A stretch of DNA of 64,000 nucleotides from Promicromonospora sukumoe 327MFSha3.1 (lineage in GTDB: Bacteria > Actinomycetota > Actinomycetes > Actinomycetales > Cellulomonadaceae): contig NZ_ARQM01000012.1 in NCBI RefSeq assembly GCF_000385135.1, forward strand, positions 62,001 to 126,000, in the 5' to 3' direction. Shown piece by piece: positions 1 through 64,000 of this stretch (position 1 is its first letter; the number at the start of each line of letters is the position of its first letter). A program made the position numbers and the translations under genes. The notes under the pieces were generated by a model that did no database searches, had not been told where the DNA came from, and was given only the letters and a program-made list of their open reading frames with translations.

Positions 1-144
1 CGGCGCCAAGGCCCGTCTGCTGGAGACCCTGACCGGCCAGGGCCAGTCGATCACGATCGACGAGATCCGTGAGCGCTTCTTCCAGTACTGGACGAACGTG
101 GACGCCGAGCTGGGCGCCAAGCTGCGCGCGGCCGTCGCGGCCTG
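1..144 (+). CDS. C-terminal end of a cut-off protein, possibly catalase
   Basis: Only the last 47 codons are in the window; the frame opens at base 2 and stops at TGA 142-144. The visible tail contains the stretch FFQYWTNVDAELGAKL followed by an Ala-rich end. A Tyr-Trp-x-x-Val-Asp-x-x-Leu-Gly pattern near the C-terminus is typical of the catalase-related (immune-responsive) domain of monofunctional haem catalases, which is the only family I can suggest. No haem or catalytic residues are visible because the body of the gene lies upstream. A strong hairpin follows 16 bases after the stop. The family assignment is tentative; another helical C-terminus could look similar. Confidence 0.45.
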
Positions 145-160
145 ATCCAGCAGCACGCAA

Positions 161-195
161 CCGAGGCCGGGCTCCCCTGGGGAGCCCGGCCTCGG
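161..195 (+). terminator. Intrinsic-type terminator hairpin
   Basis: Perfect 15-bp stem (161-175 with 181-195) and a 5-base loop, 16 bases after the stop of the upstream partial gene. There is no clear U-tract after it, as is common for actinobacterial terminators. Confidence 0.75.
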
Positions 196-214
196 CCGTT
201 CCCCGGGGTCACTC

Positions 215-295
215 GCTGAGTCGTGTTCAGCAGGCCGGAGGCGACCGGAAACGGGCTGGTTCCGGCCGCCCGCGGCCTGCTGAACGTGACTCAGC
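215..295. repeat. Imperfect 22-bp inverted repeat upstream of the GH18 gene
   Basis: Arms 215-236 and 274-295 match at 20 of 22 positions as an inverted repeat, with a 37-base loop. It lies between the terminator and the GH18 gene. A second short hairpin (arms 314-320 and 326-332) follows before the gene. These could be a second terminator or a regulatory structure for the glycosidase; sequence alone does not decide. Confidence 0.5.
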
Positions 296-446
296 CCGCG
301 GTATGAGGGATTTCCACCGGGATCACCGGTGGTCCTTGTCCGGCCGTGGCGGCGGCGGATAGCGTCCCGAGGTGCTCCACAGCGCTTCGGCGCCGTCCGA
401 GATGCCCACCGCACCGAGAACCGCACCGAGAACAAGGGAGCCGACC

Positions 447-1406
447 ATGCCCCGCTCGCTCGTCCGAATCGGCGCCGCCCTCGCGGCCGGCCTGCTGGCA
501 CTGACCGCGGCCGCCGGCCCCGCCGCCTCCGCGCCGGACCCCGCCCCGGAACAGGCGCAGGCCCCGGCCGCCGCCTCCCACCGGGTCCTGGCCTTCTACC
601 AGACGATCTACGAGACCGGGTCGGACGGCGTGCGCCGGTACGTCGACCCCAAGCCGCTGCTCGGCTCGGTCACCGACGTGAACGTGGGCGCGATCCACCT
701 GAACTCCGACACGTCGCTCACGGTCAACGACATCCCGGCCGACCACGCCGAGCTCGGCGTCATGTGGGACGACCTGGCCACCATGCAGGACCAGGGCGTC
801 ACGATCAGCGCGTTCCTCGGCGGGGCCGCACCGGGCACGTACCGCTACCTGCGCGAGGACTTCGACCGGTACTACCCGGTGCTCCGCGACTTCCTGCGCA
901 CCTACGACCTGGACGGCGTGGACCTCGACATCGAGGAGACGTTCTCCCTGGCGGACACGGTGCACCTGATCGACGCACTGCGCGCGGACTTCGGCCCGGA
1001 CTTCATCGTGACCCTGACGCCGGTGGCGACCGACATGGCCGGCCGGACGAGCTTCTCCGGCGGCTTCTCCTACGCCGAGCTGGAGCGCCAGGCCGGCGAC
1101 CGCATCGACTGGTACAACACGCAGTTCTACTGCGGCTGGGGCGACCTGCGCACCACCACGGTCTACGACCAGATCCTCGCGAACGGCTTCACGCCGGACC
1201 GCGTGGTGGCCGGCACCGTCACCAACCCCGGCAACTGCAGCGGCTACGTGGACTGGCCCACGTTCGACGCCACGGTCGGCTCCCTGGTCGCGGCGCACCC
1301 GGACTTCGGCGGCGTCTTCGGCTGGGAGTACTTCAACTCCGTGGGGTACGACGGCGGCGGCCGGGCGTCCTGGTTCTCGCACGTACGGGACGTGGTGGGT
1401 TCCTGA
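447..1406 (+). CDS. Secreted GH18 endo-beta-N-acetylglucosaminidase, Endo-T-like
   Basis: A 319-residue protein. The ATG at 447 is chosen over an in-frame ATG at 372 because AAGGGAG precedes it and it begins a normal signal peptide (MPRSLVRIG, hydrophobic core, Ala-rich cleavage region near residue 27). The GH18 catalytic motif DxxDxDxE is present as DGVDLDIE, with Asp156, Asp159, Asp161 and the acid Glu163. Other visible blocks are SAFLGGAAPG, LRADFGPDFIVTLTPVA, IDWYNTQFYCGWG and GGVFGWEYFNS. From memory these blocks resemble the fungal (Trichoderma Endo-T) branch of GH18 N-glycan-cleaving enzymes more than bacterial chitinases or Endo H. It would cut the GlcNAc-GlcNAc core of N-glycans outside the cell. 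GH92 and GH38 mannosidases lie about 14-20 kb away. GH18 is certain; the Endo-T subtype is inference. Confidence 0.85.
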   Translation: MPRSLVRIGAALAAGLLALTAAAGPAASAPDPAPEQAQAPAAASHRVLAFYQTIYETGSDGVRRYVDPKPLLGSVTDVNVGAIHLNSDTSLTVNDIPADHAELGVMWDDLATMQDQGVTISAFLGGAAPGTYRYLREDFDRYYPVLRDFLRTYDLDGVDLDIEETFSLADTVHLIDALRADFGPDFIVTLTPVATDMAGRTSFSGGFSYAELERQAGDRIDWYNTQFYCGWGDLRTTTVYDQILANGFTPDRVVAGTVTNPGNCSGYVDWPTFDATVGSLVAAHPDFGGVFGWEYFNSVGYDGGGRASWFSHVRDVVGS

Positions 1407-1417
1407 CGACGTCGCGT

Positions 1418-1479
1418 GGTCGGTAGAAGGTCAGGTGGTCGGCAGCCCGGGCTGCCGACCACCTGACCTTCTACCGACC
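1418..1479. terminator. 62-bp perfect palindrome, bidirectional terminator
   Basis: Every base of 1418-1448 pairs with 1449-1479, giving two 31-bp arms with no spacer. It sits between the convergent ends of the GH18 gene and the FAD oxidase gene, so a bidirectional terminator is the simplest reading. The length and perfection exceed what termination needs. Confidence 0.8.
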
Positions 1480-1522
1480 GTCCTGATCAGCGGCGGAGCG
1501 TAGCGAGCGTCCGGGAAACGGA

Positions 1523-2965
<1,443 letters not shown>

Positions 2966-3181
2966 GTCGCGGTTCTACGAGTCGCTCCCCCGCGAGTCAA
3001 CGATCCGCCCCGACGTCTCGGATCCTGAGCGGCCCGCGCCCGCAGGGCGTCCAGGGACTGAGAACTTCGGCGAATTCCCCCGGCGTCGGACCGGGCATGG
3101 CTTATACCTGCGCGCCGAGCCACCCAACCCCGCCACCCAACCCCGCAACCGAACCCCGCAACCGAACCCCGAGGAGACGAC

Positions 3182-4405
3182 ATGACGCTCACCGACCCGG
3201 CCGCCCCGGACATCTCGCCCCGGCCGCCGGTCCCCCTGGTCCCGGCCGCCCTGGCCCAGGGCCTGACGGTCCCGAAGGGCTTCGGCGACCAGAGCCTGCT
3301 CTCCCCGCGGCCGGACGCGATCCGCCTGCTGGGCGGGATCCCCGACCCGTCGGCGCTGCCGCTCGCCGAGCTGCGCGAGTCGCTCGGCGAGGTCTGGGAC
3401 GCCGACGGCGCCGCCGCGGCCCTGCAGTACTCCGGCTCGCACGGCTTCGAGGGGCTGCGCGGCTGGATCGCCGCACGCGAGGGCGTGGACCCGCGCCGCA
3501 TCCTGATCACCAACGGCGGCATGCACGGCCTCTCGCTGACGGTGCAGGCCCTGGTCGAGCGCGGCGGCCGGGTCGCCGTCGACAACCCGGTCTACCCGCT
3601 GTTCCTGCGCACCCTGGAGCTCGTCGGCGCCGACACGCTGCCGGTCCCGGTCGAGGCGGACGGGCTCGACGTCGAGCACCTGGCCCGCCGCCTGGCGGAC
3701 GGCGAGCGCATCGCCGCCGTGTACACCGTGCCGGACTTCCACAACCCGTCGCAGGGCACGCTGTCGGCGGCCAAGCGCGCCGCGCTGGTGGAACTGGCGG
3801 AGCGGTACGGCTTCGTGGTCATCGCGGACGACCCGTACCGGGAGCTGCGGTTCGGGGGCACCGACCAGGGCCGGCAGGTGTTCTTCGGCTCGGAGCACGT
3901 GGTGCACGTCAACACGTTCACCAAGACGCTCGGCCCGGGCCTGCGCCTGGGCTGGCTGGTGCTCCCCGACCACCTGGTCGACGCCTTCGTGCGGCTGCGC
4001 AACCGGCAGGACTCGCACTCCTCGACGTTCGTCCAGACCCTCGTGGAGCACCTGCTCGTCAGCCGCCCCGGCTGGTTCGACGCCACGCTCACCGAGGCAC
4101 GCGAGCTCTACCGGCACCGCGCGGAGCTGCTGGTCGCGGAGCTGGCGGCCCGGCTGCCCGGCCGGCTGGACGCCACGGTGCCGGAGGGCGGGTTCTTCCT
4201 CTGGCCGCGGATCACCGACGACGCCGTGGACGCCCGCGCGCTGCACGCCCGCGCGAGCGCCGAGGGAATCGACTACCAGCAGGGTGAGTTCTTCGTGACG
4301 GGACCCGGTACCGACTCCGCGCGCCGCCTCCGGCTCGCGTACGGCGACCGCACCGACGACGAGCTCCGCACCGCCGTCGAGCGGCTGGCGCGCGCCTTCG
4401 GCTGA
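3182..4405 (+). CDS. PLP-dependent aminotransferase, class I/II
   Basis: A 407-residue fold-type I aminotransferase. Visible landmarks are YSGSHGFEGLRGWIA, ITNGGMHGLSL, the Asn-Pro-containing turn near VPDFHNPSQG, the ADDPYRELRF segment that holds the PLP-ring Asp/Tyr, and the Schiff-base lysine in FTKTLGPG (Lys248). The layout resembles 2-aminoadipate/LysN-type and MocR-type aminotransferase domains without the GntR DNA-binding part. The ATG is preceded by GAGGAG. A -10-like TATACC lies at 3103-3108. It stands just upstream of the SsuE-like gene, so it may serve the same organosulfur or amino-acid salvage purpose, but the substrate is unknown. Confidence 0.88.
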   Translation: MTLTDPAAPDISPRPPVPLVPAALAQGLTVPKGFGDQSLLSPRPDAIRLLGGIPDPSALPLAELRESLGEVWDADGAAAALQYSGSHGFEGLRGWIAAREGVDPRRILITNGGMHGLSLTVQALVERGGRVAVDNPVYPLFLRTLELVGADTLPVPVEADGLDVEHLARRLADGERIAAVYTVPDFHNPSQGTLSAAKRAALVELAERYGFVVIADDPYRELRFGGTDQGRQVFFGSEHVVHVNTFTKTLGPGLRLGWLVLPDHLVDAFVRLRNRQDSHSSTFVQTLVEHLLVSRPGWFDATLTEARELYRHRAELLVAELAARLPGRLDATVPEGGFFLWPRITDDAVDARALHARASAEGIDYQQGEFFVTGPGTDSARRLRLAYGDRTDDELRTAVERLARAFG

Positions 4406-4454
4406 CGCGCTGCCCACGTCCGGGTCCGGATAGTGAGAAGTCCGGGCCTCCTCC

Positions 4455-4483
4455 TGGTCAACTCCGGATCTGCCGCCTATACC
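4455..4483 (+). promoter_or_regulatory. Candidate promoter of the FMN reductase operon
   Basis: TGGTCA (4455-4460) and TATACC (4478-4483) are separated by 17 bases, about 60 bases before the start codon of the SsuE-like gene. The TATACC hexamer also occurs upstream of the preceding aminotransferase gene. I found no Cys-rich leader ORF here, unlike the minus-strand sulfur operon. Confidence 0.4.
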
Positions 4484-4545
4484 TCCCCACGGTCAACCGC
4501 CCACCGCGCGACCAGACAGCTCAACCCGTTGCGAGGAGCCTTCCC

Positions 4546-5127
4546 ATGACGTCACCGACCGCACCGACAACCACTCAGCCCGTACCCACCGTCGTGGTCG
4601 TCTCCGGGAACCCCCGTCCCGGGTCGCGCACCCTGGGCGCCGCCGAGGCGGCCGCCCGCGCCGTCGCCGCCCACCTCGGCATCGACGACGTCGCCACCAT
4701 CGACCTGGCGACGTTCGCCGCCGAGATCCTGGCCACCGAGCACCCGACGGCGGACGCCGCCAAGGAGCGCCTCGCGGGCGCCACCGTCGCGGTGATCGCC
4801 ACCCCCGTCTACAAGGCGGCCTACACCGGCCTGCTCAAGTCGTTCCTCGACCTGTACGGCAACGACGGCCTCGCCGGCGTCGTCGCCGTGCAGCTGGTCG
4901 TGTCCGGCAACCCCGGGCACGCGCTGGCCGGGGAGGTGCACCTGCGGCCCGTGCTCATCGAGCTCGGGGCCGTGGTGCCGGCCCGCTCGCTGACCGTCAC
5001 CGAGGCCCAGCTCGCCGACCTGGACGGGGTGATCGAGGCCTGGCTGGAGCGGGCCGGCGAGCCGCTGCGCCGGGCGACGAGCCCCGCCGTCGTCCCGGTC
5101 GGTGCCGGAGCGGAGGTCGCGCGATGA
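4546..5127 (+). CDS. NADPH-dependent FMN reductase, SsuE-like
   Basis: A 193-residue flavodoxin-fold reductase. The N-terminus VVVVSGNPRPGSRT is the phosphate-binding loop of this family, and ATPVYKAAYTGLLKSFLDLY is the block characteristic of SsuE-type enzymes. It reduces FMN with NADPH and hands FMNH2 to LLM-type monooxygenases that break carbon-sulfur bonds. The start has GAGGAG at good spacing. Its stop overlaps the start of the flavin-reductase gene by four bases (ATGA), so the two are co-translated. Four LLM oxygenases lie within 10 kb and are likely acceptors of the reduced flavin. No sulfonate ABC transporter is in the window. Confidence 0.9.
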   Translation: MTSPTAPTTTQPVPTVVVVSGNPRPGSRTLGAAEAAARAVAAHLGIDDVATIDLATFAAEILATEHPTADAAKERLAGATVAVIATPVYKAAYTGLLKSFLDLYGNDGLAGVVAVQLVVSGNPGHALAGEVHLRPVLIELGAVVPARSLTVTEAQLADLDGVIEAWLERAGEPLRRATSPAVVPVGAGAEVAR

Positions 5128-5687
5128 CCGCCGAGAACATCGACCTGTCCGCCCTGGAGGAGCTCTTGGCCCAGCAGGACGAACCCCAGCTCAGCCCCGA
5201 CGAGTTCAAGACCGTCTTCCGCAACCACCCCGCCGGCGTCGCCGTCGTGGCGCTGCTGCACGAGGACCGGCCCGTCGGCTTCACCGCGACGTCCGTCATC
5301 TCGGTGTCGGCGGCGCCCCCGCTGCTGGCCTTCTCCCTGGCCTCGACGTCCTCGTCGTGGCCCGCCATCTCCGAGGCCAGCACCCTCGCGGTCAGCTTCC
5401 TCGCCGAACACCAGGACCACATCTCCGCCCGCTTCGCCACCAGCGGCATCGACCGCTTCGCCGACGGCGGGTGGTCGCCCCTGCCCACCGGCGAACCCGT
5501 CATCGACGGCGCCGTCTCCTGGTTCCGGGCGCGGGTGGTGCAGCGCACCCCGATCGGCGACAGCTACCTCGTCTCCCTGCGCGCCCTGGCGTCCAGCCTG
5601 ACCGAGGGCAAGCGCGACCCCGCCGCCTCACCGCTGGTCTACAAGAACCGCGCCTACCACCGCATCGGCGACGACACGGCGATCTGA
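5124..5687 (+). CDS. Flavin reductase-like FMN-binding protein
   Basis: A 187-residue split-barrel protein of the flavin reductase family (HpaC/DszD-like). The conserved core FRNHPAGVAVVAL, then GFTATSVISVSAAPPLLAFSL, is the flavin-binding region found at the N-terminus of these enzymes. It starts inside the stop codon of the SsuE-like gene, so the operon encodes two unrelated flavin-reducing folds. The likely role is supplying FMNH2 to the neighbouring LLM monooxygenases. The first 35 residues are acidic and Glu/Leu-rich, a short extension before the barrel. A GC-rich palindrome separates it from the convergent nitroreductase gene. Confidence 0.88.
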   Translation: MTAENIDLSALEELLAQQDEPQLSPDEFKTVFRNHPAGVAVVALLHEDRPVGFTATSVISVSAAPPLLAFSLASTSSSWPAISEASTLAVSFLAEHQDHISARFATSGIDRFADGGWSPLPTGEPVIDGAVSWFRARVVQRTPIGDSYLVSLRALASSLTEGKRDPAASPLVYKNRAYHRIGDDTAI

Positions 5688-5691
5688 CCGG

Positions 5692-5720
5692 GGGCGGGGC
5701 CGCCGGGCGGCCCCGCCCCT
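5692..5720. terminator. Bidirectional GC-rich hairpin
   Basis: Arms 5692-5705 and 5707-5720 form a perfect 14-bp palindrome with a single central base. It lies between the convergent flavin-reductase and nitroreductase genes. Confidence 0.7.
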
Positions 5721-5740
5721 CGCTCACGGACGGCGAAGGG

Positions 5741-6772
5741 TCACCAGGACGGCAGCCCCAGCGCGGCCAGTGCCGAGCGCAGCCGCTCCCGCCCCCGCAG
5801 GGAACCGTGCCCGCGCAACCGGGTCAGCACTCGGCCGACCCAGCCGCCGTCGAGCCCCTCCGCGCGGTAGAACTCGGCCATGCGCCGCTCGTAGGCGGCC
5901 AACGGCCGCAGCTGCCGCGCCGTGTCGTAGGTCTCGTGGTGCAGGACGACGGCCTGCGGCAGGCGCGGCGTGACCCGGCCGGCGCGGGCCGGGTCGGGCC
6001 GGCCGACGAGCAGTCCGACGACCGGCGCGGTGCCCCGGGGCAGCCGCAGCTCGGCCCCGAGCGCCTCGGGCCGGTCCCGGACGCCGTCGAGGTAGACGGT
6101 GCCCAGGCCCAGCGACTCGGCGGCGACGGCGGCATTCTGCGCCGCGAGCGCGGCGTCGACGAACGCGGTGACCGTGGTCTCCAGGTACCCGGTCGCGTGC
6201 ACGGCCGTGTCCCGCCGCTCGGCGAGCGCGCGGACGCGGGCGACGTCGGCGACCCAGACCAGCAGGAGCGGGGCGTCGCGCACGTGGTCCTGCCCGCCGG
6301 ACAGGTCGGCCACGCGGGCCCGGCGAGCCTGGTCCGTGACGGCCACGACGCTCCAGAGCTGCAGGTCGGACGACGTGGGCGCGGACTGGGCGGCCGCCAC
6401 CAGGGTGGGCAGCACGGAGGGTGGCAGGGGTCCGGGCAGGAACCGCCTGACCGAGCGGTGCCCGAGCTGGACGTCCAGCACGGACCGCGGGAGGTCGGAC
6501 GCCGCGGCGACGGCCGCGGCGACCTGGGGCGCGACGGTGTCGGCCCGCCGGGCGGTCACGCCGTAGCGGGCGGCCACCTGGGCGCGGGCTGCCGCGAGCC
6601 GGCCGGCCAGCTCGGGCGAGGTGGGGTCGTGCGCTTCGTCGCGCACGGCCTGGGGCGTGGGTTCGGGCTGGTGGGCCCGGGGTGCTCGGGTGATCCGGGC
6701 CGGCACTCGGGCCGGCGGTACGGGAGCGGTCTCGGTCGGGGTAGTGACCAGAAAGGCGTCGATGGCTGTCAT
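5741..6772 (-). CDS. Nitroreductase family flavoprotein, NfsA/Frp-like
   Basis: A 343-residue protein. The FMN-binding block RSVRRFLPGPLPPSVLPTLVAAAQSAPTSSDLQ is typical of nitroreductases, followed by FVDAALAAQNAAVAAESLGLG, the dimer and FMN helix. The C-terminal part with VTPRLPQAVVLHHETYD and a Tyr/Arg-rich tail matches the NADPH-linked NfsA/FRP subgroup. About 90 N-terminal residues precede the catalytic fold and are Pro/Ala-rich. A CGGAG ribosome binding site supports the ATG at 6772. In this context the enzyme could be another flavin reductase or an oxidoreductase for sulfur-containing substrates; the actual substrate is unknown. Confidence 0.82.
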   Translation of the reverse strand: MTAIDAFLVTTPTETAPVPPARVPARITRAPRAHQPEPTPQAVRDEAHDPTSPELAGRLAAARAQVAARYGVTARRADTVAPQVAAAVAAASDLPRSVLDVQLGHRSVRRFLPGPLPPSVLPTLVAAAQSAPTSSDLQLWSVVAVTDQARRARVADLSGGQDHVRDAPLLLVWVADVARVRALAERRDTAVHATGYLETTVTAFVDAALAAQNAAVAAESLGLGTVYLDGVRDRPEALGAELRLPRGTAPVVGLLVGRPDPARAGRVTPRLPQAVVLHHETYDTARQLRPLAAYERRMAEFYRAEGLDGGWVGRVLTRLRGHGSLRGRERLRSALAALGLPSW

Positions 6773-7118
6773 GAGTGCTCCGTGGGGTGGACGGAAGGCC
6801 AGACACTCATGTCAGGGGCCTTCCGTCAATGCCCCAGTTCGGCGTCTCACATGCCGGTCGGTCGCCGGACGCCGCTGTTCTGCCTGGTTACAGGGCCACG
6901 GACACTGATCGCCCACTATATGGACTCTTTGCCGGATTGGTTGACTCGTCGGATTTTTTCCCGTCCGGCGGCATCCAGGGCGTGGGCGAGAGCGGCGACC
7001 GGATGGCGAGACGATCCCGGTCGGCCATTGCGTCCGGCGGGGACGGGGCTATGTTGCACGCGCTCGGCGTCCGCGGCAGGTCCGCGGGAGCGCGCCGCGA
7101 CGACACCGGAGGACCCCC
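6773..7118. other. Divergent intergenic region, 346 bp
   Basis: This stretch separates the nitroreductase and the first LLM gene and is clearly less GC-rich around 6895-6965. It holds a TATAGT-like -10 for the minus strand near 6915-6925, a T-run at 6954-6959, and the 11-bp hairpin in the nitroreductase 5' region. I see no convincing gene and no Cys-rich leader ORF with a ribosome binding site on either strand. Confidence 0.5.
6790..6827 (-). promoter_or_regulatory. Hairpin in the nitroreductase 5' leader
   Basis: GACGGAAGGCC at 6790-6800 pairs perfectly with GGCCTTCCGTC at 6817-6827 across a 16-base loop. It ends 17 bases before the start codon, so the ribosome binding site is free but close. 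It could be an operator palindrome or an mRNA stem controlling translation. Confidence 0.45.
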
Positions 7119-8309
7119 TTGCCTTCTGCACCGCCCTCTTCGCACCCGTCCGCACCGCACCCTTCACCCTTCTTCGTGGGCCTCGACGCCGACGGCGCGG
7201 GCGCGCACCCCGCGGCCGCCGCCGTGACCGGCCTGGCCGGGCCCGACCTCGTGTCCGGCGCCCGGCTGGCGCGCACGGTCCGGCAGGCCGAGAACGCCGG
7301 CCTCACCTTCGTCTCCTTCACGGACGCGCTGCTCCCGGCGGTGCCGGGCTCGCCGGCATCGGCCCGCCTGGAGTCCGTGACCCGGGCGGCGTTCGTCTCC
7401 CGGACGACGTCGGCGATCGGCCTGGTGCCGCAGGTGCCGACCACCTACCCCGAGCCGTTCCACGTCGCGGCCCAGCTGGCGTCGCTGGACATCGCGGCGG
7501 GCGGGCGGGCCGGCTGGATCGCGGCGGTCACGCGCGACGCCGCCACGGCCGACGCCTACGGCCGCCCCGTCGTCGGCGACCTGGCGCGCGAGGCGCGCGA
7601 CGTCGTGCGGGTGGTGCGGGACCTGTGGGACTCGTGGGAGGACGACGCCGTGATCCGCGACGTCACCACCGGCCGCTACATCGACCGCGACCGGGTGCAC
7701 CACGTGGACTTCGAGGGCGAGAGCTTCTCGGTCAAGGGCCCGCTCATCACGCCCCGCCCACCGCAGGGGCAGCTCGTGGTCCTCGCCGCGGACGGCGACG
7801 TACCGCCCCTGCTCGACGGCGCCGAGCCGCTCGTGGACGTCACGCTCGTCGGCGGCGCCGGGGTCGGCGCGGCCAGCGGCAACGCGGAGGCCGCACGCGA
7901 GCGCTCGCCGCGCGCGGGCGTGGACATCGAGGTGGTGCTCGACGCCGGCGGGCGCACCGGCGCGGACCGCCTGGCCGTGCTGGACGGCAGCACGCCTGCC
8001 GGCGTCCGCTCGCCGTGGGACACCCGGGCGCTGCGGCACGTGGGCAGCGCGGCCGGGCTGGTCGCCCTGCTCACCGAGCTCGCCACGCCGGGCCCCGACA
8101 GCCGGCGGCCGGTGGACGGCGTGCGGCTGCTGCCCGCGGTCCTCGACGTCGACCTGCCGGTGCTCGCTCGGGACGTGCTGCCCGCCCTGCGCGCCGCCCG
8201 GCTCGTGGCGGCGCCCCGTCCGGGGGCCACGCTGCGCGAGTCCCTCGGCCTGCCGCGCCCCGCCAACCGCTACGACACGCGCGTCCTGGCCGACGCGCCG
8301 AGCGCCTGA
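7119..8309 (+). CDS. LLM-class flavin-dependent monooxygenase
   Basis: A 396-residue luciferase-like monooxygenase. It uses a TTG start, supported by GGAGGA five bases upstream; there is no alternative ATG before the fold begins at FFVGLDADG. The TIM-barrel landmarks are VRQAENAGLTFVSFTDALLP, TSAIGLVPQVPTTYPEPFHVAAQLASLDIAAGGRAGW and a C-terminal TLRESLGLPRPANRY that matches the NtaA/SnaA/DszA group. It would use FMNH2 and oxygen to oxidise a small substrate, probably an organosulfur compound given its neighbours. It is followed 11 bases later by a second, longer LLM gene, so the two form an operon. Confidence 0.85.
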   Translation: MPSAPPSSHPSAPHPSPFFVGLDADGAGAHPAAAAVTGLAGPDLVSGARLARTVRQAENAGLTFVSFTDALLPAVPGSPASARLESVTRAAFVSRTTSAIGLVPQVPTTYPEPFHVAAQLASLDIAAGGRAGWIAAVTRDAATADAYGRPVVGDLAREARDVVRVVRDLWDSWEDDAVIRDVTTGRYIDRDRVHHVDFEGESFSVKGPLITPRPPQGQLVVLAADGDVPPLLDGAEPLVDVTLVGGAGVGAASGNAEAARERSPRAGVDIEVVLDAGGRTGADRLAVLDGSTPAGVRSPWDTRALRHVGSAAGLVALLTELATPGPDSRRPVDGVRLLPAVLDVDLPVLARDVLPALRAARLVAAPRPGATLRESLGLPRPANRYDTRVLADAPSA

Positions 8310-8320
8310 GGAGACCCGCC

Positions 8321-9703
8321 ATGACCGACCTGACCCCGACCGACTTCCCGGTCACCCGCCCCGACGCCCAGGTGCACTTCGGCGTCTTCTTCCAGGGCGT
8401 CAACCACACCACCGTCTGGTCGGACCCGGACTCGGGCTCGCAGACGGACTTCGCGACCTTCGAGCGGGTGATCCGCACGGCCGAGCGCGGGCTGTTCGAC
8501 GCGTTCTTCCTGGGCGAGGGCCTGCGGCTGCGCGAGTCGCGCGGCGCCCTGCACGACCTCGACGTGGTGGGCCGCCCGGACGCGATCACGCAGCTCGCCG
8601 CCCTGGCCGCGATCACCACGCACATCGGCCTGGTCGCCACCCAGAACACCACGTACAACGACCCGGCCGACCTGGCCCGGCGCCTGCAGAGCCTCGACGT
8701 GCTCTCGGGCGGCCGCGCCGCGTGGAACGTCGTGACCACGGACAACGACTGGACCGGGGCCAACTTCCGCCGCGGCGGCTACCTCGACCACGCGCTGCGC
8801 TACGACCGGGCACAGGGGCAGCTCGACATCGCGCGGCAGATCTGGGACGCGTTCCCGGACACGGGCGGGAGCGACGCCTTCAGCGGGGTGGTGGCCCACG
8901 TCGCGGAGCACAGCGCCCTGTTCGACGTCGAGCTCGACCCCACCACGCCGCGCAGCCCGCAGGGGCACCCGGTCATCTTCCAGGCCGGGGACTCCCCGCA
9001 GGGCCGGGACTTCGCGGCCGCCAACGCGGACGTCATCTTCTCCCGCCACGGCGCCGTGCTGGCCGACGCCCTGGAGTTCGCCGCCGACGTCCGCCGCCGG
9101 ACCGTGGCCGCGGGCCGGCCGGACGACGACGTCAAGATCTTCCCGGGCACCGGCATCATCGTGGGCGACACGCCCGCCGACGCCGAGGAGCGGGCGCGCT
9201 GGGTGCGCTGGAACCAGGTCACCCCGGCCACGGCGCTCTCCATCGTGGGCAACATCTGGGGCGAGGACCTGTCCGGCTACGACCCCGACGGCCCGCTGCC
9301 CGCGCACGACCCGGTCGTCGAGGAGCTGGGCGGCGAGCGCGGGTCGGCCACCACGGGGGCGCGGACCCGCGAGATCGCCGCGCAGTGGCGGGCGCTGGCC
9401 GAGGCGGAGCACCTGTCGATCCGTGAGCTGGTGGTCCGCAACAGCAGCGAGCGCGGTTTCCAGGGCACGCCCGCCGCGGTGGCCGAGGACCTGATCCGGT
9501 GGGTGCGCACGGGCGCCGTCGACGGGTTCAACATCAGCCCGTGGATCGTGCCGTCGGGCCTGGACGACATCGTCGAGAAGGTGGTGCCGGAGCTCCAGGA
9601 GCGGGGTGCGTACCCGACGTCGTACACGGGAACGACGCTGCGGGGGCACCTGGGCCTGCGCGCCCCGCTGACGCGCCGGGCGGCGACGGTAGGCGCGGCC
9701 TGA
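8321..9703 (+). CDS. NtaA/SnaA/DszA-family FMN-dependent monooxygenase
   Basis: A 460-residue LLM monooxygenase of the NtaA/DszA type, the usual length for the group. Landmarks include VHFGVFFQGVNHTTVW, FERVIRTAERGLFDAFFLGEG, ITTHIGLVATQNTTYNDP, the substrate-side block SLDVLSGGRAAWNVVTTDN, and GHPVIFQAGDSPQGRDFAA. The ATG at 8321 has GAGGAGA upstream overlapping the stop of the previous LLM gene. Family members are two-component enzymes that need a separate flavin reductase, which the operon 3 kb upstream supplies. Known relatives act on chelating agents, sulfones and thioethers; the sulfur context favours the latter. Confidence 0.9.
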   Translation: MTDLTPTDFPVTRPDAQVHFGVFFQGVNHTTVWSDPDSGSQTDFATFERVIRTAERGLFDAFFLGEGLRLRESRGALHDLDVVGRPDAITQLAALAAITTHIGLVATQNTTYNDPADLARRLQSLDVLSGGRAAWNVVTTDNDWTGANFRRGGYLDHALRYDRAQGQLDIARQIWDAFPDTGGSDAFSGVVAHVAEHSALFDVELDPTTPRSPQGHPVIFQAGDSPQGRDFAAANADVIFSRHGAVLADALEFAADVRRRTVAAGRPDDDVKIFPGTGIIVGDTPADAEERARWVRWNQVTPATALSIVGNIWGEDLSGYDPDGPLPAHDPVVEELGGERGSATTGARTREIAAQWRALAEAEHLSIRELVVRNSSERGFQGTPAAVAEDLIRWVRTGAVDGFNISPWIVPSGLDDIVEKVVPELQERGAYPTSYTGTTLRGHLGLRAPLTRRAATVGAA

Positions 9704-9767
9704 CCCCCGCACGTGTCAGACGTATAGACCGCTCAGGTGACCTGTGCGTCTGACACGTGCGTGGGGG
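9704..9767. repeat. GTGTCAGAC-family palindrome, copy 1
   Basis: Arms 9709-9722 and 9747-9760 (14 bp) carry the ends GTGTCAGAC and GTCTGACAC, with an inner CAGGTGACCTG palindrome at 9734-9744 and an outer CCCCC/GGGGG pair. It lies exactly between the convergent ends of the LLM gene and the RDD gene. Two further copies with the same ends and inner core occur in the window (20531 and 43178). Confidence 0.8.
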
Positions 9768-9775
9768 CTGGACCC

Positions 9776-10282
9776 TCAGACGCGCACGACCCTGGCTGCC
9801 CCGGCGCGGTCGTACGGCGTGCGCCCCGCGCCCGCGAACAGGGTGCCGACCCAGACGATCGGCAGCACGTAGGCCGCCACGGTGAGGGCCACGAGCCCCG
9901 GCCCGACCGTCGTCGACCCGACGAGGCCGATCGCCGCGGCGTGCCCGATCGTCCAGGGCAGCGCGACCTTGAGCGCGTTCCGGAGCAGCGCCCGGGCGAA
10001 CGTGAGCCGCCCGCCGTCCCGGGCGCCGACGACCTTCAGCCCCAGCACGCGCTTGCCGATCGTCGCCTGCCGCGGGCCCGACTCGAGGACGGCGAGGAAG
10101 ATCGTCAGCGGCAACGCCGTCAGCAGCGCGGAGACCACGTTCGTGGTCACCGCGGACCACCCCGTCGTCACGCCGGCGAGGTACAGCGGGATGCCGACCG
10201 CGGCGAGCAGCACGAGCCACACCAGGAAGCAGAGCCAGTCGACGAGCCACGCCACGATGCGTCGCCAGGCCTCGGAGTTCAC
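9776..10282 (-). CDS. RDD-family membrane protein
   Basis: A 168-residue protein with the RDD signature: the Arg and Asp residues near the N-terminus (RRIVAWLVDWLCFLVWL), a transmembrane helix, then GPRQATIGKRVLGLKVV before the second and third helices. RDD proteins are small membrane proteins, some shown to act in sodium or proton exchange; the function of most is unknown. The GTG start lies only 7 bases downstream of a TAGCGT -10 box, so the mRNA is probably leaderless and independent of the sulfur operon that ends 18 bases upstream. Confidence 0.85.
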   Translation of the reverse strand: MNSEAWRRIVAWLVDWLCFLVWLVLLAAVGIPLYLAGVTTGWSAVTTNVVSALLTALPLTIFLAVLESGPRQATIGKRVLGLKVVGARDGGRLTFARALLRNALKVALPWTIGHAAAIGLVGSTTVGPGLVALTVAAYVLPIVWVGTLFAGAGRTPYDRAGAARVVRV

Positions 10283-10289
10283 GGCGCCG

Positions 10290-10295
10290 ACGCTA
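10290..10295 (-). promoter_or_regulatory. -10 box for leaderless RDD mRNA
   Basis: TAGCGT on the minus strand ends 7 bases before the GTG start, placing the transcription start on or next to the start codon. No Shine-Dalgarno sequence is present. The box lies in the 18-base gap after the LLM stop codon. Confidence 0.55.
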
Positions 10296-10300
10296 CCGCG

Positions 10301-11653
10301 TCAGAACGCCCGCAGGTTGGCCCGCAGGCCGCCGTCGGCCCACTCGGTGCGCAGGATGCCGCGCCGCCGCAGGATCGGGACCAGCTCGTCGAGCGTGCGG
10401 TGCACGGTGACGGGGTGCAGGTCGCCCCACAGCAGCACGCCGTCGTTGCCCCACTCCCCCAGCTCCTCGATGAGGTCGGCCAGCTCGCCGGCCGTCCCCA
10501 CCCAGCCGGAGCGGTCGGCGATGCGGCCCAGGCGGGCGAGCCCACCGAGCAGCACGCGCAGCGGCGTGGTGGCGAGGTCGTGCTCGCCGACCAGCCGCTT
10601 GATGGACCCGTGCGAGACGTGGTCGCCGAACAGGCCCGTGGGCAGCGGCTTGTCCAGGTCGAGCGCCGTCAGGTCGGTCTCCAGGTCACTGGACTGCTGC
10701 TCGGCGATGCGCAGCAGCGTCGCGTCGTCCGGGTTCGCCGACGCCACCACCAGCCGGTCGGCCTCCTGCGGGCTGGACACGAGCACGGGTTTGATGGCGA
10801 ACAGCACCTTGACGTGCTCCTGGGAGCGCCCGGCCGCGCGGGCCGCGGCGTGCACCCTGGCCCGGTAGTCGCGCACGCTCGACTCGGTGAGCGGCGCGAG
10901 TGCGAGCTGCACGTCGCTGTTCGCGCCGGCGAACGCCAGGCCGCGGCCGGAGCCGCCCGGCGAGACGACGACGGGCTCGCCGTCGGCCCCGCCGTCGAAC
11001 GGGAGCGCGTTGAGCGGGCCGTCGAACGCGTAGTGCTCACCGCGGTGCCGCACGGGACGCAGCAGGCCGCCGTCGGCGTACCGCCCGCCGGTCCGCGCTC
11101 CGTCCGGTCCGACGACGCCGGGGTCGGCGACCAGCGCGCCGTCGTCCCACGAGCGCCACAGCGAGCGGACGCCGTCGAGCCACTCCTCGGCGCGGTCGTA
11201 CGCGGCGTCGTGCCCGAGCGGCGGCGCGGCGGAGAAGTGCCGCGCGCTGCCGGTGTCGGTCACGAGGTTGAGGCCGAGCCGGCCGCCCGAGAGGTGCTGG
11301 AGCGTCGCGAGCTGCCGCGCCCCGGTGTAGGGCAGCACGGCGGCCGGGTTGACCGTCGGCACGATGCCGAGGTGCTGTGTCGCCGCGAACAGGTACGGGG
11401 CCAGCAGCAGCGGGTCGTGCTTGGGGCCGCCGAACGCCTGCCGCACGCGCAGGTCGATCGTCTCGGGGCCGCCGAGCGACGGCGCGTCCTCGATGATCAG
11501 CAGGTCCACGCCCGCCTGCTCCAGCGCGCGGGCCGACTCGACGTAGAGGTCGGGCCGGGTCCAGTCGTAGTTCCAGTCCAGGTGGTCGTGGCCCCAGCCG
11601 TGCGGCCCGAAGCCGCGGGCCAGGAACCAGCCGAGGTGCTGCTGGCGGGTCAT
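10301..11653 (-). CDS. LLM-class flavin-dependent monooxygenase
   Basis: A 450-residue luciferase-like monooxygenase with WFLARGFGPHGWGHDHLDWNYDWTRPDLYVE at the N-terminus, ALEQAGVDLLIIEDAPSLGG, HLGIVPTVNPAAVLPYTGARQLATLQHLSGGRLGLNLVTD, and VVVSPGGSGRGLAFAGANSDVQ. These match the NtaA/DszA class. Its ATG overlaps the stop of the MetY-type gene by four bases (ATGA), so it is translationally coupled and last in the leader-peptide operon. The likely role is oxidative release of sulfur from an organic compound, feeding the sulfhydrylase encoded just upstream. Substrate unknown. Confidence 0.87.
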   Translation of the reverse strand: MTRQQHLGWFLARGFGPHGWGHDHLDWNYDWTRPDLYVESARALEQAGVDLLIIEDAPSLGGPETIDLRVRQAFGGPKHDPLLLAPYLFAATQHLGIVPTVNPAAVLPYTGARQLATLQHLSGGRLGLNLVTDTGSARHFSAAPPLGHDAAYDRAEEWLDGVRSLWRSWDDGALVADPGVVGPDGARTGGRYADGGLLRPVRHRGEHYAFDGPLNALPFDGGADGEPVVVSPGGSGRGLAFAGANSDVQLALAPLTESSVRDYRARVHAAARAAGRSQEHVKVLFAIKPVLVSSPQEADRLVVASANPDDATLLRIAEQQSSDLETDLTALDLDKPLPTGLFGDHVSHGSIKRLVGEHDLATTPLRVLLGGLARLGRIADRSGWVGTAGELADLIEELGEWGNDGVLLWGDLHPVTVHRTLDELVPILRRRGILRTEWADGGLRANLRAF

Positions 11654-13017
11654 GGTGTCTCCTTGCGTGGGGTGCCGGCGGCGCCCGGCTCGGCGGCACG
11701 GCGCGCGGCCGCGAGCCCCCGGTCGAGGTCGGCGATCAGGTCGGGCAGGTCCTCGATGCCCACCGACAGCCGCAGGGTGCCCGGATGGATGCCGGAGGCG
11801 GCCCGCTCGGCAGGGGTGCGCAGCACGTGGCTGGTGCTCTCCGGGTGCAGCACCAGGGAGCGGACGTCGCCGATGTGGGTCATGTGCGTGAACACCTGCA
11901 CGGCCTCGACCAGCGCACGTGCCGCGGGGACGCCGCCGTGCAGCGTGAAGGTGAACACGGAGCCTTGGCCGTCCGGCAGGTACCGCTTGGCCAGCGCGTA
12001 CGACTCGCTGGAGTCCAGCCCGGAGTAGTCCACGGAGGCCACCTCGGGCCGGAACGCCAGCCAGCGCGCGACCTCCAGGGCAGACGCGCTCTGCCGGGCG
12101 ACCCGCAGCGACAGGGTCTCGATGCCCTGGCCCACGAGGAACGCGTTCAGCGGCGACGGCGTCGGGCCGAAGCGCGGCGCCACCGTCTCGCGCAGGTAGG
12201 CCAGGCGGGCGAGCCCGCCGTGCCGGTCGGCGACGCTCGGCCCGCCCGTGCGGGACGGCGCGACCAGGTGCGGGTACAGCGCGCCCGAGGTGCGCGCGTC
12301 GAACGTCCCGGAGTCGACGACGACGCCGCCCAGCACCGAACCGTGGCCCGCGAGGAACTTGCTGGCGGAGTGCACCACGACGTCGGCGCCGTGCTCGATC
12401 GGGCGTAGCAGGTACGGCGTCGCCAGTGTGTTGTCCACGACCAGCACCAGCCCGTGGGCGTGCGCGACGTCGGCCACGGCGGCAAGGTCGGGCAGGTCGT
12501 TGCGCGCGTTCGGGATGGACTCCAGGAACAGCACGCGCGTCTCGGGCCGGATGGCGCGCTCCCAGGCGGCCGGGTCGGCGGCGTCGTCCACGAAGTCGGC
12601 CTCGACGCCGAGGCGCGGCAGGTTGTCCAGGAGCAGCCCGCGCGTGCCCTCGTAGATGCTGGACGCGGCGAGCACGCGCTGCCCGGCCTCGACCAGGCCG
12701 AGCAGCGCGACCGTGACGGCCGCCTGCCCGCTGGCCAGGAACAGGGCGTCGGCGCCGCCCTCCAGGGCGGCGATCCGCTGCTCGACGGCGGCCGTGGTCG
12801 GGTTTCCGGTGCGGGTGTAGGCGAAGCCCTCGCCCGCGCCGAAGTGGCCGGCGGCCTGCTCCCACTCCTCGAACTCGAACCCGGCCGTCAGGTAGACGGG
12901 CGTCGCGCGCGGGACCACGTGGGCCGACGGCGCGGGGCCGGGCGCGCCGGTGGCCCGCCCGGCGTCGTCCCGCCCGGTGCTGCGCGCGTGCACCTGCCGG
13001 GTGGCGAAGCCCGTCAT
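11650..13017 (-). CDS. O-acetylhomoserine sulfhydrylase-type PLP enzyme
   Basis: A 455-residue Cys/Met metabolism PLP enzyme. Landmarks are FATRQVHA at the N-terminus, YTRTGNPTTAAVEQRIAALEGG, ASGQAAVTVALLGLV, VVDNTLATPYLLRPIEHGADVVVHSASKF with the PLP lysine Lys220, and the C-terminal HPESTSHV plus GTLRLSVGIED. This fits the MetY branch (O-acetylhomoserine aminocarboxypropyltransferase), which adds sulfide to an activated homoserine, rather than MetB, because of the length and the HPxSTSH block. It overlaps the rhodanese gene upstream and the LLM gene downstream by four bases each, so oxidation, sulfur handling and sulfur fixation are co-translated. Confidence 0.9.
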   Translation of the reverse strand: MTGFATRQVHARSTGRDDAGRATGAPGPAPSAHVVPRATPVYLTAGFEFEEWEQAAGHFGAGEGFAYTRTGNPTTAAVEQRIAALEGGADALFLASGQAAVTVALLGLVEAGQRVLAASSIYEGTRGLLLDNLPRLGVEADFVDDAADPAAWERAIRPETRVLFLESIPNARNDLPDLAAVADVAHAHGLVLVVDNTLATPYLLRPIEHGADVVVHSASKFLAGHGSVLGGVVVDSGTFDARTSGALYPHLVAPSRTGGPSVADRHGGLARLAYLRETVAPRFGPTPSPLNAFLVGQGIETLSLRVARQSASALEVARWLAFRPEVASVDYSGLDSSESYALAKRYLPDGQGSVFTFTLHGGVPAARALVEAVQVFTHMTHIGDVRSLVLHPESTSHVLRTPAERAASGIHPGTLRLSVGIEDLPDLIADLDRGLAAARRAAEPGAAGTPRKETP

Positions 13018-13367
13018 GGCGCGGCGGTCGGCTCGGCCTCGGTGGCGGGCAGGCCGGCCTCCTTCCAGGCGGGGAAGCCGCCGTCGACGTGCGAGACGTC
13101 GGTGTAGCCGCGGGCGGCCAGCGCCTCGGCGACCGGGCCGGAGCCGTTGATCGAGCCGCACACGATCACGACGGGCGTGTCGAGGGTGATCGCGGGGTTG
13201 TCGGACGGGCCGAACAGCGCGTCGAGGTCGTTCCGGTCGGCGAGCGTGGCGCCCGGGATCTCGCCCGCCGACGCGCGGCCCGCGGCCGAGCGGACGTCGA
13301 TCAGGAGGGCGCCGCCGGCGACCTTGGCGCCCGCGGCGTCGGGGGTCTGCAGCTCAGGGGTGGTCAT
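13014..13367 (-). CDS. Rhodanese-like single-domain protein
   Basis: A 117-residue rhodanese domain. It has the entry motif LLIDVRSAAG and a phosphocysteine-type active loop CGSINGSG with Cys70, followed by the closing block ARGYTDVSHVDGGFPAWKEAGLP. It would carry sulfane sulfur as a persulfide between donor and acceptor. GAGGAG precedes the ATG. Positioned between an LLM monooxygenase and the MetY-type sulfhydrylase, it may shuttle sulfur or detoxify sulfite and cyanide. The active loop differs from the CRxGxR loop of many rhodaneses, so the sulfur acceptor is unclear. Confidence 0.9.
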   Translation of the reverse strand: MTTPELQTPDAAGAKVAGGALLIDVRSAAGRASAGEIPGATLADRNDLDALFGPSDNPAITLDTPVVIVCGSINGSGPVAEALAARGYTDVSHVDGGFPAWKEAGLPATEAEPTAAP

Positions 13368-13397
13368 GGTGGTCTCCTCGGGGGTCGTGGTGGGTGG

Positions 13398-14567
13398 TCA
13401 GGCGCTCAGCAGGCGGCCGGTGGGCAGCTCGCGGACGTCCGTCGCGGCGTCGGGCAGACCGAGCGAACCGCGCAGCGTGGTCTCGGTCCGCTCGGTGCGG
13501 AACAGGCCCGCGTGCTGGAGCGCGGGCACCAGGTGGTCGGTGATGGTGTCAAGGTCCGAGCTGAGCGAGGAGGGGCGCAGCAGGAACCCGTCGACGGCGC
13601 CGACCGTGGTCCAGTCCGCGATGAGGGTGGCCAGCTCGTCGGGGGTGTCGGCGACCACGAGCCCGTCGCCCATGGGGGCGGTACCCTCGAGCGCCTCGAC
13701 CAGCTCGAGCCGGGCACGCGCACCGGCCCGCTCGGTGGAGAGGACCACGTAGACCTCGGCGAGCACCCGCACGTCCTGGGGGTCGCGCCCGGCGGACAGC
13801 GCCGCGTCCCGCACGAGCCGGCGCAGCCGCACCGCGTGCGCGGCGTCGGCCACGGCGATCCGCGCGACGTCGGCGGTGCGGCCGGCCAGCGCCGCGCTGG
13901 CCTCGGAGCGCACGCGCACCACGACGGGCGGCGGCGTCTGCGGCAGCGGGGTGCCGCCGTCGGCGGGCCGGCCGCGGACGGCGAACCGGATGCCGTCGTG
14001 GTCCACGCGGAACCGGCCCTCGGCGTCGAGCTCGACGGCGCCCGCGCCGCTGCCGGGGCGGCCGGTCCAGACCTGGGTCACCGACTGGATGCCGAGCTCG
14101 ACGCGGGTGGCCCAGGCGTCGTCGGACTCGGGCAGGGTGCCCTGCCGCACGGCCTGCCAGCCGGCCCGGCCGCTGCTGGCGCGGTCGATGCTGCTCAGGG
14201 CGACGGCGGCGTGGGCCGCCTCGACGTGCACCGTGTCGACGGCGGCGACCAGGCCGATCCCGGCCGTGACCCGTGCGGCGCGGGCGGCGGCGACGGCCGT
14301 GTCGAGGCGGCCGGTGACCTGGCTGCGGCCGGGGTGGAGCAGGAAGCCCTCGTCGAGGCTCACGAAGTCGAGCAGGCCGCGGTCGGCGGTCCGCACCAGG
14401 TGCAGGAACCGCTCGCCGTCGAACGGGCGCGGGGCTATCGGTCCGCGTGCCCGGTGTGAACCGGGGCGGGCGCCGGCGGAGGTGAGGTCCACGCCGAGCA
14501 CGACGGGACGGGACGCGAGGGCGGTGGCGGTGGCGGTCAGGGACGTGGGCTGCGGCGGGTACGGCAC
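13398..14567 (-). CDS. LLM-class flavin-dependent oxidoreductase
   Basis: A 389-residue luciferase-like protein, the first enzyme of the sulfur operon. It starts with GTG preceded by CGGAG. Landmarks are FLHLVRTADRGLLDFVSLDEGFLLHP, TAGIGLVAAVDTVHVEAAHAAVALSSIDRASSGRAGWQAV and a C-terminal TLRGSLGLPDAA, closely parallel to the end of the forward-strand LLM at 7119. The two are probably distant paralogues. It likely uses FMNH2 from the SsuE/flavin reductase pair. The upstream region carries a Cys-rich leader ORF, a long untranslated stretch and several hairpins, which suggests attenuation in response to cysteine supply. Confidence 0.84.
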   Translation of the reverse strand: MPYPPQPTSLTATATALASRPVVLGVDLTSAGARPGSHRARGPIAPRPFDGERFLHLVRTADRGLLDFVSLDEGFLLHPGRSQVTGRLDTAVAAARAARVTAGIGLVAAVDTVHVEAAHAAVALSSIDRASSGRAGWQAVRQGTLPESDDAWATRVELGIQSVTQVWTGRPGSGAGAVELDAEGRFRVDHDGIRFAVRGRPADGGTPLPQTPPPVVVRVRSEASAALAGRTADVARIAVADAAHAVRLRRLVRDAALSAGRDPQDVRVLAEVYVVLSTERAGARARLELVEALEGTAPMGDGLVVADTPDELATLIADWTTVGAVDGFLLRPSSLSSDLDTITDHLVPALQHAGLFRTERTETTLRGSLGLPDAATDVRELPTGRLLSA

Positions 14568-14604
14568 GGCGGGGCTCCGTTCGGGCTGCGGCAGCGCGAC
14601 GGCA

Positions 14605-14663
14605 CCCCGGGTGGTCCTCGGCCGCGTGCGGGTGCACGACGGCGCCTGGGGTCACCCGAGGGG
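14605..14663 (-). promoter_or_regulatory. Hairpin between leader peptide and sulfur operon
   Basis: CCCCGGGTG (14605-14613) pairs with CACCCGAGGGG (14653-14663) with one bulged base, roughly 140 bases after the leader-peptide stop and 40 bases before the first LLM gene on the minus strand. A second, mutually exclusive pairing (GTGACCCC with GGGGTGC) is possible in the same stretch. This is where an attenuator would be expected, but I cannot compute its stability. Confidence 0.4.
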
Positions 14664-14803
14664 CGTGGCTGCCGGGAGGCGGGAGAGAGACGTCCGGTCA
14701 GGAACGTGAAGGCCTGAGTGCGGCCGGGCTCGGCGTGGGGGCCGAGAGCAGGTCCGCGCGGCTGGGCCCGTGGCGGCCGGTCAGCGCGCGGGTGTGGTGC
14801 GCG

Positions 14804-14905
14804 TCAGCGACAACACATGCTCGGGCGCGGGGCGGCACAGGCCGGCGCGCAGACGTTCCGGGACGGCAGGGACACGTGGACGGCGGGGGCAGCGCTCCGG
14901 GTCAT
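14804..14905 (-). CDS. Cys-rich leader peptide, 33 residues
   Basis: A short ORF starting at ATG 14905 with a near-ideal ribosome binding site (GTGAGGAGAACGACG directly upstream). The peptide starts MTRSAAPAVHVSLP, has cysteines at positions 19, 23, 31 and 32, and ends Met-Cys-Cys-Arg before TGA. It precedes the LLM-rhodanese-MetY-LLM operon by 236 bases on the same strand. Actinobacteria are known to place polycysteine short ORFs before sulfur-assimilation operons, where ribosome pausing at Cys codons under cysteine shortage changes downstream expression. The same role is inferred here. It could also be shadow coding, but the strong Shine-Dalgarno and terminal Cys-Cys argue against chance. 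Confidence 0.75.
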   Translation of the reverse strand: MTRSAAPAVHVSLPSRNVCAPACAAPRPSMCCR

Positions 14906-14953
14906 CGTCGTTCTCCTCACCTGCTCGCCCATCGGCGAGCGACGCGTGTTGTC
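14809..14953 (-). promoter_or_regulatory. Possible 5'UTR pairing with the Cys-Cys codons
   Basis: On the minus-strand transcript GACAACAC (14953-14946) in the 5'UTR is perfectly complementary to GTGTTGTC (14816-14809), which covers the two terminal Cys codons. A 7-bp hairpin (14923-14929 with 14934-14940) lies immediately before the Shine-Dalgarno. A ribosome moving over or halting at the Cys codons would break the 8-bp pairing. The match is short and could be chance. Confidence 0.35.
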
Positions 14954-15109
14954 ACCGCCGGCGGCGGTGGACCTGGTCCTCACCCGGGGCACCCACCCGC
15001 GCGGGGGGTTGCCGTCCGACCAGCCGGGGCTTCGCGTCGGAGCTCATGACCTGTCGAGGCTTTCTACATCTTTCCGATCGGGTTGGTGCGGTAGGTCTCG
15101 ATGTCCAAG

Positions 15110-15138
15110 AAGATACGAATGGAACCCATAGAAGTCAA
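15110..15138 (-). promoter_or_regulatory. Promoter of the leader-peptide/sulfur operon
   Basis: On the minus strand TTGACT (15138-15133) and TATCTT (15115-15110) are separated by exactly 17 bases in a locally AT-richer segment. This is one of the best sigma-70-type matches in the window. It would start transcription near 15103, giving about 200 bases of leader before the Cys-rich ORF. Confidence 0.7.
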
Positions 15139-15186
15139 CGATCTTTGCCCAGATCTCACATCCCGGGATCTGGGGGGTGCGTGGGC

Positions 15187-15257
15187 GTGCGCTTCTACCC
15201 AGTCATTGGGCCCGAAATCACGTGGTTTTCGGGCCCAATGACTGGGCAGAAGCGCAC
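15187..15257. repeat. Long hairpin element A
   Basis: Arms 15187-15217 and 15227-15257 form a 31-bp stem with one mismatch and a 9-base loop. The left arm begins GTGCGCTTCTACCCAGTCAT and shares its first 27 bases exactly with the left arm of element B at 15635. It lies about 50 bases upstream of the sulfur promoter, so it would stop read-through from the right, but its sharing with element B suggests a repeated element. Confidence 0.85.
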
Positions 15258-15343
15258 TTTGGACTGGCCTCCGTGCCGGTGTGAGTGCCTTGTCACCTCG
15301 GCAGGAGGGTCGGTGGCGGGCTAGCCCGGGCGGAGTCGGCGGG

Positions 15344-15397
15344 GTCAGCGAGCTCGGTCGGGTGAGCGAGCTCGGTCGGGTCAGTGAACTCGGTCGG
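15344..15397. repeat. Three tandem 18-bp units
   Basis: Three consecutive 18-base units of the form GTCAGCGAGCTCGGTCGG (15344-15361, 15362-15379, 15380-15397), the second and third with one and two changes. The third unit runs into the left arm of the 28-bp palindrome that follows. No convincing ORF covers them. Confidence 0.8.
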
Positions 15398-15448
15398 TTG
15401 CATTGAGACCGGTCCATCAGTGGACCGGTCTCAATGCAACCGACCGAG
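15389..15448. repeat. 28-bp perfect palindrome with tetraloop
   Basis: Arms 15389-15416 and 15421-15448 pair perfectly around the loop TCAG. The stem contains CATTGAGACCGGTCCA and is flanked by the tandem 18-mers on the left and one inverted partial unit on the right. It has no adjacent gene end, so it is not an obvious terminator. Confidence 0.8.
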
Positions 15449-15503
15449 CTCGCAAGACCGGCCTCAGCAACCAGCCGAGCTCGGCGCTCGCGACTGCCGC
15501 GGG

Positions 15504-15548
15504 CGGCGGGCAGCGGCAGCGGCAGCGGGCAGCGGGCAGCGGGCGGGG
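15504..15548. repeat. GGCAGC microsatellite-like tract
   Basis: A run of 6- and 7-base units (GGCAGC and GGGCAGC) repeated about six times in the non-coding interval downstream of the GH92 gene. It looks like simple-sequence expansion. Nothing else is visible in it. Confidence 0.6.
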
Positions 15549-15634
15549 CCGACTGGCCGCGGGCGGGGGCCGACGGCGGACCGGCCGGCACCGGACCCGC
15601 GATCACGCCAAGGCTCGGTGCCAGGAACGCGAAA

Positions 15635-15705
15635 GTGCGCTTCTACCCAGTCATTGGGCCCGGAACCAGCGTCATTCCGGGCCTAATGGCTGGGTAGATG
15701 CGCAC
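15635..15705. repeat. Long hairpin element B, GH92 terminator
   Basis: Arms 15635-15664 and 15676-15705 form a 30-bp stem with two positions that become G-U in RNA and one true mismatch. The left arm is identical to that of element A for 27 bases while the right arm has diverged. It starts 22 bases after the GH92 stop codon, so it probably terminates that gene. Confidence 0.8.
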
Positions 15706-15727
15706 CTTCGCGCCGGCCTCCCCGCGG

Positions 15728-18700
15728 CTACGTCGTCAGGAGCTCCAGCTGGGAGACGGCGCCTTCCTCCAGCAGCTCCAGGCGGACGGCGGTGAGCGGC
15801 ACCGGCTCGTCGAGCACGAACGGGCGCAGCTGGCCGGGCCAGGGCCAGTCCTCGCCGGAGCGCTCGTCGAGCACCCGGCCGTCGTCCGCGACCAGACGCC
15901 ACGCCGACGGCGGGGCCGAGCCGTCCGCGCCCGAGGTCAGCGTGTAGGCGCGCAGCACCGCACCCTGCGCGACGTCGGCGGCGGGCTGCCACTCCAGCGC
16001 GCCGTGGACGGCGGACGACATCGCGAGGTCGCCGTCGGTCAGGCTCGGCAGGGCGCCCTCGGCGCCGCGCCAGGACCCGGCAGCGCGCAGCCACGGCCGG
16101 GGGCTGTCGGCAGCGGCCTCCGCCCCGGCACCAGCACCAGCACCAGCACCAGCACCAGCACCGGCACCAACGGACGACGCCGACAACGAACCCGCCGACG
16201 CCCCCTCGCCCACGACGCCGTCAGGCACACCCCAGCCCGTCGGCACGTCCGACAGGGCGAACCGCAGGGTCGCTCCCCCGACCAGGTCGCCGTTGTCGAC
16301 CGACGGCTCGGCCACCACCCGGCCGGCCACAGCACCGGCACCAGCACCAGCACCAGCACCAGCACCAGCACCAGCACCAGCACCATCAACCTCCAGCCCC
16401 GCGACATACCACCGCTCGGCCGCGCCGGGCGCCTCGATCACGAGGTCGCCGTCGGGCCGGTGCACCACCGCGCGCTCGAAGAGCGGCGACGTGACCGCCC
16501 ACCGCGGCGACCCGATCTCCAGCGGGTACAGCCCGAGCGCGGCGAGGATGTACCAGGCCGACATCTCGCCGTTGTCCTCGTCGCCGTGGTACCCCTGGCC
16601 GATGTCGTTGCCGGTCCACAGCCGCGTCAGGATCTCGCGCACGACCTCCTGGGTGCGGTCCGGCCGCCCGGCGACCGACCACGTCCACGCGATGTGGTGC
16701 GACACCTGGTTCGACTGCCCGAGCTGGCCGAGGCGCACGTCGCGCGCCTCGAACATCTCGTGGATCGGGTTGCCGTACGAGCCGGGCTTGTCTGCCCGCT
16801 CGGGCGCCGCGAAGAACCGCTCCAGCAGCCGTTCGAGACCCTCGCGACCGCCGTGCAGGGCAACCAGCCCCGCGCCGTCGTGCACGGGGTGGAACAGGAA
16901 GTTCCACGCGTCCGACTCGGTGTAGTCGCCGCCCCACGCGTCCGGGTCGAACGGCGCCGGGTCGAACGCGCCGTCCCGGCCGCGGCCGCGGAAGAACCCG
17001 GTCGCGGCGTCGAAGAGGTGCACGTACCCGGCGGCGCTCTGCCGCAGGTAGGCGGCCTCGTCCCGCAGGGCCCGGCGGCGCTCGTCCGGGGTGCCCGGCG
17101 CGTCCGCGAGCGCCTGCGCCATCCGGGCCAGCCCGGCGTCGTTGATGTAGCCCTCCAGGCTCCACGACACCGACTCCTCGACGTCGCGCGGCACCCAGCC
17201 GTTGGTCAGCGCGAACTCCTGGCCCTTGCGGCCGACGCCGGAGCGGGTGGGCAGCGCCGTGGCGTTGCGCAGCCCGGCGTCGTAGGTGCCGAGCGGGTCG
17301 GGCAGGTCGACGCCGCGCAGGTACAGGTCGGCGAACGCGACGTCGGACGACGTGCCCGTCATCAGGTCGGCGTAGCCCGGCGACGACCAGCGGGCCACCC
17401 AGCCGCCCTCGCGGTACTGCTGCACGAACCCGTCCGCGAGCCGCGCCGCGACCTCGGGGTAGAGCAGCGCGTAGGCGGGCCAGCAGGTGCGGTAGGTGTC
17501 CCAGAACCCGTGGTTGACGAACATCTCGCCGGGCACCGCGGGGGCGCCGTCGAGCACGGGCGAGGCGTGCACGGGCGCGCCGTCCGCCCCGACCTCGGTG
17601 TAGGAGGACGGGTACAGGTTCAGCCGGTACAGGTTCGAGTAGAGCGTGACCTGCTGCTCCTCGGACGCGCCGTCGACGTCGAGCACGCCGAGGCGGTCCT
17701 CCCACTGCGCGCGGGCGGCGTCGGCGACCTCGTCGAGGGTGCCGGACACCTCGCGCTCCAGCGCGAGCCGGGCCAGGTCCTCGCTGATGTACGACGTCGC
17801 CACGCGCACCTCGACCGTGCGGCCCGCCTCGGCATCGCCTCCGGCGTCCAGCGCGACGGTCGCGTACGTCGCGTGGTCCCGCCCGCGGGCGGGGCCCGAG
17901 CGCAGCACCGGCGCGGAGATGCGGCCCACCACGTACATGCGGCTGCGGCCCACCGACAGGGGGCTGCCGTGGTCGCTCCAGCCGGTGAGCGTGCCGTCGT
18001 CGTGCACGGTGATCGACACGGGGGCGCCGTCCGCGCCGGAGTCGCCCACGGCGTCGAACACGAGGTGGCCCGTGCTCGCGCCGGGCGGGAAGGTGAAGCG
18101 CAGGACGCCGCCGTGGTCGGACGCCGCGACGGCCACGCGGGCGCCGCCGTCCAGCGCGACGTCGTAGCGGTGGGGGCGGGCGGTCTCGTCGTCGTGCGAG
18201 AAGCCGATCGAGCGGGCCGCCAGGCCCGCGTCGGGGACCTCGCCGCCGTCGGGCCCGGCGGGGACCAGGTGGAACGCGAGCTGGTCGCGGTCCCCCATCC
18301 AGGGGCTGGGCTCGTGCGAGATGCCGACGCCCTGGAGGCGCGGCCGGTTGTCCGGCCCGTTGTGCGCGGCCCAGGAGTAGAGCCAGCGCTCGGAGGCGCC
18401 GTCGGTCAGGGGCACCCACATGGTGAAGCCGTTGGGCACCGCGGCGGCGGGCACGTTGTTGCCGCGCGAGTACTCGCCCGAGGAGTGCGTGCCCCGGCGC
18501 GTGTCCACGAGGTCGGTGCGGCCGGTCACCACGCGCTCGGCGCGCGGCCCCACGCTCACGGTGTCGAGCCAGACCTCGCTCACCCCGCCGTCCGGCGCGG
18601 CGGTCACGACGGCGACGGCGGTCACGCGGCGGCCCGGCAGCGCCTGCGCCACGGGGCCCAGGTCCACGCGCACGAGGTTCCAGTGGTCCGGTACCAGGAT

Positions 18701-18946
18701 GCGCGCCTCCCCCTGGCCGAGGGCGGTCGCGAGCATGCCGTGCTGGTCGCGCAGCGCGCGCCCGGACTCGGTCTGCGAGAGCCAGGTGCCGTCGTCGAGC
18801 CGCAGGTCGAGGGCCACGTAGGTGGAGCGGTAGGTGAGCTTCTCGTCGAGCACGGGCAGGACGGCGTAGCGCAGCTCGGCGCCGGCCTCCAGCGGCACGT
18901 CCAGGCCGTCGAGCAGCACGGTGCGGTCCGCGCCGTGGTGTCGCAC
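15728..18946 (-). CDS. GH92 alpha-mannosidase with Ala-Gly repeat tracts
   Basis: A GH92 exo-alpha-mannosidase of at least 1072 residues. Landmarks are GFWDTYRTCWPAYALLYPEVAARLADGF, TSSDVAFADLYLRG, YGNPIHEMFEARD, QSNQVSHHIAW and the catalytic block YHGDEDNGEMSAWY. It would remove alpha-1,2-linked (or similar) mannose using calcium. The C-terminal domain holds two pure Ala-Gly tracts and ends in a beta-sandwich-like region. The annotated GTG at 18946 lacks a ribosome binding site. The frame is open upstream, and GAAGAAAGG stands 8 bases before an in-frame ATT, so the true start may lie about 32 codons earlier. I see no signal peptide in the current start. A sugar-binding lipoprotein gene lies upstream on the same strand. 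Confidence 0.88.
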   Translation of the reverse strand: MRHHGADRTVLLDGLDVPLEAGAELRYAVLPVLDEKLTYRSTYVALDLRLDDGTWLSQTESGRALRDQHGMLATALGQGEARILVPDHWNLVRVDLGPVAQALPGRRVTAVAVVTAAPDGGVSEVWLDTVSVGPRAERVVTGRTDLVDTRRGTHSSGEYSRGNNVPAAAVPNGFTMWVPLTDGASERWLYSWAAHNGPDNRPRLQGVGISHEPSPWMGDRDQLAFHLVPAGPDGGEVPDAGLAARSIGFSHDDETARPHRYDVALDGGARVAVAASDHGGVLRFTFPPGASTGHLVFDAVGDSGADGAPVSITVHDDGTLTGWSDHGSPLSVGRSRMYVVGRISAPVLRSGPARGRDHATYATVALDAGGDAEAGRTVEVRVATSYISEDLARLALEREVSGTLDEVADAARAQWEDRLGVLDVDGASEEQQVTLYSNLYRLNLYPSSYTEVGADGAPVHASPVLDGAPAVPGEMFVNHGFWDTYRTCWPAYALLYPEVAARLADGFVQQYREGGWVARWSSPGYADLMTGTSSDVAFADLYLRGVDLPDPLGTYDAGLRNATALPTRSGVGRKGQEFALTNGWVPRDVEESVSWSLEGYINDAGLARMAQALADAPGTPDERRRALRDEAAYLRQSAAGYVHLFDAATGFFRGRGRDGAFDPAPFDPDAWGGDYTESDAWNFLFHPVHDGAGLVALHGGREGLERLLERFFAAPERADKPGSYGNPIHEMFEARDVRLGQLGQSNQVSHHIAWTWSVAGRPDRTQEVVREILTRLWTGNDIGQGYHGDEDNGEMSAWYILAALGLYPLEIGSPRWAVTSPLFERAVVHRPDGDLVIEAPGAAERWYVAGLEVDGAGAGAGAGAGAGAGAGAVAGRVVAEPSVDNGDLVGGATLRFALSDVPTGWGVPDGVVGEGASAGSLSASSVGAGAGAGAGAGAGAGAEAAADSPRPWLRAAGSWRGAEGALPSLTDGDLAMSSAVHGALEWQPAADVAQGAVLRAYTLTSGADGSAPPSAWRLVADDGRVLDERSGEDWPWPGQLRPFVLDEPVPLTAVRLELLEEGAVSQLELLTT
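16121..16172. repeat. Intragenic CCAGCA repeat coding Ala-Gly tract 2
   Basis: Six-base CCAGCA units repeated in frame within the GH92 gene encode about nine consecutive Ala-Gly pairs near the C-terminus. The repeat is nearly pure at the DNA level and so should be prone to slippage, changing linker length in steps of two residues. Confidence 0.85.
16328..16386. repeat. Intragenic CCAGCA repeat coding Ala-Gly tract 1
   Basis: A second, longer CCAGCA tract about 160 bases from the first, encoding about ten Ala-Gly pairs inside what is normally a continuous C-terminal GH92 beta domain, between YVAGLEVDG and RVVAEPSVDNG. Same unit and same reading phase as the other tract, which suggests a shared origin. 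Confidence 0.85.
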
Positions 18947-19104
18947 CAGGTGGGCGTTCTCGCTGGTCAGGCCGGCGCCGGGGCGGCCGGCGGGGACGTG
19001 TGCGGGCCCGGAGGGCGCGGCGACGTCGGTGTCGTGACGAATTGCAGTAGGCCTTTCTTCGCGGGCGGGGACCGCCCTGGTGTCGTACGGCTACGCGGGT
19101 GCGG

Positions 19105-20391
19105 TCATTGGTCGGCGAGCAGCTTGTTGCACTCGTCGACCGCCGCGTCGAGGGCGTCCTGCGAGGTCAGGTCCCCGGCGATGGCCGCCGCGAACTGCTG
19201 GTTGATGATGGTGGTCATCTCCTCGCTGACCTCGACCGGCTGGAGCACCCGTGCCGTGGTGAGGTTGCTGAACGCGATGGCCTTGGCGTCGCCCTGGGGC
19301 GAGCCGTCGCTCTGCGACAGGTCCGGGTTCTCCTGCGAGGACGCCGTGGACGGGAAGACGCCGGGCACCTCGGCGGAGAACGCCTCCTGGTTGGCGGCGT
19401 TCGTGACGAACCGGGCCAGGGCCACCGCCGTGGGCAGGTTCGTCGACTTGTTCGAGACGGACAGGCCCTGGACGTACAGCGGGGTGTCGCCCATGTACGG
19501 CGAGGACGCGATCTTGCCCTCCAGCGACGGGTTGTTCGCCACGGCGCTGTTGATGAAGTTGCCGCCGCCGGTCGACCAGGCCACCTTGCCGTCGGTGAAG
19601 AGCTGGCCGTTGCCGAGGTAGGCGTCGGTGAGCACGTCGTCCGGCAGGAGACCGTCGGCATAGGCGCCCCGGTAGACGTCCAGGAGCTGCGCCGCCTGCG
19701 GCGTGTTGAACGTGAACTCGGTGCCGTCGTCGGACAGCACGGGGATGCCGGCCGCGGCGAGGTCGCCCAGGCCGGGCTTGCGGCTCATGAGGTAGCCGCC
19801 GGTCGCGTCGTGCATGGTGCGGGCCTGCGCGACCAGCTCGTCGAGGGTGGTCGGCGGGTTCGCCGGGTCGAGCCCGGCTTCCGCGAACAGCTCGGTGTTC
19901 CAGTAGTTCACGTCCGTGGTCAGGTACCAGGGGAACCCGTACGTGCCCTCGAGACCCGCGTACCGGTAGGCCGCGAGCGCCCCGGGCACGTAGGTCTCCG
20001 CCAGGGTGTCGTCGACGGTGGTGACGTCGGTGAGCAGGCCCTCGCGCGCGAGGGACAGGGCGAAGTCCGGCGGCAGGTTCGTGACGTCGGGCAGCTCGCC
20101 CGCCGCCGCCTGCTCCAGCACCTTCTCCGAGTAGTTGTCGCCGGGCTGGTCGAGCCAGGTGACCTCGGTGCCCGGGTACTGCCTCTCGAAGGCGGCGATC
20201 AGGCCCTCGACGTACTCGGTGTAGCGGGGCTGGAGCGCCCACGTCTGGAGCGTGACCGCGCCGGTCACGTCGCTCGTCGCGTCCGCCCCGCCGTCCGGGT
20301 CCGTGGTGTCCGTGCCGTCGAGGCCGCAGCCGCTGAGCGCGGCCAGCATGGTCAGGGCGACTCCCGCGGCCCCGATCCTGGTGATGCTCAT
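19105..20391 (-). CDS. ABC sugar-binding lipoprotein, orphan
   Basis: A 428-residue extracellular solute-binding protein (family 1). The signal peptide ends in the lipobox LSGC with Cys22 as lipid anchor. Landmarks are QTWALQPRYTEYVEGLIAAFERQYPGTEVTWL, DVTNLPPDFALSLAREG, NYWNTELFAEAGLDPANPPTTLDELVAQA and GKVAWSTGGGNF, all typical of carbohydrate-binding receptors. The ATG at 20391 has AAGGA at proper spacing. No permease or ATPase gene is adjacent, which is unusual; GH92 lies downstream and GH38 upstream, so the ligand may be mannose or a mannose-containing oligosaccharide handled by transporter parts encoded elsewhere. Confidence 0.9.
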   Translation of the reverse strand: MSITRIGAAGVALTMLAALSGCGLDGTDTTDPDGGADATSDVTGAVTLQTWALQPRYTEYVEGLIAAFERQYPGTEVTWLDQPGDNYSEKVLEQAAAGELPDVTNLPPDFALSLAREGLLTDVTTVDDTLAETYVPGALAAYRYAGLEGTYGFPWYLTTDVNYWNTELFAEAGLDPANPPTTLDELVAQARTMHDATGGYLMSRKPGLGDLAAAGIPVLSDDGTEFTFNTPQAAQLLDVYRGAYADGLLPDDVLTDAYLGNGQLFTDGKVAWSTGGGNFINSAVANNPSLEGKIASSPYMGDTPLYVQGLSVSNKSTNLPTAVALARFVTNAANQEAFSAEVPGVFPSTASSQENPDLSQSDGSPQGDAKAIAFSNLTTARVLQPVEVSEEMTTIINQQFAAAIAGDLTSQDALDAAVDECNKLLADQ

Positions 20392-20461
20392 GACAGTCCT
20401 TCCGGCAGAGGCTTCGTCGCGTCCGGGGATCTGCGGTGTGCGTGTGGCCGCCACCGCACGA

Positions 20462-20475
20462 CGAGAGCGCTTCGG
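20462..20475. promoter_or_regulatory. Candidate LacI-family operator
   Basis: CGAGAGCGCTTCGG contains the AGCGCT core with partially symmetric flanks, as in operators of LacI-type sugar regulators. It lies between the predicted -10 of the sugar-binding lipoprotein gene and its start codon, a blocking position. No regulator gene is adjacent. Confidence 0.45.
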
Positions 20476-20486
20476 CGAGGACCAAA

Positions 20487-20515
20487 GAGTCTTCGCCGGT
20501 TCCCTCCGGTGTCAA
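20487..20515 (-). promoter_or_regulatory. Promoter of the sugar-binding lipoprotein
   Basis: TTGACA (minus strand, 20515-20510) is followed 17 bases later by AGACTC (20492-20487), a weak -10. The -35 is a perfect consensus. The candidate LacI-type operator lies just downstream. Confidence 0.5.
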
Positions 20516-20530
20516 GACCGGAACGGACCC

Positions 20531-20574
20531 GTGTCAGACCTACAGGTCACCGGGGTGACCTGTAGGTCTGACAC
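20531..20574. repeat. GTGTCAGAC-family palindrome, copy 2
   Basis: Arms 20531-20551 and 20554-20574 are 21 bases each and perfectly complementary, with ends GTGTCAGAC/GTCTGACAC and the core CAGGTCACC/GGTGACCTG. It starts 9 bases after the GH38 stop codon and precedes the promoter of the lipoprotein gene, so it probably terminates GH38 transcription. Confidence 0.85.
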
Positions 20575-20582
20575 GCCGTGGG

Positions 20583-23500
20583 CTAGGCCAGGGTGAAGCG
20601 CAGCGTGCGCACCTCGAACGGGCTGAGCTCGAGCGTCACCGTGCCGTCGGCCGTCAGGCCGTCGACGACGCCGCCGTCCAGGTCGTCCTCGATGAGGGTG
20701 ACCGTCCGGGCGCCGGCCACCGGGGCCGCCACCGTGACCGTGCCCGCCGTGCGACGACCCTGCGCCTCGTACACCCGCACCACGAGGTCACCCGACCGGT
20801 CGTCGGCGAGCTTGACCGAGGACAGCGTCACGCCGCCGCCCACGTGCACCAGCGGCTCGAACCCGGCCGCGCCGCGCAGCTCCCGCGGACGCGCGCCGAA
20901 CGTGGCGCCCACCTCGGTCGCCACGGCGGTGTCCGCGCCGACGACCAGGCCGTACCGGTGGGTCTGGAGGCCCTGGTCGGTCTCCGGGTCGGGGAACCGC
21001 GGCGCACGCAGCAGCGAGAGCCGCACCGTCGTGGTCACCTCCGGGATGCCCGGCGCAGGCGCCACGCCCTGGTCGGACACCTCGCGCGTGACGTCGTACG
21101 CATAGGACGAGTCGTTGACGAACCCGACGCCGAAGCCCGGCTCCTCCGCGAGCACCCACCGGTGCATCGACGTCTCGAACTTGGCGGACTCCCAGCTCGT
21201 GTTGGTGTGCGTGACCCGCTTGTGGAAGCCGAACTGGGTCTCGGCCGCCACGTGCTCGGCCCGCACGTCGAGCGGGAAGGTGACCTTGAGGAACTTCTCG
21301 GTCTCGTGCCAGTCGGTGCGCAGGTCGACCTCGAGCGTCCGGCTGCCCGGCGCGAGCGTGATCACCTGCTCCAGGCTGGAGGCCGAGAACTGGCGGTGCA
21401 CCGTCACGACGGCCACGCCGTCCGCCACCGCCGCGGTCACCTTCTGCGCCTCGCGCAGGTCGGTCACCGAGTTGCGGTAGAACCGGTCGACGTCCCAGGC
21501 GTCCCACTTGTTCGGGAAGTCCTGGTGCAGCTGCAGCACGTTCGCCTCGCGGCCCGGCGCCACCGCGTCCCGGCCGGTGGCCAGGTCGACGGCGGACGTG
21601 ACGTGGCCCGCGGCGTCCAGCGTGATCCGGACCAGGTCGTTGGCGAGCACGTAGCCGCCGTCGGGCAGCTCCGTGACCGTGCTGGCCGCGGCGGCCGGGG
21701 CGGACGCCGCGGCCACGCCCAGCGCGGGCACCCCCGCCTGCGCGAACACCGCGGGGTTGGCCCGCAGCGCCACGTCCCCCTCGCCGACCAGCGCCCGCAG
21801 GGAGCGGTCGATGATGGCCTGCACGCCCTCGGTGATCGCCGCGTGCTGGGCGACGGCCTCGCGGTGCACCCAGGCGATCGAGGTGCCGGGCAGGATGTCG
21901 TGGAACTGCAGCAGCAGCACCTGCTGCCACAGGGCGTCCAGCTCCTCGTAGGGGTAGTCCGCCCCGGTCCGGGCGGACGCCGTGGCCGCCCAGGCCTCGG
22001 CCTCGACCAGGAGCTGCTCGTTGCGGCGGTTGCCCTGCTTGGTCTTGTGCTGCGACGTCAGCGTGGCCCGGTGCAGCTCCAGGTAGAGCTCGCCCACCCA
22101 GACAGCGCTGTCATCCGTGCCGGACGCGAGCAGCTCCCCGCGAGCGCGCTCGAAGAACGCGTCCGGGTGCTCCCAGCGCACCTTGGCGCTGCCCTCGAGG
22201 TTCGCGAGCCGCTTGGCGCGGCCGGTCATCTCGCGGGTGGTGCCGCCGCCGCCGTCGCCGTAGCCGACGGGCGCGATCGAGCCCGTGGCGCGCCGCGACT
22301 CGCGGAACTGGCGGGTCGCCTTGCCGAGCTCCTCGCCCGAGAGCTGCGAGTTGTAGGTGTCCATCGGCGGGAAGTGCGTCAGCACGCGCGACCCGTCGAT
22401 GCCCTCCCACCAGAACGTGTGGTGGGGAAAGACGTTGACCTGGTTCCAGGAGATCTTCTGCGTGAAGAACCAGTCGAACCCGGCGCGGCGGACGAGCTGC
22501 GGCAGGGCCGGCGAGTAGCCGAACGAGTCGGGCAGCCACACGCCGTGCGATCGGATGCCGAACTCCCGCTCGAAGAACCGCTGCGCCTGCGAGAACTGGC
22601 GCGTCAGCGCCTCGCCCGACGGCATCACGGTGTCGGACTCGACCCACATGCCGCCCAGCGGCAGGAACCGGCCCTTGGCCACGGCCTCCTTGATCCGCTC
22701 CCACACCTCGGGGCGGTGCTCCTTGACCCAGGCGTACTGCTGCGCGGACGACATGCCGTAGACGAAGTCGTCGGTGCGCTCGATCAGGTCGGTCATGGAC
22801 GACGTCGTGCGCGCGACCTTGCGGATCGTCTCACGCACCGGCCACAGCCAGGCGGAGTCGATGTGCGCGTGCCCGACGGCGGAGATCTCGTGGGCGCTGC
22901 CCTCGGCGGGGCTGGCGAGCACGTCGGCGAGCGCCGCCCGGGCCGCCGCCGCGGTCTCGGGGATGCGCTGCAGGTCGAGCAGGTCGAGGGCGTCGTCGAG
23001 CGCCTGGAGCACGCGCATGCGGCGCGGGCCGGTGGGCAGCTCGGCCTGGAGCTCCAGCAGCACCTCGACGTCGAGCGCGAGGTCGTACACCTCGGACTCG
23101 AAGACCGCGAGGTCGATGCGCCGGGTCGTGTACAGCGGGTCCGGCGACGACGTCGTGGTGTCGCCCTCGGTGGTGCGCTCGAACACGTTGTGCCCCAGGA
23201 GCACGGGGTTGGACGCCGCCTCCAGGAACAGCTCGACCCGCTCGCCGCCGGCCGCGGCGTCGGACACGACGACGTGCTGGTTGCGGGGGTTGATGGACTT
23301 CACCGGGCTGCCGTCGGGCCGGTAGACGAGGGCCTCGGCCTGGAAGCCGGTGCGGTCCACGTCGAAGCCGAGGTCGACCACGGCCTCGACGGTGCGTCCG
23401 GCCCACTCGGCGGGCACGGTGCCCGTCAGCCGGAACCAGGTGGTGCCCCAGGCCGGGCCCCACGGGGTGCCCACCTCGTACGGCTCCATCGCGAGGGCGA

Positions 23501-23645
23501 GCCCCTCGGCCGGCGGGATCGGCTCCCCCGGCAGGGCGTGCCACTCGACGTCGAGCGGGACCGACGTCTCGTGCACCGCCGGCCAGATCCTTTCGGTCAG
23601 GACCCGGTGCGCGCGCCCGGTGGTCAGTGTGATGTCGTCGTGCAT
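20583..23645 (-). CDS. GH38 alpha-mannosidase
   Basis: A 1020-residue GH38 enzyme of the cytoplasmic or lysosomal-like bacterial type. The zinc-binding and catalytic blocks are visible: GHAHIDSAWLWPVRETIRK (His and Asp ligands), GMWVESDTVMPSGEALTRQ, the nucleophile region HGVWLPDSFGYSPALPQL, the helical middle domain QVLLLQFHDILPGTSI, and the C-terminal beta domains. No signal peptide is present, so it acts inside the cell on imported manno-oligosaccharides. The ATG has GGGGAGG upstream. It is transcribed toward the sugar-binding lipoprotein and GH92 genes but is separated from them by a palindromic terminator and a promoter. Confidence 0.92.
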   Translation of the reverse strand: MHDDITLTTGRAHRVLTERIWPAVHETSVPLDVEWHALPGEPIPPAEGLALAMEPYEVGTPWGPAWGTTWFRLTGTVPAEWAGRTVEAVVDLGFDVDRTGFQAEALVYRPDGSPVKSINPRNQHVVVSDAAAGGERVELFLEAASNPVLLGHNVFERTTEGDTTTSSPDPLYTTRRIDLAVFESEVYDLALDVEVLLELQAELPTGPRRMRVLQALDDALDLLDLQRIPETAAAARAALADVLASPAEGSAHEISAVGHAHIDSAWLWPVRETIRKVARTTSSMTDLIERTDDFVYGMSSAQQYAWVKEHRPEVWERIKEAVAKGRFLPLGGMWVESDTVMPSGEALTRQFSQAQRFFEREFGIRSHGVWLPDSFGYSPALPQLVRRAGFDWFFTQKISWNQVNVFPHHTFWWEGIDGSRVLTHFPPMDTYNSQLSGEELGKATRQFRESRRATGSIAPVGYGDGGGGTTREMTGRAKRLANLEGSAKVRWEHPDAFFERARGELLASGTDDSAVWVGELYLELHRATLTSQHKTKQGNRRNEQLLVEAEAWAATASARTGADYPYEELDALWQQVLLLQFHDILPGTSIAWVHREAVAQHAAITEGVQAIIDRSLRALVGEGDVALRANPAVFAQAGVPALGVAAASAPAAAASTVTELPDGGYVLANDLVRITLDAAGHVTSAVDLATGRDAVAPGREANVLQLHQDFPNKWDAWDVDRFYRNSVTDLREAQKVTAAVADGVAVVTVHRQFSASSLEQVITLAPGSRTLEVDLRTDWHETEKFLKVTFPLDVRAEHVAAETQFGFHKRVTHTNTSWESAKFETSMHRWVLAEEPGFGVGFVNDSSYAYDVTREVSDQGVAPAPGIPEVTTTVRLSLLRAPRFPDPETDQGLQTHRYGLVVGADTAVATEVGATFGARPRELRGAAGFEPLVHVGGGVTLSSVKLADDRSGDLVVRVYEAQGRRTAGTVTVAAPVAGARTVTLIEDDLDGGVVDGLTADGTVTLELSPFEVRTLRFTLA

Positions 23646-23660
23646 CGAAAGGGCCTCCCC

Positions 23661-23688
23661 TGTTTCACCGTTGAACGCACGCAGGCTA
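23661..23688 (-). promoter_or_regulatory. Candidate promoter and operator of GH38
   Basis: TAGCCT on the minus strand (23688-23683) could be the -10. Just downstream TGTTTCACCGTTGAACG (23661-23677, plus-strand reading) is a partial inverted repeat. The divergent DUF1844 gene starts 75 bases away. Both assignments are weak. Confidence 0.3.
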
Positions 23689-23762
23689 ACCCAGACTCCG
23701 GCCGCCGTCCGGAGGTGTTCGGTGGGCGTCCGCACCCCCGGGGGGATGAAAGGATGGTGCCC

Positions 23763-24140
23763 ATGAGCACGAGCGACGAGACGACCACCGGATACGACGC
23801 CCCGGTGGGCTCCGACCAGGCCACGCGGGACATCGCGGAGGTCGCCGCGGTCGAGGTCATCACGACCGCCGCCGTCCACCTGATGAGCGCCGCGGCGGTC
23901 AAGTGCGGCCTGGCCGAGGGCGACGACGCCGAGGAGCTCAAGGACCTCGACGAGGCGCGCAAGCTGATCACGGCGCTGGCCGCGCTGGTCGTCGCGAGCG
24001 CCCCCGACATCGGCAACCAGCACGCCCGCTCGCTGCGCGACGGGCTGCGCAGCCTGCAGCTCGCGTTCCGCGAGGCGTCGGTGATCCCCGACGCCCCGGG
24101 CGAGGGCCCGGGCGAGAAGTACACGGGCTCCGTCGTCTGA
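23763..24140 (+). CDS. DUF1844 domain protein
   Basis: A 125-residue protein of the DUF1844 family. The family core is clear: AVHLMSAAAVKCGLAEGDDAEELKDLDEARKLITALAALV, then LRDGLRSLQLAFREASVIPD and the C-terminal GEGPGEKYTG. These small soluble proteins are widespread in actinobacteria and are often found near infC-rpmI-rplT, but their function is unknown. Here the gene heads an operon with a membrane coiled-coil protein and a lipoprotein protease, and no translation genes are near. The ATG at 23763 has AAAGGA upstream; another ATG four codons earlier is less well placed. Confidence 0.88.
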   Translation: MSTSDETTTGYDAPVGSDQATRDIAEVAAVEVITTAAVHLMSAAAVKCGLAEGDDAEELKDLDEARKLITALAALVVASAPDIGNQHARSLRDGLRSLQLAFREASVIPDAPGEGPGEKYTGSVV

Positions 24141-24688
24141 TGACCGAGGCTCCCGTCGTGGTGGCGCCCGGCCCGGACCGGGCCCCGAGGCCCCGCCGGG
24201 GCTCGCGCGTCCTCGCGATCGTGCTGGTGGCGACGATCGCCGTCGGCGCGTACCTGTGGCTGACCACCGTCCGCTGGCAGCGCACCGCCACGGAGTGGGA
24301 GGCGAAGGCGCAGGGCTACGCCGACGAGGTCGGCTCGCTGCGGATGCAGCTCGACGGCGCGAACTCGGAGCTGCAGGCCGCGCGCGACCAGCTCTCCACG
24401 GCGACGTCGCGCATCACGGACCTCGCGAACGAGAAGGCGCAGCTGGGTGACGAGAACGTCGCCTCGCAGCAGTACCTCGACTACCAGACGCAGGTCAGCG
24501 GGGCCGCGGCCACGGTGGCCTCGGCGCTGGGGCAGTGCGTGTCGGGCCAGGAGCAGCTGGTCGGCTACCTCAAGGAGGCCGACCAGTACGAGCCCGCTGA
24601 CCTGATCCGGTACGAGAAGGAGGTCAACGCGCTGTGCGCCGACGCAGAGGACGCCAACCAGGCCCTGCAGAAGGAGCTGCGCCGGTGA
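24140..24688 (+). CDS. Membrane-anchored coiled-coil protein, unknown function
   Basis: A 182-residue protein starting at an ATG that overlaps the DUF1844 stop (TGATG). It has a short cytoplasmic Arg/Pro-rich head, one transmembrane helix (RVLAIVLVATIAVGAYLWL), then a predicted extracytoplasmic coiled coil of about 70 residues rich in Glu, Gln, Leu and Ala. The C-terminal part has two cysteines (in QCVSGQ and ALCADAED) that could form a disulfide. Its stop overlaps the protease start by four bases. I do not recognise the family. The operon position suggests it could act as a scaffold or partner for the secreted lipoprotein protease. Confidence 0.7.
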   Translation: MTEAPVVVAPGPDRAPRPRRGSRVLAIVLVATIAVGAYLWLTTVRWQRTATEWEAKAQGYADEVGSLRMQLDGANSELQAARDQLSTATSRITDLANEKAQLGDENVASQQYLDYQTQVSGAAATVASALGQCVSGQEQLVGYLKEADQYEPADLIRYEKEVNALCADAEDANQALQKELRR

Positions 24689-25428
24689 GGCAGGCGGCTC
24701 GTCGGCGCGCCGGCGGCGTCGCCCTGGTGCTCGCCCTGACGGGCGCGCTGGGCGGCTGCGGCGTGCTGCCGCCGCTGCCGGACCCGGTGCCGAGCGACAT
24801 CGTGCCGACCTCTCCGGCGGACCTGTCCCCCGCCGCGGGCGGCGACGCCCTGAGCCCCGACGGGTTCGACGCCGTGGAGCGCATGGCGGTGCGCATCCGC
24901 AACGTGGGCTGCGAGGAGCTCTCGACGGGTTCGGGCTTCGCGATCGACGAGCACACGCTGATCACCAACAAGCACGTGGTCGCGGACTCCAAGGACCTCG
25001 AGGTCAGCACCTACGACGGGCACGACATCACCGTGGGCACCACCTCGACGGCCGGCCTCGCGGACCTCGCCGTGGTCCGCACCACCGACCCGCTGCCGTC
25101 GCACCCCGAGCTGGCGAAGGCCGACCCCGAGCCCGGCGACCATGTGACCGTCGTGGGCTACCCTGCCGGCGGCGAGCTCACCGTCACGGAGGGCGAGGTG
25201 AAGGGCTCGACGCGGGACCCGCTGAACGCCAACCTCGGCGAGGTGCTGCTCACGGACGCCCCCGTCGAGCCCGGGTCGTCCGGGTCGGCGGCGCTGGACG
25301 ACAAGGGCCGCGTGATCGGCGTGGTCTACGCCAAGACCGGGGACGACAACAGCCTGCTGGTGCCCCTCTCCACGCTCCAGGAGATGCTGGACGACGACAC
25401 GGCGTTCACCCCGGCGTCGGGGTGCTGA
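24685..25428 (+). CDS. Lipoprotein trypsin-like serine protease
   Basis: A 247-residue trypsin-like (S1/HtrA-fold) protease without a PDZ domain. It starts at a GTG overlapping the previous stop, with AAGGAG 8 bases upstream. The signal peptide ends in a lipobox ALGGC with Cys25 as lipid anchor. The catalytic triad is His97 in TNKHVV, Asp127 in GLADLAVV and Ser199 in PGSSGSA. After a Pro-rich spacer the protease fold fills the rest of the protein. It would act on the outer face of the membrane. Two extra cysteines (Cys76 and the C-terminal residue) may pair. The gene converges with SseB ten bases away. Confidence 0.85.
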   Translation: MRQAARRRAGGVALVLALTGALGGCGVLPPLPDPVPSDIVPTSPADLSPAAGGDALSPDGFDAVERMAVRIRNVGCEELSTGSGFAIDEHTLITNKHVVADSKDLEVSTYDGHDITVGTTSTAGLADLAVVRTTDPLPSHPELAKADPEPGDHVTVVGYPAGGELTVTEGEVKGSTRDPLNANLGEVLLTDAPVEPGSSGSAALDDKGRVIGVVYAKTGDDNSLLVPLSTLQEMLDDDTAFTPASGC

Positions 25429-25438
25429 GCGGGTTCGC

Positions 25439-26167
25439 TCAGCGCGCCGCGCCGATCCGGAGCTCCAGCGAGTCCACCCGCGCCGAGATGACCTCGGACG
25501 CCGCCAGGCGCGCGTTGACCTGACCCAGCACCGTGTCGAGCCCGGCGCGGTCCAGGCCCGGGTCCAGGGCGAGCACGACCGCGACCTCGGCCTTGCGGCC
25601 GGGCTCGGCGTGCGCCCGCACCACGTGCTGCACGGGCGCGGCGGCGACCGCCACCTCGGAGGCGACCTCCGGGTCCACGGCCAGCCCGTCCTCGTGCGGC
25701 ACGACGGCGGGCTGCCAGGGCTTGCCCTGCGCCAGCGCCCACACCGCCGGGCGCGGGACCAGCGCCGTCGCGGGACCGGCCGGGTCCACGACGATGAGCG
25801 CCCAGTTCTCGCTCACCGCCGACAGGGCGGCGCGGGTCGCCTCGACCGGGACCGGGCGCGCGTCGGGCCGCCAGGCCTGCATGGTCGCGACGGAGGTGAA
25901 CACGGGCAGCGCCCGGCGGCCGTCGGGGGCCTCCAGGGCGACGACGCCGGACGAGGCCTCCTTGTCGACGGCCAGCCCCTCCGGGTTCTGCTCGACGACA
26001 CCGGCCTCGGCCAGCACCGGCACGAGCACGCGGGTCTCGGCCAGGCGCGCGACGACCTCGCGCAGCGGGACCGCGCCGGTCGAGTGGCCCGCGAGCAGGC
26101 GGGTCAGCTCGGCGTCGGCCGACCCGTCGTCGCCCGCGAACTGGCTGGAGGGCTGGATCGACTTCAC
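25439..26167 (-). CDS. SseB-family protein in the histidine operon
   Basis: A 242-residue protein starting at GTG, overlapping the priA stop by four bases (GTGA). The N-terminal half (about residues 15-130) resembles the SseB domain: [43 protein letters not shown] and LIVVDPAG. The C-terminal half, with [24 protein letters not shown], looks like the SseB C-terminal domain. Members are common in actinobacteria, frequently near amino-acid genes, and have no established enzymatic role. Translational coupling to priA suggests a link with histidine or tryptophan synthesis, but nothing in the sequence shows a catalytic site. Confidence 0.75.
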
Positions 26168-26916
26168 TCGGCGGCCTCGTCCTGCCCAGCGCCCGGGCGT
26201 CCCGCGACGTCGAGCGCCTCGGGGAGCGTGAAGGCGCCGGCGTACAGGGCCTTGCCGACCACGGCGCCCTCGATGGTGCCCAGGGCGCGCAGCGCCCGCA
26301 GGTCGTCGAGCGACGAGATGCCGCCCGAGGCGACGACGTGCGCGGGGGTGCGCGCGGCGACGTCGGACAGGAGGTCGACGTTGGGGCCGCGCAGCGTGCC
26401 GTCCTTGGTCACGTCGGTGACCACGTAGCGGGCGCAGCCGGCCTCGTCGAGGCGGCCGAGGACCTCCCAGAGGTCGCCGCCCTCCTTGGTCCAGCCGCGG
26501 GCGGCGAGCGTGGTGCCGCGCACGTCGAGGCCCACGGCGACGCGGTCGCCGTGCTCGGCGATGACCTTGGCCGTCCAGGCCGGGTCCTCCAGGGCGGCGG
26601 TGCCCAGGTTGACGCGACGGGCGCCCGTGGCCAGGGCGCGCTCCAGCGACTCGTCGTCGCGGATGCCGCCCGACAGCTCGACCTGCACGTCCAGCTCGCC
26701 GACCACGCGCGCGAGCAGCTCCGCGTTGGAGCCGCGCCCGAAGGCGGCGTCGAGGTCCACGAGGTGCACCCACTCGGCGCCGCCGGACTGCCAGTCCAGG
26801 GCTGCGGTCAGCGGGTCGCCGTACGAGGTCTCCGAGCCGGCCTCCCCCTGGACGAGGCGGACGGCCTGGCCGTCGGCGACGTCCACGGCGGGCAGGAGCA
26901 CGAGTCGGTCGGTCAT
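26164..26916 (-). CDS. priA: Phosphoribosyl isomerase A, HisA/TrpF bifunctional
   Basis: A 250-residue (beta-alpha)8 barrel. The start of the barrel, [21 protein letters not shown], holds the catalytic Asp12, and [16 protein letters not shown] near the middle holds the second catalytic Asp and phosphate-binding Thr. [17 protein letters not shown] and [15 protein letters not shown] are the two phosphate-gripping loops. In actinobacteria this protein catalyses both the ProFAR isomerisation of histidine synthesis and the PRA isomerisation of tryptophan synthesis. The start has GGAGAG. It lies between hisH and the SseB-family gene; hisF is not in the window. HisA-only activity cannot be excluded from sequence, but actinobacterial context supports PriA. 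Confidence 0.93.
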
Positions 26917-27007
26917 GTCTCTCCAAGTTTCTTTCGGTCGAGATGTCGGGTGCCGGCCGGTCGCCCCCTCCGGGGTCCCAGGAGGGCGAAGGGCCGGCGG
27001 CCGACGG

Positions 27008-27652
27008 TCAGGCGAGGGTGGTGAGCCAGTTCTCCAGGAGCTGGGCGCCGGCGTCACCGGACTTCTCGGGGTGGAACTGCGTCGCCGCCAGGGGGCCGTC
27101 CTCGACCGCCGCGACGAACCGGCCGCCGTGGTCGGCCCAGGTGACCTTCGGGGGCGTGAACCGGCCCACCGCGTTCTCGTCGTACCCCTTGGTGAACGTC
27201 TGGGCGGCGTAGGAGTGCACGAAGTAGAAGCGCTCGTCGGCGATCCCGGCGAAGAGGGCCGAGCCCTCCGGCACCTCGACCGGCGACCAGCCCATGTGGG
27301 GCACCACGTCGGCGTGCAGCCGCTCGACGACGCCGGGCCACTCGCCGATGCCGTCGGCGCGCTCGCCGTGCTCCACGCCGGCGTCGAACATGACCTGCAT
27401 GCCCACGCAGATGCCGAGCACGGGGCGGTTGCCGGCCAGCCGGCGGCCGACGACCTCGTGGCCGCGCACGGCCGTGAGACCGGCCATGCACGCGGCGAAG
27501 GCGCCGACGCCGGGCACGACCAGGCCGTCGGCGTCCTGCGCGAGGGCCCGGTCGGCGGTCAGCGTGACGTCGGCGCCCACGCGCTCCAGCGCGCGGACCG
27601 CCGACCGGACGTTGCCGAAGCCGTAGTCGAGGACGACGACGCGGGCACCCAC
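27008..27652 (-). CDS. hisH: Imidazole glycerol phosphate synthase, glutaminase subunit
   Basis: A 214-residue class I glutamine amidotransferase. The triad is Cys82 in LGICVGMQ, His194 and Glu196 in QFHPEKS. The N-terminal [15 protein letters not shown] and GVGAFAACM are standard HisH blocks. It releases ammonia from glutamine for HisF to build imidazole glycerol phosphate and AICAR. The GTG start is two bases after the stop of the upstream hypothetical gene, so they are coupled. A 91-base gap with GC-rich repeats separates it from priA. HisF, its obligate partner, is not encoded in this operon section. Confidence 0.93.
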
Positions 27653-27654
27653 GC

Positions 27655-28251
27655 TCAGATCCCGCCCTTGCTGTCCGGGCCGGTCTCGCCCTTGCCCATG
27701 CTCTTGCGGGCCTTGCGCGCCGCGGAGGTCAGCATCCGCACCGCCTTGAACTTGCTGATCGAGTCCGACCCGACCACGCCGTCGACGTCGGCCAGGGCCG
27801 TGGCGCCGGTGAGCAGGTCGACGACGCTCTCGGGCGCGCCGCCCAGGACGAGGCCGGGCGCGAGCTCGTCGCCGCGCACGCCGTCGCTGAACCGGACGGC
27901 CGTCATCTGCTCGCCCGTGCGGGTGACCAGGACGAGCGGCACGCCCCGCACGAGCTGGGAGATCGCCGCGGCGGCACGCTCGGGCGCGTCGCCGGAGCGG
28001 TCGCGCAGCACGCCGACGGCGCCGACCGAGGTCGGCACGGCGTCGAGGTCGAGCTGGGCCAGGGAGCTGGCGGCGGCCAGCGGCTCGGCGCCCGCGATCT
28101 GGGTGATCAGCGCGGCGAAGTCGGGCTCCCCGGAGCCGGTCAGGGACGACAGGTCGTCCGGGATCTCGAGGTCGCCGAGATCGAAGTCGGGCAGGTCGTC
28201 GCCGGCAGGCGTGCTGTCGGACCCGTTGTCGGGCCTGGGGCTGTCGGACAT
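27655..28251 (-). CDS. Conserved-looking protein of unknown function in his operon
   Basis: A 198-residue protein between hisB and hisH, with only 5 and 2 bases to its neighbours. The first 45 residues are acidic and disordered in appearance ([19 protein letters not shown]). A middle Ala/Leu-rich part follows with [25 protein letters not shown], and the tail is basic ([18 protein letters not shown]). The central segment resembles the SseB fold weakly, so it might be a shortened relative of the SseB-family protein at the operon end. No catalytic motif, signal or membrane helix is visible. I do not recognise it beyond this. Confidence 0.7.
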
Positions 28252-28256
28252 GGCTG

Positions 28257-28856
28257 CTAGAGCGCACCCTTCGTGGACGGGATGCCGTCGACCCGCGGGT
28301 CGACGGCCACGGCGGCGCGCAGCGCACGCGCCAGCGCCTTGAACTGAGCTTCGACGATGTGGTGGGGGTCGCGGCCGGACAGCACCCGCACGTGCAGGCA
28401 GATGCCCGCGTGGTGCGCGATGGACTCCAGCACGTGCCGGGTCAGCGACCCGGTGAAGTGGCCGCCGATCAGGTGGTACTCCTGGCCCGCGGGCTCGCCC
28501 TCGTGCACCAGGTACGGGCGGCCGGACACGTCCACGACCGCCTGGGCGAGCGCCTCGTCGAGCGGCACGAGCGCGTCGCCGAACCGGGAGATGCCGGCCT
28601 TGTCGCCGAGGGCGACGCGCAGCGCCTCGCCGATGCTGATCGCGACGTCCTCCACCGTGTGGTGGGCGTCGATGTGCGTGTCACCGGTCGCCTGCACGGT
28701 GAGGTCGATCAGCGAGTGCTTGCCGAGCGCCGTGAGCATGTGGTCGTAGAACGGCACGCTCGTGCTGATGTCGGTGCGCCCGGTGCCGTCGAGGTCGAGC
28801 TCGACCAGCACCTTGGACTCGGACGTGGCGCGCTCCACGCGGGCTGTCCTGCTCAT
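28257..28856 (-). CDS. hisB: Imidazoleglycerol-phosphate dehydratase
   Basis: A 199-residue single-function IGPD. The two manganese-binding His-rich blocks are visible: [16 protein letters not shown] and [18 protein letters not shown], with [17 protein letters not shown] near the start and [17 protein letters not shown] near the end. It dehydrates imidazole glycerol phosphate to imidazole acetol phosphate. Its ATG overlaps the hisC stop by four bases (ATGA). The phosphatase domain found in bifunctional enterobacterial HisB is absent, as expected in actinobacteria. Confidence 0.95.
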
Positions 28857-30049
28857 GCCTGTTCCTCTCCCTGCTCCTGCAAGACCTCGGTGAGCGCCGC
28901 GCGGAACGCGGCCATCTCGGACGACGTGCCGATCGACACCCGCAGCCAGCCGTCGGGGCCGGTCTCGCGGATCAGGACCCCGCGGTCGAGCAGGCCTTGC
29001 CAGACCGCGTGCCGGTCGCGGAACGTGCCGAACAGCACGAAGTTGGCGTCGGTGTCCGCGACGTCGAACGGTAGCCCGTCCGGGAGCCGCTGCTCGCGCA
29101 GCCACGCGACGGTCGCGTCGCGCTCGGCTCGCAGCGCGGCGACCTGGGCCATCAGCGACTCGCGGTGGCGCAGCGCGGCACCGGCCGCGGCCTGCGTGAC
29201 GGCGCTCAGGTGGTACGGCAGCCGCACGATCCGCAGCGCGTCCACGAACTTCGTCGACCCGACCAGGTAGCCGAGCCGCATGCCGGCCGCGGCGAACGCC
29301 TTGGACATGGTGCGCGAGACGGCCAGGTTCGGGAACCGCTCCAGCAGCGCGACCGCCGACGGCGTGCCGGGTCGCCGGAACTCCGCGTACGCCTCGTCCA
29401 CGACGACGACCGGGCGCGCCCCGTCGAGGTCGACCGTCAGGGCCGCCTCGCAGATCGCCTCGATGGTGGCCGTGGGCAGCGCCGTGCCGGTCGGGTTGTT
29501 GGGGCTGGCCAGCAGGATCACCGACGGGCGCACCTGCTGGATCAGCTCGACGGCGTGCGCCGGGTCCAGCGTGAAGTCGTCCTCGCGGCGTCCCACGACC
29601 CACTTCGTGTGCGTGTCCCGCGCGTACTCCGGGTACATCGAGTACGTGGGCGCGAACGAGAGCGCGGTGCGGCCGGGGCCGCCGAACGCCTGCAGCACGT
29701 GCAGCATGACCTCGTTGGACCCGTTCGCCGCCCAGACGTCGAACTGCGCCAGACGGACGCCGGTCTCCATCTCCAGGTAGTCGGCGAGGTCGCGGCGCAG
29801 GACGGTGGCGTCGCGGTCCGGGTAGCGGTTCATGCCGCGGGCGGCGCGCGCCACCTCCTCCGCGATGGTCGCGACCACGTCCTCACCGGGCGGGTACGGG
29901 TTCTCGTTGACGTTCAGCAGCACCGGCACGTCGAGCTGCGGCGCGCCGTACGGCTCCTCGTCCGCCAGCTCGGGACGCAGCGGCAGGCGCACCGAGGACG
30001 CCGAGGCGCTGCCCTCCGCGCTCTGCTCGTCGACGGCGTTGGTCATCAC
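28853..30049 (-). CDS. hisC: Histidinol-phosphate aminotransferase
   Basis: A 398-residue class II aminotransferase. Landmarks are [80 protein letters not shown] and the PLP lysine in [18 protein letters not shown]. It makes histidinol phosphate from imidazole acetol phosphate. A GTG immediately precedes an ATG; there is no ribosome binding site, but TAGACT ends six bases before the GTG, so the mRNA probably begins on this GTG. It heads the operon hisC-hisB-hypothetical-hisH-priA-sseB. hisD is encoded separately 6.7 kb away. Confidence 0.95.
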
Positions 30050-30055
30050 CGCACC

Positions 30056-30061
30056 AGTCTA
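30056..30061 (-). promoter_or_regulatory. -10 box for leaderless hisC mRNA
   Basis: TAGACT on the minus strand, separated from the GTG start of hisC by six bases. The identical hexamer and spacing are found before hisD and the PPOX gene. Confidence 0.65.
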
Positions 30062-30098
30062 CGAACCGCGGGACACGGACCAGGCACCAGTCCGCCCA

Positions 30099-30128
30099 CC
30101 GGGCGGGTGGCCCTGGTCACCCGCCCGG
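30099..30128 (-). terminator. Terminator of recQ
   Basis: CCGGGCGGGTG (30099-30109) pairs perfectly with CACCCGCCCGG (30118-30128) across an 8-base loop, 10 bases after the recQ stop codon. Confidence 0.65.
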
Positions 30129-30137
30129 CGCCACCTG

Positions 30138-32648
30138 TCACCGCACGCCCAGCACGAACGGGTACACGGCGGCCGCGCCGGCCTCGCGCAGCAGCCGGGA
30201 CGCCACGGTCAGCGTCCAGCCGGAGTCCGTGTAGTCGTCCACCAGGAGCACCGACCGGCCCGGCAGCCCGCGGAGCGCGCCGTCGCCGAGCTGGAGCTGC
30301 AGGCGCCGGACCACGCCCGCGAGCCGCATCGCGGAGTTCACGTCGTGCCGGCCGGGCTCCTCCTGCCCCGCGACCGGCCCGACCGCGCCGATCATCGGCA
30401 CGCCCAGGTACTTCGCCAGCCCGGTGGCCAGGTGGAAGGACAGCTGGGGCCGGCGGACCGAACGGATCGCCACGACCGCCTCGACCACGAGCGGACCGGC
30501 CTGGGGGCCGCCATCAGCGCCGCCCTCGGTCCCCTCCTCGGGCTCCTCGCTCTCCACCGGCGGCCGGAGCGCGGGCCACTCGTCCAGCACGCGCGCGGCG
30601 GCCCGGCGCAGCGGCACGGGCAGCTCGCCGTCCTGCGCGTTGGGGGCGAGCAGGTCGCGCAGCGGGCCGGACCAGCCGAGGCCGTCGAGGCGGGCCACGG
30701 CGCGGCCCGGCTCGGCCAGCTCGGCGGGCGGGATCTTGCCCTTGAGGTCCAGGCCGATCGACGCGAGGCCCGTGGGCCACATCTTGCGCGGCTCGACCTC
30801 CATGCCCGGGCGGTCCATCTCGGCGCGCGCGGCGGCGACCGCCTCGGCGTCGGGCGCCTCGGGCAGGGCCATGTGCCCGCACCGGTCACAGCGGCCGCAC
30901 TCCCAGCCCGGCGTCAGCTCCGGATCGTCGAGCTGCGCGCGCAGGTAGGCCATGCGGCAGCCCGGGGTGTTCACGTAGTCGACCATCGCCTGCTGCTCGG
31001 CGGCCCGGGTGGCGGCCACGCGCCCATACCGCTCGGCGTCGTACGACCACGGCCGGCCGGTCGCCTCCCAGCCGCCCTTCACGCGCCGGACGGCGCCGTC
31101 GACGTCGAGCACCTTGAGCATGGTCTCCAGGCGGCTGCGGCGCAGGTCGACCTGCGTCTCCAGCACGGCCGTCGACATGGTGCCGCCGCCGCTCAGGGCG
31201 TCGAGCGTGGCCCGCACCTGCCCCTCGGCGGGGAACGCCTGCTCGCCGAACCACTCCCAGATGGCCTTGTCCTCGGTGCCGGGCAGCAGCACCACCAGCG
31301 CCTGGTCCACGCCACGGCCGGCACGACCGACCTGCTGGTAGTACGCGATGGGCGACGACGGCGCGCCCAGGTGCACCACGAACGCGAGGTCGGGCTTGTC
31401 GAAGCCCATGCCCAGCGCGGACGTGGCCACCAGCGCCTTCACGTCGTCGTTCTTGAGGTCGGCCTCGAGCTGCTCGCGCTGCGCCGGCTCGGTGCGGCCG
31501 GTGTAGGCGGCCACGGCCAGGCCGTAGCCGCGCAGCTGCTCGGCCACCTGCTCCGCCGCCGAGACGGTGAGGCAGTAGACGATGCCGGACCCCTCGATGT
31601 CCTGGAGCGCCTCGGCCAGCCACGCCACGCGGGTGGGCTGGTCGCCGAGCTCCAGCACGGCCAGGTGCAGCGACTCGCGGTCGAGCCCGCCGCGCAGCAC
31701 GAGCACGTCCTCCCCCGTCGCCTGGTCGCCGTGCACGGCGAGCTGCTCGGCCACGTCCTGCGTCACGCGCTCGTTGGCCGTGGCGGTCGTGGCCAGCACG
31801 GGGATGCCCGCCGGCAGGTCCGCCAGGAGCGTGCGGATACGTCGGTAGTCGGGCCGGAAGTCGTGGCCCCAGTCCGAGATGCAGTGCGCCTCGTCGATGA
31901 CCACGAGGCCCGCGTCGGCGGCCAGGCGCGGCAGCACCTCGTCGCGGAAGCCCGGGTTGTTCAGGCGCTCGGGCGAGCACAGCAGCACGTCGACCTCACC
32001 GCGCGCGATCGCCTCGTGCACCTCGTCCCACTCGGTCATGTTGGCCGAGTTGATGGTCACCGCCCGGATGCCCGCGCGCGAGGCCGCCGCGATCTGGTCG
32101 CGCATGAGCGCCAGCAGCGGCGAGACGATCACCGTGGGACCCGCGCCGCGGGCCCGCAGCAGCCTGGTGGCCACGAAGTACACGGCCGACTTGCCCCAGC
32201 CGGTGCGCTGGACCACCAGCGCCCGGCGGTGGAAGGCCGCGAGCGCCTCGATGGCCGTCCACTGGTCGTCGCGCAGCCGCGCGTCGTCGCGGCCCACCAG
32301 CTCGCGCAGCGCGGCCTCGGCCTCCTCGCGCAGCGAGGCGCCGGGCGCCGCGGCCGGGACCGGTCGGGCGGTCTCCTCTGCCTCGGCCGCCTCGGTCTCC
32401 TCCGGCGCACCGGCCCCCTCCGCGTCCTGCTCCGCCGGCTCGGCCGGCGGCCACCGGCGGACCGGCGCCGCGGCCGCCACGCCGCCGTCGGGCAGCAGGC
32501 CGCGCAGCATCTGCAGCTTGGCCGCCTGGGCCTCGGGCGTGTTGCGCGCGGACGGCGGCAGGCCTGGGTCACCGACGTCGGTCAGGTGGGCGTCGTCGGG
32601 CGGTTCCTCCATGGCGAAGGGGAGGTCTGCGAAGGGGTCCTTGGTCAC
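30138..32648 (-). CDS. RecQ-family helicase fused to phosphoribosyltransferase-like domain
   Basis: An 836-residue protein. Helicase motifs are RTGWGKSAVYFV (Walker A), VIVSPLLALMRDQ, DEAHCISDWGHDFRPDYRRI (DEAH box), ATTATANERV, GMGFDKPDLAFVVHLGAPSS and QVGRAGRG. A zinc-type cluster ECGRCDRCGH lies near residue 590. The first 120 residues are acidic and Ala-rich. The last 120 residues carry RSVLLVDDYTDSGWTLTVASRLLREAGA, which is a PRPP-loop pattern of type I phosphoribosyltransferases, so a PRTase-like domain replaces the usual HRDC. It unwinds DNA in repair; the added domain's role is unknown. The start is a GTG with no ribosome binding site, 7 bases after TAGGAT. Confidence 0.88.
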   Translation of the reverse strand: MTKDPFADLPFAMEEPPDDAHLTDVGDPGLPPSARNTPEAQAAKLQMLRGLLPDGGVAAAAPVRRWPPAEPAEQDAEGAGAPEETEAAEAEETARPVPAAAPGASLREEAEAALRELVGRDDARLRDDQWTAIEALAAFHRRALVVQRTGWGKSAVYFVATRLLRARGAGPTVIVSPLLALMRDQIAAASRAGIRAVTINSANMTEWDEVHEAIARGEVDVLLCSPERLNNPGFRDEVLPRLAADAGLVVIDEAHCISDWGHDFRPDYRRIRTLLADLPAGIPVLATTATANERVTQDVAEQLAVHGDQATGEDVLVLRGGLDRESLHLAVLELGDQPTRVAWLAEALQDIEGSGIVYCLTVSAAEQVAEQLRGYGLAVAAYTGRTEPAQREQLEADLKNDDVKALVATSALGMGFDKPDLAFVVHLGAPSSPIAYYQQVGRAGRGVDQALVVLLPGTEDKAIWEWFGEQAFPAEGQVRATLDALSGGGTMSTAVLETQVDLRRSRLETMLKVLDVDGAVRRVKGGWEATGRPWSYDAERYGRVAATRAAEQQAMVDYVNTPGCRMAYLRAQLDDPELTPGWECGRCDRCGHMALPEAPDAEAVAAARAEMDRPGMEVEPRKMWPTGLASIGLDLKGKIPPAELAEPGRAVARLDGLGWSGPLRDLLAPNAQDGELPVPLRRAAARVLDEWPALRPPVESEEPEEGTEGGADGGPQAGPLVVEAVVAIRSVRRPQLSFHLATGLAKYLGVPMIGAVGPVAGQEEPGRHDVNSAMRLAGVVRRLQLQLGDGALRGLPGRSVLLVDDYTDSGWTLTVASRLLREAGAAAVYPFVLGVR

Positions 32649-32655
32649 GTCATCG

Positions 32656-32661
32656 ATCCTA
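32656..32661 (-). promoter_or_regulatory. -10 box for leaderless recQ mRNA
   Basis: TAGGAT on the minus strand ends 7 bases before the GTG start; an intervening ATG runs into a stop after one codon, so it is not the start. Confidence 0.55.
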
Positions 32662-32716
32662 GGAGCAGCCACCGACACCGCGAGCCGGTTATCCACAGCC
32701 GGGTGCGCTTGGCACA

Positions 32717-33598
32717 CTATTCTCTGGCGCTCTCCTGCGCCGTCTCCGCGCGCGACGCCGCGGCGTCGCCGGGCACGTCCACCGACGCCGCCAGCGACGC
32801 GAGGAGGGCGAGCCGCTCCCCCGTCGGCGAGTCCGGGGCGGCGTGCAGCAGCACGACCATCTGCCGGTCGGTCCCGGCGATCGACAGCTTCTCCATGTCG
32901 AGGTCCAGCTCGCCGACCTGCGGGTGCAGCATGCGTGTGACGTGCGGCCTGCCGAGGTTCACGTCGTGCCGCGCCCAGAGGGTGCGGAACCGCTCCGAGG
33001 CCAGCGAGAGCTCCCCGACGAGGCGTGCGGGGCGCTCGTCGTCCGTGTCCGTGCCGACCGCCTCGCGGAACCGGGCGACGAGCTTGGGCGCCACCTCGGG
33101 CCAGTCGGGGTGCATCGCCTGCTCGGCCGGGTCCAGGAACATGTCGCGGAGCCTGTTGCGGCCCACGCGGAGGGTGGGCGACACGGCCTCCGCGAGCCGG
33201 TTCACCGCGAGCACGTCGAAGTACCGCCCCTCGATGTAGCCCGGGATGCCGACCCGCTCCAGGAGCCGCAGCGTCCCGGCGGGCACGACCTCCCGCCGTG
33301 GCCGCCGGGGCCGGCGCCGTGGCGCCGGGGCGGCCAGGTCGAGAAGGTGGCGGGTGGCCGGCTCGTCCAGGAGCAGCACGCGGGCGAGCGACTCCAGGAC
33401 CTGGACCGACGGGTTCCGGTCCCGGCCCTGCTCCAGCCGGAGGTAGTAGTCGGCGCTGATGCCCGCGAGCAGCGCGACCTCCTCGCGCCGCAGGCCCGCC
33501 ACCCGGCGCACGCCGCCCTCCGGCAGCCCGACGTCGGCGGGGCGCACCAGCTCGCGGCGCGCCCGCAGGTACTCGCTCAGCCGGGTCTCCCTGGTCAT
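32717..33598 (-). CDS. XRE-family regulator with MmyB-like ligand domain
   Basis: A 293-residue transcription factor. The N-terminal helix-turn-helix reads GLRREEVALLAGISADYYLRLEQGRDRNPS (about residues 30-65), followed by an Arg/Pro-rich linker and a C-terminal domain with VLAVNRLAEAVSP, the pattern of MmyB-like PAS-fold ligand domains. Members often repress or activate a divergent short-chain oxidoreductase or aldo/keto reductase gene, and such a gene starts 102 bases away. TACCGT ends 7 bases before the ATG with no Shine-Dalgarno, suggesting a leaderless mRNA. The ligand is unknown. Confidence 0.88.
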   Translation of the reverse strand: MTRETRLSEYLRARRELVRPADVGLPEGGVRRVAGLRREEVALLAGISADYYLRLEQGRDRNPSVQVLESLARVLLLDEPATRHLLDLAAPAPRRRPRRPRREVVPAGTLRLLERVGIPGYIEGRYFDVLAVNRLAEAVSPTLRVGRNRLRDMFLDPAEQAMHPDWPEVAPKLVARFREAVGTDTDDERPARLVGELSLASERFRTLWARHDVNLGRPHVTRMLHPQVGELDLDMEKLSIAGTDRQMVVLLHAAPDSPTGERLALLASLAASVDVPGDAAASRAETAQESARE

Positions 33599-33605
33599 GC
33601 CCACC

Positions 33606-33611
33606 ACGGTA
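33606..33611 (-). promoter_or_regulatory. -10 box for leaderless XRE regulator
   Basis: TACCGT on the minus strand, 7 bases before the ATG. No ribosome binding site. Weaker than the TAGACT examples. Confidence 0.4.
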
Positions 33612-33700
33612 GGCCGGGCGGCTCGCGCGTGCCTGGTCCCCGTACTCCCAGGATCGTCCGGGCACTGCCTGTCCGCGCCGGGCCGCCGCACGGTGGTGCC

Positions 33701-34570
33701 ATGACCACACAGACCCTCCCCGGCGGCACCTTCACGCTCGCCGAAGACCTGACCGTCAACCGCGTCGGCTACGGCGCCATGCAGCTCGCCGGCCCCGGCG
33801 TCTTCGGGCCGCCCGCCGACCGCGCAGCGGCCGTCGCCGTCCTGCACGAGGCCGTCGCGCTCGGCGTCAACCACATCGACACCGCCGATTTCTACGGCCC
33901 GTACGTCACCAACGAGATCATCCGCGAGGCCCTGCACCCCTACGCCGCGGACCTGCACGTCGTCACCAAGGTGGGCGCGGTGCGCGACGCCGAGGGGCAC
34001 TGGGTGCTGGACCGCGAGCCCGGCCAGCTCCGGCGCCAGGTGGAGCAGAACCTGGAGCACCTCGGCCTGGACCAGCTCGACGTCGTCAACCTTCGGGTCG
34101 GCGGGTTCGGGGCGCCGGAGCCCGGGTCGCTCGCGCCGCAGTTCACCGCCCTGGCCGAGATGCGGGAGGAGGGCCTGATCAAGCACCTGGGCGTCAGCAC
34201 CGTCACCGCGGAGCAGGTCGCCGAGGCGCAGTCGATCGCACCGGTCGTGTGCGTGCAGAACATGTACAACATCGCCAACCGCGGCGACGACGCGTTGATC
34301 GACTCGCTGGCCGCGCAGGGCATCGCCTACGTGCCCTACTTCCCGCTGGGCGGCTTCTCGCCGCTGCAGTCGGCGGAGCTGGACGCCGTGGCCGCCCGGC
34401 TGGGCAGCACCCCGGCCGCCGTCGCGCAGGCGTGGCTGCTGCGGCGGTCGCCGAACATCCTGCTGATCCCGGGGACGTCGTCCGTGGCCCACCTGCGCGA
34501 GAACGTCGCCGTGGCCGACCTCGTCCTGCCCGACGACGAGGTCGCGGTGCTGGACTCGATCGGCGGCTGA
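33701..34570 (+). CDS. Aldo/keto reductase
   Basis: A 289-residue NADPH-dependent aldo/keto reductase. Visible family elements are RVGYGAMQLAGPG, the catalytic Asp/Tyr segment NHIDTADFYGPYVTNE, the catalytic Lys in HVVTKVGAVR, LRRQVEQNLEHLGLDQLDVVNLR, and the NADP-binding IPGTSSVAHLRENV near the end. It reduces an aldehyde or ketone in the cytoplasm; the substrate is unknown. It lies divergent from an MmyB-like regulator, a common pairing, and is followed by a strong terminator. No Shine-Dalgarno is clear before the ATG. Confidence 0.92.
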   Translation: MTTQTLPGGTFTLAEDLTVNRVGYGAMQLAGPGVFGPPADRAAAVAVLHEAVALGVNHIDTADFYGPYVTNEIIREALHPYAADLHVVTKVGAVRDAEGHWVLDREPGQLRRQVEQNLEHLGLDQLDVVNLRVGGFGAPEPGSLAPQFTALAEMREEGLIKHLGVSTVTAEQVAEAQSIAPVVCVQNMYNIANRGDDALIDSLAAQGIAYVPYFPLGGFSPLQSAELDAVAARLGSTPAAVAQAWLLRRSPNILLIPGTSSVAHLRENVAVADLVLPDDEVAVLDSIGG

Positions 34571-34584
34571 GGGAGCAAGCGCGT

Positions 34585-34621
34585 ACGGCGCCGGGCGGAC
34601 GCGAGGTCCGCCCGGCGCCGT
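34585..34621. terminator. Bidirectional terminator hairpin
   Basis: Perfect 16-bp stem (34585-34600 with 34606-34621) and 5-base loop GCGAG, between the convergent ends of the aldo/keto reductase and the chitinase. Confidence 0.8.
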
Positions 34622-34639
34622 CGTGCCTGCCCTGCCGCT

Positions 34640-35953
34640 CTACCGGCCCTGCAGGGCCCTGACGTTGTCGGCGAAGGTCCAGCCGCGCGACCCGTCCCAG
34701 TTGATCGACCAGGTCATGAGGCCCTTGAGCGCCCCGTTGTACGAGCCGTACGCCTGCGAGACCAGCGACGGCGCCATGTAGCCGCCGCCCGCGCCCTGCT
34801 GGGCGGGCAGGCCGGGCACCTGCTTCTCGTAGGGCACGCGGATCGTGGTGCCCTGGATGACGAGGCCGTCGTCCAGGCAGTCCGTCTGCGCCTGGAAGCC
34901 GGCCACCGTCCCGGCCGCGTACGAGTTGCCGGAGCAGTCGTACATCGAGCCGTTGTAGTACTGCATGTTGAGCCACCACAGGCGGCCGTTGTCGGCGTAC
35001 TTCTTGATGATCGGCAGGTAGGAGCCCCAGATCGAGCCGTAGGTGACGCTGCCGCCGGTCACGTAGGCGGTCTCGGGCGCCATCGTGAGGCCGAACCCGG
35101 CCGGCATCCCGGCGAGCACACCGTCGATGATCCGGATCAGGTTGGCCTGCGACGTCGAGAGCTGGCTGATGTTGCCGCTGCCCGTCAGGCCCGTCTCGAT
35201 GTCGATGTCGATGCCGTCGAAGTTGTGCTCGCGCAGGATCGGCACGATGGTCTCGACGAACCGGTCGGCGACGGCCTGCGAGGACAGGTCGATCCCGGCC
35301 GTCGCGCCACCGATCGACATGAGGATGGTCAGGCCCGCCTCCTTGGCGGCGCACATCTCCTCGGGGCTCGGCACCTGGACGCCGGAGTCCATGCCGTCCT
35401 CCCACAGCACCGTCCCGTCAGAGCGGATCACCGGGAACGCGAGGGTCGCCACGTTGTAGCCGTGCTGGGTGATGCGCGAGTCCGTGATCGGGATCCAGCC
35501 CATGCCGGGGTGCACGCCGTTGCTCGCGCCGTCCCAGTTCTCCCAGTAGCCCTGCAGCACCTTGCCCGACGGGCGCGGGCGCTGGCTGCAGTCCGTCGGC
35601 GTCGGCTCGGGGTCCGGGGTCGGGTCCGTGGGGTCGGGCGTCGGGTCGGTCGGGTCGGGGTCCGGCTGCGTGGCGCACGCGCCGTCGTCGGTCCAGAGGG
35701 TGGGCGTCGCGTCGGGGCTCCAGCCCGCGCCGACGTGCGCGGTGTGCGCCACGAGCGCCGTGTACGCCCGGCCGCGGTGGGTCACGTGGGCCCCGGCGGC
35801 GTACGTGCTGCCCTCCGTCCAGGCGGACGCCGCGCAGTCGGCCGCGGCAGCCTGCGCCACGGGCCCGGTCTGCGCCGCGACGACCGGTATGGCCAGTCCG
35901 GTGACGAGCAGGGCGGTGACGCCCGCCGCCAGGAACGATGTACGCCGTCTCAT
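34640..35953 (-). CDS. Secreted GH18 chitinase with CBM5/12 module
   Basis: A 437-residue exported chitinase. The start at 35953 has GGGAG upstream and begins a signal peptide (MRRRTSFLAAGVTALLVTGL). Residues about 40-90 form a chitin-binding CBM5/12 module with its aromatic pattern (AWTEGSTYAAGAHVTHRGRAYTALV). A Pro/Thr/Asp linker of PTDP repeats follows, then the GH18 domain, with catalytic motif DGIDIDIE in HNFDGIDIDIETG, SIGGA upstream and MQYYNG and MTWSINWDG downstream. This is a ChiC/ChiD-like bacterial family 18 type that cuts chitin internally. A perfect 8-bp inverted repeat stands upstream of the start as candidate operator. Confidence 0.93.
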   Translation of the reverse strand: MRRRTSFLAAGVTALLVTGLAIPVVAAQTGPVAQAAAADCAASAWTEGSTYAAGAHVTHRGRAYTALVAHTAHVGAGWSPDATPTLWTDDGACATQPDPDPTDPTPDPTDPTPDPEPTPTDCSQRPRPSGKVLQGYWENWDGASNGVHPGMGWIPITDSRITQHGYNVATLAFPVIRSDGTVLWEDGMDSGVQVPSPEEMCAAKEAGLTILMSIGGATAGIDLSSQAVADRFVETIVPILREHNFDGIDIDIETGLTGSGNISQLSTSQANLIRIIDGVLAGMPAGFGLTMAPETAYVTGGSVTYGSIWGSYLPIIKKYADNGRLWWLNMQYYNGSMYDCSGNSYAAGTVAGFQAQTDCLDDGLVIQGTTIRVPYEKQVPGLPAQQGAGGGYMAPSLVSQAYGSYNGALKGLMTWSINWDGSRGWTFADNVRALQGR

Positions 35954-35971
35954 GGCACTCCCTAGGGCCGT

Positions 35972-36001
35972 GGTATTTGTCAGGAACGCTAGCCAAATAC
36001 C
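35972..36001 (-). promoter_or_regulatory. Inverted repeat upstream of the chitinase
   Basis: GGTATTTG (35972-35979) and CAAATACC (35994-36001) are perfect 8-bp inverted arms 14 bases apart, in an AT-richer patch 18 bases before the start codon. It looks like an operator for a dimeric regulator. It does not match the DasR or TGGTCTAGACCA-type chitinase boxes I know. Confidence 0.5.
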
Positions 36002-36072
36002 GGACCCCCGGGGAATACGGGGAACCCACAACCCGACCACACGGCCGGGCCGGACGCTCACCCGCACCGACC

Positions 36073-36078
36073 TAGACT
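36073..36078 (+). promoter_or_regulatory. -10 box for leaderless PPOX mRNA
   Basis: TAGACT ends exactly six bases before the GTG start. No Shine-Dalgarno. Same hexamer and spacing as hisC and hisD. Confidence 0.65.
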
Positions 36079-36084
36079 CGCGAC

Positions 36085-36489
36085 GTGATCCGACTCAACC
36101 CCGAGCAGCTCGTCTTCGTCACCGAGCGCCACCTCGCGACCCTCACCACCCTGCGCCCCGACGGCACGCCGCACGTCGTCCCGGTCGCCTTCACCTGGGA
36201 CGCCGACGCCGGGGTCGCGCGCATCACCACCAACCGCTCGTCCTTCAAGGCGCGCCACTCCGCCCCGGGGCCCGACGGCGGCGAGCCGCGCGCCGCCCTG
36301 TGCCAGGTTTCCGGCGGCCGGTGGATCACGCTGGAGGGCACGATCGCCGTCAGCGAGGACACCGACGAGATCGCCGACGCCGTCGCGCGGTACGCGCGCC
36401 GCTACCGCCAGCTGCAGCCCAACCCGGAGCGGGTCGTGCTGCGCGTGACCGTGGACAAGGTGATGGCGTCGACGTACATGGCGTCCTGA
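36085..36489 (+). CDS. PPOX-class F420/FMN split-barrel oxidoreductase
   Basis: A 134-residue split-barrel protein of the pyridoxamine-phosphate-oxidase-like family. Landmarks are HLATLTTLRPDGTPHVVPVAFTWD, ITTNRSSFKARH, CQVSGGRWITLEGTI and RVVLRVTVDKVMAS. Actinobacterial members of this type mostly bind F420 (FDOR-B), some bind FMN or haem; the cofactor cannot be read with certainty. It begins with a GTG directly after a TAGACT -10 box, so it is probably leaderless. Its stop codon is one base from the stop of the convergent S4-domain gene. Confidence 0.85.
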   Translation: MIRLNPEQLVFVTERHLATLTTLRPDGTPHVVPVAFTWDADAGVARITTNRSSFKARHSAPGPDGGEPRAALCQVSGGRWITLEGTIAVSEDTDEIADAVARYARRYRQLQPNPERVVLRVTVDKVMASTYMAS

Positions 36490-36490
36490 G

Positions 36491-36730
36491 CTACCCGACC
36501 TTCGCTGATTCCTCACCGGCAGGCATCAGCACGCTCACCACGTCGCCGCGCACGAGCTGACGGCCGCGGCGGGTCTCGACCTCGCCGTTGACCCGCACCT
36601 CGCCGTCGGCGATCAGGTCGCGGGCCTGCGCGCCGTCCTCGGCGAGGTCGGCGAGCTTCAGGAACTGGCCGAGGCGGATGACCTCGTCACGGATCGGGAC
36701 CTCGGGAACGTTCGACTCAGAGTTGGACAC
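36491..36730 (-). CDS. Small S4-domain RNA-binding protein
   Basis: A 79-residue protein consisting almost wholly of an S4 RNA-binding domain: IRLGQFLKLADLAEDGAQARDLIADGEVRVNGEVETRRGRQL. Similar small proteins (YbcJ/RqcP/Hsp15 type) bind structured rRNA or act in ribosome quality control. The GTG start has no ribosome binding site and lies six bases after GACAAT, a -10-like hexamer, so a leaderless mRNA is likely. It shares a 39-base divergent promoter region with hisD and converges with the PPOX gene to within one base. Confidence 0.85.
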   Translation of the reverse strand: MSNSESNVPEVPIRDEVIRLGQFLKLADLAEDGAQARDLIADGEVRVNGEVETRRGRQLVRGDVVSVLMPAGEESAKVG

Positions 36731-36736
36731 CACAGC

Positions 36737-36763
36737 ATTGTCTCCCGCCCGTCGCCATAGACT
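36737..36763. promoter_or_regulatory. Back-to-back leaderless promoters, S4 gene and hisD
   Basis: The 39 bases between the two GTG starts hold GACAAT on the minus strand (36742-36737) and TAGACT on the plus strand (36758-36763), each six bases from its start codon. Their -35 regions must overlap, so the two genes probably share or compete for RNA polymerase. Confidence 0.55.
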
Positions 36764-36769
36764 GGCCGG

Positions 36770-38095
36770 GTGATCCAACGTATCGACCTGCGCGGCCGGT
36801 CCCTGGGCCGCCGCGCCCTCCTCGACGTCCTACCCCGTGCCGAGGTCGGAGTGGACGAGGCCGTCCATGCGGTCGAGCCGCTGCTGCGCCAGGTCCGCGA
36901 GGGCGGCGCCGCCGCCCTGCGCGAGATCGCGCTGCGGTTCGACGGGATCGCACCCGAGCACCTGCGGGTTCCCGCGAGCGCCCTGACCGACGCGCTGGAC
37001 AGCCTGACGCCGCTGGTCCGTTCCGGTCTGGAGGAGGCCATCCGCCGCGTGCGCCGGGTGCACGCCGAGCAGCTCCCGGCCAACCACGTCACCGAGCTCG
37101 CGCCGGGCGCCGTCGTGCGCCAGCGTTGGATCCCGGTCCAGCGGGTAGGCCTGTACGCGCCGGGCGGGCTCGCGGTCTACCCGTCGTCCGTGGTGATGAA
37201 CGTGGTCGCGGCGCAGGAGGCGGGCGTGCCCGGCCTCGCGGTCGCGTCCCCGCCGCAGAAGGACAACGGCGGCCTGCCGCACCCGACCATCCTGGCGGCG
37301 TGCGCCCTGCTGGGCGTCGACGAGGTCTACGCCGTGGGCGGCGCGCAGGCCGTGGCGATGTTCGCCTACGGCGCTGCGGGCAGCGCGGAGCAGGACGGCG
37401 AGACGCTGTGCGAGCCGGTCGACGTCATCACCGGCCCCGGCAACGTGTACGTCGCGGCGGCCAAGCGCCTGGTGCGCGGCATCGTCGGGATCGACTCCGA
37501 GGCGGGGCCCACGGAGATCGCCGTGCTCGCCGACGGCACCGCCGACGCCGGGCACGTGGCCCTCGACCTGATCAGCCAGGCCGAGCACGACCCGATGGCG
37601 GCGTCCGTGCTGGTCACCGACTCGGTGGAGCTCGCCTCCGCGGTCGAGGCCCGGGTGGTGGACCTCGCGTCGGCCACCAAGCACTCCACCCGCGTCGCGC
37701 GCGCCCTGGACGGCCTGCAGTCCGCGATCGTCCTGGTGGACGACGTCGACGCGGGGCTGGCCGTCGTGAACGCGTACGGCGCGGAGCACCTGGAGATCCA
37801 GACGGCCGACGCCGCCGCCGTGGCCGCGCGCGTGCACAGCGCGGGCGCGATCTTCGTGGGCCCGTGGTCGCCGGTGTCGCTGGGCGACTACATGGCCGGC
37901 TCCAACCACGTGCTGCCGACCGGGGGCACCGCCCACTTCGCGAGCGGCCTGGGCGTGCACGCCTTCCTCAAGTCGGTGCAGCAGATCGAGTACACGCGCG
38001 ACGCGCTCGAGGAGCTCGCCGACCGCATCGTCGCCGTCGCCAACGACGAGGACCTGCCCGCGCACGGCGAGGCCGTGCGCGGGCGGTTCCACTAG
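36770..38095 (+). CDS. hisD: Histidinol dehydrogenase
   Basis: A 441-residue enzyme that oxidises histidinol to histidine in two NAD-dependent steps. Landmarks are [111 protein letters not shown] and [15 protein letters not shown], which carry the zinc ligands and catalytic His and Glu. The GTG start lacks a ribosome binding site but stands six bases after TAGACT. It is separated from the hisC-hisB-hisH-priA operon by about 6.7 kb and lies on the opposite strand. It converges with the cupin gene, with 4 bases between the stops. Confidence 0.95.
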
Positions 38096-38099
38096 CCGC

Positions 38100-38558
38100 T
38101 CAGGCCCCGGGGCGCGGCGCGCGCAGGTGCGCCCGCTCCGCGAGCTCCGACTCGGAGACCAGCTCCAGCATCGGCTTGCCCGGGGCGCACATCATCGTCA
38201 CCACGAACTCCGTGCGCGCGTCGTCCAGCGCGTTGCCGTCCTGGTAGTGGATGGCGTCGCCGCCCGGCTCCCAGAACGTGCCGCCGGCCTCGACGACCCG
38301 CTCGGGCTCGCCCTCCAGCTCGAACCGGACCGCGCCCTGGATGACGTACCCGAAGGCCGGCCCGGAGTGGCGGTGCGGCGGGGTGCCCGGGTCGCCCGGC
38401 TCCCACTCGACGTGGATCGTCATCGCCGAGGCGCCCTCGGGCACCGTGATCGGTTTCGCGTCCTGCAGCATCGTGGCCGCCGTCATCCAGCTCGCCACCG
38501 GTCCGGCCTGCTCTGCCGCCCCGTGCATGTGCTCGGCGTGGTCCTGTGTGTCGGTCAT
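38100..38558 (-). CDS. Cupin-domain protein
   Basis: A 152-residue single-cupin protein. The first cupin motif with metal-ligand histidines is PGDPGTPPHRHSGPAFGYVIQGAVRFELEG; the second, GGTFWEPGGDAIHYQDGNAL, supplies the third His. The C-terminus has PMLELVSESE. This layout matches small cupins that bind zinc, iron or manganese, including quercetinase-like and sugar-epimerase-like proteins; no specific activity can be assigned. The ATG at 38558 has AAGGGTG upstream and is preferred over an in-frame start much further out. The 20 or so N-terminal residues are His/Glu-rich. Confidence 0.82.
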   Translation of the reverse strand: MTDTQDHAEHMHGAAEQAGPVASWMTAATMLQDAKPITVPEGASAMTIHVEWEPGDPGTPPHRHSGPAFGYVIQGAVRFELEGEPERVVEAGGTFWEPGGDAIHYQDGNALDDARTEFVVTMMCAPGKPMLELVSESELAERAHLRAPRPGA

Positions 38559-38755
38559 GTGCCGCACCCTTCGTCGTCGTTTCCTTGTGACGAGATGTCG
38601 ACCGGGCGGCCGCCGGATCTGTGACCTGACCTGCGTCCTGATCTCGGACTGGGTGAATCCTGTACAGAAGCATTGACATTGCACCGGGCGGTAAGCGAGG
38701 AATGTCGCACAACTGCACGTGCTCGTTCCATCGCTGCCGTACCGAGGGAGCCGTA

Positions 38756-41700
38756 ATGTCAAACCGGTCCAGAACGCCCCTGCTCGCCGTGGCCGCGGTC
38801 ACGGCACTAGCGGCGGCGTTCACGCCCGCGGCCGCTGCCGTGACCCCAGCCGCCCCGCCGTCCGCGGACAAGGTGGACCCCCGCGACCGCCTCGCCGAGA
38901 ACCTCGTGCCGGCGGAGACCACCCCGCAGGCCGGGGTCGAGCGGGACGCCGGGATCCAGAAGCTCGCGCTCGGCCGCGGCAAGGCGGAGCGCACCTACCT
39001 GATCCGCCTGACCGACGCCGCCGTGCCCACCTACACCGGCGGTGTCGAGGGCCTGGCGTCCACGGCGCCCCGCGCGGGCCGGACGCTGGACCCGTCGACG
39101 GCGCGGGTGCGCGAGTACACGGAGTTCCTCGAGGCGGAGCAGGACGACTTCGTCACCCGCATGGAGCGGACGGTCGGCCACGACGTCGACGTGCCCTTCA
39201 CCTACCAGTACGCGGCCAACGGCCTGTCCGCCGTGCTGACCCCGGCGGAGGCACGGGAGATCGCGGGGGACCCCGCCGTCGCGCACATCGCGCTCGACAA
39301 GGAGCACGAGCTGCACACGGACGCGGGTCCCGCGTGGAGCAACGCCGACGCGCTGTGGAACGCCGTCGAGGAGCTCGACCTGCCGGAGGACTACAAGGGC
39401 GAGGGTGTCGTGATCGGCACCATCGACACCGGCATCCACCCCTCCAGCCCCTCGTTCGCCGAGACCGGTGACGACGGCTACACGCACACCAACCCGCTCG
39501 GCGCGGGCAACTACCTGGGCGTCTGCGACCCGGCGAACACCGACCAGTACGACCCCGACTTCCCCTGCAACGGCAAGCTCATCGGCGCCTACGGGTTCCT
39601 GAGCGCCGCCGACCGCAGCGCGCTGGACGAGGACGGCCACGGTTCGCACACGGCCTCCACCTCGGGCGGCAACGTGGTCGACGACGTGACGCCGACGGCG
39701 CCGGAGGGCACGAACCCGCCGACGTTCGACGTGTCCGGCGTCGCCCCGCACGCCAACGTGATCAGCTACCGCGGCTGCTGCACCACCGCGGGCCTGACGG
39801 CGTCGATCGACCAGGCCATCGCCGACGGCGTCGACGTCATCAACTACTCCATCGGCTCCTCGTCGCCGTCGGACCTGTGGAACGACTTCGACGCGCTCGG
39901 GTTCCTCAACGCGCGCGCCGCGGGCATCTTTGTCGCGACGTCGAACGGCAACGACGGTCCCGGGTTCGCGACGACGGGCTCCCCCGCTGACGCACCCTGG
40001 CTCACGTCGGTGGGCGCCTCGACGCACAACCGGCACATGCTCAACACCCTGGGCGACCTGACCAGCAGCGCCGGCGACCTGGCGGACCTGCGGGGCAAGT
40101 CCCTGACCGGCCCGCTGCCCGCAACGGGGATCATCGACGCGGGCTCCGTGGGCGACCCGCAGTGCACCACGACCACGGGCCACGAGGCGGACTACGCCGA
40201 CAAGATCGTGGTCTGCGCGCGCGGCGGCAACGGCCGCGTCGAGAAGTCCTCGAACGTCGCGGCGCAGGGCGCCACCGGCTTCGTGCTGACGAACGACGAG
40301 GTCAACGGCGGCTCCCTGCTCGGCGACGCGTTCGCCGTCCCGGGCGTGGCGATCAGCTTCGCCGACGGCGAGACCCTGCGCGACTGGCTCGCGGAGGGCT
40401 CGGACCACACCGGCACGATCGCCGGCACCACGTTCATCACGGACGACGAGCTGGGCGACACCATGTCCAGCTTCTCCTCGCGCGGCCCCAACCGGGCCGT
40501 CGACACGATCGTCCCGTCCATCACCGCACCCGGCGTCGACATCCTCGCCGCCTACGGCGTGGCCGACGGCGCGTACGACCACGTCGAGTACGGCATCATC
40601 TCGGGCACCTCGATGTCGAGCCCGCACGTGGCCGGCGCCGGCGCCCTGCTCACGCAGGCCCGCCCCAACTGGACCCCGGCGCAGCAGCAGTCCGCGCTCA
40701 TGACGACGGCGCGCACCACCGTCAAGGACTTCGACGGCTCGCCCGCCACCCCGTACGAGCAGGGCAGCGGCCACATGGACATCGGGGCCGCCGTGCAGGC
40801 AGCCCTGCTGTTCGACGAGACCGGCGCCAACTACCTGGCCGCCGACCCGGAGCAGGGCGGCGACCCCAGCACCCTGAACCTGCCGTCCTTCGCCGACACC
40901 CAGTGCCTCGCGAGCTGCTCCTGGGAGCGGACGGCGGTCGCGCCGCCGTCGGCCCCCGCGGACGTCACCTGGACGGCGTCCGCCGTCTCCGACGACGGAC
41001 TCTCGCTGGACGTGGACCTGTCGACCGACACCGTCTCCCCCGGTGACTCGCTCGGCATCTCGGTCACGGCGGACGTCGACGGCGCCCCCGACGGCGAGAC
41101 GCTGTTCGGCCGCGTCACGCTCACCCCGAGCAACGACGACGTCCCCGCGGTGACCCTGCCGGTCGCCGTCGTCCCGTCCGGTGCGATCCTGCCGAACGAG
41201 ATCGACGTGACCACGCGCCGGGACACCGGCTCGCAGGCCGTAACCGGCCTGAAGTCGATCGCGGTCAGCGACTTCACCGGCTCCGTGCGCGGCCTCGTCG
41301 AGGCCGACCTGCACGAGGGCTCGCTCAGCCAGGACCCGACGAACGCCGACGCGTTCGACGACCTGAGCAAGGTCGAGGTCACCACGCTGGAGGTGCCCGA
41401 GGACGCCACTCGGCTCGTGGCCGAGATCACTGCCGCCGAAGCGCCGGACCTCGACATGTTCGTGGGCACCGGGGACACGCCGAGCCCGGCGACCCAGGTG
41501 TGCGCCTCGACGACGTCGTCCGCCGCGGAGTACTGCGACGTGCCCGACCCGGAGGCCGGCACCTGGTGGGTGCTGGTCCAGAACTGGCAGGGCACCGACG
41601 ACCAGCCCGACGCCCACACGCTGGCGACCGCCGTGGTCCCGGCAGCGGACGGCGACAACGCCGGGGTGGCCGGGCCCGACGGCGAGGTGCCGGTGGGCGA

Positions 41701-43162
41701 GCCGTACGACGTGCGGCTGCACTGGAACCTGCCCACGGCCGCCGAGGGCGACCTGTTCTACGGCACCGCGGTGCTCGGCAGCTCGCCGGACAACCCGGGC
41801 GACATCGGCGAGATCCCGGTCCGCCTCTCCCGCATCGCCGACGACGTGACCAAGACGGCCTCGGTCGAGGAGGCCGGTCTCGGCGACACCATCGGGTACG
41901 ACATCACCGTCCAGCCGAACGCGACGCCCGAGGACCTCACCTACACGGTCACCGACACGGTGCCGGACGGGCTGACCGTCGACCCCGACTCGGTGACCGG
42001 TGACGGCGTCGTCGACGGGCAGACCATCACGTGGGAGGTCGACCTGCCCACGCTGGTGGGCGCGACGGGCTCCTACGAGGCGTCGACGCCGGCGGACTCG
42101 CCGCAGTGTGCGGCGGCGTCCCGCTTCGTGGACCTGGAGGCGGCGGGCGTCGGGCTCAGTTCGCTCGACGGCGACACGGTCGCGGTGAACGCGTTCGCGA
42201 ACATCGGCCCGTTCACGCACTACGGCGACGCCTACCCCGGCCTTACCGTGAGCGACGACGGTCTCGTCACGGTCACCGGTGGCTACGGTGGCCAGCCCTG
42301 GGAGCCTCAGGAGATCCCGGCGACGGCTGCCCCCAACGGTGTGATCGCACCGCTCTGGGCTGACTACTCGCTCTCCCAGGCGGATGGTCGAGGCGTTCGG
42401 CTCGCCACCTCGAACAACGAGGTCGCGGTGATCCAGTGGGACGACCCGTTCCCGTACGGCGCCGACCCCGCGGACCTGTCCAACTCGGTGGGCACCTTCC
42501 AGGCATGGGTCTACAAGAACGTCAGTGACACACGCCCGGAGATCCGGTTCGAGTACGGCGACGTCGGGGAGCTTCCGGCGTCCGCCACGATCGGGGTCGA
42601 GAACCTGGCGGGCACGCACGGTACCGCCGTGGTGAACAAGGGGAACCCGGCCGACGCCATCGCGGACGGCGCCACCATCTGCTTCGACTACGTGGCGCCC
42701 GACGTCGACCCGGTCACCCTGTCGTACGACGTCACGGTGGACCAGGACGCCGTCACCGGCACGTACACCAACTCCGCGGAGCACGTCACGGACAACCCGT
42801 TCGACGAGCCGGCCGTGGCCACGGTCGACGTCGACGTGACGGGTGTGCCGGACATCCCGGCGTGGGACCGCAAGACGATCTACACCGCCGGTGACGAGGT
42901 CCTCCACGACGGCTCCGTGTGGGTCGCGCAGTGGTGGACCAAGGGCGAGAAGCCGGGCGCCTCGCCGTGGGGCCCTTGGTCCGAGGTCGGGGCCGACGTC
43001 GTCTGCGGCGACGACACCTACCAGGCCTGGACGAACTCGTGGATCTACACCGGCGGCGAGACCGTCGAGCACGAGGGCAAGCTCTGGCGGGCCAAGTGGT
43101 GGACGCGCAACCAGGAGCCGGGCATCCCGTGGGGCCCCTGGGAGAAGGTGGGCACCTGCTGA
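38756..43162 (+). CDS. Secreted subtilase with DUF11-like and twin CBM5/12 modules
   Basis: A 1468-residue exported S8 protease. The ATG at 38756 is chosen for its GAGGGAG site and the signal peptide that follows (MSNRSRTPLLAVAAVTAL); an in-frame ATG 18 codons earlier lacks both. After an I9-type propeptide comes the catalytic domain with Asp224 (IGTIDTGIHPSSPSF), His295 (DGHGSHTAST) and Ser619 (SGTSMSSPHVAGAGALL), interrupted by a PA domain (about residues 430-560). Beta-sandwich domains follow, one like DUF11 (about 1030-1110). The C-terminus has two CBM5/12 chitin-binding modules, each with WWT and PWGPW. It would be targeted to chitin, for example fungal cell walls or arthropod remains. 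Confidence 0.9.
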   Translation: MSNRSRTPLLAVAAVTALAAAFTPAAAAVTPAAPPSADKVDPRDRLAENLVPAETTPQAGVERDAGIQKLALGRGKAERTYLIRLTDAAVPTYTGGVEGLASTAPRAGRTLDPSTARVREYTEFLEAEQDDFVTRMERTVGHDVDVPFTYQYAANGLSAVLTPAEAREIAGDPAVAHIALDKEHELHTDAGPAWSNADALWNAVEELDLPEDYKGEGVVIGTIDTGIHPSSPSFAETGDDGYTHTNPLGAGNYLGVCDPANTDQYDPDFPCNGKLIGAYGFLSAADRSALDEDGHGSHTASTSGGNVVDDVTPTAPEGTNPPTFDVSGVAPHANVISYRGCCTTAGLTASIDQAIADGVDVINYSIGSSSPSDLWNDFDALGFLNARAAGIFVATSNGNDGPGFATTGSPADAPWLTSVGASTHNRHMLNTLGDLTSSAGDLADLRGKSLTGPLPATGIIDAGSVGDPQCTTTTGHEADYADKIVVCARGGNGRVEKSSNVAAQGATGFVLTNDEVNGGSLLGDAFAVPGVAISFADGETLRDWLAEGSDHTGTIAGTTFITDDELGDTMSSFSSRGPNRAVDTIVPSITAPGVDILAAYGVADGAYDHVEYGIISGTSMSSPHVAGAGALLTQARPNWTPAQQQSALMTTARTTVKDFDGSPATPYEQGSGHMDIGAAVQAALLFDETGANYLAADPEQGGDPSTLNLPSFADTQCLASCSWERTAVAPPSAPADVTWTASAVSDDGLSLDVDLSTDTVSPGDSLGISVTADVDGAPDGETLFGRVTLTPSNDDVPAVTLPVAVVPSGAILPNEIDVTTRRDTGSQAVTGLKSIAVSDFTGSVRGLVEADLHEGSLSQDPTNADAFDDLSKVEVTTLEVPEDATRLVAEITAAEAPDLDMFVGTGDTPSPATQVCASTTSSAAEYCDVPDPEAGTWWVLVQNWQGTDDQPDAHTLATAVVPAADGDNAGVAGPDGEVPVGEPYDVRLHWNLPTAAEGDLFYGTAVLGSSPDNPGDIGEIPVRLSRIADDVTKTASVEEAGLGDTIGYDITVQPNATPEDLTYTVTDTVPDGLTVDPDSVTGDGVVDGQTITWEVDLPTLVGATGSYEASTPADSPQCAAASRFVDLEAAGVGLSSLDGDTVAVNAFANIGPFTHYGDAYPGLTVSDDGLVTVTGGYGGQPWEPQEIPATAAPNGVIAPLWADYSLSQADGRGVRLATSNNEVAVIQWDDPFPYGADPADLSNSVGTFQAWVYKNVSDTRPEIRFEYGDVGELPASATIGVENLAGTHGTAVVNKGNPADAIADGATICFDYVAPDVDPVTLSYDVTVDQDAVTGTYTNSAEHVTDNPFDEPAVATVDVDVTGVPDIPAWDRKTIYTAGDEVLHDGSVWVAQWWTKGEKPGASPWGPWSEVGADVVCGDDTYQAWTNSWIYTGGETVEHEGKLWRAKWWTRNQEPGIPWGPWEKVGTC

Positions 43163-43177
43163 CGTAGGCCGTCCGTA

Positions 43178-43225
43178 ACGTGTCAGACGCTCAGGTCACT
43201 CCGGTGACCTGAGCGTCTGACATGT
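43178..43225. repeat. GTGTCAGAC-family palindrome, copy 3
   Basis: Arms 43181-43199 and 43204-43222 (19 bp, perfect) extend outward with one G-U pair. They share TGTCAGAC/GTCTGACA ends and the CAGGTCAC/GTGACCTG core with copies 1 and 2. It lies between the convergent subtilase and nudix genes and would act as a bidirectional terminator. Confidence 0.85.
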
Positions 43226-43234
43226 GAGGCAAGG

Positions 43235-43753
43235 TCAGAAGCCGAACGTGAGCACCCGCGGCATCTCGGTGCCGTGCCGGCCCGCGTCGTGGACCGCGCG
43301 CAGCACCGCGAGCTCGTGCGGCACGACCGGGTCCGGCAGCCCCACGAAGGGGAACCAGGCGAGGTCGGCGGCCTTGTCGGGCTCCTGGATCGACGGCGTG
43401 CCGGTCCAGCGGGTGACCTCGAACATGAAGTCGACGCGCTGCTCGATCGCCGGGCCGCCCGGTTCGCCGCGGTGCAGCACCGTCAGCGGCCGGACGTCCC
43501 CGGGCGCGACCTCCACGCCGAGCTCCTCGCGGGCCTCGCGCACGGCGGTCTCGATCACCGACTCGCCCTCCTCGACGTGGCCGGCCGCCGCGCAGGCCCA
43601 GAATCCGTCGCGGTAGCCGGTGCCCTGCCGCAGCTGGAGCAGCACCTGGCCCTCGCGGCGGAAGTACAGGTACGCCGCGGGCACGAGCGTGAACCGCTCG
43701 TGGTCCCGCTCGTCGTAGCGGTCGGTCCGCTCCGTCCCCGGGGCCTCGGTCAC
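43235..43753 (-). CDS. NUDIX hydrolase
   Basis: A 172-residue NUDIX hydrolase. The Nudix box is complete: GHVEEGESVIETAVREAREELGV, with the metal-binding REAREELG core, preceded by LLQLRQGTGYRDGFWACAAAG. It hydrolyses a nucleoside diphosphate linked to another group; the substrate is not evident. The GTG start overlaps the dnaE stop by four bases (GTGA), so translation is coupled to the replicative polymerase. An attractive but unproven role is nucleotide-pool cleansing linked to replication. Confidence 0.9.
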   Translation of the reverse strand: MTEAPGTERTDRYDERDHERFTLVPAAYLYFRREGQVLLQLRQGTGYRDGFWACAAAGHVEEGESVIETAVREAREELGVEVAPGDVRPLTVLHRGEPGGPAIEQRVDFMFEVTRWTGTPSIQEPDKAADLAWFPFVGLPDPVVPHELAVLRAVHDAGRHGTEMPRVLTFGF

Positions 43754-46700
43754 GACAGGCAGCCCTGGCCGAGCAGCGCCTTGAGGTCACCGAACAGCGC
43801 CGGAGACTTCTCGACCCGGAGGCTGTCGGCGGCGCGGATCACGGTCCGCTTGCCCGGCTCGGCCACAGCGACGTGCACCTCGGCCGAACCCGGATGCGTG
43901 GCCAGCACCTCGCGCAGCCGCACGATGATCGGCTCGACCGCCCGGGTGTGCGGCACGGTCACGGCCAGGGGCGAGTCGGAGCCCACGGTGACGTCCGGCA
44001 GGGCCACCTCCATGGCCTGCAGCGACATCGACTCGTCGCGGCGGCGCACCTTGCCCCGCAGCACCACGACCTGGTCCTCGGCGAGCATCGTCGAGTACGC
44101 GAGGTAGGTCTCGCCGAAGAACATGACCTCGACGGCGCCCTCCAGGTCCTCGACGGTGACGGCGGCCCACGGGTTGCCGTTCTTGCTCATCTTGCGCTGC
44201 ACGGAGGTGAGCAGGCCGGCCACGGTGACCACCGAGTTGTCCGGCCGGTGCTCGTCGGCGAGCAGCGACGCGATCGAGGTGTCGGCGGCCCGCTGCAGCA
44301 CGTGCTCCAGCCCGGACAGCGGGTGGTCGCTCACGTACAGGCCGAGCATCTCGCGCTCGAACTGGAGCTTCTGCTTCTTCTCCCAGTCCGGCAGGTCGGG
44401 GACATCGACGGAGAAGCCCATGCCCTCGTCGTCGCCGCCACCGCCGAAGTCGGCGAAGAGGTCGAACTGGCCCTCGGCCTCCTTGCGCTTCACGCCGATC
44501 ACGGAGTCCACGGCCTGCTCGTGGATCACGAGCAGCGAGCGCCGCGTGTGGCCGAGGGAGTCGAACGCACCGGCCTTGATGAGGGACTCGATGGTGCGCT
44601 TGTTGCAGACGGGGGCCGGAACCTTGTCGAGGAAGTCCTGGAAGGACGTGTAGGCGCCCTTCTCCTCGCGAGCCTCGACGATCGCGTCCACGACGTTGCG
44701 GCCCACGTTACGCACGCCGGTGAGCCCGAAGCGGATGTCGCCGCCCACGGCCGTGAACTTGGCCGCGGAGTCGTTGACGTCCGGCGGGAGCACCGTGATG
44801 CCCATGCGACGGCACTCGTTGAGGTAGAGCGCCATCTTGTCCTTGTTGTCACCCACCGACTGCAGCAGGCCGGCCATGTACTCGGCGGGGTAGTTCGCCT
44901 TGAGGAACGCGGTCCAGTAGGCGACGAGGCCGTAGCCGGCGGAGTGCGCCTTGTTGAAGGCGTAGCCGGCGAACGGGACCAGGGTGTCCCAGACCGCCTT
45001 GATCGCGGCGGCGCTGTAGCCCTTCTCCTTGGCGCCCTTCTCGAAGTTGACGTACTCCTTGGCCAGCACCTCGGGCTTCTTCTTGCCCATGGCGCGGCGG
45101 AGCAGGTCGGCTTGTCCGAGCGAGTAGCCGGCCATGATCTGGGCGGCGCGCTGGACCTGCTCCTGGTAGACGATCAGGCCGAAGGTCTCGTCGAGGATCT
45201 CCGCGAACGGCTCGACAACCTCCGCGTGGATGGCCTCGATCTGCTGCTGGCCGTTCTTGCGCATCGCGTAGTTGATGTGCGAGTTCATGCCCATCGGCCC
45301 GGGCCGGTACAGGGCGATGACGGCGGAGACGTCCTCGAAGTTGTCGGGCCGCATCTGCCGCAGCAGCGCGCGCATGGCGCCGCCGTCGAGCTGGAACACA
45401 CCCAGCGTGTTGCCGCTGGCGAGCAAGTCGTAGGTGGGCTTGTCGTCGAGCGCCACCTTCTCGATGTCGATCGGGTCCTTGCCGTTCATCACGATGTTCT
45501 CGAGCGCGTCGTCGAGGATCGTGAGGTTGCGCAGACCCAGGAAGTCCATCTTGATGAGGCCGAGGCCCTCGGACGTCGGGTAGTCGAACTGCGTGATCAC
45601 CGCGCCGTCCTGCGGGCGCTTCATGATCGGGATGATGTCGATCAGCGGCTCGCTGGACATGATGACGCCGGCGGCGTGCACGCCCCACTGGCGCTTCAGG
45701 CCCTCGATACCGCGGGCGAGCTCGACCACGCGCTGCGCCTCGGGGTCGGCCTCGTGCACCTGGCGGAACTCCGCCGCTTCCGAGTACCGCTTGTCCTTGG
45801 GGTCGAAGATGCCGCTGAGCGAGATGTCCTTGCCCATGACGGCCGGCGGCATGGCCTTGGTGAGCTTCTCGCCCATGGCGTACGGCATGCCGAGCAGCCG
45901 GGCGGAGTCCTTGAGGGCCTGCTTGGCCTTGATGGTGCCGTAGGTGACGATCTGGGCCACGCGGTCGTCGCCGTACTTCTCCGTCACGTACCGGATGGCC
46001 TCACCGCGCCGACGCTCGTCGAAGTCGACGTCGACGTCAGGCATGGAGACGCGCTCCGGGTTGAGGAAGCGCTCGAAGATGAGGCCGTGCTCCAGCGGGT
46101 CCAGCTCGGTGATACCCATCAGGTAGGAGACCATCGACCCGGCGGCCGAACCACGGCCCGGCCCCACGCGGATGCCCTGGTCCTTGGACCAGTTGATGAA
46201 GTCGGCGACCACGAGGAAGTACCCCGGGAAGCCCATCTGGATGATGATCTCGACTTCCTTGTCGGCCTGCTTGCGTACCGCGTCCGAGTACCCGTTCGGG
46301 TACCGACGCAGCAGGCCCGCCTCGACCTCCTTGATGAACCACGAGATCTCGTCCTCGCCGTCCGGCACGGGGAAGCGCGGCATGTAGTTGGCCGAGGTGT
46401 CGAACGAGACCTCGCACTGCTCGGCGATGAGCAGCGTGTTGTCGCACGCCTCGGGCAGTTCCTTGAAGACCCTGCGCATCTCGGCGGCGGACTTCACGTA
46501 GTAGCCGGAACCGTCGAACTTGAAGCGGTTCGGGTCGTCCAGCGTGGAGCCGGAGTTGATCGCCAGCAGGGCCTCCTGGCTGGTCGAGTCCTCCTCGCGC
46601 ACGTAGTGCAGGTCGTTCGTGGCGACGAGCTTGGCGCCGATGACCTTGGACAGCTCGAGGAGCTCCTTGGTCACCCGGGTCTCGATGTCGAGCCCGTGGT

Positions 46701-47298
46701 CCATCAGCTCGACGAAGTAGTTCTCCTTGCCGAAGATGTCCTGCAGCTCGCCCGCCTGGCGGACCGCCTCGTCCCACTGGCCCAGCCGCAGCCGCGTCTG
46801 GATCTCGCCCGACGGGCAGCCCGTGGTGGCGATCAGCCCGTCCGAGTACCGCTCCAGCAGGTCGCGGTCCATCCGGGGCCACTTGCCCATCTGGCCCTCC
46901 AGCGAGGCCAGCGACGACGCCCGGAAGAGGTTGTGCATGCCGGTGTTGTTCTTGCTCAGCAGCGTCATGTGCGTGTACGCACCGCGCGCCGAGACGTCGT
47001 CCGACTCCTGGCCCGCCTCGCCGTAGCGCACGCGGGTCTGGTCGAACCGGCTGGTGCCCGGCGTGATGTACGCCTCGACGCCGATGATCGGCTTGATGCC
47101 CGCCTTCTGCGCCTGCGCCCAGAACTCGTGCGCCCCGAACAGGTACCCGTGGTCGGTGGTCGCGATGGCGTGCTGCCCCTGCCGCCCGACCTCCTCCATG
47201 AGGTCGCCGATCCGGGCCGCGCCGTCCAGCATCGAGAACTCGGTGTGGACGTGGAGGTGGACGAAGTCGTCGCTCTTCGAAGCGGTGGCGGTGGGCAT
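43750..47298 (-). CDS. dnaE: DNA polymerase III alpha subunit
   Basis: An 1182-residue replicative polymerase. It begins with the PHP domain (FVHLHVHTEFSMLDGAARI, ATTDHGYLFGAHEFW), then the palm with RVGPGRGSAAGSMVSYLMGI and MPDVDVDFDERRRGEAIRY, which includes the catalytic aspartates, then the finger region with GVHAAGVIMSSEPLIDIIP, and ends with the tandem HhH and OB-fold region (VVTVAGLLTSVQRKMSKNGNPWA). It is DnaE1 type by length and domain order. The ATG at 47298 is chosen over upstream codons; it stands 7 bases after TAAGAT with no Shine-Dalgarno, so it is probably leaderless. The nudix gene overlaps its end; rluD and lspA lie upstream. Confidence 0.95.
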   Translation of the reverse strand: MPTATASKSDDFVHLHVHTEFSMLDGAARIGDLMEEVGRQGQHAIATTDHGYLFGAHEFWAQAQKAGIKPIIGVEAYITPGTSRFDQTRVRYGEAGQESDDVSARGAYTHMTLLSKNNTGMHNLFRASSLASLEGQMGKWPRMDRDLLERYSDGLIATTGCPSGEIQTRLRLGQWDEAVRQAGELQDIFGKENYFVELMDHGLDIETRVTKELLELSKVIGAKLVATNDLHYVREEDSTSQEALLAINSGSTLDDPNRFKFDGSGYYVKSAAEMRRVFKELPEACDNTLLIAEQCEVSFDTSANYMPRFPVPDGEDEISWFIKEVEAGLLRRYPNGYSDAVRKQADKEVEIIIQMGFPGYFLVVADFINWSKDQGIRVGPGRGSAAGSMVSYLMGITELDPLEHGLIFERFLNPERVSMPDVDVDFDERRRGEAIRYVTEKYGDDRVAQIVTYGTIKAKQALKDSARLLGMPYAMGEKLTKAMPPAVMGKDISLSGIFDPKDKRYSEAAEFRQVHEADPEAQRVVELARGIEGLKRQWGVHAAGVIMSSEPLIDIIPIMKRPQDGAVITQFDYPTSEGLGLIKMDFLGLRNLTILDDALENIVMNGKDPIDIEKVALDDKPTYDLLASGNTLGVFQLDGGAMRALLRQMRPDNFEDVSAVIALYRPGPMGMNSHINYAMRKNGQQQIEAIHAEVVEPFAEILDETFGLIVYQEQVQRAAQIMAGYSLGQADLLRRAMGKKKPEVLAKEYVNFEKGAKEKGYSAAAIKAVWDTLVPFAGYAFNKAHSAGYGLVAYWTAFLKANYPAEYMAGLLQSVGDNKDKMALYLNECRRMGITVLPPDVNDSAAKFTAVGGDIRFGLTGVRNVGRNVVDAIVEAREEKGAYTSFQDFLDKVPAPVCNKRTIESLIKAGAFDSLGHTRRSLLVIHEQAVDSVIGVKRKEAEGQFDLFADFGGGGDDEGMGFSVDVPDLPDWEKKQKLQFEREMLGLYVSDHPLSGLEHVLQRAADTSIASLLADEHRPDNSVVTVAGLLTSVQRKMSKNGNPWAAVTVEDLEGAVEVMFFGETYLAYSTMLAEDQVVVLRGKVRRRDESMSLQAMEVALPDVTVGSDSPLAVTVPHTRAVEPIIVRLREVLATHPGSAEVHVAVAEPGKRTVIRAADSLRVEKSPALFGDLKALLGQGCLS

Positions 47299-47305
47299 GT
47301 CCATG

Positions 47306-47311
47306 ATCTTA
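47306..47311 (-). promoter_or_regulatory. -10 box for leaderless dnaE mRNA
   Basis: TAAGAT on the minus strand, 7 bases before the chosen ATG. Another ATG just one base after the box would be too close to be within the mRNA. No Shine-Dalgarno. Confidence 0.5.
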
Positions 47312-47360
47312 GGACGGCTCTCCGACACTCCGGCCCAGCAACGCCGAGCCACTTCTCACA

Positions 47361-48290
47361 TCAGGAGTACGCGCCCCGCACGACCTCGAGAGCGGCCTCC
47401 AGGTCGGCCGGGTACGGCGACTCCACCTCGACCCAGCGCCCCGTGACCGGGTGCTCGAAACCCAGCCGGTGGGCGTGCAGCCACTGCCTGGTCAGCCCCA
47501 CCCTGGAGGCCAGCACGGGGTCCGCGCCGTAGGTCAGGTCGCCCACGAGCGGGTGCCGCAGCGCCGCGAAGTGCACCCGGATCTGGTGGGTGCGCCCGGT
47601 CTCCAGGTGCACCTCCAGCAGGGACGCCGCGGACAGCATCTCCAGCGTCTCGTAGTGGGTCACCGACGGCTTGCCGTCCGCGGTCACCGCGAACTTCCAG
47701 TCCGAGCTGGGGTGCCGGCCGATCGGGGCGTCGATGGTGCCCGACGTCGGGTCCGGGTGTCCCTGCGCGAGCGCGTGGTAGACCTTGTCGACCGTGCGCT
47801 CCTTGAAGGCGCGCTTGAGCCCCGTGTACGCGACCTCCGACTTGGCCACGACCATCAGGCCCGACGTGCCGACGTCGAGCCGGTGCACGATGCCCTGGCG
47901 CTCGGCGGCGCCCGACGTCGAGACGCGGTAGCCCGCGGCGATCAGCGCGCCGACCACGGTGGGCCCGGTCCAGCCCGGCGACGGGTGCGCCGCCACGCCG
48001 ACCGGCTTGTCGATCACGACCAGGTCGTCGTCGTCGTAGACGATGCCCATGCCCGGCACGGGCTCGGCCACGACCTCGACGGCGGGCCGCTCCTCCGGCA
48101 TGTCCACCTCGAGCCAGCCGCCCGCGACCACGCGGTCCGACTTGCCCACGGGACGCCCGTCGAGCTGGACGGCGCCCGCCTCGGCGAGCTCGGCGGCACG
48201 CGTGCGGGAGAACCCGAGCATGCGCGCCAGCGCCGCGTCGACCCGGTCGCCCGCGAGCCCGTCCGGGACGGGCAGGGTGCGCAGCGCCAT
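47361..48290 (-). CDS. Pseudouridine synthase, RluD family
   Basis: A 309-residue RluA-family pseudouridine synthase. An S4 domain occupies the first 75 residues ([30 protein letters not shown]). The catalytic domain has [22 protein letters not shown], the catalytic Asp in [30 protein letters not shown] and [22 protein letters not shown]. It modifies uridines in 23S rRNA, as RluD does, though the exact position cannot be read. The ATG overlaps the lspA stop by one base (TGATG), giving the standard lspA-rluD pair. Confidence 0.92.
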
Positions 48291-48901
48291 CAGGCGGGGT
48301 CGCTCGCGTCGCCGTCCGGCTTCGCGGACGGCTCGTCCCGCTCGTCCCCGTGCCGCTTGCCGTCCAGGCCGATGCCGCGCAGCGACAGCAGCGCGATCAG
48401 CACGGCCGCGGCGACCACCGCGATGTCGGCCACGTTGCCCACGAAGAAGCCTGCGTAGTCGATGAAGTCCACGACGTGGCCGCGGGCGAACCCGGGCTCG
48501 CGCGCCAGCCGGTCGATGAGGTTGCCGACGGCGCCGCCGAGCAGCAGGCCGAGCGCGACGGCCCAGCCGCGCGACCCGAGCCGGCCGATGGCGCGGACGA
48601 TGAAGATCACGACCACCGTCACGACGATGGTCAGGATCCAGGTGTAGCCCGAGGCGATCGAGAGCGCGGCGCCGGGGTTGTAGATGAGGCGCAGCCCCAG
48701 CAGGTCGCCGACGAGCGGGATGGGCTCGGCGTTCACGGTCAGCGCGGACTCGGCCCACCACTTCGTGAGCTGGTCGGCGGCCAGGACGAGGGCCGCGAGC
48801 ACGCCGGTCCAGGCGACGAGCACACGGCTGCCCGACGGCGCGGGCGTGGCGGGGCTCGTCTCGTCGCCGGCCACGGCGGAGGGTTCAGCGGGAGTAGACA
48901 T
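48290..48901 (-). CDS. lspA: Prolipoprotein signal peptidase
   Basis: A 203-residue polytopic aspartic protease. It has four membrane helices and the two catalytic Asp blocks: [11 protein letters not shown] and [20 protein letters not shown], plus the early AADQLTKWW and [14 protein letters not shown]. It removes the signal peptide from lipoproteins after diacylglyceryl attachment; at least two lipoprotein substrates are encoded in this window. About 30 N-terminal Pro/Thr/Ser residues and a charged C-terminal tail of 25 residues extend it beyond the core. The ATG has GGGAGA upstream. It begins the lspA-rluD pair. Confidence 0.94.
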
Positions 48902-49050
48902 CAGGCAAAGTCTCCCATGCCGCGAGCCCTCTCCGTCCCAGAGCCCGGCCGGCCGCCGGAAACCTCGCCCAGGCGGGGTACGACGCGCCGCCTATTACTG
49001 AGGCGACGAACAAAAGAGCGCGCATTTCGGGGCCACGACACAAAAAGAGA

Positions 49051-49086
49051 CGAGGCCCTTTCCCGGAGTTCCGGGAAAGGGCCTCG
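49051..49086 (-). terminator. Strong intrinsic terminator of the twin-repeat protein gene
   Basis: Perfect 16-bp stem (49051-49066 with 49071-49086) and tetraloop, followed on the minus strand by TCTCTTTTTG. This is the only hairpin in the window with a good U-tract. It lies 59 bases after the stop codon. Confidence 0.9.
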
Positions 49087-49144
49087 CCTGGTGCGACATC
49101 AACGCCGTGTCACCGCACGGCGAGAGTCAATTGACGTCAAAGCG

Positions 49145-49693
49145 TCAGCAAGCGGCGTAGCCGGTCACGTTGCCGGTCTGGAACAGGTTCAGCGGGCCGT
49201 CCCAGTGCCACGGCGCGACGCACACGTTGTTCAGGACGTTGATGGAGTCCTCGCCGCCGATGACGGCGTCGCCCTCACCGCAGGCCTGGTAGTCGGTCAG
49301 GTTGGCGGTGCTGCCCACGTTGCCCGGACCCTCCCAGTACCAGGGGGCGACGCACACGTTGTTCAGCGCGTTGAAGCTGCCGTCGCCACCGATCTCGACG
49401 ACCTCACCAGCGGTGGCGACCTCCTCGGGGACCATCACGCCGTCGATCCCCTCGGGGAGCTCCGCGTTCTGGGTCGCACCGAGCACGTCGAGCGCACCGT
49501 CAACACCGACGACGCCGACAGCGCCCTCGACCCCGCCGAGCACCGCGCTGGCCTCGGACGGGCTGACCACGAGCGCCTCAGGCGCGTCGCCGAAGGTCAG
49601 CGCGCTCGCACCCGTCGCAGCGGCGACGACCAGCCCGGCCGACATGGCCACGGCAGCGCCCGCACGACACGTTGCACGGAATCCTCGGATCAT
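49145..49693 (-). CDS. Secreted twin-repeat Cys/Trp protein, unknown function
   Basis: A 182-residue exported protein. The ATG at 49693 has GAGGGGGAAAACACA upstream and begins a signal peptide (MIRGFRATCRAGAAVAMS) cut after about residue 38. The mature part is acidic and Val/Ala/Gly-rich for 75 residues. It ends in two repeats of about 31 residues sharing LNNVCVAPW, an aromatic Trp pair, a GP turn and a terminal Tyr-x-Ala-Cys; each has two cysteines. The second repeat forms the exact C-terminus. It resembles no family I can name; the repeats recall the size of chaplin-type modules but not their sequence. It sits alone within the division cluster with its own promoter, operator and terminator. 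Confidence 0.75.
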   Translation of the reverse strand: MIRGFRATCRAGAAVAMSAGLVVAAATGASALTFGDAPEALVVSPSEASAVLGGVEGAVGVVGVDGALDVLGATQNAELPEGIDGVMVPEEVATAGEVVEIGGDGSFNALNNVCVAPWYWEGPGNVGSTANLTDYQACGEGDAVIGGEDSINVLNNVCVAPWHWDGPLNLFQTGNVTGYAAC

Positions 49694-49730
49694 TGTGTTT
49701 TCCCCCTCGAATAGCATCCGTCGAAATAGC

Positions 49731-49791
49731 GGTGAACCACACGTGTGTGATTCACCTGGACGAGCATCCGGGGAGAATTTCACCCTGTCAA
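49731..49791 (-). promoter_or_regulatory. Promoter with palindromic operator, twin-repeat protein
   Basis: On the minus strand TTGACA (49791-49786) is followed 17 bases later by GATGCT (49768-49763). Starting 6 bases further downstream is the 26-base near-palindrome 49731-49756 with half-site GGTGAA and inner CACAC (one mismatched pair plus the centre). An operator covering the transcription start implies repression. The half-site spacing suits a dimeric regulator. Confidence 0.65.
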
Positions 49792-49948
49792 TCGGAACGT
49801 GACCCGCCGCACAGAGCACCTGGAGGCCTAAAAACGACATTCCAGGATCGAACTCCATACCAATGCATCAGGTATGCACGTAACTCAGACATCACAGCGT
49901 TGATATCCGGTGCGCGATCCGGCCCGGCCCCCTCGCCGCGCCGACCGC

Positions 49949-50416
49949 TCAGGCCCCGCGACGCTCCTCGCGCGCCTTGGCCTCGACGGACAGCGTGGCC
50001 CGCGGGAAGGCCTGGAGCCGGGCCTTGCCGATGGGCAGGTCCGTGAGCTCGCACGTGGCGTACGTGCCCTTGCGGATGCGGCCCAGGGCGTGGTTCGTCT
50101 GGTCCAGGAGGTCACGCATGTTGTTGACGAGCGTCAGCTCCTGCTCGCGCTCCAGGGCGCTCGAGCCGTAGTCGGCCTGGTCGTCGCCGGCACCGTCACC
50201 GGAGTTGCGCAGCAGGTCGGACAACTCCCGGTCGGCGACGTGCAGCTCGCGCTCCAGCCGCTCCTTGTCCTCGAGGAGCAGCGCCGCCAGCTCCTCGGCC
50301 TCACGGACGGTCCAGGGTTCCTCGCCGTCACGGACGGGAAACTTCTTCACGTCGCGTGTCAGGTTCGGGAACTCCTGCTTGATCGCCGCTCGCGTCGCAG
50401 TCGAGATCTTGGTCAT
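49949..50416 (-). CDS. DksA/TraR-like protein with degenerate zinc finger
   Basis: A 155-residue DksA/TraR-family protein. The coiled-coil region DDQADYGSSALEREQELTLVNNMRDLLDQTNHALGRIRKG and the tail PIGKARLQAFPRATLSV are characteristic. The C4 zinc finger is lost: only one cysteine remains (TCELTDLPIG), where relatives have a Cys-x-x-Cys at that point and a second pair at the end (LC instead of LS here). Actinobacterial relatives lie in the same place next to lspA and divIVA. It probably binds RNA polymerase or a partner in division control, but without zinc. The ATG has GAAGGGGAACC upstream. Confidence 0.85.
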   Translation of the reverse strand: MTKISTATRAAIKQEFPNLTRDVKKFPVRDGEEPWTVREAEELAALLLEDKERLERELHVADRELSDLLRNSGDGAGDDQADYGSSALEREQELTLVNNMRDLLDQTNHALGRIRKGTYATCELTDLPIGKARLQAFPRATLSVEAKAREERRGA

Positions 50417-50533
50417 GGGTTCCCCTTCGCGGTCGCCCCCGGTGGTCAAGTGCACGAAGCGTAAGCACAAGCGGCCAGACGCACAACGGGGCGCGCCGGT
50501 GTGGCGCGCCCCCATGATGCGTGCGTCTGGCAC

Positions 50534-50586
50534 GACACGCACGACGACCGGACGTGAGGTGGGAACGTCCGGTCGCCGTGCGTGTC
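50534..50586 (-). terminator. Terminator of divIVA
   Basis: A 22-bp stem (50534-50555 with 50565-50586) with one A-C mismatch and a 9-base loop, 16 bases after the divIVA stop. It separates the core division genes from the DksA-like gene. Confidence 0.8.
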
Positions 50587-50602
50587 GGGTGGTGCTCTGC
50601 GG

Positions 50603-51244
50603 TCAGATGCCCTGAGCCATCTCGGCCGGCCGGCCGGACTGCTGGTTGTTGCGCGGCGGCAGGGCCGAGCCGCGCGCGTCCAGGTCGCCCAGCAGGTTCT
50701 GCAGGAAGCTCTTCAGCCGCGTGCGGTAGTCGCGCTCGAACAGGCGCAGCTCGTCGATCTTGCGCTCCAGCAGCGAACGCTCCTGCTCGAGCTGGGAGAG
50801 CGTGCGGTGCGACGTCTCCTCGGCGTCGCGCACGATGCGCGCACCCTCGGTCTTGGCCTCCGTGATGAGGCGGTCGCCCTCCTCCTGGCCGGAGCGCACG
50901 TAGTCGTCGTGCAGCTTCTGGGCCAGCTGGAGCATCCCGGTCGCCGACTCCGGCTCGGGGCCGTTGCCCTTGGGGCCGGCGGGACCGGTCGGCATGACGG
51001 GGGCCGCGACCGGCGCGGCCTGCGCGCGGGCGGGAGCCGCGGCGTCGCTGCGCGACAGCTCCGCGATGCGGCGCTCGGCGGCGGCGACCTTCTGCCGGAG
51101 GCCCTCGTTCTCCTCCTGGACGTTGGTCAGCGTCCGCACGACCTCGTCGAGGAAGTCGTCGACCTCCTCGACGTCATAGCCCTCGCGGAACTTCGTCGCG
51201 GAGAACTTCTTGTTGAGGATGTCCTCTGCAGTAAGCAGTGCCAT
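50603..51244 (-). CDS. divIVA: Polar growth/septum protein DivIVA (Wag31)
   Basis: A 213-residue DivIVA homologue. The N-terminal lipid-binding domain is unmistakable: LLTAEDILNKKFSATKFREGYDVEEVDDFLDEVVRTL. A variable Pro/Ala linker follows, then a long coiled coil from about residue 115 (LAQKLHDDYVRSGQEEGDRLITEAKTEGARIVRDAEETSHR). In actinobacteria it marks negatively curved membrane at poles and septa and directs peptidoglycan synthesis. The ATG has GAGGTGA. The gene follows yggT by 263 bases and has its own upstream region and a strong terminator. Confidence 0.95.
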   Translation of the reverse strand: MALLTAEDILNKKFSATKFREGYDVEEVDDFLDEVVRTLTNVQEENEGLRQKVAAAERRIAELSRSDAAAPARAQAAPVAAPVMPTGPAGPKGNGPEPESATGMLQLAQKLHDDYVRSGQEEGDRLITEAKTEGARIVRDAEETSHRTLSQLEQERSLLERKIDELRLFERDYRTRLKSFLQNLLGDLDARGSALPPRNNQQSGRPAEMAQGI

Positions 51245-51507
51245 CGTGTCACCTCGAAAGTTAGAACGGAACGCTGAACTCGGACGTCGGCGCTAGCAAG
51301 CGGCGCGCCCTTCGCCGAAGCCCACGGTAGCGGACGACATCGGCGTGGGACACCGGGAGCACCCCCGGGCACGATTTCCTCACAGAGTGTGCCGGGTCAC
51401 CCCAGGCCATTTCCATGGCGCGGTCAATGTTTTCGCACGCTTCGCCGTCGGCGACTCGACGATGCCTGCCGCGAACCGGCACACATTCACCACGTGGCCC
51501 GGACGTG

Positions 51508-51804
51508 TCAGACCCTCGCCGCCCAGGCCCCGACCAGCTGCGAGAGGATCGAGACGCCGAAGAACAGGACGATGAAGGCCAGGTCGAGCTGCACCTGGCC
51601 CAGCCGCAGCGGCGGGATCAGCCGGCGCAGGAACCGCAGGGGCGGGTCCGTGACCGTGTAGATCGCCTCGGCGATCACGAGCAGCACACCACGCGGCCTC
51701 CAGTCCCGGGCAAAGAACTGCACCCAGTCGAAGATGAGGCGGCCGATCAGGAACAGGATGAAGAGCCACAGCAGAAAGCCGATGAACTGCAGGATCAGAT
51801 TCAC
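51508..51804 (-). CDS. YggT-family membrane protein
   Basis: A 98-residue protein with two YggT-type hydrophobic segments (NLILQFIGFLLWLFILFLIGRLIFDW and LDLAFIVLFFGVSILSQLVGAW) joined by the family loop TDPPLRFLRRLIPPLRLGQVQ. It is a conserved neighbour of sepF and divIVA in Gram-positive bacteria and may assist septum or cell-envelope assembly. The GTG at 51804 is taken as start because TAGGTT ends 7 bases upstream and no Shine-Dalgarno is present; an upstream TTG would leave no room for the promoter. Confidence 0.88.
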   Translation of the reverse strand: MNLILQFIGFLLWLFILFLIGRLIFDWVQFFARDWRPRGVLLVIAEAIYTVTDPPLRFLRRLIPPLRLGQVQLDLAFIVLFFGVSILSQLVGAWAARV

Positions 51805-51811
51805 AAGGCAC

Positions 51812-51817
51812 AACCTA
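51812..51817 (-). promoter_or_regulatory. -10 box for leaderless yggT mRNA
   Basis: TAGGTT on the minus strand, ending 7 bases before the GTG start. Confidence 0.5.
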
Positions 51818-51919
51818 ACGTGTCCGGCCCCGGGACCACGCGAGCCACCACGGACAGACGTGAGCGGAGGGCGTCCGCCGTAGCGACCGCCCTCCGCCCA
51901 GGTCTCGTGATGCCGGTGT

Positions 51920-52390
51920 TCAGCTCTGGTTGTAGAAGCCGCCGCGACCGTTCGGCTTCTCGGTGGCGACCTGCTCCTCGGCCGCGATCTCCACGTGCTC
52001 GGGAGAGAGCAGGAAGACCTTGTTGGTCACCCGCTCGATCGAGCCGTGCAGACCGAAGATGAGGCCGGCGGAGAAGTCCACCAGGCGCTTGGCGTCGGCG
52101 TCGTCCATGTCGGAGAGGTTCATGATGACCGGGGTACCGGCGCGGAATGCCTCGCCGATGCTCCGGGCGTCGTTGTACGACCGCGGGTGCACGGTCGTGA
52201 TGCGGCGCAGGTCCGAGGAGGACAGGGCCTCGCGGGGAACGCCGTCGCGGTGCAGCGGCGTGACCTGTGCGTGCCGGTGGTCCTCCACGTTTTCCTCCAG
52301 GCCCTCGTCGTACTCGTCGAGGTACTCCTGCTCGCCCTGATCGTCGGCGAGGCCCAGATACAGCATGGTCTTGCGAAGCGCTCCGGCCAT
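51920..52390 (-). CDS. sepF: Cell division protein SepF
   Basis: A 156-residue SepF. It begins [17 protein letters not shown], the membrane-binding amphipathic start, then an acidic linker, and the C-terminal SepF domain: [72 protein letters not shown]. It anchors FtsZ to the membrane and bundles filaments in organisms without FtsA, as here. The ATG has CGGAGAG five bases upstream. It lies 269 bases downstream of pgeF, separated by an AT-richer stretch that holds a 23-bp palindrome. Confidence 0.95.
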
Positions 52391-52540
52391 CGCACACTCT
52401 CCGTTCGTCGCCTGCTGTGCGTCCTTCTGCCTGTGTCCAGCGGGCCCGTGCAACAGGTCCGACCTTGACCTCTCGTCGAGGTCGCCTTGACAAAAGTAGC
52501 CCGGCGCAATCCGACCTGGAAGTGCGACACGCCGTGCCAC

Positions 52541-52563
52541 GAACAACTTTGCCAAAGTTGTTC
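52541..52563. promoter_or_regulatory. 23-bp perfect palindrome upstream of sepF
   Basis: GAACAACTTTG (52541-52551) and CAAAGTTGTTC (52553-52563) flank a single central C. The element is AT-rich amid GC-rich DNA, about 150 bases before sepF and 100 bases after the pgeF stop. It looks like a strong operator. The minus-strand base after it is not a U-tract, so termination is less likely. Confidence 0.6.
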
Positions 52564-52659
52564 AGCGATTGCTCGCTAAAAACGACATCCGTGTGATTTC
52601 GCAGGTCAGGGCCCTGTTATCGGCGTGTCGCGGAGGTGGCACAGATCCGCCACGGACGG

Positions 52660-53454
52660 TCAGAGAAGCGCCACGACGCCCGCCTGGCGGCCGGTGGTGA
52701 CACCCGTCACGCTCGCCCGGCGGTGCGAGAACAGCTCTTGGTCCTCCAGCGTGCAGCGCTCCACGAGCGTCGCGGCGACGCCCCGGGCGGCGAGCTGGGC
52801 GACCACACCGGCGGGCAGGTCGAGCCCCGGCGTGCCCTCGGCCGTGGTCGCGAACGTCTCGGGCACGGCGGCCACCACCTCGTCGCGCATCGCCTCGGGC
52901 ACCTCGTAGCACCGCCCGCACACCGCGGGCCCGACGGCGGCGCGCACGTGCGCCGGGTCCGCGCCCCCGGCGACCATCGAGTCCAGCGCCCGGTGCACCA
53001 CGCCGGCCAGCACGCCCTTGCGTCCCGCGTGCGCGACGGCGACCACGCGCGCGACCGGGTCGGCCAGGAGCACCGGGACGCAGTCCGCGGTAAGGACGCC
53101 GAGCCCCAGCCCGCGCTCGGCGGTGACCAGCGCGTCGCCCTCCCCCGCCGACGCCGGCGGCCGGTGCGCGGCCCACTGCTCCCGCTCGGCCGCGCCGAGC
53201 CCGAGCACCACGTCGCCGTGCACCTGGGTGGCGAACGCCACCGGCGCGCCGAGCCGCTCCGCCACCCGGGAGCGGTTGACCGCGACCCGCGCGTCGTCGT
53301 CGGACACGTTCAGGCCCAGGTTCAGGCCGCCGCTGCCGTCGGCAGCGGCCCACGGCGCGGGCGAGACGCCGCCCGCGCCGGACGTGAAGAAGGCGTGCAC
53401 CCCGTCGCCCAGGTCGACGGGGTGCACGCCTGCAAGAGTCCGGGTTTCGCTCAC
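52660..53454 (-). CDS. pgeF: Laccase-domain peptidoglycan/purine protein PgeF (YlmD/YfiH)
   Basis: A 264-residue YfiH/DUF152 family protein. The metal and catalytic residues are in FATQVHGDVV (His), LTADCVPVLLADPVARVVAVAHAGRKGVLAGV (Cys and His), and the downstream GRCYEVPEAM. Family members are zinc or copper purine-nucleoside phosphorylases and, as PgeF, edit peptidoglycan precursors. It lies 22 bases after ftsZ in the conserved ftsZ-ylmD-sepF-yggT order. The GTG start has no Shine-Dalgarno; TAGCCT ends 7 bases upstream, so it may be transcribed from its own leaderless promoter as well as from ftsZ. Confidence 0.9.
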   Translation of the reverse strand: MSETRTLAGVHPVDLGDGVHAFFTSGAGGVSPAPWAAADGSGGLNLGLNVSDDDARVAVNRSRVAERLGAPVAFATQVHGDVVLGLGAAEREQWAAHRPPASAGEGDALVTAERGLGLGVLTADCVPVLLADPVARVVAVAHAGRKGVLAGVVHRALDSMVAGGADPAHVRAAVGPAVCGRCYEVPEAMRDEVVAAVPETFATTAEGTPGLDLPAGVVAQLAARGVAATLVERCTLEDQELFSHRRASVTGVTTGRQAGVVALL

Positions 53455-53461
53455 GGGTGTG

Positions 53462-53467
53462 AGGCTA
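53462..53467 (-). promoter_or_regulatory. -10 box for leaderless pgeF mRNA
   Basis: TAGCCT on the minus strand, 7 bases before the GTG start, in the 22-base gap after the ftsZ stop. Confidence 0.5.
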
Positions 53468-53476
53468 CCCGGCCGA

Positions 53477-54817
53477 TCACTTCAGGAAGTCCGGGACGTC
53501 CAGGTCCTCGGCCGAACGACGCGGGTTCTCGTCGTACAGCGGCGGCACCTCGACCCGCTCGCCCTGCTCGCGGCCGACGTCCTGCCGGTTGAACGAGCCC
53601 TGCACGACGACGGCCGGCTCGTCCAGCGTGCGCGGCACGTCGTCCGAGGTCTCGTCGTCGATCACGCGGGGCAGCGTGGACACGGGCGACGGCTGGTGCG
53701 TCGGCGGGACCGACGGCGGCATGCCGTTGACCCCGACCTGCTCGGGCGCGCGGCGGGCCGCGTCCGACACGTCGGGCAGCGGGACCGGCGCCGTCGCGGG
53801 GCTGCGCGAGCCCGCGCCGACCGCGCCGGCGACCTGACCGAGCGCCCGGTTGTCCTTGCGCTCCTTGGGCAGCCCGCCGTCGAAGCCCGCCGCGATGACG
53901 GTCACGCGGACCTCGTCGCCCAGGGCGTCGTCGATGACCGTACCGAAGATGATGTTCGCCTCCGGGTGCGCGGCCTCCTGCACCAGGCGCGCGGCCTCGT
54001 GCACCTCGAAGAGGCCGAGGTCGCTGCCACCCTGGATCGAGAGCAGCACGCCGTGGGCGCCGTCGATCGACGCCTCCAGGAGCGGCGACGAGATCGCCAG
54101 CTCGGCCGCCTGCACCGCGCGGTCCTCGCCGCGGGCGGAGCCGATGCCCATGAGCGCGGAGCCCGCCCCCTGCATGACCGACTTCACGTCCGCGAAGTCG
54201 AGGTTGATCAGGCCGGGCGTGGTGATGAGGTCGGTGATGCCCTGCACACCGGAGTGCAGCACCTGGTCGGCCGAGTGGAAGGCCGCGATGGCGGACACGT
54301 TGCGGTCCGACATCGACAGGAGCCGGTCGTTCGGGATGACGATCAGCGTGTCGACCTCGTCGCGGAGGTTCTCGATGCCGCTCTCCGCCTGGACCGCGCG
54401 CCGACGGCCCTCGAAGGTGAACGGGCGCGTCACCACGCCGACGGTCAGCGCGCCGAGCGAGCGCGCGATCCGCGCGACGACCGGGGCACCGCCCGTGCCG
54501 GTGCCACCGCCCTCGCCCGCGGTGACGAAGACCATGTCGGCGCCGCGCAGGACGTCCTCGATCTCCTCCGCGTGGTCCTCGGCCGCCTTCTTGCCGACCT
54601 CGGGGTCCGCGCCGGCGCCGAGGCCGCGCGTGAGCTCCCGGCCGACGTCGAGCTTGACGTCGGCGTCGGACATCAGAAGGGCCTGTGCGTCGGTGTTGAT
54701 CGCGATGAACTCGACGCCCTTGAGGCCGACCTCGATCATGCGGTTGACGGCGTTCACACCACCGCCGCCGATGCCGACCACCTTTATCACTGCCAGGTAG
54801 TTCTGCGGAGTTGCCAC
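53477..54817 (-). CDS. ftsZ: Cell division GTPase FtsZ
   Basis: A 446-residue tubulin homologue. The GTP-binding domain shows [40 protein letters not shown] and the tubulin signature [15 protein letters not shown]; the catalytic T7 loop is in [17 protein letters not shown] long Pro/Asp-rich linker follows from about residue 320, and the protein ends DLDVPDFLK, the C-terminal peptide that SepF and other partners bind. The GTG start has AAAGG nine bases upstream. A conserved-looking AT-richer block lies 45-85 bases before the start. It is followed by pgeF. Confidence 0.97.
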
Positions 54818-54860
54818 GTCGTCGCCTTTCGATTCGGGTCCCGAGTCCCGACTCTCATCC

Positions 54861-54904
54861 CTCCCAAAGTCTCAGGTTGAGGTAGAGGGTTAGAGTTATG
54901 TCAG
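54861..54904 (-). promoter_or_regulatory. AT-richer block upstream of ftsZ, candidate promoter
   Basis: Minus strand: CTGACA, then TAACTCTAACCCTCTACC, then TCAACCTGAGACTTTGG. A tandem AACYCTAACCCT-like pattern with a GGTTGAG half is, from memory, a recurrent feature before ftsZ in actinobacteria. I cannot assign a clear -35/-10 pair. The rest of the 238-base ftsQ-ftsZ gap shows no gene. Confidence 0.35.
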
Positions 54905-55055
54905 GTTGCTGCTGAGTTCGACGGTAGGTGTGCCGCCGGGGTGTGTCGAAGACATCGTCGCGCGTGTCGCGCAACGATGCACGCGAGAAATCACAGCGAT
55001 GTTATTCCTGGTCGGTACGTGAGTCGGTGCGCGACGCGCCCGGTTCCGGACCTGC

Positions 55056-56063
55056 TCAGTGCGTGACCGGCAGGCCCGGCGACGAGACGTCGATCGTGGT
55101 CGCCGTCGGCTCCGCCCGCAGCAGCGTCTGGGCGACCTTCGTCTTGAGCGGCACGTCCGCGCCGCTCCCCCACCGGATCACGCGCCCGTCCGCGAGCGTG
55201 GTGCGCACGTCGTCCTGGGTCGCCGCGCTCACCGTCTTGACGTCGGCCGCGAGCTCGGTCGGCAGCGCGCCGAGCACGGCGAGGGCCGCGTCCAGGGCGC
55301 GCTTGCCCGCCCCGGCGTCGGACAGCGACGTCACGATCGCGGGCAGGCCCTTCGGCACCTTCTCGGCGGTCGCGACGCGGACGCCCTCGGCGTCCATCAG
55401 GGCGTAGACGTCGCCGGGCTGCGGCACCGCGGCGACCGGCTCCCGCGAGGTGAGCGCCACCGCGAGCCCGTCCGGCCAGCTGCGCGTGATGCGCACGTTC
55501 TTGACGGCGTTCATCGCGAGGATCTCCTCGCGCAGGCCCACCGTGTCCAGGCGCGGCAGGGGCACGCCGGCCTCGGCGGTGACGGCGTCGCGCACCTCGC
55601 CGACGTCGACCGTGGTGCCCTCGCCCGTGACCTGGACCTGGTCCGGGTCGAGCGCGAACAGCGGCGAGAAGAACGCCGCCCACACCAGTCCCGCCACGAC
55701 CGCGACGGTGAGCGCGGTCCAGCCGATGCGGCGCCACACGCGGTAGCGCGCCATCGCGGTGCGCTCGGCGAGGCGGTCGGCGAGCTGGTCCGAGACCACG
55801 CCCACCCGGCCGCCCGCCGACGGCGTGGCGCCGGTCGCGGGACGGTCCTGCCGAGCGGGGCGGTCGTGCCGCTCCGGCCGAGCCGGACGCTCCGGCCGCG
55901 GCCGGCCCGGCGCCTGGCCGGCCGGCCGCGGGCGGGCCTCCTCCTGGAGGTCCCGCCCGAGCCGGTCCGGCTCCGGTGCTCCCCGGTCCTGCCGGGCCGC
56001 GCCCTGGTCCGCGGGGCGCGGCCGTGCCGTGCCCGCGGCGCGAGGGCGCGCGGGCGGGCGCAT
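55056..56063 (-). CDS. ftsQ: Divisome protein FtsQ with long Arg/Pro tail
   Basis: A 335-residue FtsQ/DivIB. The first 110 residues are a cytoplasmic tail rich in Arg, Pro, Ala and Asp (for example RPRPERPARPERHDRPARQ). A single transmembrane helix at about residues 113-132 (IGWTALTVAVVAGLVWAAFF) is followed by the POTRA domain (LFALDPDQVQVTGEGTTVDVGEVRDAVTAEAGVPL) and the beta domain ending in PVTH. It connects the FtsB/FtsL pair to the septal synthase. Its start overlaps the murC stop by one base. The disordered tail is unusually long and low in complexity for the family; its function is unknown. Confidence 0.9.
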   Translation of the reverse strand: MRPPARPRAAGTARPRPADQGAARQDRGAPEPDRLGRDLQEEARPRPAGQAPGRPRPERPARPERHDRPARQDRPATGATPSAGGRVGVVSDQLADRLAERTAMARYRVWRRIGWTALTVAVVAGLVWAAFFSPLFALDPDQVQVTGEGTTVDVGEVRDAVTAEAGVPLPRLDTVGLREEILAMNAVKNVRITRSWPDGLAVALTSREPVAAVPQPGDVYALMDAEGVRVATAEKVPKGLPAIVTSLSDAGAGKRALDAALAVLGALPTELAADVKTVSAATQDDVRTTLADGRVIRWGSGADVPLKTKVAQTLLRAEPTATTIDVSSPGLPVTH

Positions 56064-57568
56064 CAGTCCTCGCCCAGCCCCGGCGTGCCCGGCGTCTCCA
56101 CACGGGCCGCGAGGCGCGCCAGGACGGCGGGTCCGAGCTGGGTCACGTCGCCCGCGCCGACGGTGAGCACCACGTCGCCCGGCCGGGCGAGGTCGGCGAT
56201 CGCGTGCGCGGCGTCGAGGCGGTCCGGCACCGCGTAGGCGGCGCCGTGGTCGGGCATGAGGTCGACGATCGTGCTGGGCGTGACCGTCGGGTCGAGCTCC
56301 TCGCGCGCCCCGTAGATGCCGGTGACGACCACCTCGTCGGCGGCGGACAGCTCGGCCGCGAACCGGTCGGCGAACGTCTTGGTGCGCGAGTACAGGTGCG
56401 GCTGGAACAGCACGAGCACGCGGCCGCCGTCGGCGATCTCGCGGGCCGCGGTCAGCACGGCCTTGATCTCGGTCGGGTGGTGGGCGTAGTCGTCGACGAC
56501 GAGCACGCCGTCGGCCTCGCCCTTCTCCTCGAAGCGACGGCCCGTGCCGACGAACGCCTCGACCCCGGCGACCGCCTGCTCGGCGGGCACGCCCAGCAGC
56601 ACCGACGCGACGACGGCCGCGGTCGCGTTGAGCACGTTGTGCTTGCCCGGCACCGACAGGCGCATCGGGATGCCGGGCACGTTGCCGGACACGCCGGCGC
56701 CGTCGGCCACCTGCTCGTTGGTGCCGAGGATGTCGCCGCGCAGCACCGCCGTGGTGCCCTCCGGCGTCGTGGAGATGTCGGTGACGCGCACGCGGGCGGT
56801 GTCGTTGGTGCCGTAGGTGATGACGTGGCCGCCGGTGGCGCAGATCGTGGCGCCCACGGAGAGCGAGCCCTCGTCGTCGGCGCACGCGACGAGCCAGCCC
56901 TCGGGGACCAGGCGGCGCGCGAACCGGATGAACGCGCCGTTGAACGCCTCCGGGGTGCCGTAGTGGTCCAGGTGGTCGGCCTCGACGTTGGTCACCACCG
57001 CGATGGTGGGCGTGTAGTTCAGGAACGAGCCGTCCGACTCGTCGGCCTCCGCCACGAGCACGTCGGACGAGCCCAGGTGGCCGCCCGGCGTCGAGCCGCT
57101 GGCGGTGCGCACCGTGCTGCCGATCGCGTACGACGGGTCCAGGCCCGCCTCGCGCAGGATGGTCGCGACCATGGCCGACGTCGTCGTCTTGCCGTGCGCG
57201 CCCGCGACGGCGACGCCGCGCGAGCCCTCCATGAGGGCGGCCAGCGCCTGCGAGCGGTGCAGCACGTTCAGGCGGCGGGCGCGGGCCGCGGAGAGCTCGG
57301 GGTTGTCCTCGTGCACGGCGCTGGAGATCACCACGGTGTCCGCGCCGGTGAGGTGGGCGGCGTCGTGGCCGACCCACACCTTGATGCCCTCGTCGCGCAG
57401 CGCGGCCAGCACCTCGGACTCCGCGGCGTCGGAGCCCTGCACCGGGACGCCGCGACCGGCGAGCAGGCGGGCGACGACGGACATGCCCGCGCCGCCGATG
57501 CCGATCATGTGGACGCGGCCGAGCTTCGCGACCTGATCCGCCATCTGATCCGTGACCGTGGTGCTCAT
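56063..57568 (-). CDS. murC: UDP-N-acetylmuramate-L-alanine ligase
   Basis: A 501-residue Mur ligase. The N-terminal Rossmann part has RVHMIGIGGAGMSVVARLLAGRG; the ATP-binding motif is VAGAHGKTTTSAMVATIL; further Mur motifs are ADESDGSFLNYTPTIAVVTNVEADHLDHYG and DDYAHHPTEIKAVL. It adds L-alanine to UDP-MurNAc in the cytoplasm. The ATG overlaps the murG stop by four bases (ATGA), and its own stop overlaps the ftsQ start by one base (TGATG). Confidence 0.96.
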   Translation of the reverse strand: MSTTVTDQMADQVAKLGRVHMIGIGGAGMSVVARLLAGRGVPVQGSDAAESEVLAALRDEGIKVWVGHDAAHLTGADTVVISSAVHEDNPELSAARARRLNVLHRSQALAALMEGSRGVAVAGAHGKTTTSAMVATILREAGLDPSYAIGSTVRTASGSTPGGHLGSSDVLVAEADESDGSFLNYTPTIAVVTNVEADHLDHYGTPEAFNGAFIRFARRLVPEGWLVACADDEGSLSVGATICATGGHVITYGTNDTARVRVTDISTTPEGTTAVLRGDILGTNEQVADGAGVSGNVPGIPMRLSVPGKHNVLNATAAVVASVLLGVPAEQAVAGVEAFVGTGRRFEEKGEADGVLVVDDYAHHPTEIKAVLTAAREIADGGRVLVLFQPHLYSRTKTFADRFAAELSAADEVVVTGIYGAREELDPTVTPSTIVDLMPDHGAAYAVPDRLDAAHAIADLARPGDVVLTVGAGDVTQLGPAVLARLAARVETPGTPGLGED

Positions 57569-58716
57569 GACCTGACCTCCGTGGTGTCGGTACCTGCTGA
57601 CCGTACGGCTTGCTCGACGAGATCGACGACACGAGCCGCGCCGTCGCTGGTGCCGGCCGACCCCGCGGCCTTCGCCATGACACCGAGCCGCTCGCGGTCC
57701 GCGAGCAGCGTGGGAACGTTCTGGGCCACCCAGGCGGGCGTGACGTCCGCGTCGTCCACCAGGAGGCCGCCGCCGGCCTCGACCAGCGGGGCCGCGTTGA
57801 GCCGCTGCTCGCCGTTGCCGATCGGCAGCGGCACGTAGACGGCGGGGATGCCGAGCGCGGCGAGCTCGGCGACGGAGCCGGCGCCGGAGCGGCAGACCAC
57901 GAGGTCGGCCACCGCGTAGGCGAGCTCCATCTGCTCGAGGTACTCGCGCACCTGGTAGCGCTGGGGGTCGACGCCGGCGACGGTCTCGCGGACCTCGTCG
58001 CCCTTGCCCTTGCCCGTCAGGTGCAGCACCTGGGCGCCGGCCGCGAGGATCTGGGTGGCGGCGCCGGACACGGCGCGGTTCAGGCTCAGGGCGCCGAGCG
58101 AGCCGCCGGTGACCACGAGGGTCGGCAGCGCGGGGTCGAGGCCGAGCTCGGCGGCGGCACGGGCGCGCAGGCCGGCGGCGTCGGCCTCGCGCTCCTGGAC
58201 CAGGGCCGCGATGGCCTGCCGCAGGGGCAGGCCGGTGACCACGCCGCCGCGCAGGGGCGTGCCGGCGAAGGTGAGGCCCACGCGGGACGCCCAGCGGGCG
58301 CCGAGCCGGTTGGCCAGGCCCGGGCGCGCGTTCTGCTCGTGGATGACGATCGGCACGCCCTTGCGCTTCGCGGCGAGGTAGGCGGGCGTGGCCACGTACC
58401 CGCCGAACCCGATCACGGCCTGCGCGTCGATCTCGTCGATCGCGTCCTCCGCGGCCCTCACGGCCGCCGTCAGCCGGCCCGGCAGCCGCAGCAGGTCGGG
58501 GCTGGGGCGGCGCGGCAGCGGCACGCGCGGGATCGGGCGCAGCTCGTAGCCGCGCGCCGGCACGAGGTCGGCCTCCAGGCCGGTCGTGGTGCCGAGCGCG
58601 AGCACGCGCGCGCCGGGCTGGCGGCGCCGCACCTCGTCGGCCACCGCGAGCAGGGGGTTGACGTGACCGGCGGTCCCGCCTCCGGCGAGCACCACCGACA
58701 CAGCTGCTGAGCTCAT
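57565..58716 (-). CDS. murG: Lipid II synthase MurG
   Basis: A 383-residue GT28 glycosyltransferase. Landmarks are VVLAGGGTAGHVNPLLAVADEV, GTTTGLEADLVP, FGGYVATPAYLAAKRKGVPIVIHEQNARPGLANR, VVTGGSLGALSLNRAV and CRSGAGSVAELAALGIPAVYVPLPIGNGEQRLNA, which binds UDP-GlcNAc. It transfers GlcNAc to lipid I on the inner membrane face. Two ATG codons stand together; the second has better spacing from the AGAAGG ribosome binding site and is used here. The 97-base gap to ftsW shows no separate gene. Confidence 0.96.
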   Translation of the reverse strand: MSSAAVSVVLAGGGTAGHVNPLLAVADEVRRRQPGARVLALGTTTGLEADLVPARGYELRPIPRVPLPRRPSPDLLRLPGRLTAAVRAAEDAIDEIDAQAVIGFGGYVATPAYLAAKRKGVPIVIHEQNARPGLANRLGARWASRVGLTFAGTPLRGGVVTGLPLRQAIAALVQEREADAAGLRARAAAELGLDPALPTLVVTGGSLGALSLNRAVSGAATQILAAGAQVLHLTGKGKGDEVRETVAGVDPQRYQVREYLEQMELAYAVADLVVCRSGAGSVAELAALGIPAVYVPLPIGNGEQRLNAAPLVEAGGGLLVDDADVTPAWVAQNVPTLLADRERLGVMAKAAGSAGTSDGAARVVDLVEQAVRSAGTDTTEVRS

Positions 58717-58813
58717 CATCACCTTCTGGTCGTCGCCCGGTACCCGGGCGAATCGATCGCGCGCCGGCCCGCTGTGGAGGATCTGGCCACAGATCGAGCC
58801 GCCGTGCACATTT

Positions 58814-60046
58814 CTACCGTCTCCGGACCGCGCCGCCCAGCACGGCCAGTGACTTGCGGACGACGCTACCGCGTGCAGCGAGTGCCTTGGCAGCCCCCGG
58901 CTCCGTCCGGGCGAAGGATATGACCATCCCGAGCGCGGCCATGGTGGTGATCAGGGCCGAACCGCCCGCGGACACCAGCGGGAGGGGCACGCCGATCACC
59001 GGGAGCACCCCGATCACCACGCCGATGTTCACGAACGCCTGGCCCACGATCCAGCAGCCGACGGCGGCCGTGGTCACCTTGACGAACGGGTCCTTGTGCC
59101 GCTGGATCACGCGGCTCATCGCCAGGCCCAGCACGGCGAACAGCGCGAGCACCAGCACTGTGCCGAACAGGCCGAGCTCCTCGCCGATCACGGCGAAGAT
59201 GAAGTCGTTGTGCGCCTCGGGCAGGTAGTTCCACTTCTCGCGGCTGCCGCCCAGGCCGACGCCCCACAGCCCGCCGGTCCCCAGCCCGAACAGGCCGTGC
59301 AGGGACTGGTAGCACTCCGAGGCGGCGTCGCACTCCGCGCCGTAGGTCGCGATGATGCGCCGCAGCCGGTCCCCCGAGCCCTGCTGGAGGATGAACACGT
59401 AGCCGACGACGAACGCCGCGATGGCGCTCCCGAGCCCCATGAGCGACAGCGGCACGCCCGCCACCAGGAACGCGCCCGCGACGAGCAGGCCGATCACGAG
59501 CGCCGTGCCGAGGTCACCGCCGCCGAGCACCAGCCCCATCACCACGACCGCGCCGGGCACGGCGGGCAGGATCGCGTGCGACCAGCTGCCCAGGAGCGCC
59601 TGCTTGCGGCCCAGCACGGTGCCGAGCCAGACGGCGAGCGCGAGCTTGGCCAGCTCCGAGGGCTGGAAGCGGACGGGCCCGAACGACAGCCAGTTCTGCT
59701 GGCCGTTGGTGACCTCACCCATGAAGATGACGGCCACCAGCAGCACCAGCGCCACCAGGAGCGCCGGGAGCGCGAGCCGTTTGTACCAGCGGATCGGCAG
59801 GTGGGCGGCGATCAGCAGCACGGGCAGGCCCATCAGCGCGTACTGCGCCTGGACCAGGAACGCCGCGTACGGCGACTGCCCCTCCGCGATGGACGTGACC
59901 GTCGAGCTGGACAGCACCATGATCAGGCCGATCACGGTCAGCAGCCCCGTGGTGCCCACCAGCAGGTAGTAGCTGGTCACCGTCGAGTTCCACTCGCCCA
60001 GCCACGGGCGGTCGGGCGCCTTGCGGCTCGTGGTCGTCGTGGCCAT
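58814..60046 (-). CDS. ftsW: SEDS glycosyltransferase FtsW
   Basis: A 410-residue polytopic membrane protein of the SEDS family. Landmarks are GLIMVLSSSTVTSI, SFGPVRFQPSELAKLALAVWLG, GGGDLGTALVIGLLVAGAFLV, QSLHGLFGLGTGGLWGVGLGGSREKW, YLPEAHNDFIFAVIGEELGLFG and the C-terminal PLPLVSAGGSALIT. It polymerises lipid II at the septum together with a class B penicillin-binding protein, which is not in the window. The ATG has GGGAGGGG upstream. Two cysteines (ECDAASEC) sit in the large extracytoplasmic loop and may form a disulfide. It follows murD by 18 bases. Confidence 0.95.
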   Translation of the reverse strand: MATTTTSRKAPDRPWLGEWNSTVTSYYLLVGTTGLLTVIGLIMVLSSSTVTSIAEGQSPYAAFLVQAQYALMGLPVLLIAAHLPIRWYKRLALPALLVALVLLVAVIFMGEVTNGQQNWLSFGPVRFQPSELAKLALAVWLGTVLGRKQALLGSWSHAILPAVPGAVVVMGLVLGGGDLGTALVIGLLVAGAFLVAGVPLSLMGLGSAIAAFVVGYVFILQQGSGDRLRRIIATYGAECDAASECYQSLHGLFGLGTGGLWGVGLGGSREKWNYLPEAHNDFIFAVIGEELGLFGTVLVLALFAVLGLAMSRVIQRHKDPFVKVTTAAVGCWIVGQAFVNIGVVIGVLPVIGVPLPLVSAGGSALITTMAALGMVISFARTEPGAAKALAARGSVVRKSLAVLGGAVRRR

Positions 60047-60064
60047 CCCCTGCCCCTCCCGCGC

Positions 60065-61537
60065 TCAGTGCGTGGTGGTCAGGTCACGCACCACGCGGAC
60101 GAACTCCTCGCCGCGGTGGGCGTACGAGGTGAACTGGTCCTGCGACGCGCCCGCCGGGGCCAGCAGCACGGTGTCCCCCGGCTGCGCCAGGTCCCGCGCC
60201 GCCGTCACCGCCCGGCGCATCACGGTCTCAGTGTCACCGGGATCGATCACCACAACCGGGATCTTGGGCGCGTGTCGGGCCAGCGTGTCGGCCAGCAGGC
60301 CCGGCTCGGCGCCGATCACCACGGCGGCGCGCATGCGGTCCGCGCGGGAGGAGACCAGGTCGTCGAACGTGGCGCCCTTGGCCAGCCCGCCCGCGATCCA
60401 CACCACGGTGCCGTGCGCGAAACCGGCCAGCGAGGCGGCCGCGGAGTGCGCGTTCGTCGCCTTGGAGTCGTTGACGTAGGTGACGCCGCCCGCCTCCGCG
60501 ACGCGCTGGATGCGGTGCTCGCCCGGGCCGAAGGAGCGCAGCCCGTCGCGGACGGCGGACGCGGGCACGCCGTGCGCGCGCGCCAGGGCGGCGGCGGCGA
60601 GGGCGTCGGCCACGATGTGCGTCGGCACGACGCCGTTGTGGTCACCCAGCTGCTTCAGGTCCGCGAGCGTGCCGAGCTCCGCGGCGCTCTTGCGGCGGTC
60701 CGGGTCGTCGTCGGCGGCGTGGAAGGCGCGGTCCACGAGCACGCCGTCGACCAGGCCGAGGTCGCCGGGGCTCGGGGTACCCACCACGAAGCCGACGGCG
60801 CGGGCGCCCTCGACCACGTCGGCCTCGCGCACGAGGTCCTCCGTCGTCGGGTCCGCGACGTTGTAGACGCAGGCCACCTGGACGCGCTCGAAGATGCGGC
60901 CCTTGTCGCGCGTGTACGACTCGAGCGAGCCGTGCCAGTCCAGGTGGTCGGCCGAGACGTTCAGGACGGCGCCCGCCTGCAGCGACATCGTGTGCGTGAA
61001 GTGGAGCTGGAAGCTGGACAGCTCCACCGCGATCACGTCGAGCAGGGGGTCCAGGGCGGCCTCGACGAGCGACCGGCCGACGTTGCCGACGGCGGCCGTG
61101 CGCAGGCCGGCGGCCCGCAGGATGGCCGCGAGCATCTCGACGGTGGTCGTCTTGCCGTTGGACCCGGTGATGCCGAGCCACGGGGCCGGCGCGTCGGTGC
61201 CGAGCCGGTCCACCCGCAGACGCCACGCGAGCTCGATCTCGCTCCACACGGGCATGCCCGCGGCCAGCGCCGCGGCGATCAGGGGGTGGTGCGGCGGGAA
61301 GCCCGGCGAGGCGACGACCAGGTCCGCCTCGGCCAGCACGGCGGCCGCGGCGTCGGCGTCGATCTTGCCGTGGTCGGCGTCGTCGGCCTTGTCGTCCACC
61401 GTGACCAGGGAGGCCACGCGCGGCACGAGGACCTGCTGGAGCGACCGCCCGGTCACGCCCAGGCCCGCCAGGACGACGCGCGCGTCGGCCAGGGCGACGC
61501 GGGGCTCGACCGTGCCGTAGGTGTCGGCCTCGGTCAC
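60065..61537 (-). CDS. murD: UDP-N-acetylmuramoyl-L-alanine-D-glutamate ligase
   Basis: A 490-residue Mur ligase that adds D-glutamate. Landmarks are [18 protein letters not shown] at the N-terminus, the ATP motif [60 protein letters not shown], and [20 protein letters not shown] in the C-terminal domain. The GTG start overlaps the mraY stop by four bases (GTGA). About 25 N-terminal residues precede the fold. The family is clear. Confidence 0.95.
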
Positions 61538-62616
61538 GAGGCCACCCACTCGGCGTAGAAGATGCCCATGCCGAGGCCCGCGAGCAGGCCGGCGATGAGC
61601 CAGAACCGGATCACGATGGTGACCTCGCCCCAGCCGGACAGCTCGAAGTGGTGCTGCAGCGGCGCCATCTTGAACACGCGCCTGCCGGTCAGCTTGAAGG
61701 AGCTGACCTGGATCACGACGGACGAGACGATGAGCACGAACATGCCGCCCAGCAGCACGGCGAGCAGCTCGGTGCGGCTCAGGATGGACAGGCCGGCCAG
61801 GGCGCCGCCGAGGGCGAGCGAGCCGGTGTCGCCCATGAAGATCTTGGCGGGGTTGGCGTTCCACCACAGGAAGCCGACGCAGGCGCCGGTGACGGCGGCG
61901 GCGACGATCGCGAGGTCCTGCGGGTCACGCACCTCGTAGCAGCGTGGACCGGCCGTGGCCAGGAACTGGCAGGACTGGTTGAGCTGCCAGATGCCGACCA
62001 GCACGTAGGCGCCGAAGGTGATGATCGAGACGCCGGTGGCCAGGCCGTCCAGGCCGTCGGTCAGGTTCACCGCGTTGGACCAGGCGGAGACCAGCAGGTT
62101 GGCCCAGATCACGAAGAGGATCAGGCCCACGGTCGCGCCGGCGAACGCGAGGTCGAACTCGGTGTCGCGCAGGAACGAGATCCTGGTGGACGCCGGGGTG
62201 CGCGAGTTCTCGTTGGGGAACTGCAGCGCGAGCACGGCGAACGAGATGCCGACGATGCCCTGGCCGATCAGCTTGGCGCGCGCCGTCAGGCCGAGCGAGC
62301 GCTGCTTGCGGATCTTGGTGAAGTCGTCAAGGAACCCGACCAGGCCGAGGCCGGCCATGAGGTACAGCGCGAGGAGCGCCGACACGCTCGGCAGGCGGCC
62401 CGACACCAGCATCGAGGCCGCGAACCCGATGAGCGTGGCCGCGATGATGACGACGCCGCCCATGGTCGGGGTGCCGCGCTTGGTGAAGTGCCCCGTGGGG
62501 CCGTCCTCGCGGACGAACTGGCCGTAGTTCTTGTGGACCAGGAACCGGATGAAGACCGGGGTGCCCAGCAGGGCCACGAGCAGCGCCACCGCGGCGCTGA
62601 CCAGGATCGCGATCAC
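61534..62616 (-). CDS. mraY: Phospho-MurNAc-pentapeptide transferase MraY
   Basis: A 360-residue ten-helix membrane transferase. The Mg and substrate motifs are [17 protein letters not shown] (after [22 protein letters not shown]), [21 protein letters not shown] and [19 protein letters not shown], with [22 protein letters not shown] near the end. It links phospho-MurNAc-pentapeptide to undecaprenyl phosphate to form lipid I. Its start overlaps the murF stop by four bases (ATGA). The block of Mur genes is continuously coupled. Confidence 0.97.
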
Positions 62617-64000
62617 TTGTTGTTGTCCTTAGCGGTCAGAGCCATCGACAGGTGGTCGCCGAGCTCCCAGAGTCCGGAGCCGAGCGAGGACTTCACGAGC
62701 ACGACGTCGCCGGGCTCCAGCGACTCGTCCAGCATTGCGCGGGCGGCGGCCAGGTCGGGCACGAAGATCGACTCCGACCCCCAGGAGCCTTCCTGCATGG
62801 CGCCCTCATGGATGTGATAGGCGCCGTCGCCGACGACGACGAGCTGCTTGATGTTCAGCCGTACCACGAGGCGGCCGATCTCGTCGTGCGCGGCGCGCGC
62901 TCCTTCACCGAGCTCTCGCATCTCGCCGAGCACCGCGACGGAGCGGCGCGTGCGCCCCGCCATGACGGCGAGGGTGCGCAGGGCGGCCTTCATCGAGTCC
63001 GGGTTCGCGTTGTACGCGTCGTCGATCACGGTGACGCCGTCGGGCCGCTCGGTGACGGCCATGCGGTGCGGGCTGCGGGCGGTGGCCTCGGTGAGCCGCT
63101 GCGCGACGTCGGGCAGGGACACCCCGAGGCGCAGGGCGACCGTGGCCGCGGCGAGCGCGTTGCTCACGTGGTGCGGGCCGACGAGCTGGAGGGCGACGTC
63201 GGCGCGCTGCTCGCCGTCGCCGGACGGCGCGATCCGGAGCGTGAAGGCCGCCCGGCCCGTGGCGTCGACCGTGATGTCCTCGGCGCGGACGTCGGCGGCG
63301 GGGATGGTGCCGAAGGTCTGGAGGGTCGTGCCGGGCGCGGCCTGGCCGGCCATGGCGGCGACGCGCAGGTCGTCGGCGTTCAGCACGACCGTGCCGCCGT
63401 CGACCACACCGGAGACCATCTCGGCCTTGGTCTTCGCGATGGCCTCGACGCTGCCGAAGTGGCCCACGTGCGCCACGCCCACGGCGAGCACGACGCCGAC
63501 GTTCGGCGGCGCGATGCGCGTGAGGTAGGCGATGTTGCCGATGCGGTCGGCGCCCATCTCGGCGATCAGGTAGCGGGTCTGCTCGGTGACGCGGAGCACC
63601 GTGAGCGGCAGGCCGATCTCGTTGTTGAACGAGCCGGTGGGGACGATGATGGCGTCCTCGCCGCTCACCTCGGGGGTCAGCAGCTGGCCGAGCAGGTCCT
63701 TGGTGGTGGTCTTGCCGACCGAGCCGGTCACGCCCACGACCTTGGGCCAGCCGTCGCCGCCCTCGCGGACCGTCGCCAGGACGTACCGGGCGAGCTCGCC
63801 CAGGGCCTCCTGCGGGTCGTCGACGACGACGGTGGGCAGGCCATCCAGCTCGCGGGCCGCCAGCACGAGCGTGGCGCCCGCCGCGACGGCACGGGCCGCG
63901 AAGTCGTGCCCGTCCACCCGCTCCCCCGGCAGGGCCACGAAGAGCGCACCGGGCGCGGCCTGGCGCGAGTCGATGATCACCGCCCCCGTGACCGTGACGT
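62613..64000 (-). CDS. murF: UDP-MurNAc-tripeptide D-Ala-D-Ala ligase (cut off)
   Basis: The 5' end lies beyond the window; about 462 residues are visible, with perhaps 30 missing. The visible N-terminus has the typical [40 protein letters not shown]. The ATP motif is [21 protein letters not shown]. Further blocks are [48 protein letters not shown] and VLGEMRELG. It adds D-Ala-D-Ala to the UDP-MurNAc-tripeptide, the last cytoplasmic precursor step. Its stop overlaps the mraY start by four bases. Confidence 0.95.

Follow-up and report, generated by a model that had tools for sequence, protein, structure and literature searches.

A predicted SAM-IV riboswitch stacked on a cysteine-terminated leader ORF ahead of an organosulfur-type operon in Promicromonospora, and the recurrence of such leaders among SAM-IV loci

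The mRNA leader of an LLM-rhodanese-MetY-LLM operon in Promicromonospora sukumoe 327MFSha3.1 contains two predicted sensors, a SAM-IV riboswitch and a short upstream open reading frame (uORF) which ends in cysteine codons. Judged from sequence, this two-sensor leader is real, conserved and recurrent, and it probably acts as a SAM-gated, cysteine-sensing attenuator, that is, as a two-input mRNA leader, a reading to which we assign a probability of about 0.6. The anatomy of the leader, its conservation, its reading frame, its codon bias and an enriched hairpin at the uORF stop codon are established. The initial annotation of the 64,000-nucleotide stretch of DNA that was analysed (the window) had proposed regulation through Cys-tRNA charging alone, which is at best half of the story, given the SAM-IV riboswitch (15051-14941) directly upstream. 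A broader formulation, which we put forward at slightly short of even odds, is that SAM-IV aptamer, Shine-Dalgarno-led uORF ending in UGU cysteine codons and stop-codon hairpin make up a composite RNA device recurrent in Actinomycetes, a two-metabolite gate which would open sulfur-scavenging operons only when SAM and Cys-tRNA are both low, and in which the target of the riboswitch would be a sensor ORF and not a gene.

All elements of the leader lie on the minus strand, in the mRNA order promoter-like site, SAM-IV aptamer, hairpin, Shine-Dalgarno sequence, 33-codon uORF and 236-nt spacer (14568..14803), followed by the LLM-rhodanese-MetY-LLM genes. The promoter-like site, TTGACT-17-TATCTT at 15110..15138, about 60 nt before the aptamer, is a predicted site from a consensus scan, with 9 of 12 consensus matches (shuffles mean 0.0). 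The aptamer (14941..15051) belongs to the SAM-IV family by its covariance-model match, which covers model positions 1-116 of RF00634 and scores 80.4 bits where the gathering threshold is 38. Between it and the Shine-Dalgarno sequence stands a hairpin, GCTCGCC-GAT-GGGCGAGC (14923..14940), whose loop varies while its stem is maintained in the genus alignment. The Shine-Dalgarno sequence GAGGAG (14913..14918) is invariant in 8 genus sequences and lies 7 nt from an ATG at 14905, which begins 35 nt behind the predicted aptamer; the ORF finder places the start of the frame at a GTG at 14992 (62 aa), and the Shine-Dalgarno sequence belongs to the ATG. Translation of the uORF (14804..14905) from 14905 to 14804 gives MTRSAAPAVHVSLPSRNVCAPACAAPRPSMCCR-stop, with cysteines at residues 19, 23, 31 and 32, terminal cysteine codons TGT TGT (14815-14810) and the stop codon TGA (14806-14804), so that the 33-codon ORF first described for this place, with its properly spaced GAGGAG, its four cysteines and its end in Met-Cys-Cys-Arg-stop, is confirmed. 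The aptamer, the Shine-Dalgarno sequence and the upstream promoter-like site all speak against a leaderless ORF of the mycobacterial polycysteine type. A simple consensus scan of positions 14400-15700 returned no intrinsic-terminator-like site, so the arrangement lacks this mark of a classical terminator/antiterminator attenuator.

The uORF is real and conserved. Of the 13 genomes of the genus, seven, the window's own included, contain a relative of the first LLM protein with an E value of 1e-60 or lower, and an eighth Promicromonospora locus was found through a string search; the SAM-IV aptamer and an in-frame uORF are present in all eight genomes where the locus was found. Loss of the ORF or of its cysteine codons in close relatives, which the initial annotation had named as grounds for abandoning its proposal, was therefore not what was seen. 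The uORF ranges from 32 to 41 codons within the genus, with indels that keep the frame, and the sequence and length of the spacer between uORF and gene vary freely. The genus alignment shows little or no variation in the aptamer tail, the Shine-Dalgarno sequence and the codons for AVHVSLP. The terminal cysteines are also kept, as CC in seven of the eight peptides and as SC plus a later cysteine in L009; Cys 19 and Cys 23 of the window peptide are not conserved in the genus, and thus the end of the four-cysteine peptide holds as a conserved feature but the number four does not. Among the 15 LLM relatives that reach this E value, 13 have a SAM-IV match over the cut-off upstream (one of them, L016, has only one cysteine in its uORF), and such an upstream match was not found for L015 and L017.

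The evolution of the peptide is uneven along its length. When 29 uORF codons were aligned in seven sequences, 11 were identical, 2 differed only silently and 16 changed the amino acid, compared with 57 identical, 68 silent and 62 non-silent among 187 aligned LLM codons. The codon comparison and the invariant regions thus indicate that the middle of the peptide drifts, that its start is held at the nucleotide level, and that its end keeps cysteine. Plain Ka/Ks taken over the full length of the peptide, which had been anticipated as support, consequently fails as an argument, and the case for translation rests on frame-keeping, the Shine-Dalgarno sequence and the terminal cysteines of the aligned sequences.

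The segment AVHVSLP, encoded at window positions 14864-14884, is unchanged in all eight genus peptides, and its seven consecutive codons show no nucleotide change at all in the genus sequences. The absence of any silent change from these codons in seven sequences, when the longest identical run in the 187 LLM codons is 4, suggests a constraint at the RNA level. The same segment could also be read as part of a nascent-peptide arrest sequence, in which the body of the peptide would stall the ribosome on a ligand and the cysteines would belong to the arrest motif instead of serving as hungry codons; the identity of AVHVSLP and the RRHVDL-like motif in leaders of other families favour this explanation. 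We consider it improbable, because the lack of silent change in AVHVSLP points to the RNA, and because short peptides such as MRMCCCRH and MRRSQTRCCCR have little in common save their terminal cysteines.

The initial annotation had recommended a search for Cys-terminal, Shine-Dalgarno-led short ORFs ahead of related operons, and leaders of this kind do recur. The 185 SAM-IV loci examined form a chosen and not a random sample, in which 105 loci belong to the window's family and 80 to further families in its order and class. They comprise the window, 12 loci reached by way of the LLM protein, another 2 in the window's own genome, the 30 best loci of the family search together with 60 further loci among the matches listed, and, from the 126 rows of the order search and the 61 rows of the class search, 60 and 20 rows respectively, mostly of weaker score. 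At 42 of these 185 loci, a Shine-Dalgarno sequence precedes a short ORF that has two or more cysteines among its last 12 residues, compared with a mean of 1.2 and a maximum of 7 in 40 dinucleotide shuffles, and with 4 on the reverse strand; many of the loci are closely related, so that the shuffle controls overstate their independence. The 42 loci span nine families (31 in the window's family, 11 in eight others), and their peptides, of 8 to 56 residues, share little save ends such as CCR, CRCR and CCCR, with the last cysteine as the penultimate codon in 25. The window leader has all of the features of this class: a Shine-Dalgarno sequence, a short ORF, and cysteine codons which are clustered at the 3' end and conserved in frame.

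The reading frame of these leaders can be evaluated independently of how the ORFs were chosen. Of 186 loci, 29 have a Cys-Arg-stop motif at a distance of 10 to 220 nt downstream of the aptamer, and in 28 of the 29 it is in frame with, and open from, a start that was picked irrespective of frame (the remaining one is without a start); the swapped control motif, Arg-Cys-stop, occurs at 2 loci of 186. The cysteine codons of the 42 uORFs are biased towards TGT (TGT 101, TGC 38; outside the window's family TGT 23, TGC 14) compared with those of direct-type SAM-IV genes (TGT 42, TGC 316). The stop codon is TGA in all 42, and the next base is C in 32 and G in 10. These results bear on whether TGTTGTCGCTGAC is an untranslated RNA motif which lies in an open frame by chance. 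In favour of this, part of the set conserves the nucleotide string very strongly, and the string could fold into a hairpin, but the frame test (28 of 29), the frame-keeping indels, the invariant Shine-Dalgarno sequence of the genus and the occurrence of differing sequences with similar coding ends make this explanation very unlikely indeed. A search of 13 genomes for the exact string TGTTGTCGCTGAC, as a handle on a second Cys-uORF locus in the genus, returned nine places, two of which are this leader (L203, L204); the other seven (L196-L202) have no in-frame start codon before the string and no Rfam match, and five of them share one context, which has the look of coding DNA.

Not every short ORF behind a SAM-IV aptamer ends in cysteine. 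When the best Shine-Dalgarno start was chosen automatically at each of the first 105 loci, 67 loci gave an ordinary gene, 37 gave a short ORF and 1 had no start, and 6 of the 37 short ORFs are not Cys-terminal, from which it follows that a uORF behind a SAM-IV element can exist without a role for cysteine. Two short ORFs (L016, L106) have one cysteine each. At four other loci (L063, L068, L086, L111), very short ORFs have no cysteine near the end and stops which overlap possible starts of the next gene, the ORFs that follow being ABC-permease-like or flavin-reductase-like by eye; from their layout these four are possible translation-coupling uORFs.

The cysteine-terminated uORFs themselves might be translation-coupling ORFs or encode a small functional peptide, gated by the riboswitch in the manner of the magnesium riboswitch and Rv1805A, and the cysteines would then have a role at the protein level; PMC12810186 and PMC11260477 provide precedents. 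The spacers of 100 to 307 nt (measured to automatic starts, some of which are misassigned) are ill-suited to tight coupling, sequence conservation is low save at the end, and a bias towards UGU would be meaningless at the protein level, all of which render this explanation a little less probable still than peptide arrest. The loci at which the automatic next-gene start is wrong include L007 and L009.

The position of the uORF fits the preferred reading of a SAM-gated attenuator: its start follows the aptamer by 10 to 62 nt, a distance at which most direct-type genes also begin. Both forms are found close together. In genus g9 the SAM-IV element precedes LLM genes directly at L067, L080 and L085 and through a uORF at L013 and L071, so that the uORF resembles a removable module, and the two forms coexist in one genus and in one genome (L067 and L090 of G082; L019 and the window). 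L019, a second and stronger SAM-IV element in the window's genome, is of the direct type, with a 472-codon ORF immediately behind it, and a third element, L021, is weaker (53.1 bits); by the same tests, neither has a Cys uORF.

The intergenic region upstream of the leader also contains repeated elements, which are recorded here as separate observations. Palindromes at 15192-15252 and 15640-15700 share the core CTTCTACCCAGTCATTGGGCC, which is present in 57 copies in the window's own genome (29 forward, 28 reverse, at most 3 mismatches; control 0). Many of these cores form facing pairs 40 nt apart, and one such pair (C11:160782-160842) precedes the strongest SAM-IV element of the genome (161009) by about 170 nt. 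A second, different palindrome (CGGTTGCATTGAGACCGGTCCA...TGGACCGGTCTCAATGCAACCG) occupies 15390-15447 in the same intergenic region.

How the aptamer might control initiation of the uORF was addressed by folding and pairing calculations. The mean unpaired fraction of the uORF Shine-Dalgarno sequence at 38 loci was 0.60 with the aptamer tail free and 0.56 with the tail occupied, and no clear difference that would indicate simple masking of the Shine-Dalgarno sequence by the tail was seen, whether in 96 direct leaders or in the 38 with a uORF. The aptamer tail (GACAACAC) can pair with the cysteine codons (GTGTTGTC), and this pairing is striking in the window and several genus relatives and is present in the RNAalifold consensus, but it is not general, since permuted pairings are equally good at 33 loci (P 0.66); the mean z of tail-to-Cys complementarity is 2.2 in 8 genus sequences (window 0.86, L009 -1.4) and -0.1 in 35 others, and by this calculation such pairing is a possibility for part of the genus only. 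For pairing of the Shine-Dalgarno sequence with the cysteine codons, permuted pairings were no worse (P 0.73).

The open appearance of the uORF Shine-Dalgarno sequence, with a free and with an occupied aptamer tail alike, is what would be expected if two independent sensors were arranged in series, with the SAM-IV element acting on transcription or later steps, the Cys uORF forming a separate attenuator, and initiation of the uORF not being gated. PMC8269248 reports, for Streptomyces clavuligerus, a premature transcription unit that has a predicted SAM-IV element, which is in keeping with this arrangement. The start of the uORF at 10 to 62 nt behind the aptamer, in the range of the direct-type genes, suggests that the uORF took over as the target of the riboswitch, and we regard independent sensors as unlikely, though as the most serious of the alternatives.

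The stop codon of the uORF tends to lie within a hairpin. In the window this hairpin (14792..14816) is imperfect and weak (-7.8 kcal/mol, p 0.12, longest unbroken stem 4), and in the seven other genus sequences it has 5 to 9 pairs. Across 43 loci, hairpins that place the stop codon inside the loop or at its edge have a mean unbroken stem of 5.33, compared with 4.00 for shuffled flanks (sd 0.21, maximum 4.60 of 300) and with 4.71 for flanks exchanged between loci (maximum 5.30 of 300), the swapped-flank control covering this 43-locus set only. A reduced set of 30 loci, which still includes some relatives, gives 4.87 against 4.00 (maximum 4.83). Much of the excess comes from Promicromonospora (6.88 against 4.18, 8 sequences), and examples of different sequence include GTTGTCGC-TGACC-GCGACAAC (L203), GCTGGTC-TGA-GACCAGC (L133) and TGCCGC-TGA-GCGGTA (L172). 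The spacer beyond the stop contains more C than G at all 42 uORF loci, but this also holds for 70 of 87 direct-type spacers; C-richness as the sign of a Rho site is therefore present without being specific, and base composition is a weak argument for Rho.

For the mechanism of the SAM-gated, cysteine-sensing attenuator we infer that the aptamer binds SAM and that the uORF senses Cys-tRNA, and likewise the direction in which each input acts and the step of attenuation. The predicted SAM-IV riboswitch would report S-adenosylmethionine, the usual seat of its gene start being occupied by the start of the uORF, and the terminal cysteine codons of the uORF would report the charging of Cys-tRNA. Initiation at the uORF would be expected to fall when SAM is plentiful, and the uORF would be translated when SAM is short. 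If SAM were short and cysteine sufficient, the ribosome would reach the stop codon and depart, the stop hairpin would re-form, and the message would be attenuated. If both were short, the ribosome would stall on the UGU codons, where it would cover the 5' arm and loop of the hairpin, as a departed ribosome would not, together with the stretch just past the stop, and the LLM-rhodanese-MetY-LLM genes would be expressed. Attenuation would take place in the spacer, most likely, as a first guess, by Rho-dependent termination.

The operon has the order that was initially given for it. An LLM-family (luciferase-like) monooxygenase-like protein of 389 aa (13398..14567; PF00296, 55.4 bits) is followed by a rhodanese-domain protein of 117 aa (13014..13367; PF00581, 47.6 bits), a MetY-like Cys/Met-metabolism PLP enzyme of 455 aa (11650..13017; PF01053, 369.4 bits; best NCBIfam match PRK07812, below cut-off) and a second LLM-family protein of 450 aa (10301..11653; PF00296, 93.8 bits with a shortened 385-aa query), all on the minus strand and with 4-nt overlaps that link the rhodanese, MetY-like and second LLM genes. 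An RDD-family gene (9776..10282, minus strand; PF06271, 62 bits), separated by an 18-nt gap, is possibly the last member of the operon. Both LLM proteins match TIGR03860 below its cut-off (the second as the shortened query), and cleavage of C-S bonds by these proteins, which the initial annotation assumed, is a family-level guess from their domain matches.

The proposal of a conserved, in-frame leader ORF with terminal cysteines ahead of an organosulfur-type operon is thus borne out, and the gene set, which had been considered unusual for such a leader, is indeed of the organosulfur type but is not a lone oddity, as varied sulfur genes follow leaders of this kind elsewhere (LLM, ABC-transporter, MetY-like, sulfur-transporter and CysD genes). 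Ten proteins encoded behind Cys uORFs were scanned, and all are compatible with sulfur uptake or metabolism, with the LLM and ABC matches being to broad families: they include five LLM-family proteins, a family-5 solute-binding protein, a Cys/Met-metabolism PLP enzyme, an ABC ATPase (best NCBIfam match MetN, below cut-off), a sulfur transporter (Sulf_transp, 352.6 bits; TsuA models below cut-off) and a CysD just over the TIGR02039 cut-off. Both the window leader and those at other loci are accordingly found where a Cys leader would be looked for, ahead of sulfur or cysteine genes.

Stacked sensors suggest that bacteria can make a simple two-signal decision within one leader, and we offer the hypothesis that methionine-side and cysteine-side supply would be weighed against each other before costly organosulfur scavenging starts. 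The presence of direct and uORF forms in one genus and genome makes the contribution of the uORF testable by comparison, and the arrangement explains why many SAM-IV elements are followed by short ORFs that are not annotated.

The window peptide is a Cys leader peptide by its anatomy in the sequence, as distinct from curated-family membership: neither it nor its L005 relative matches NF042934, NF042933 or NF042936. Four SAM-IV leaders from other families (L120, L137, L181, L189), which were picked by look and of which L137 and L189 are outside the 42 Cys-uORF loci, match the putative leader peptide NCBIfam NF042934 above its 27-bit cut-off and match the Cys-rich leader families NF042936 or NF042933 below their cut-offs; their peptides share an RRHVDL/RRHIDL/RRLHIDL-like motif.

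Several known systems resemble parts of the window leader. The mycobacterial polycysteine leader ORFs (Canestrari et al. 2020, as cited in PMC9094748 and PMC13236596) are likewise short ORFs of cysteine codons ahead of supposedly cysteine-responsive genes, but they are leaderless, according to the title of that paper, whereas the window ORF stands behind a SAM-IV aptamer and a strong Shine-Dalgarno sequence. Leader peptides with runs of cysteine were predicted in 2005 for actinobacterial cys and cbs operons (Seliverstov et al., PMC1262725), and in the relevant passages they share with the window the cysteine-codon runs near the stop and the lack of a terminator hairpin, the authors having proposed Rho; they differ in their operons, and no riboswitch appears in what PMC1262725 describes of its Cys leaders. 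Leaders that combine a riboswitch with a small ORF ahead of an operon, as in the window, are described in Mycobacterium tuberculosis for B12 (PMC11260477) and magnesium (PMC12810186, in which Rho-dependent termination at Mbox-uORF2/Rv1805A is demonstrated); their ligands are different, and the relevant passages of these two papers describe no amino-acid sensing by the uORF. The direct-type SAM-IV riboswitch, such as the one ahead of the cysteine desulfurase gene SLIV_26975 (in a passage of PMC8079986), belongs to the same aptamer family but has its gene immediately behind the aptamer and no uORF. The tandem attenuators of Salmonella mgtCBR, as outlined in PMC3641672, also provide two leader inputs for one operon, but both inputs are short ORFs, and no SAM-IV aptamer figures in that outline. 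A combination of SAM-IV riboswitch and Cys uORF was not found described in the titles, abstract starts and relevant passages of the open-access literature searched. Riboswitch-uORF leaders and Cys-codon leader peptides are each known; here they are found stacked, with the uORF in the place of the riboswitch target.
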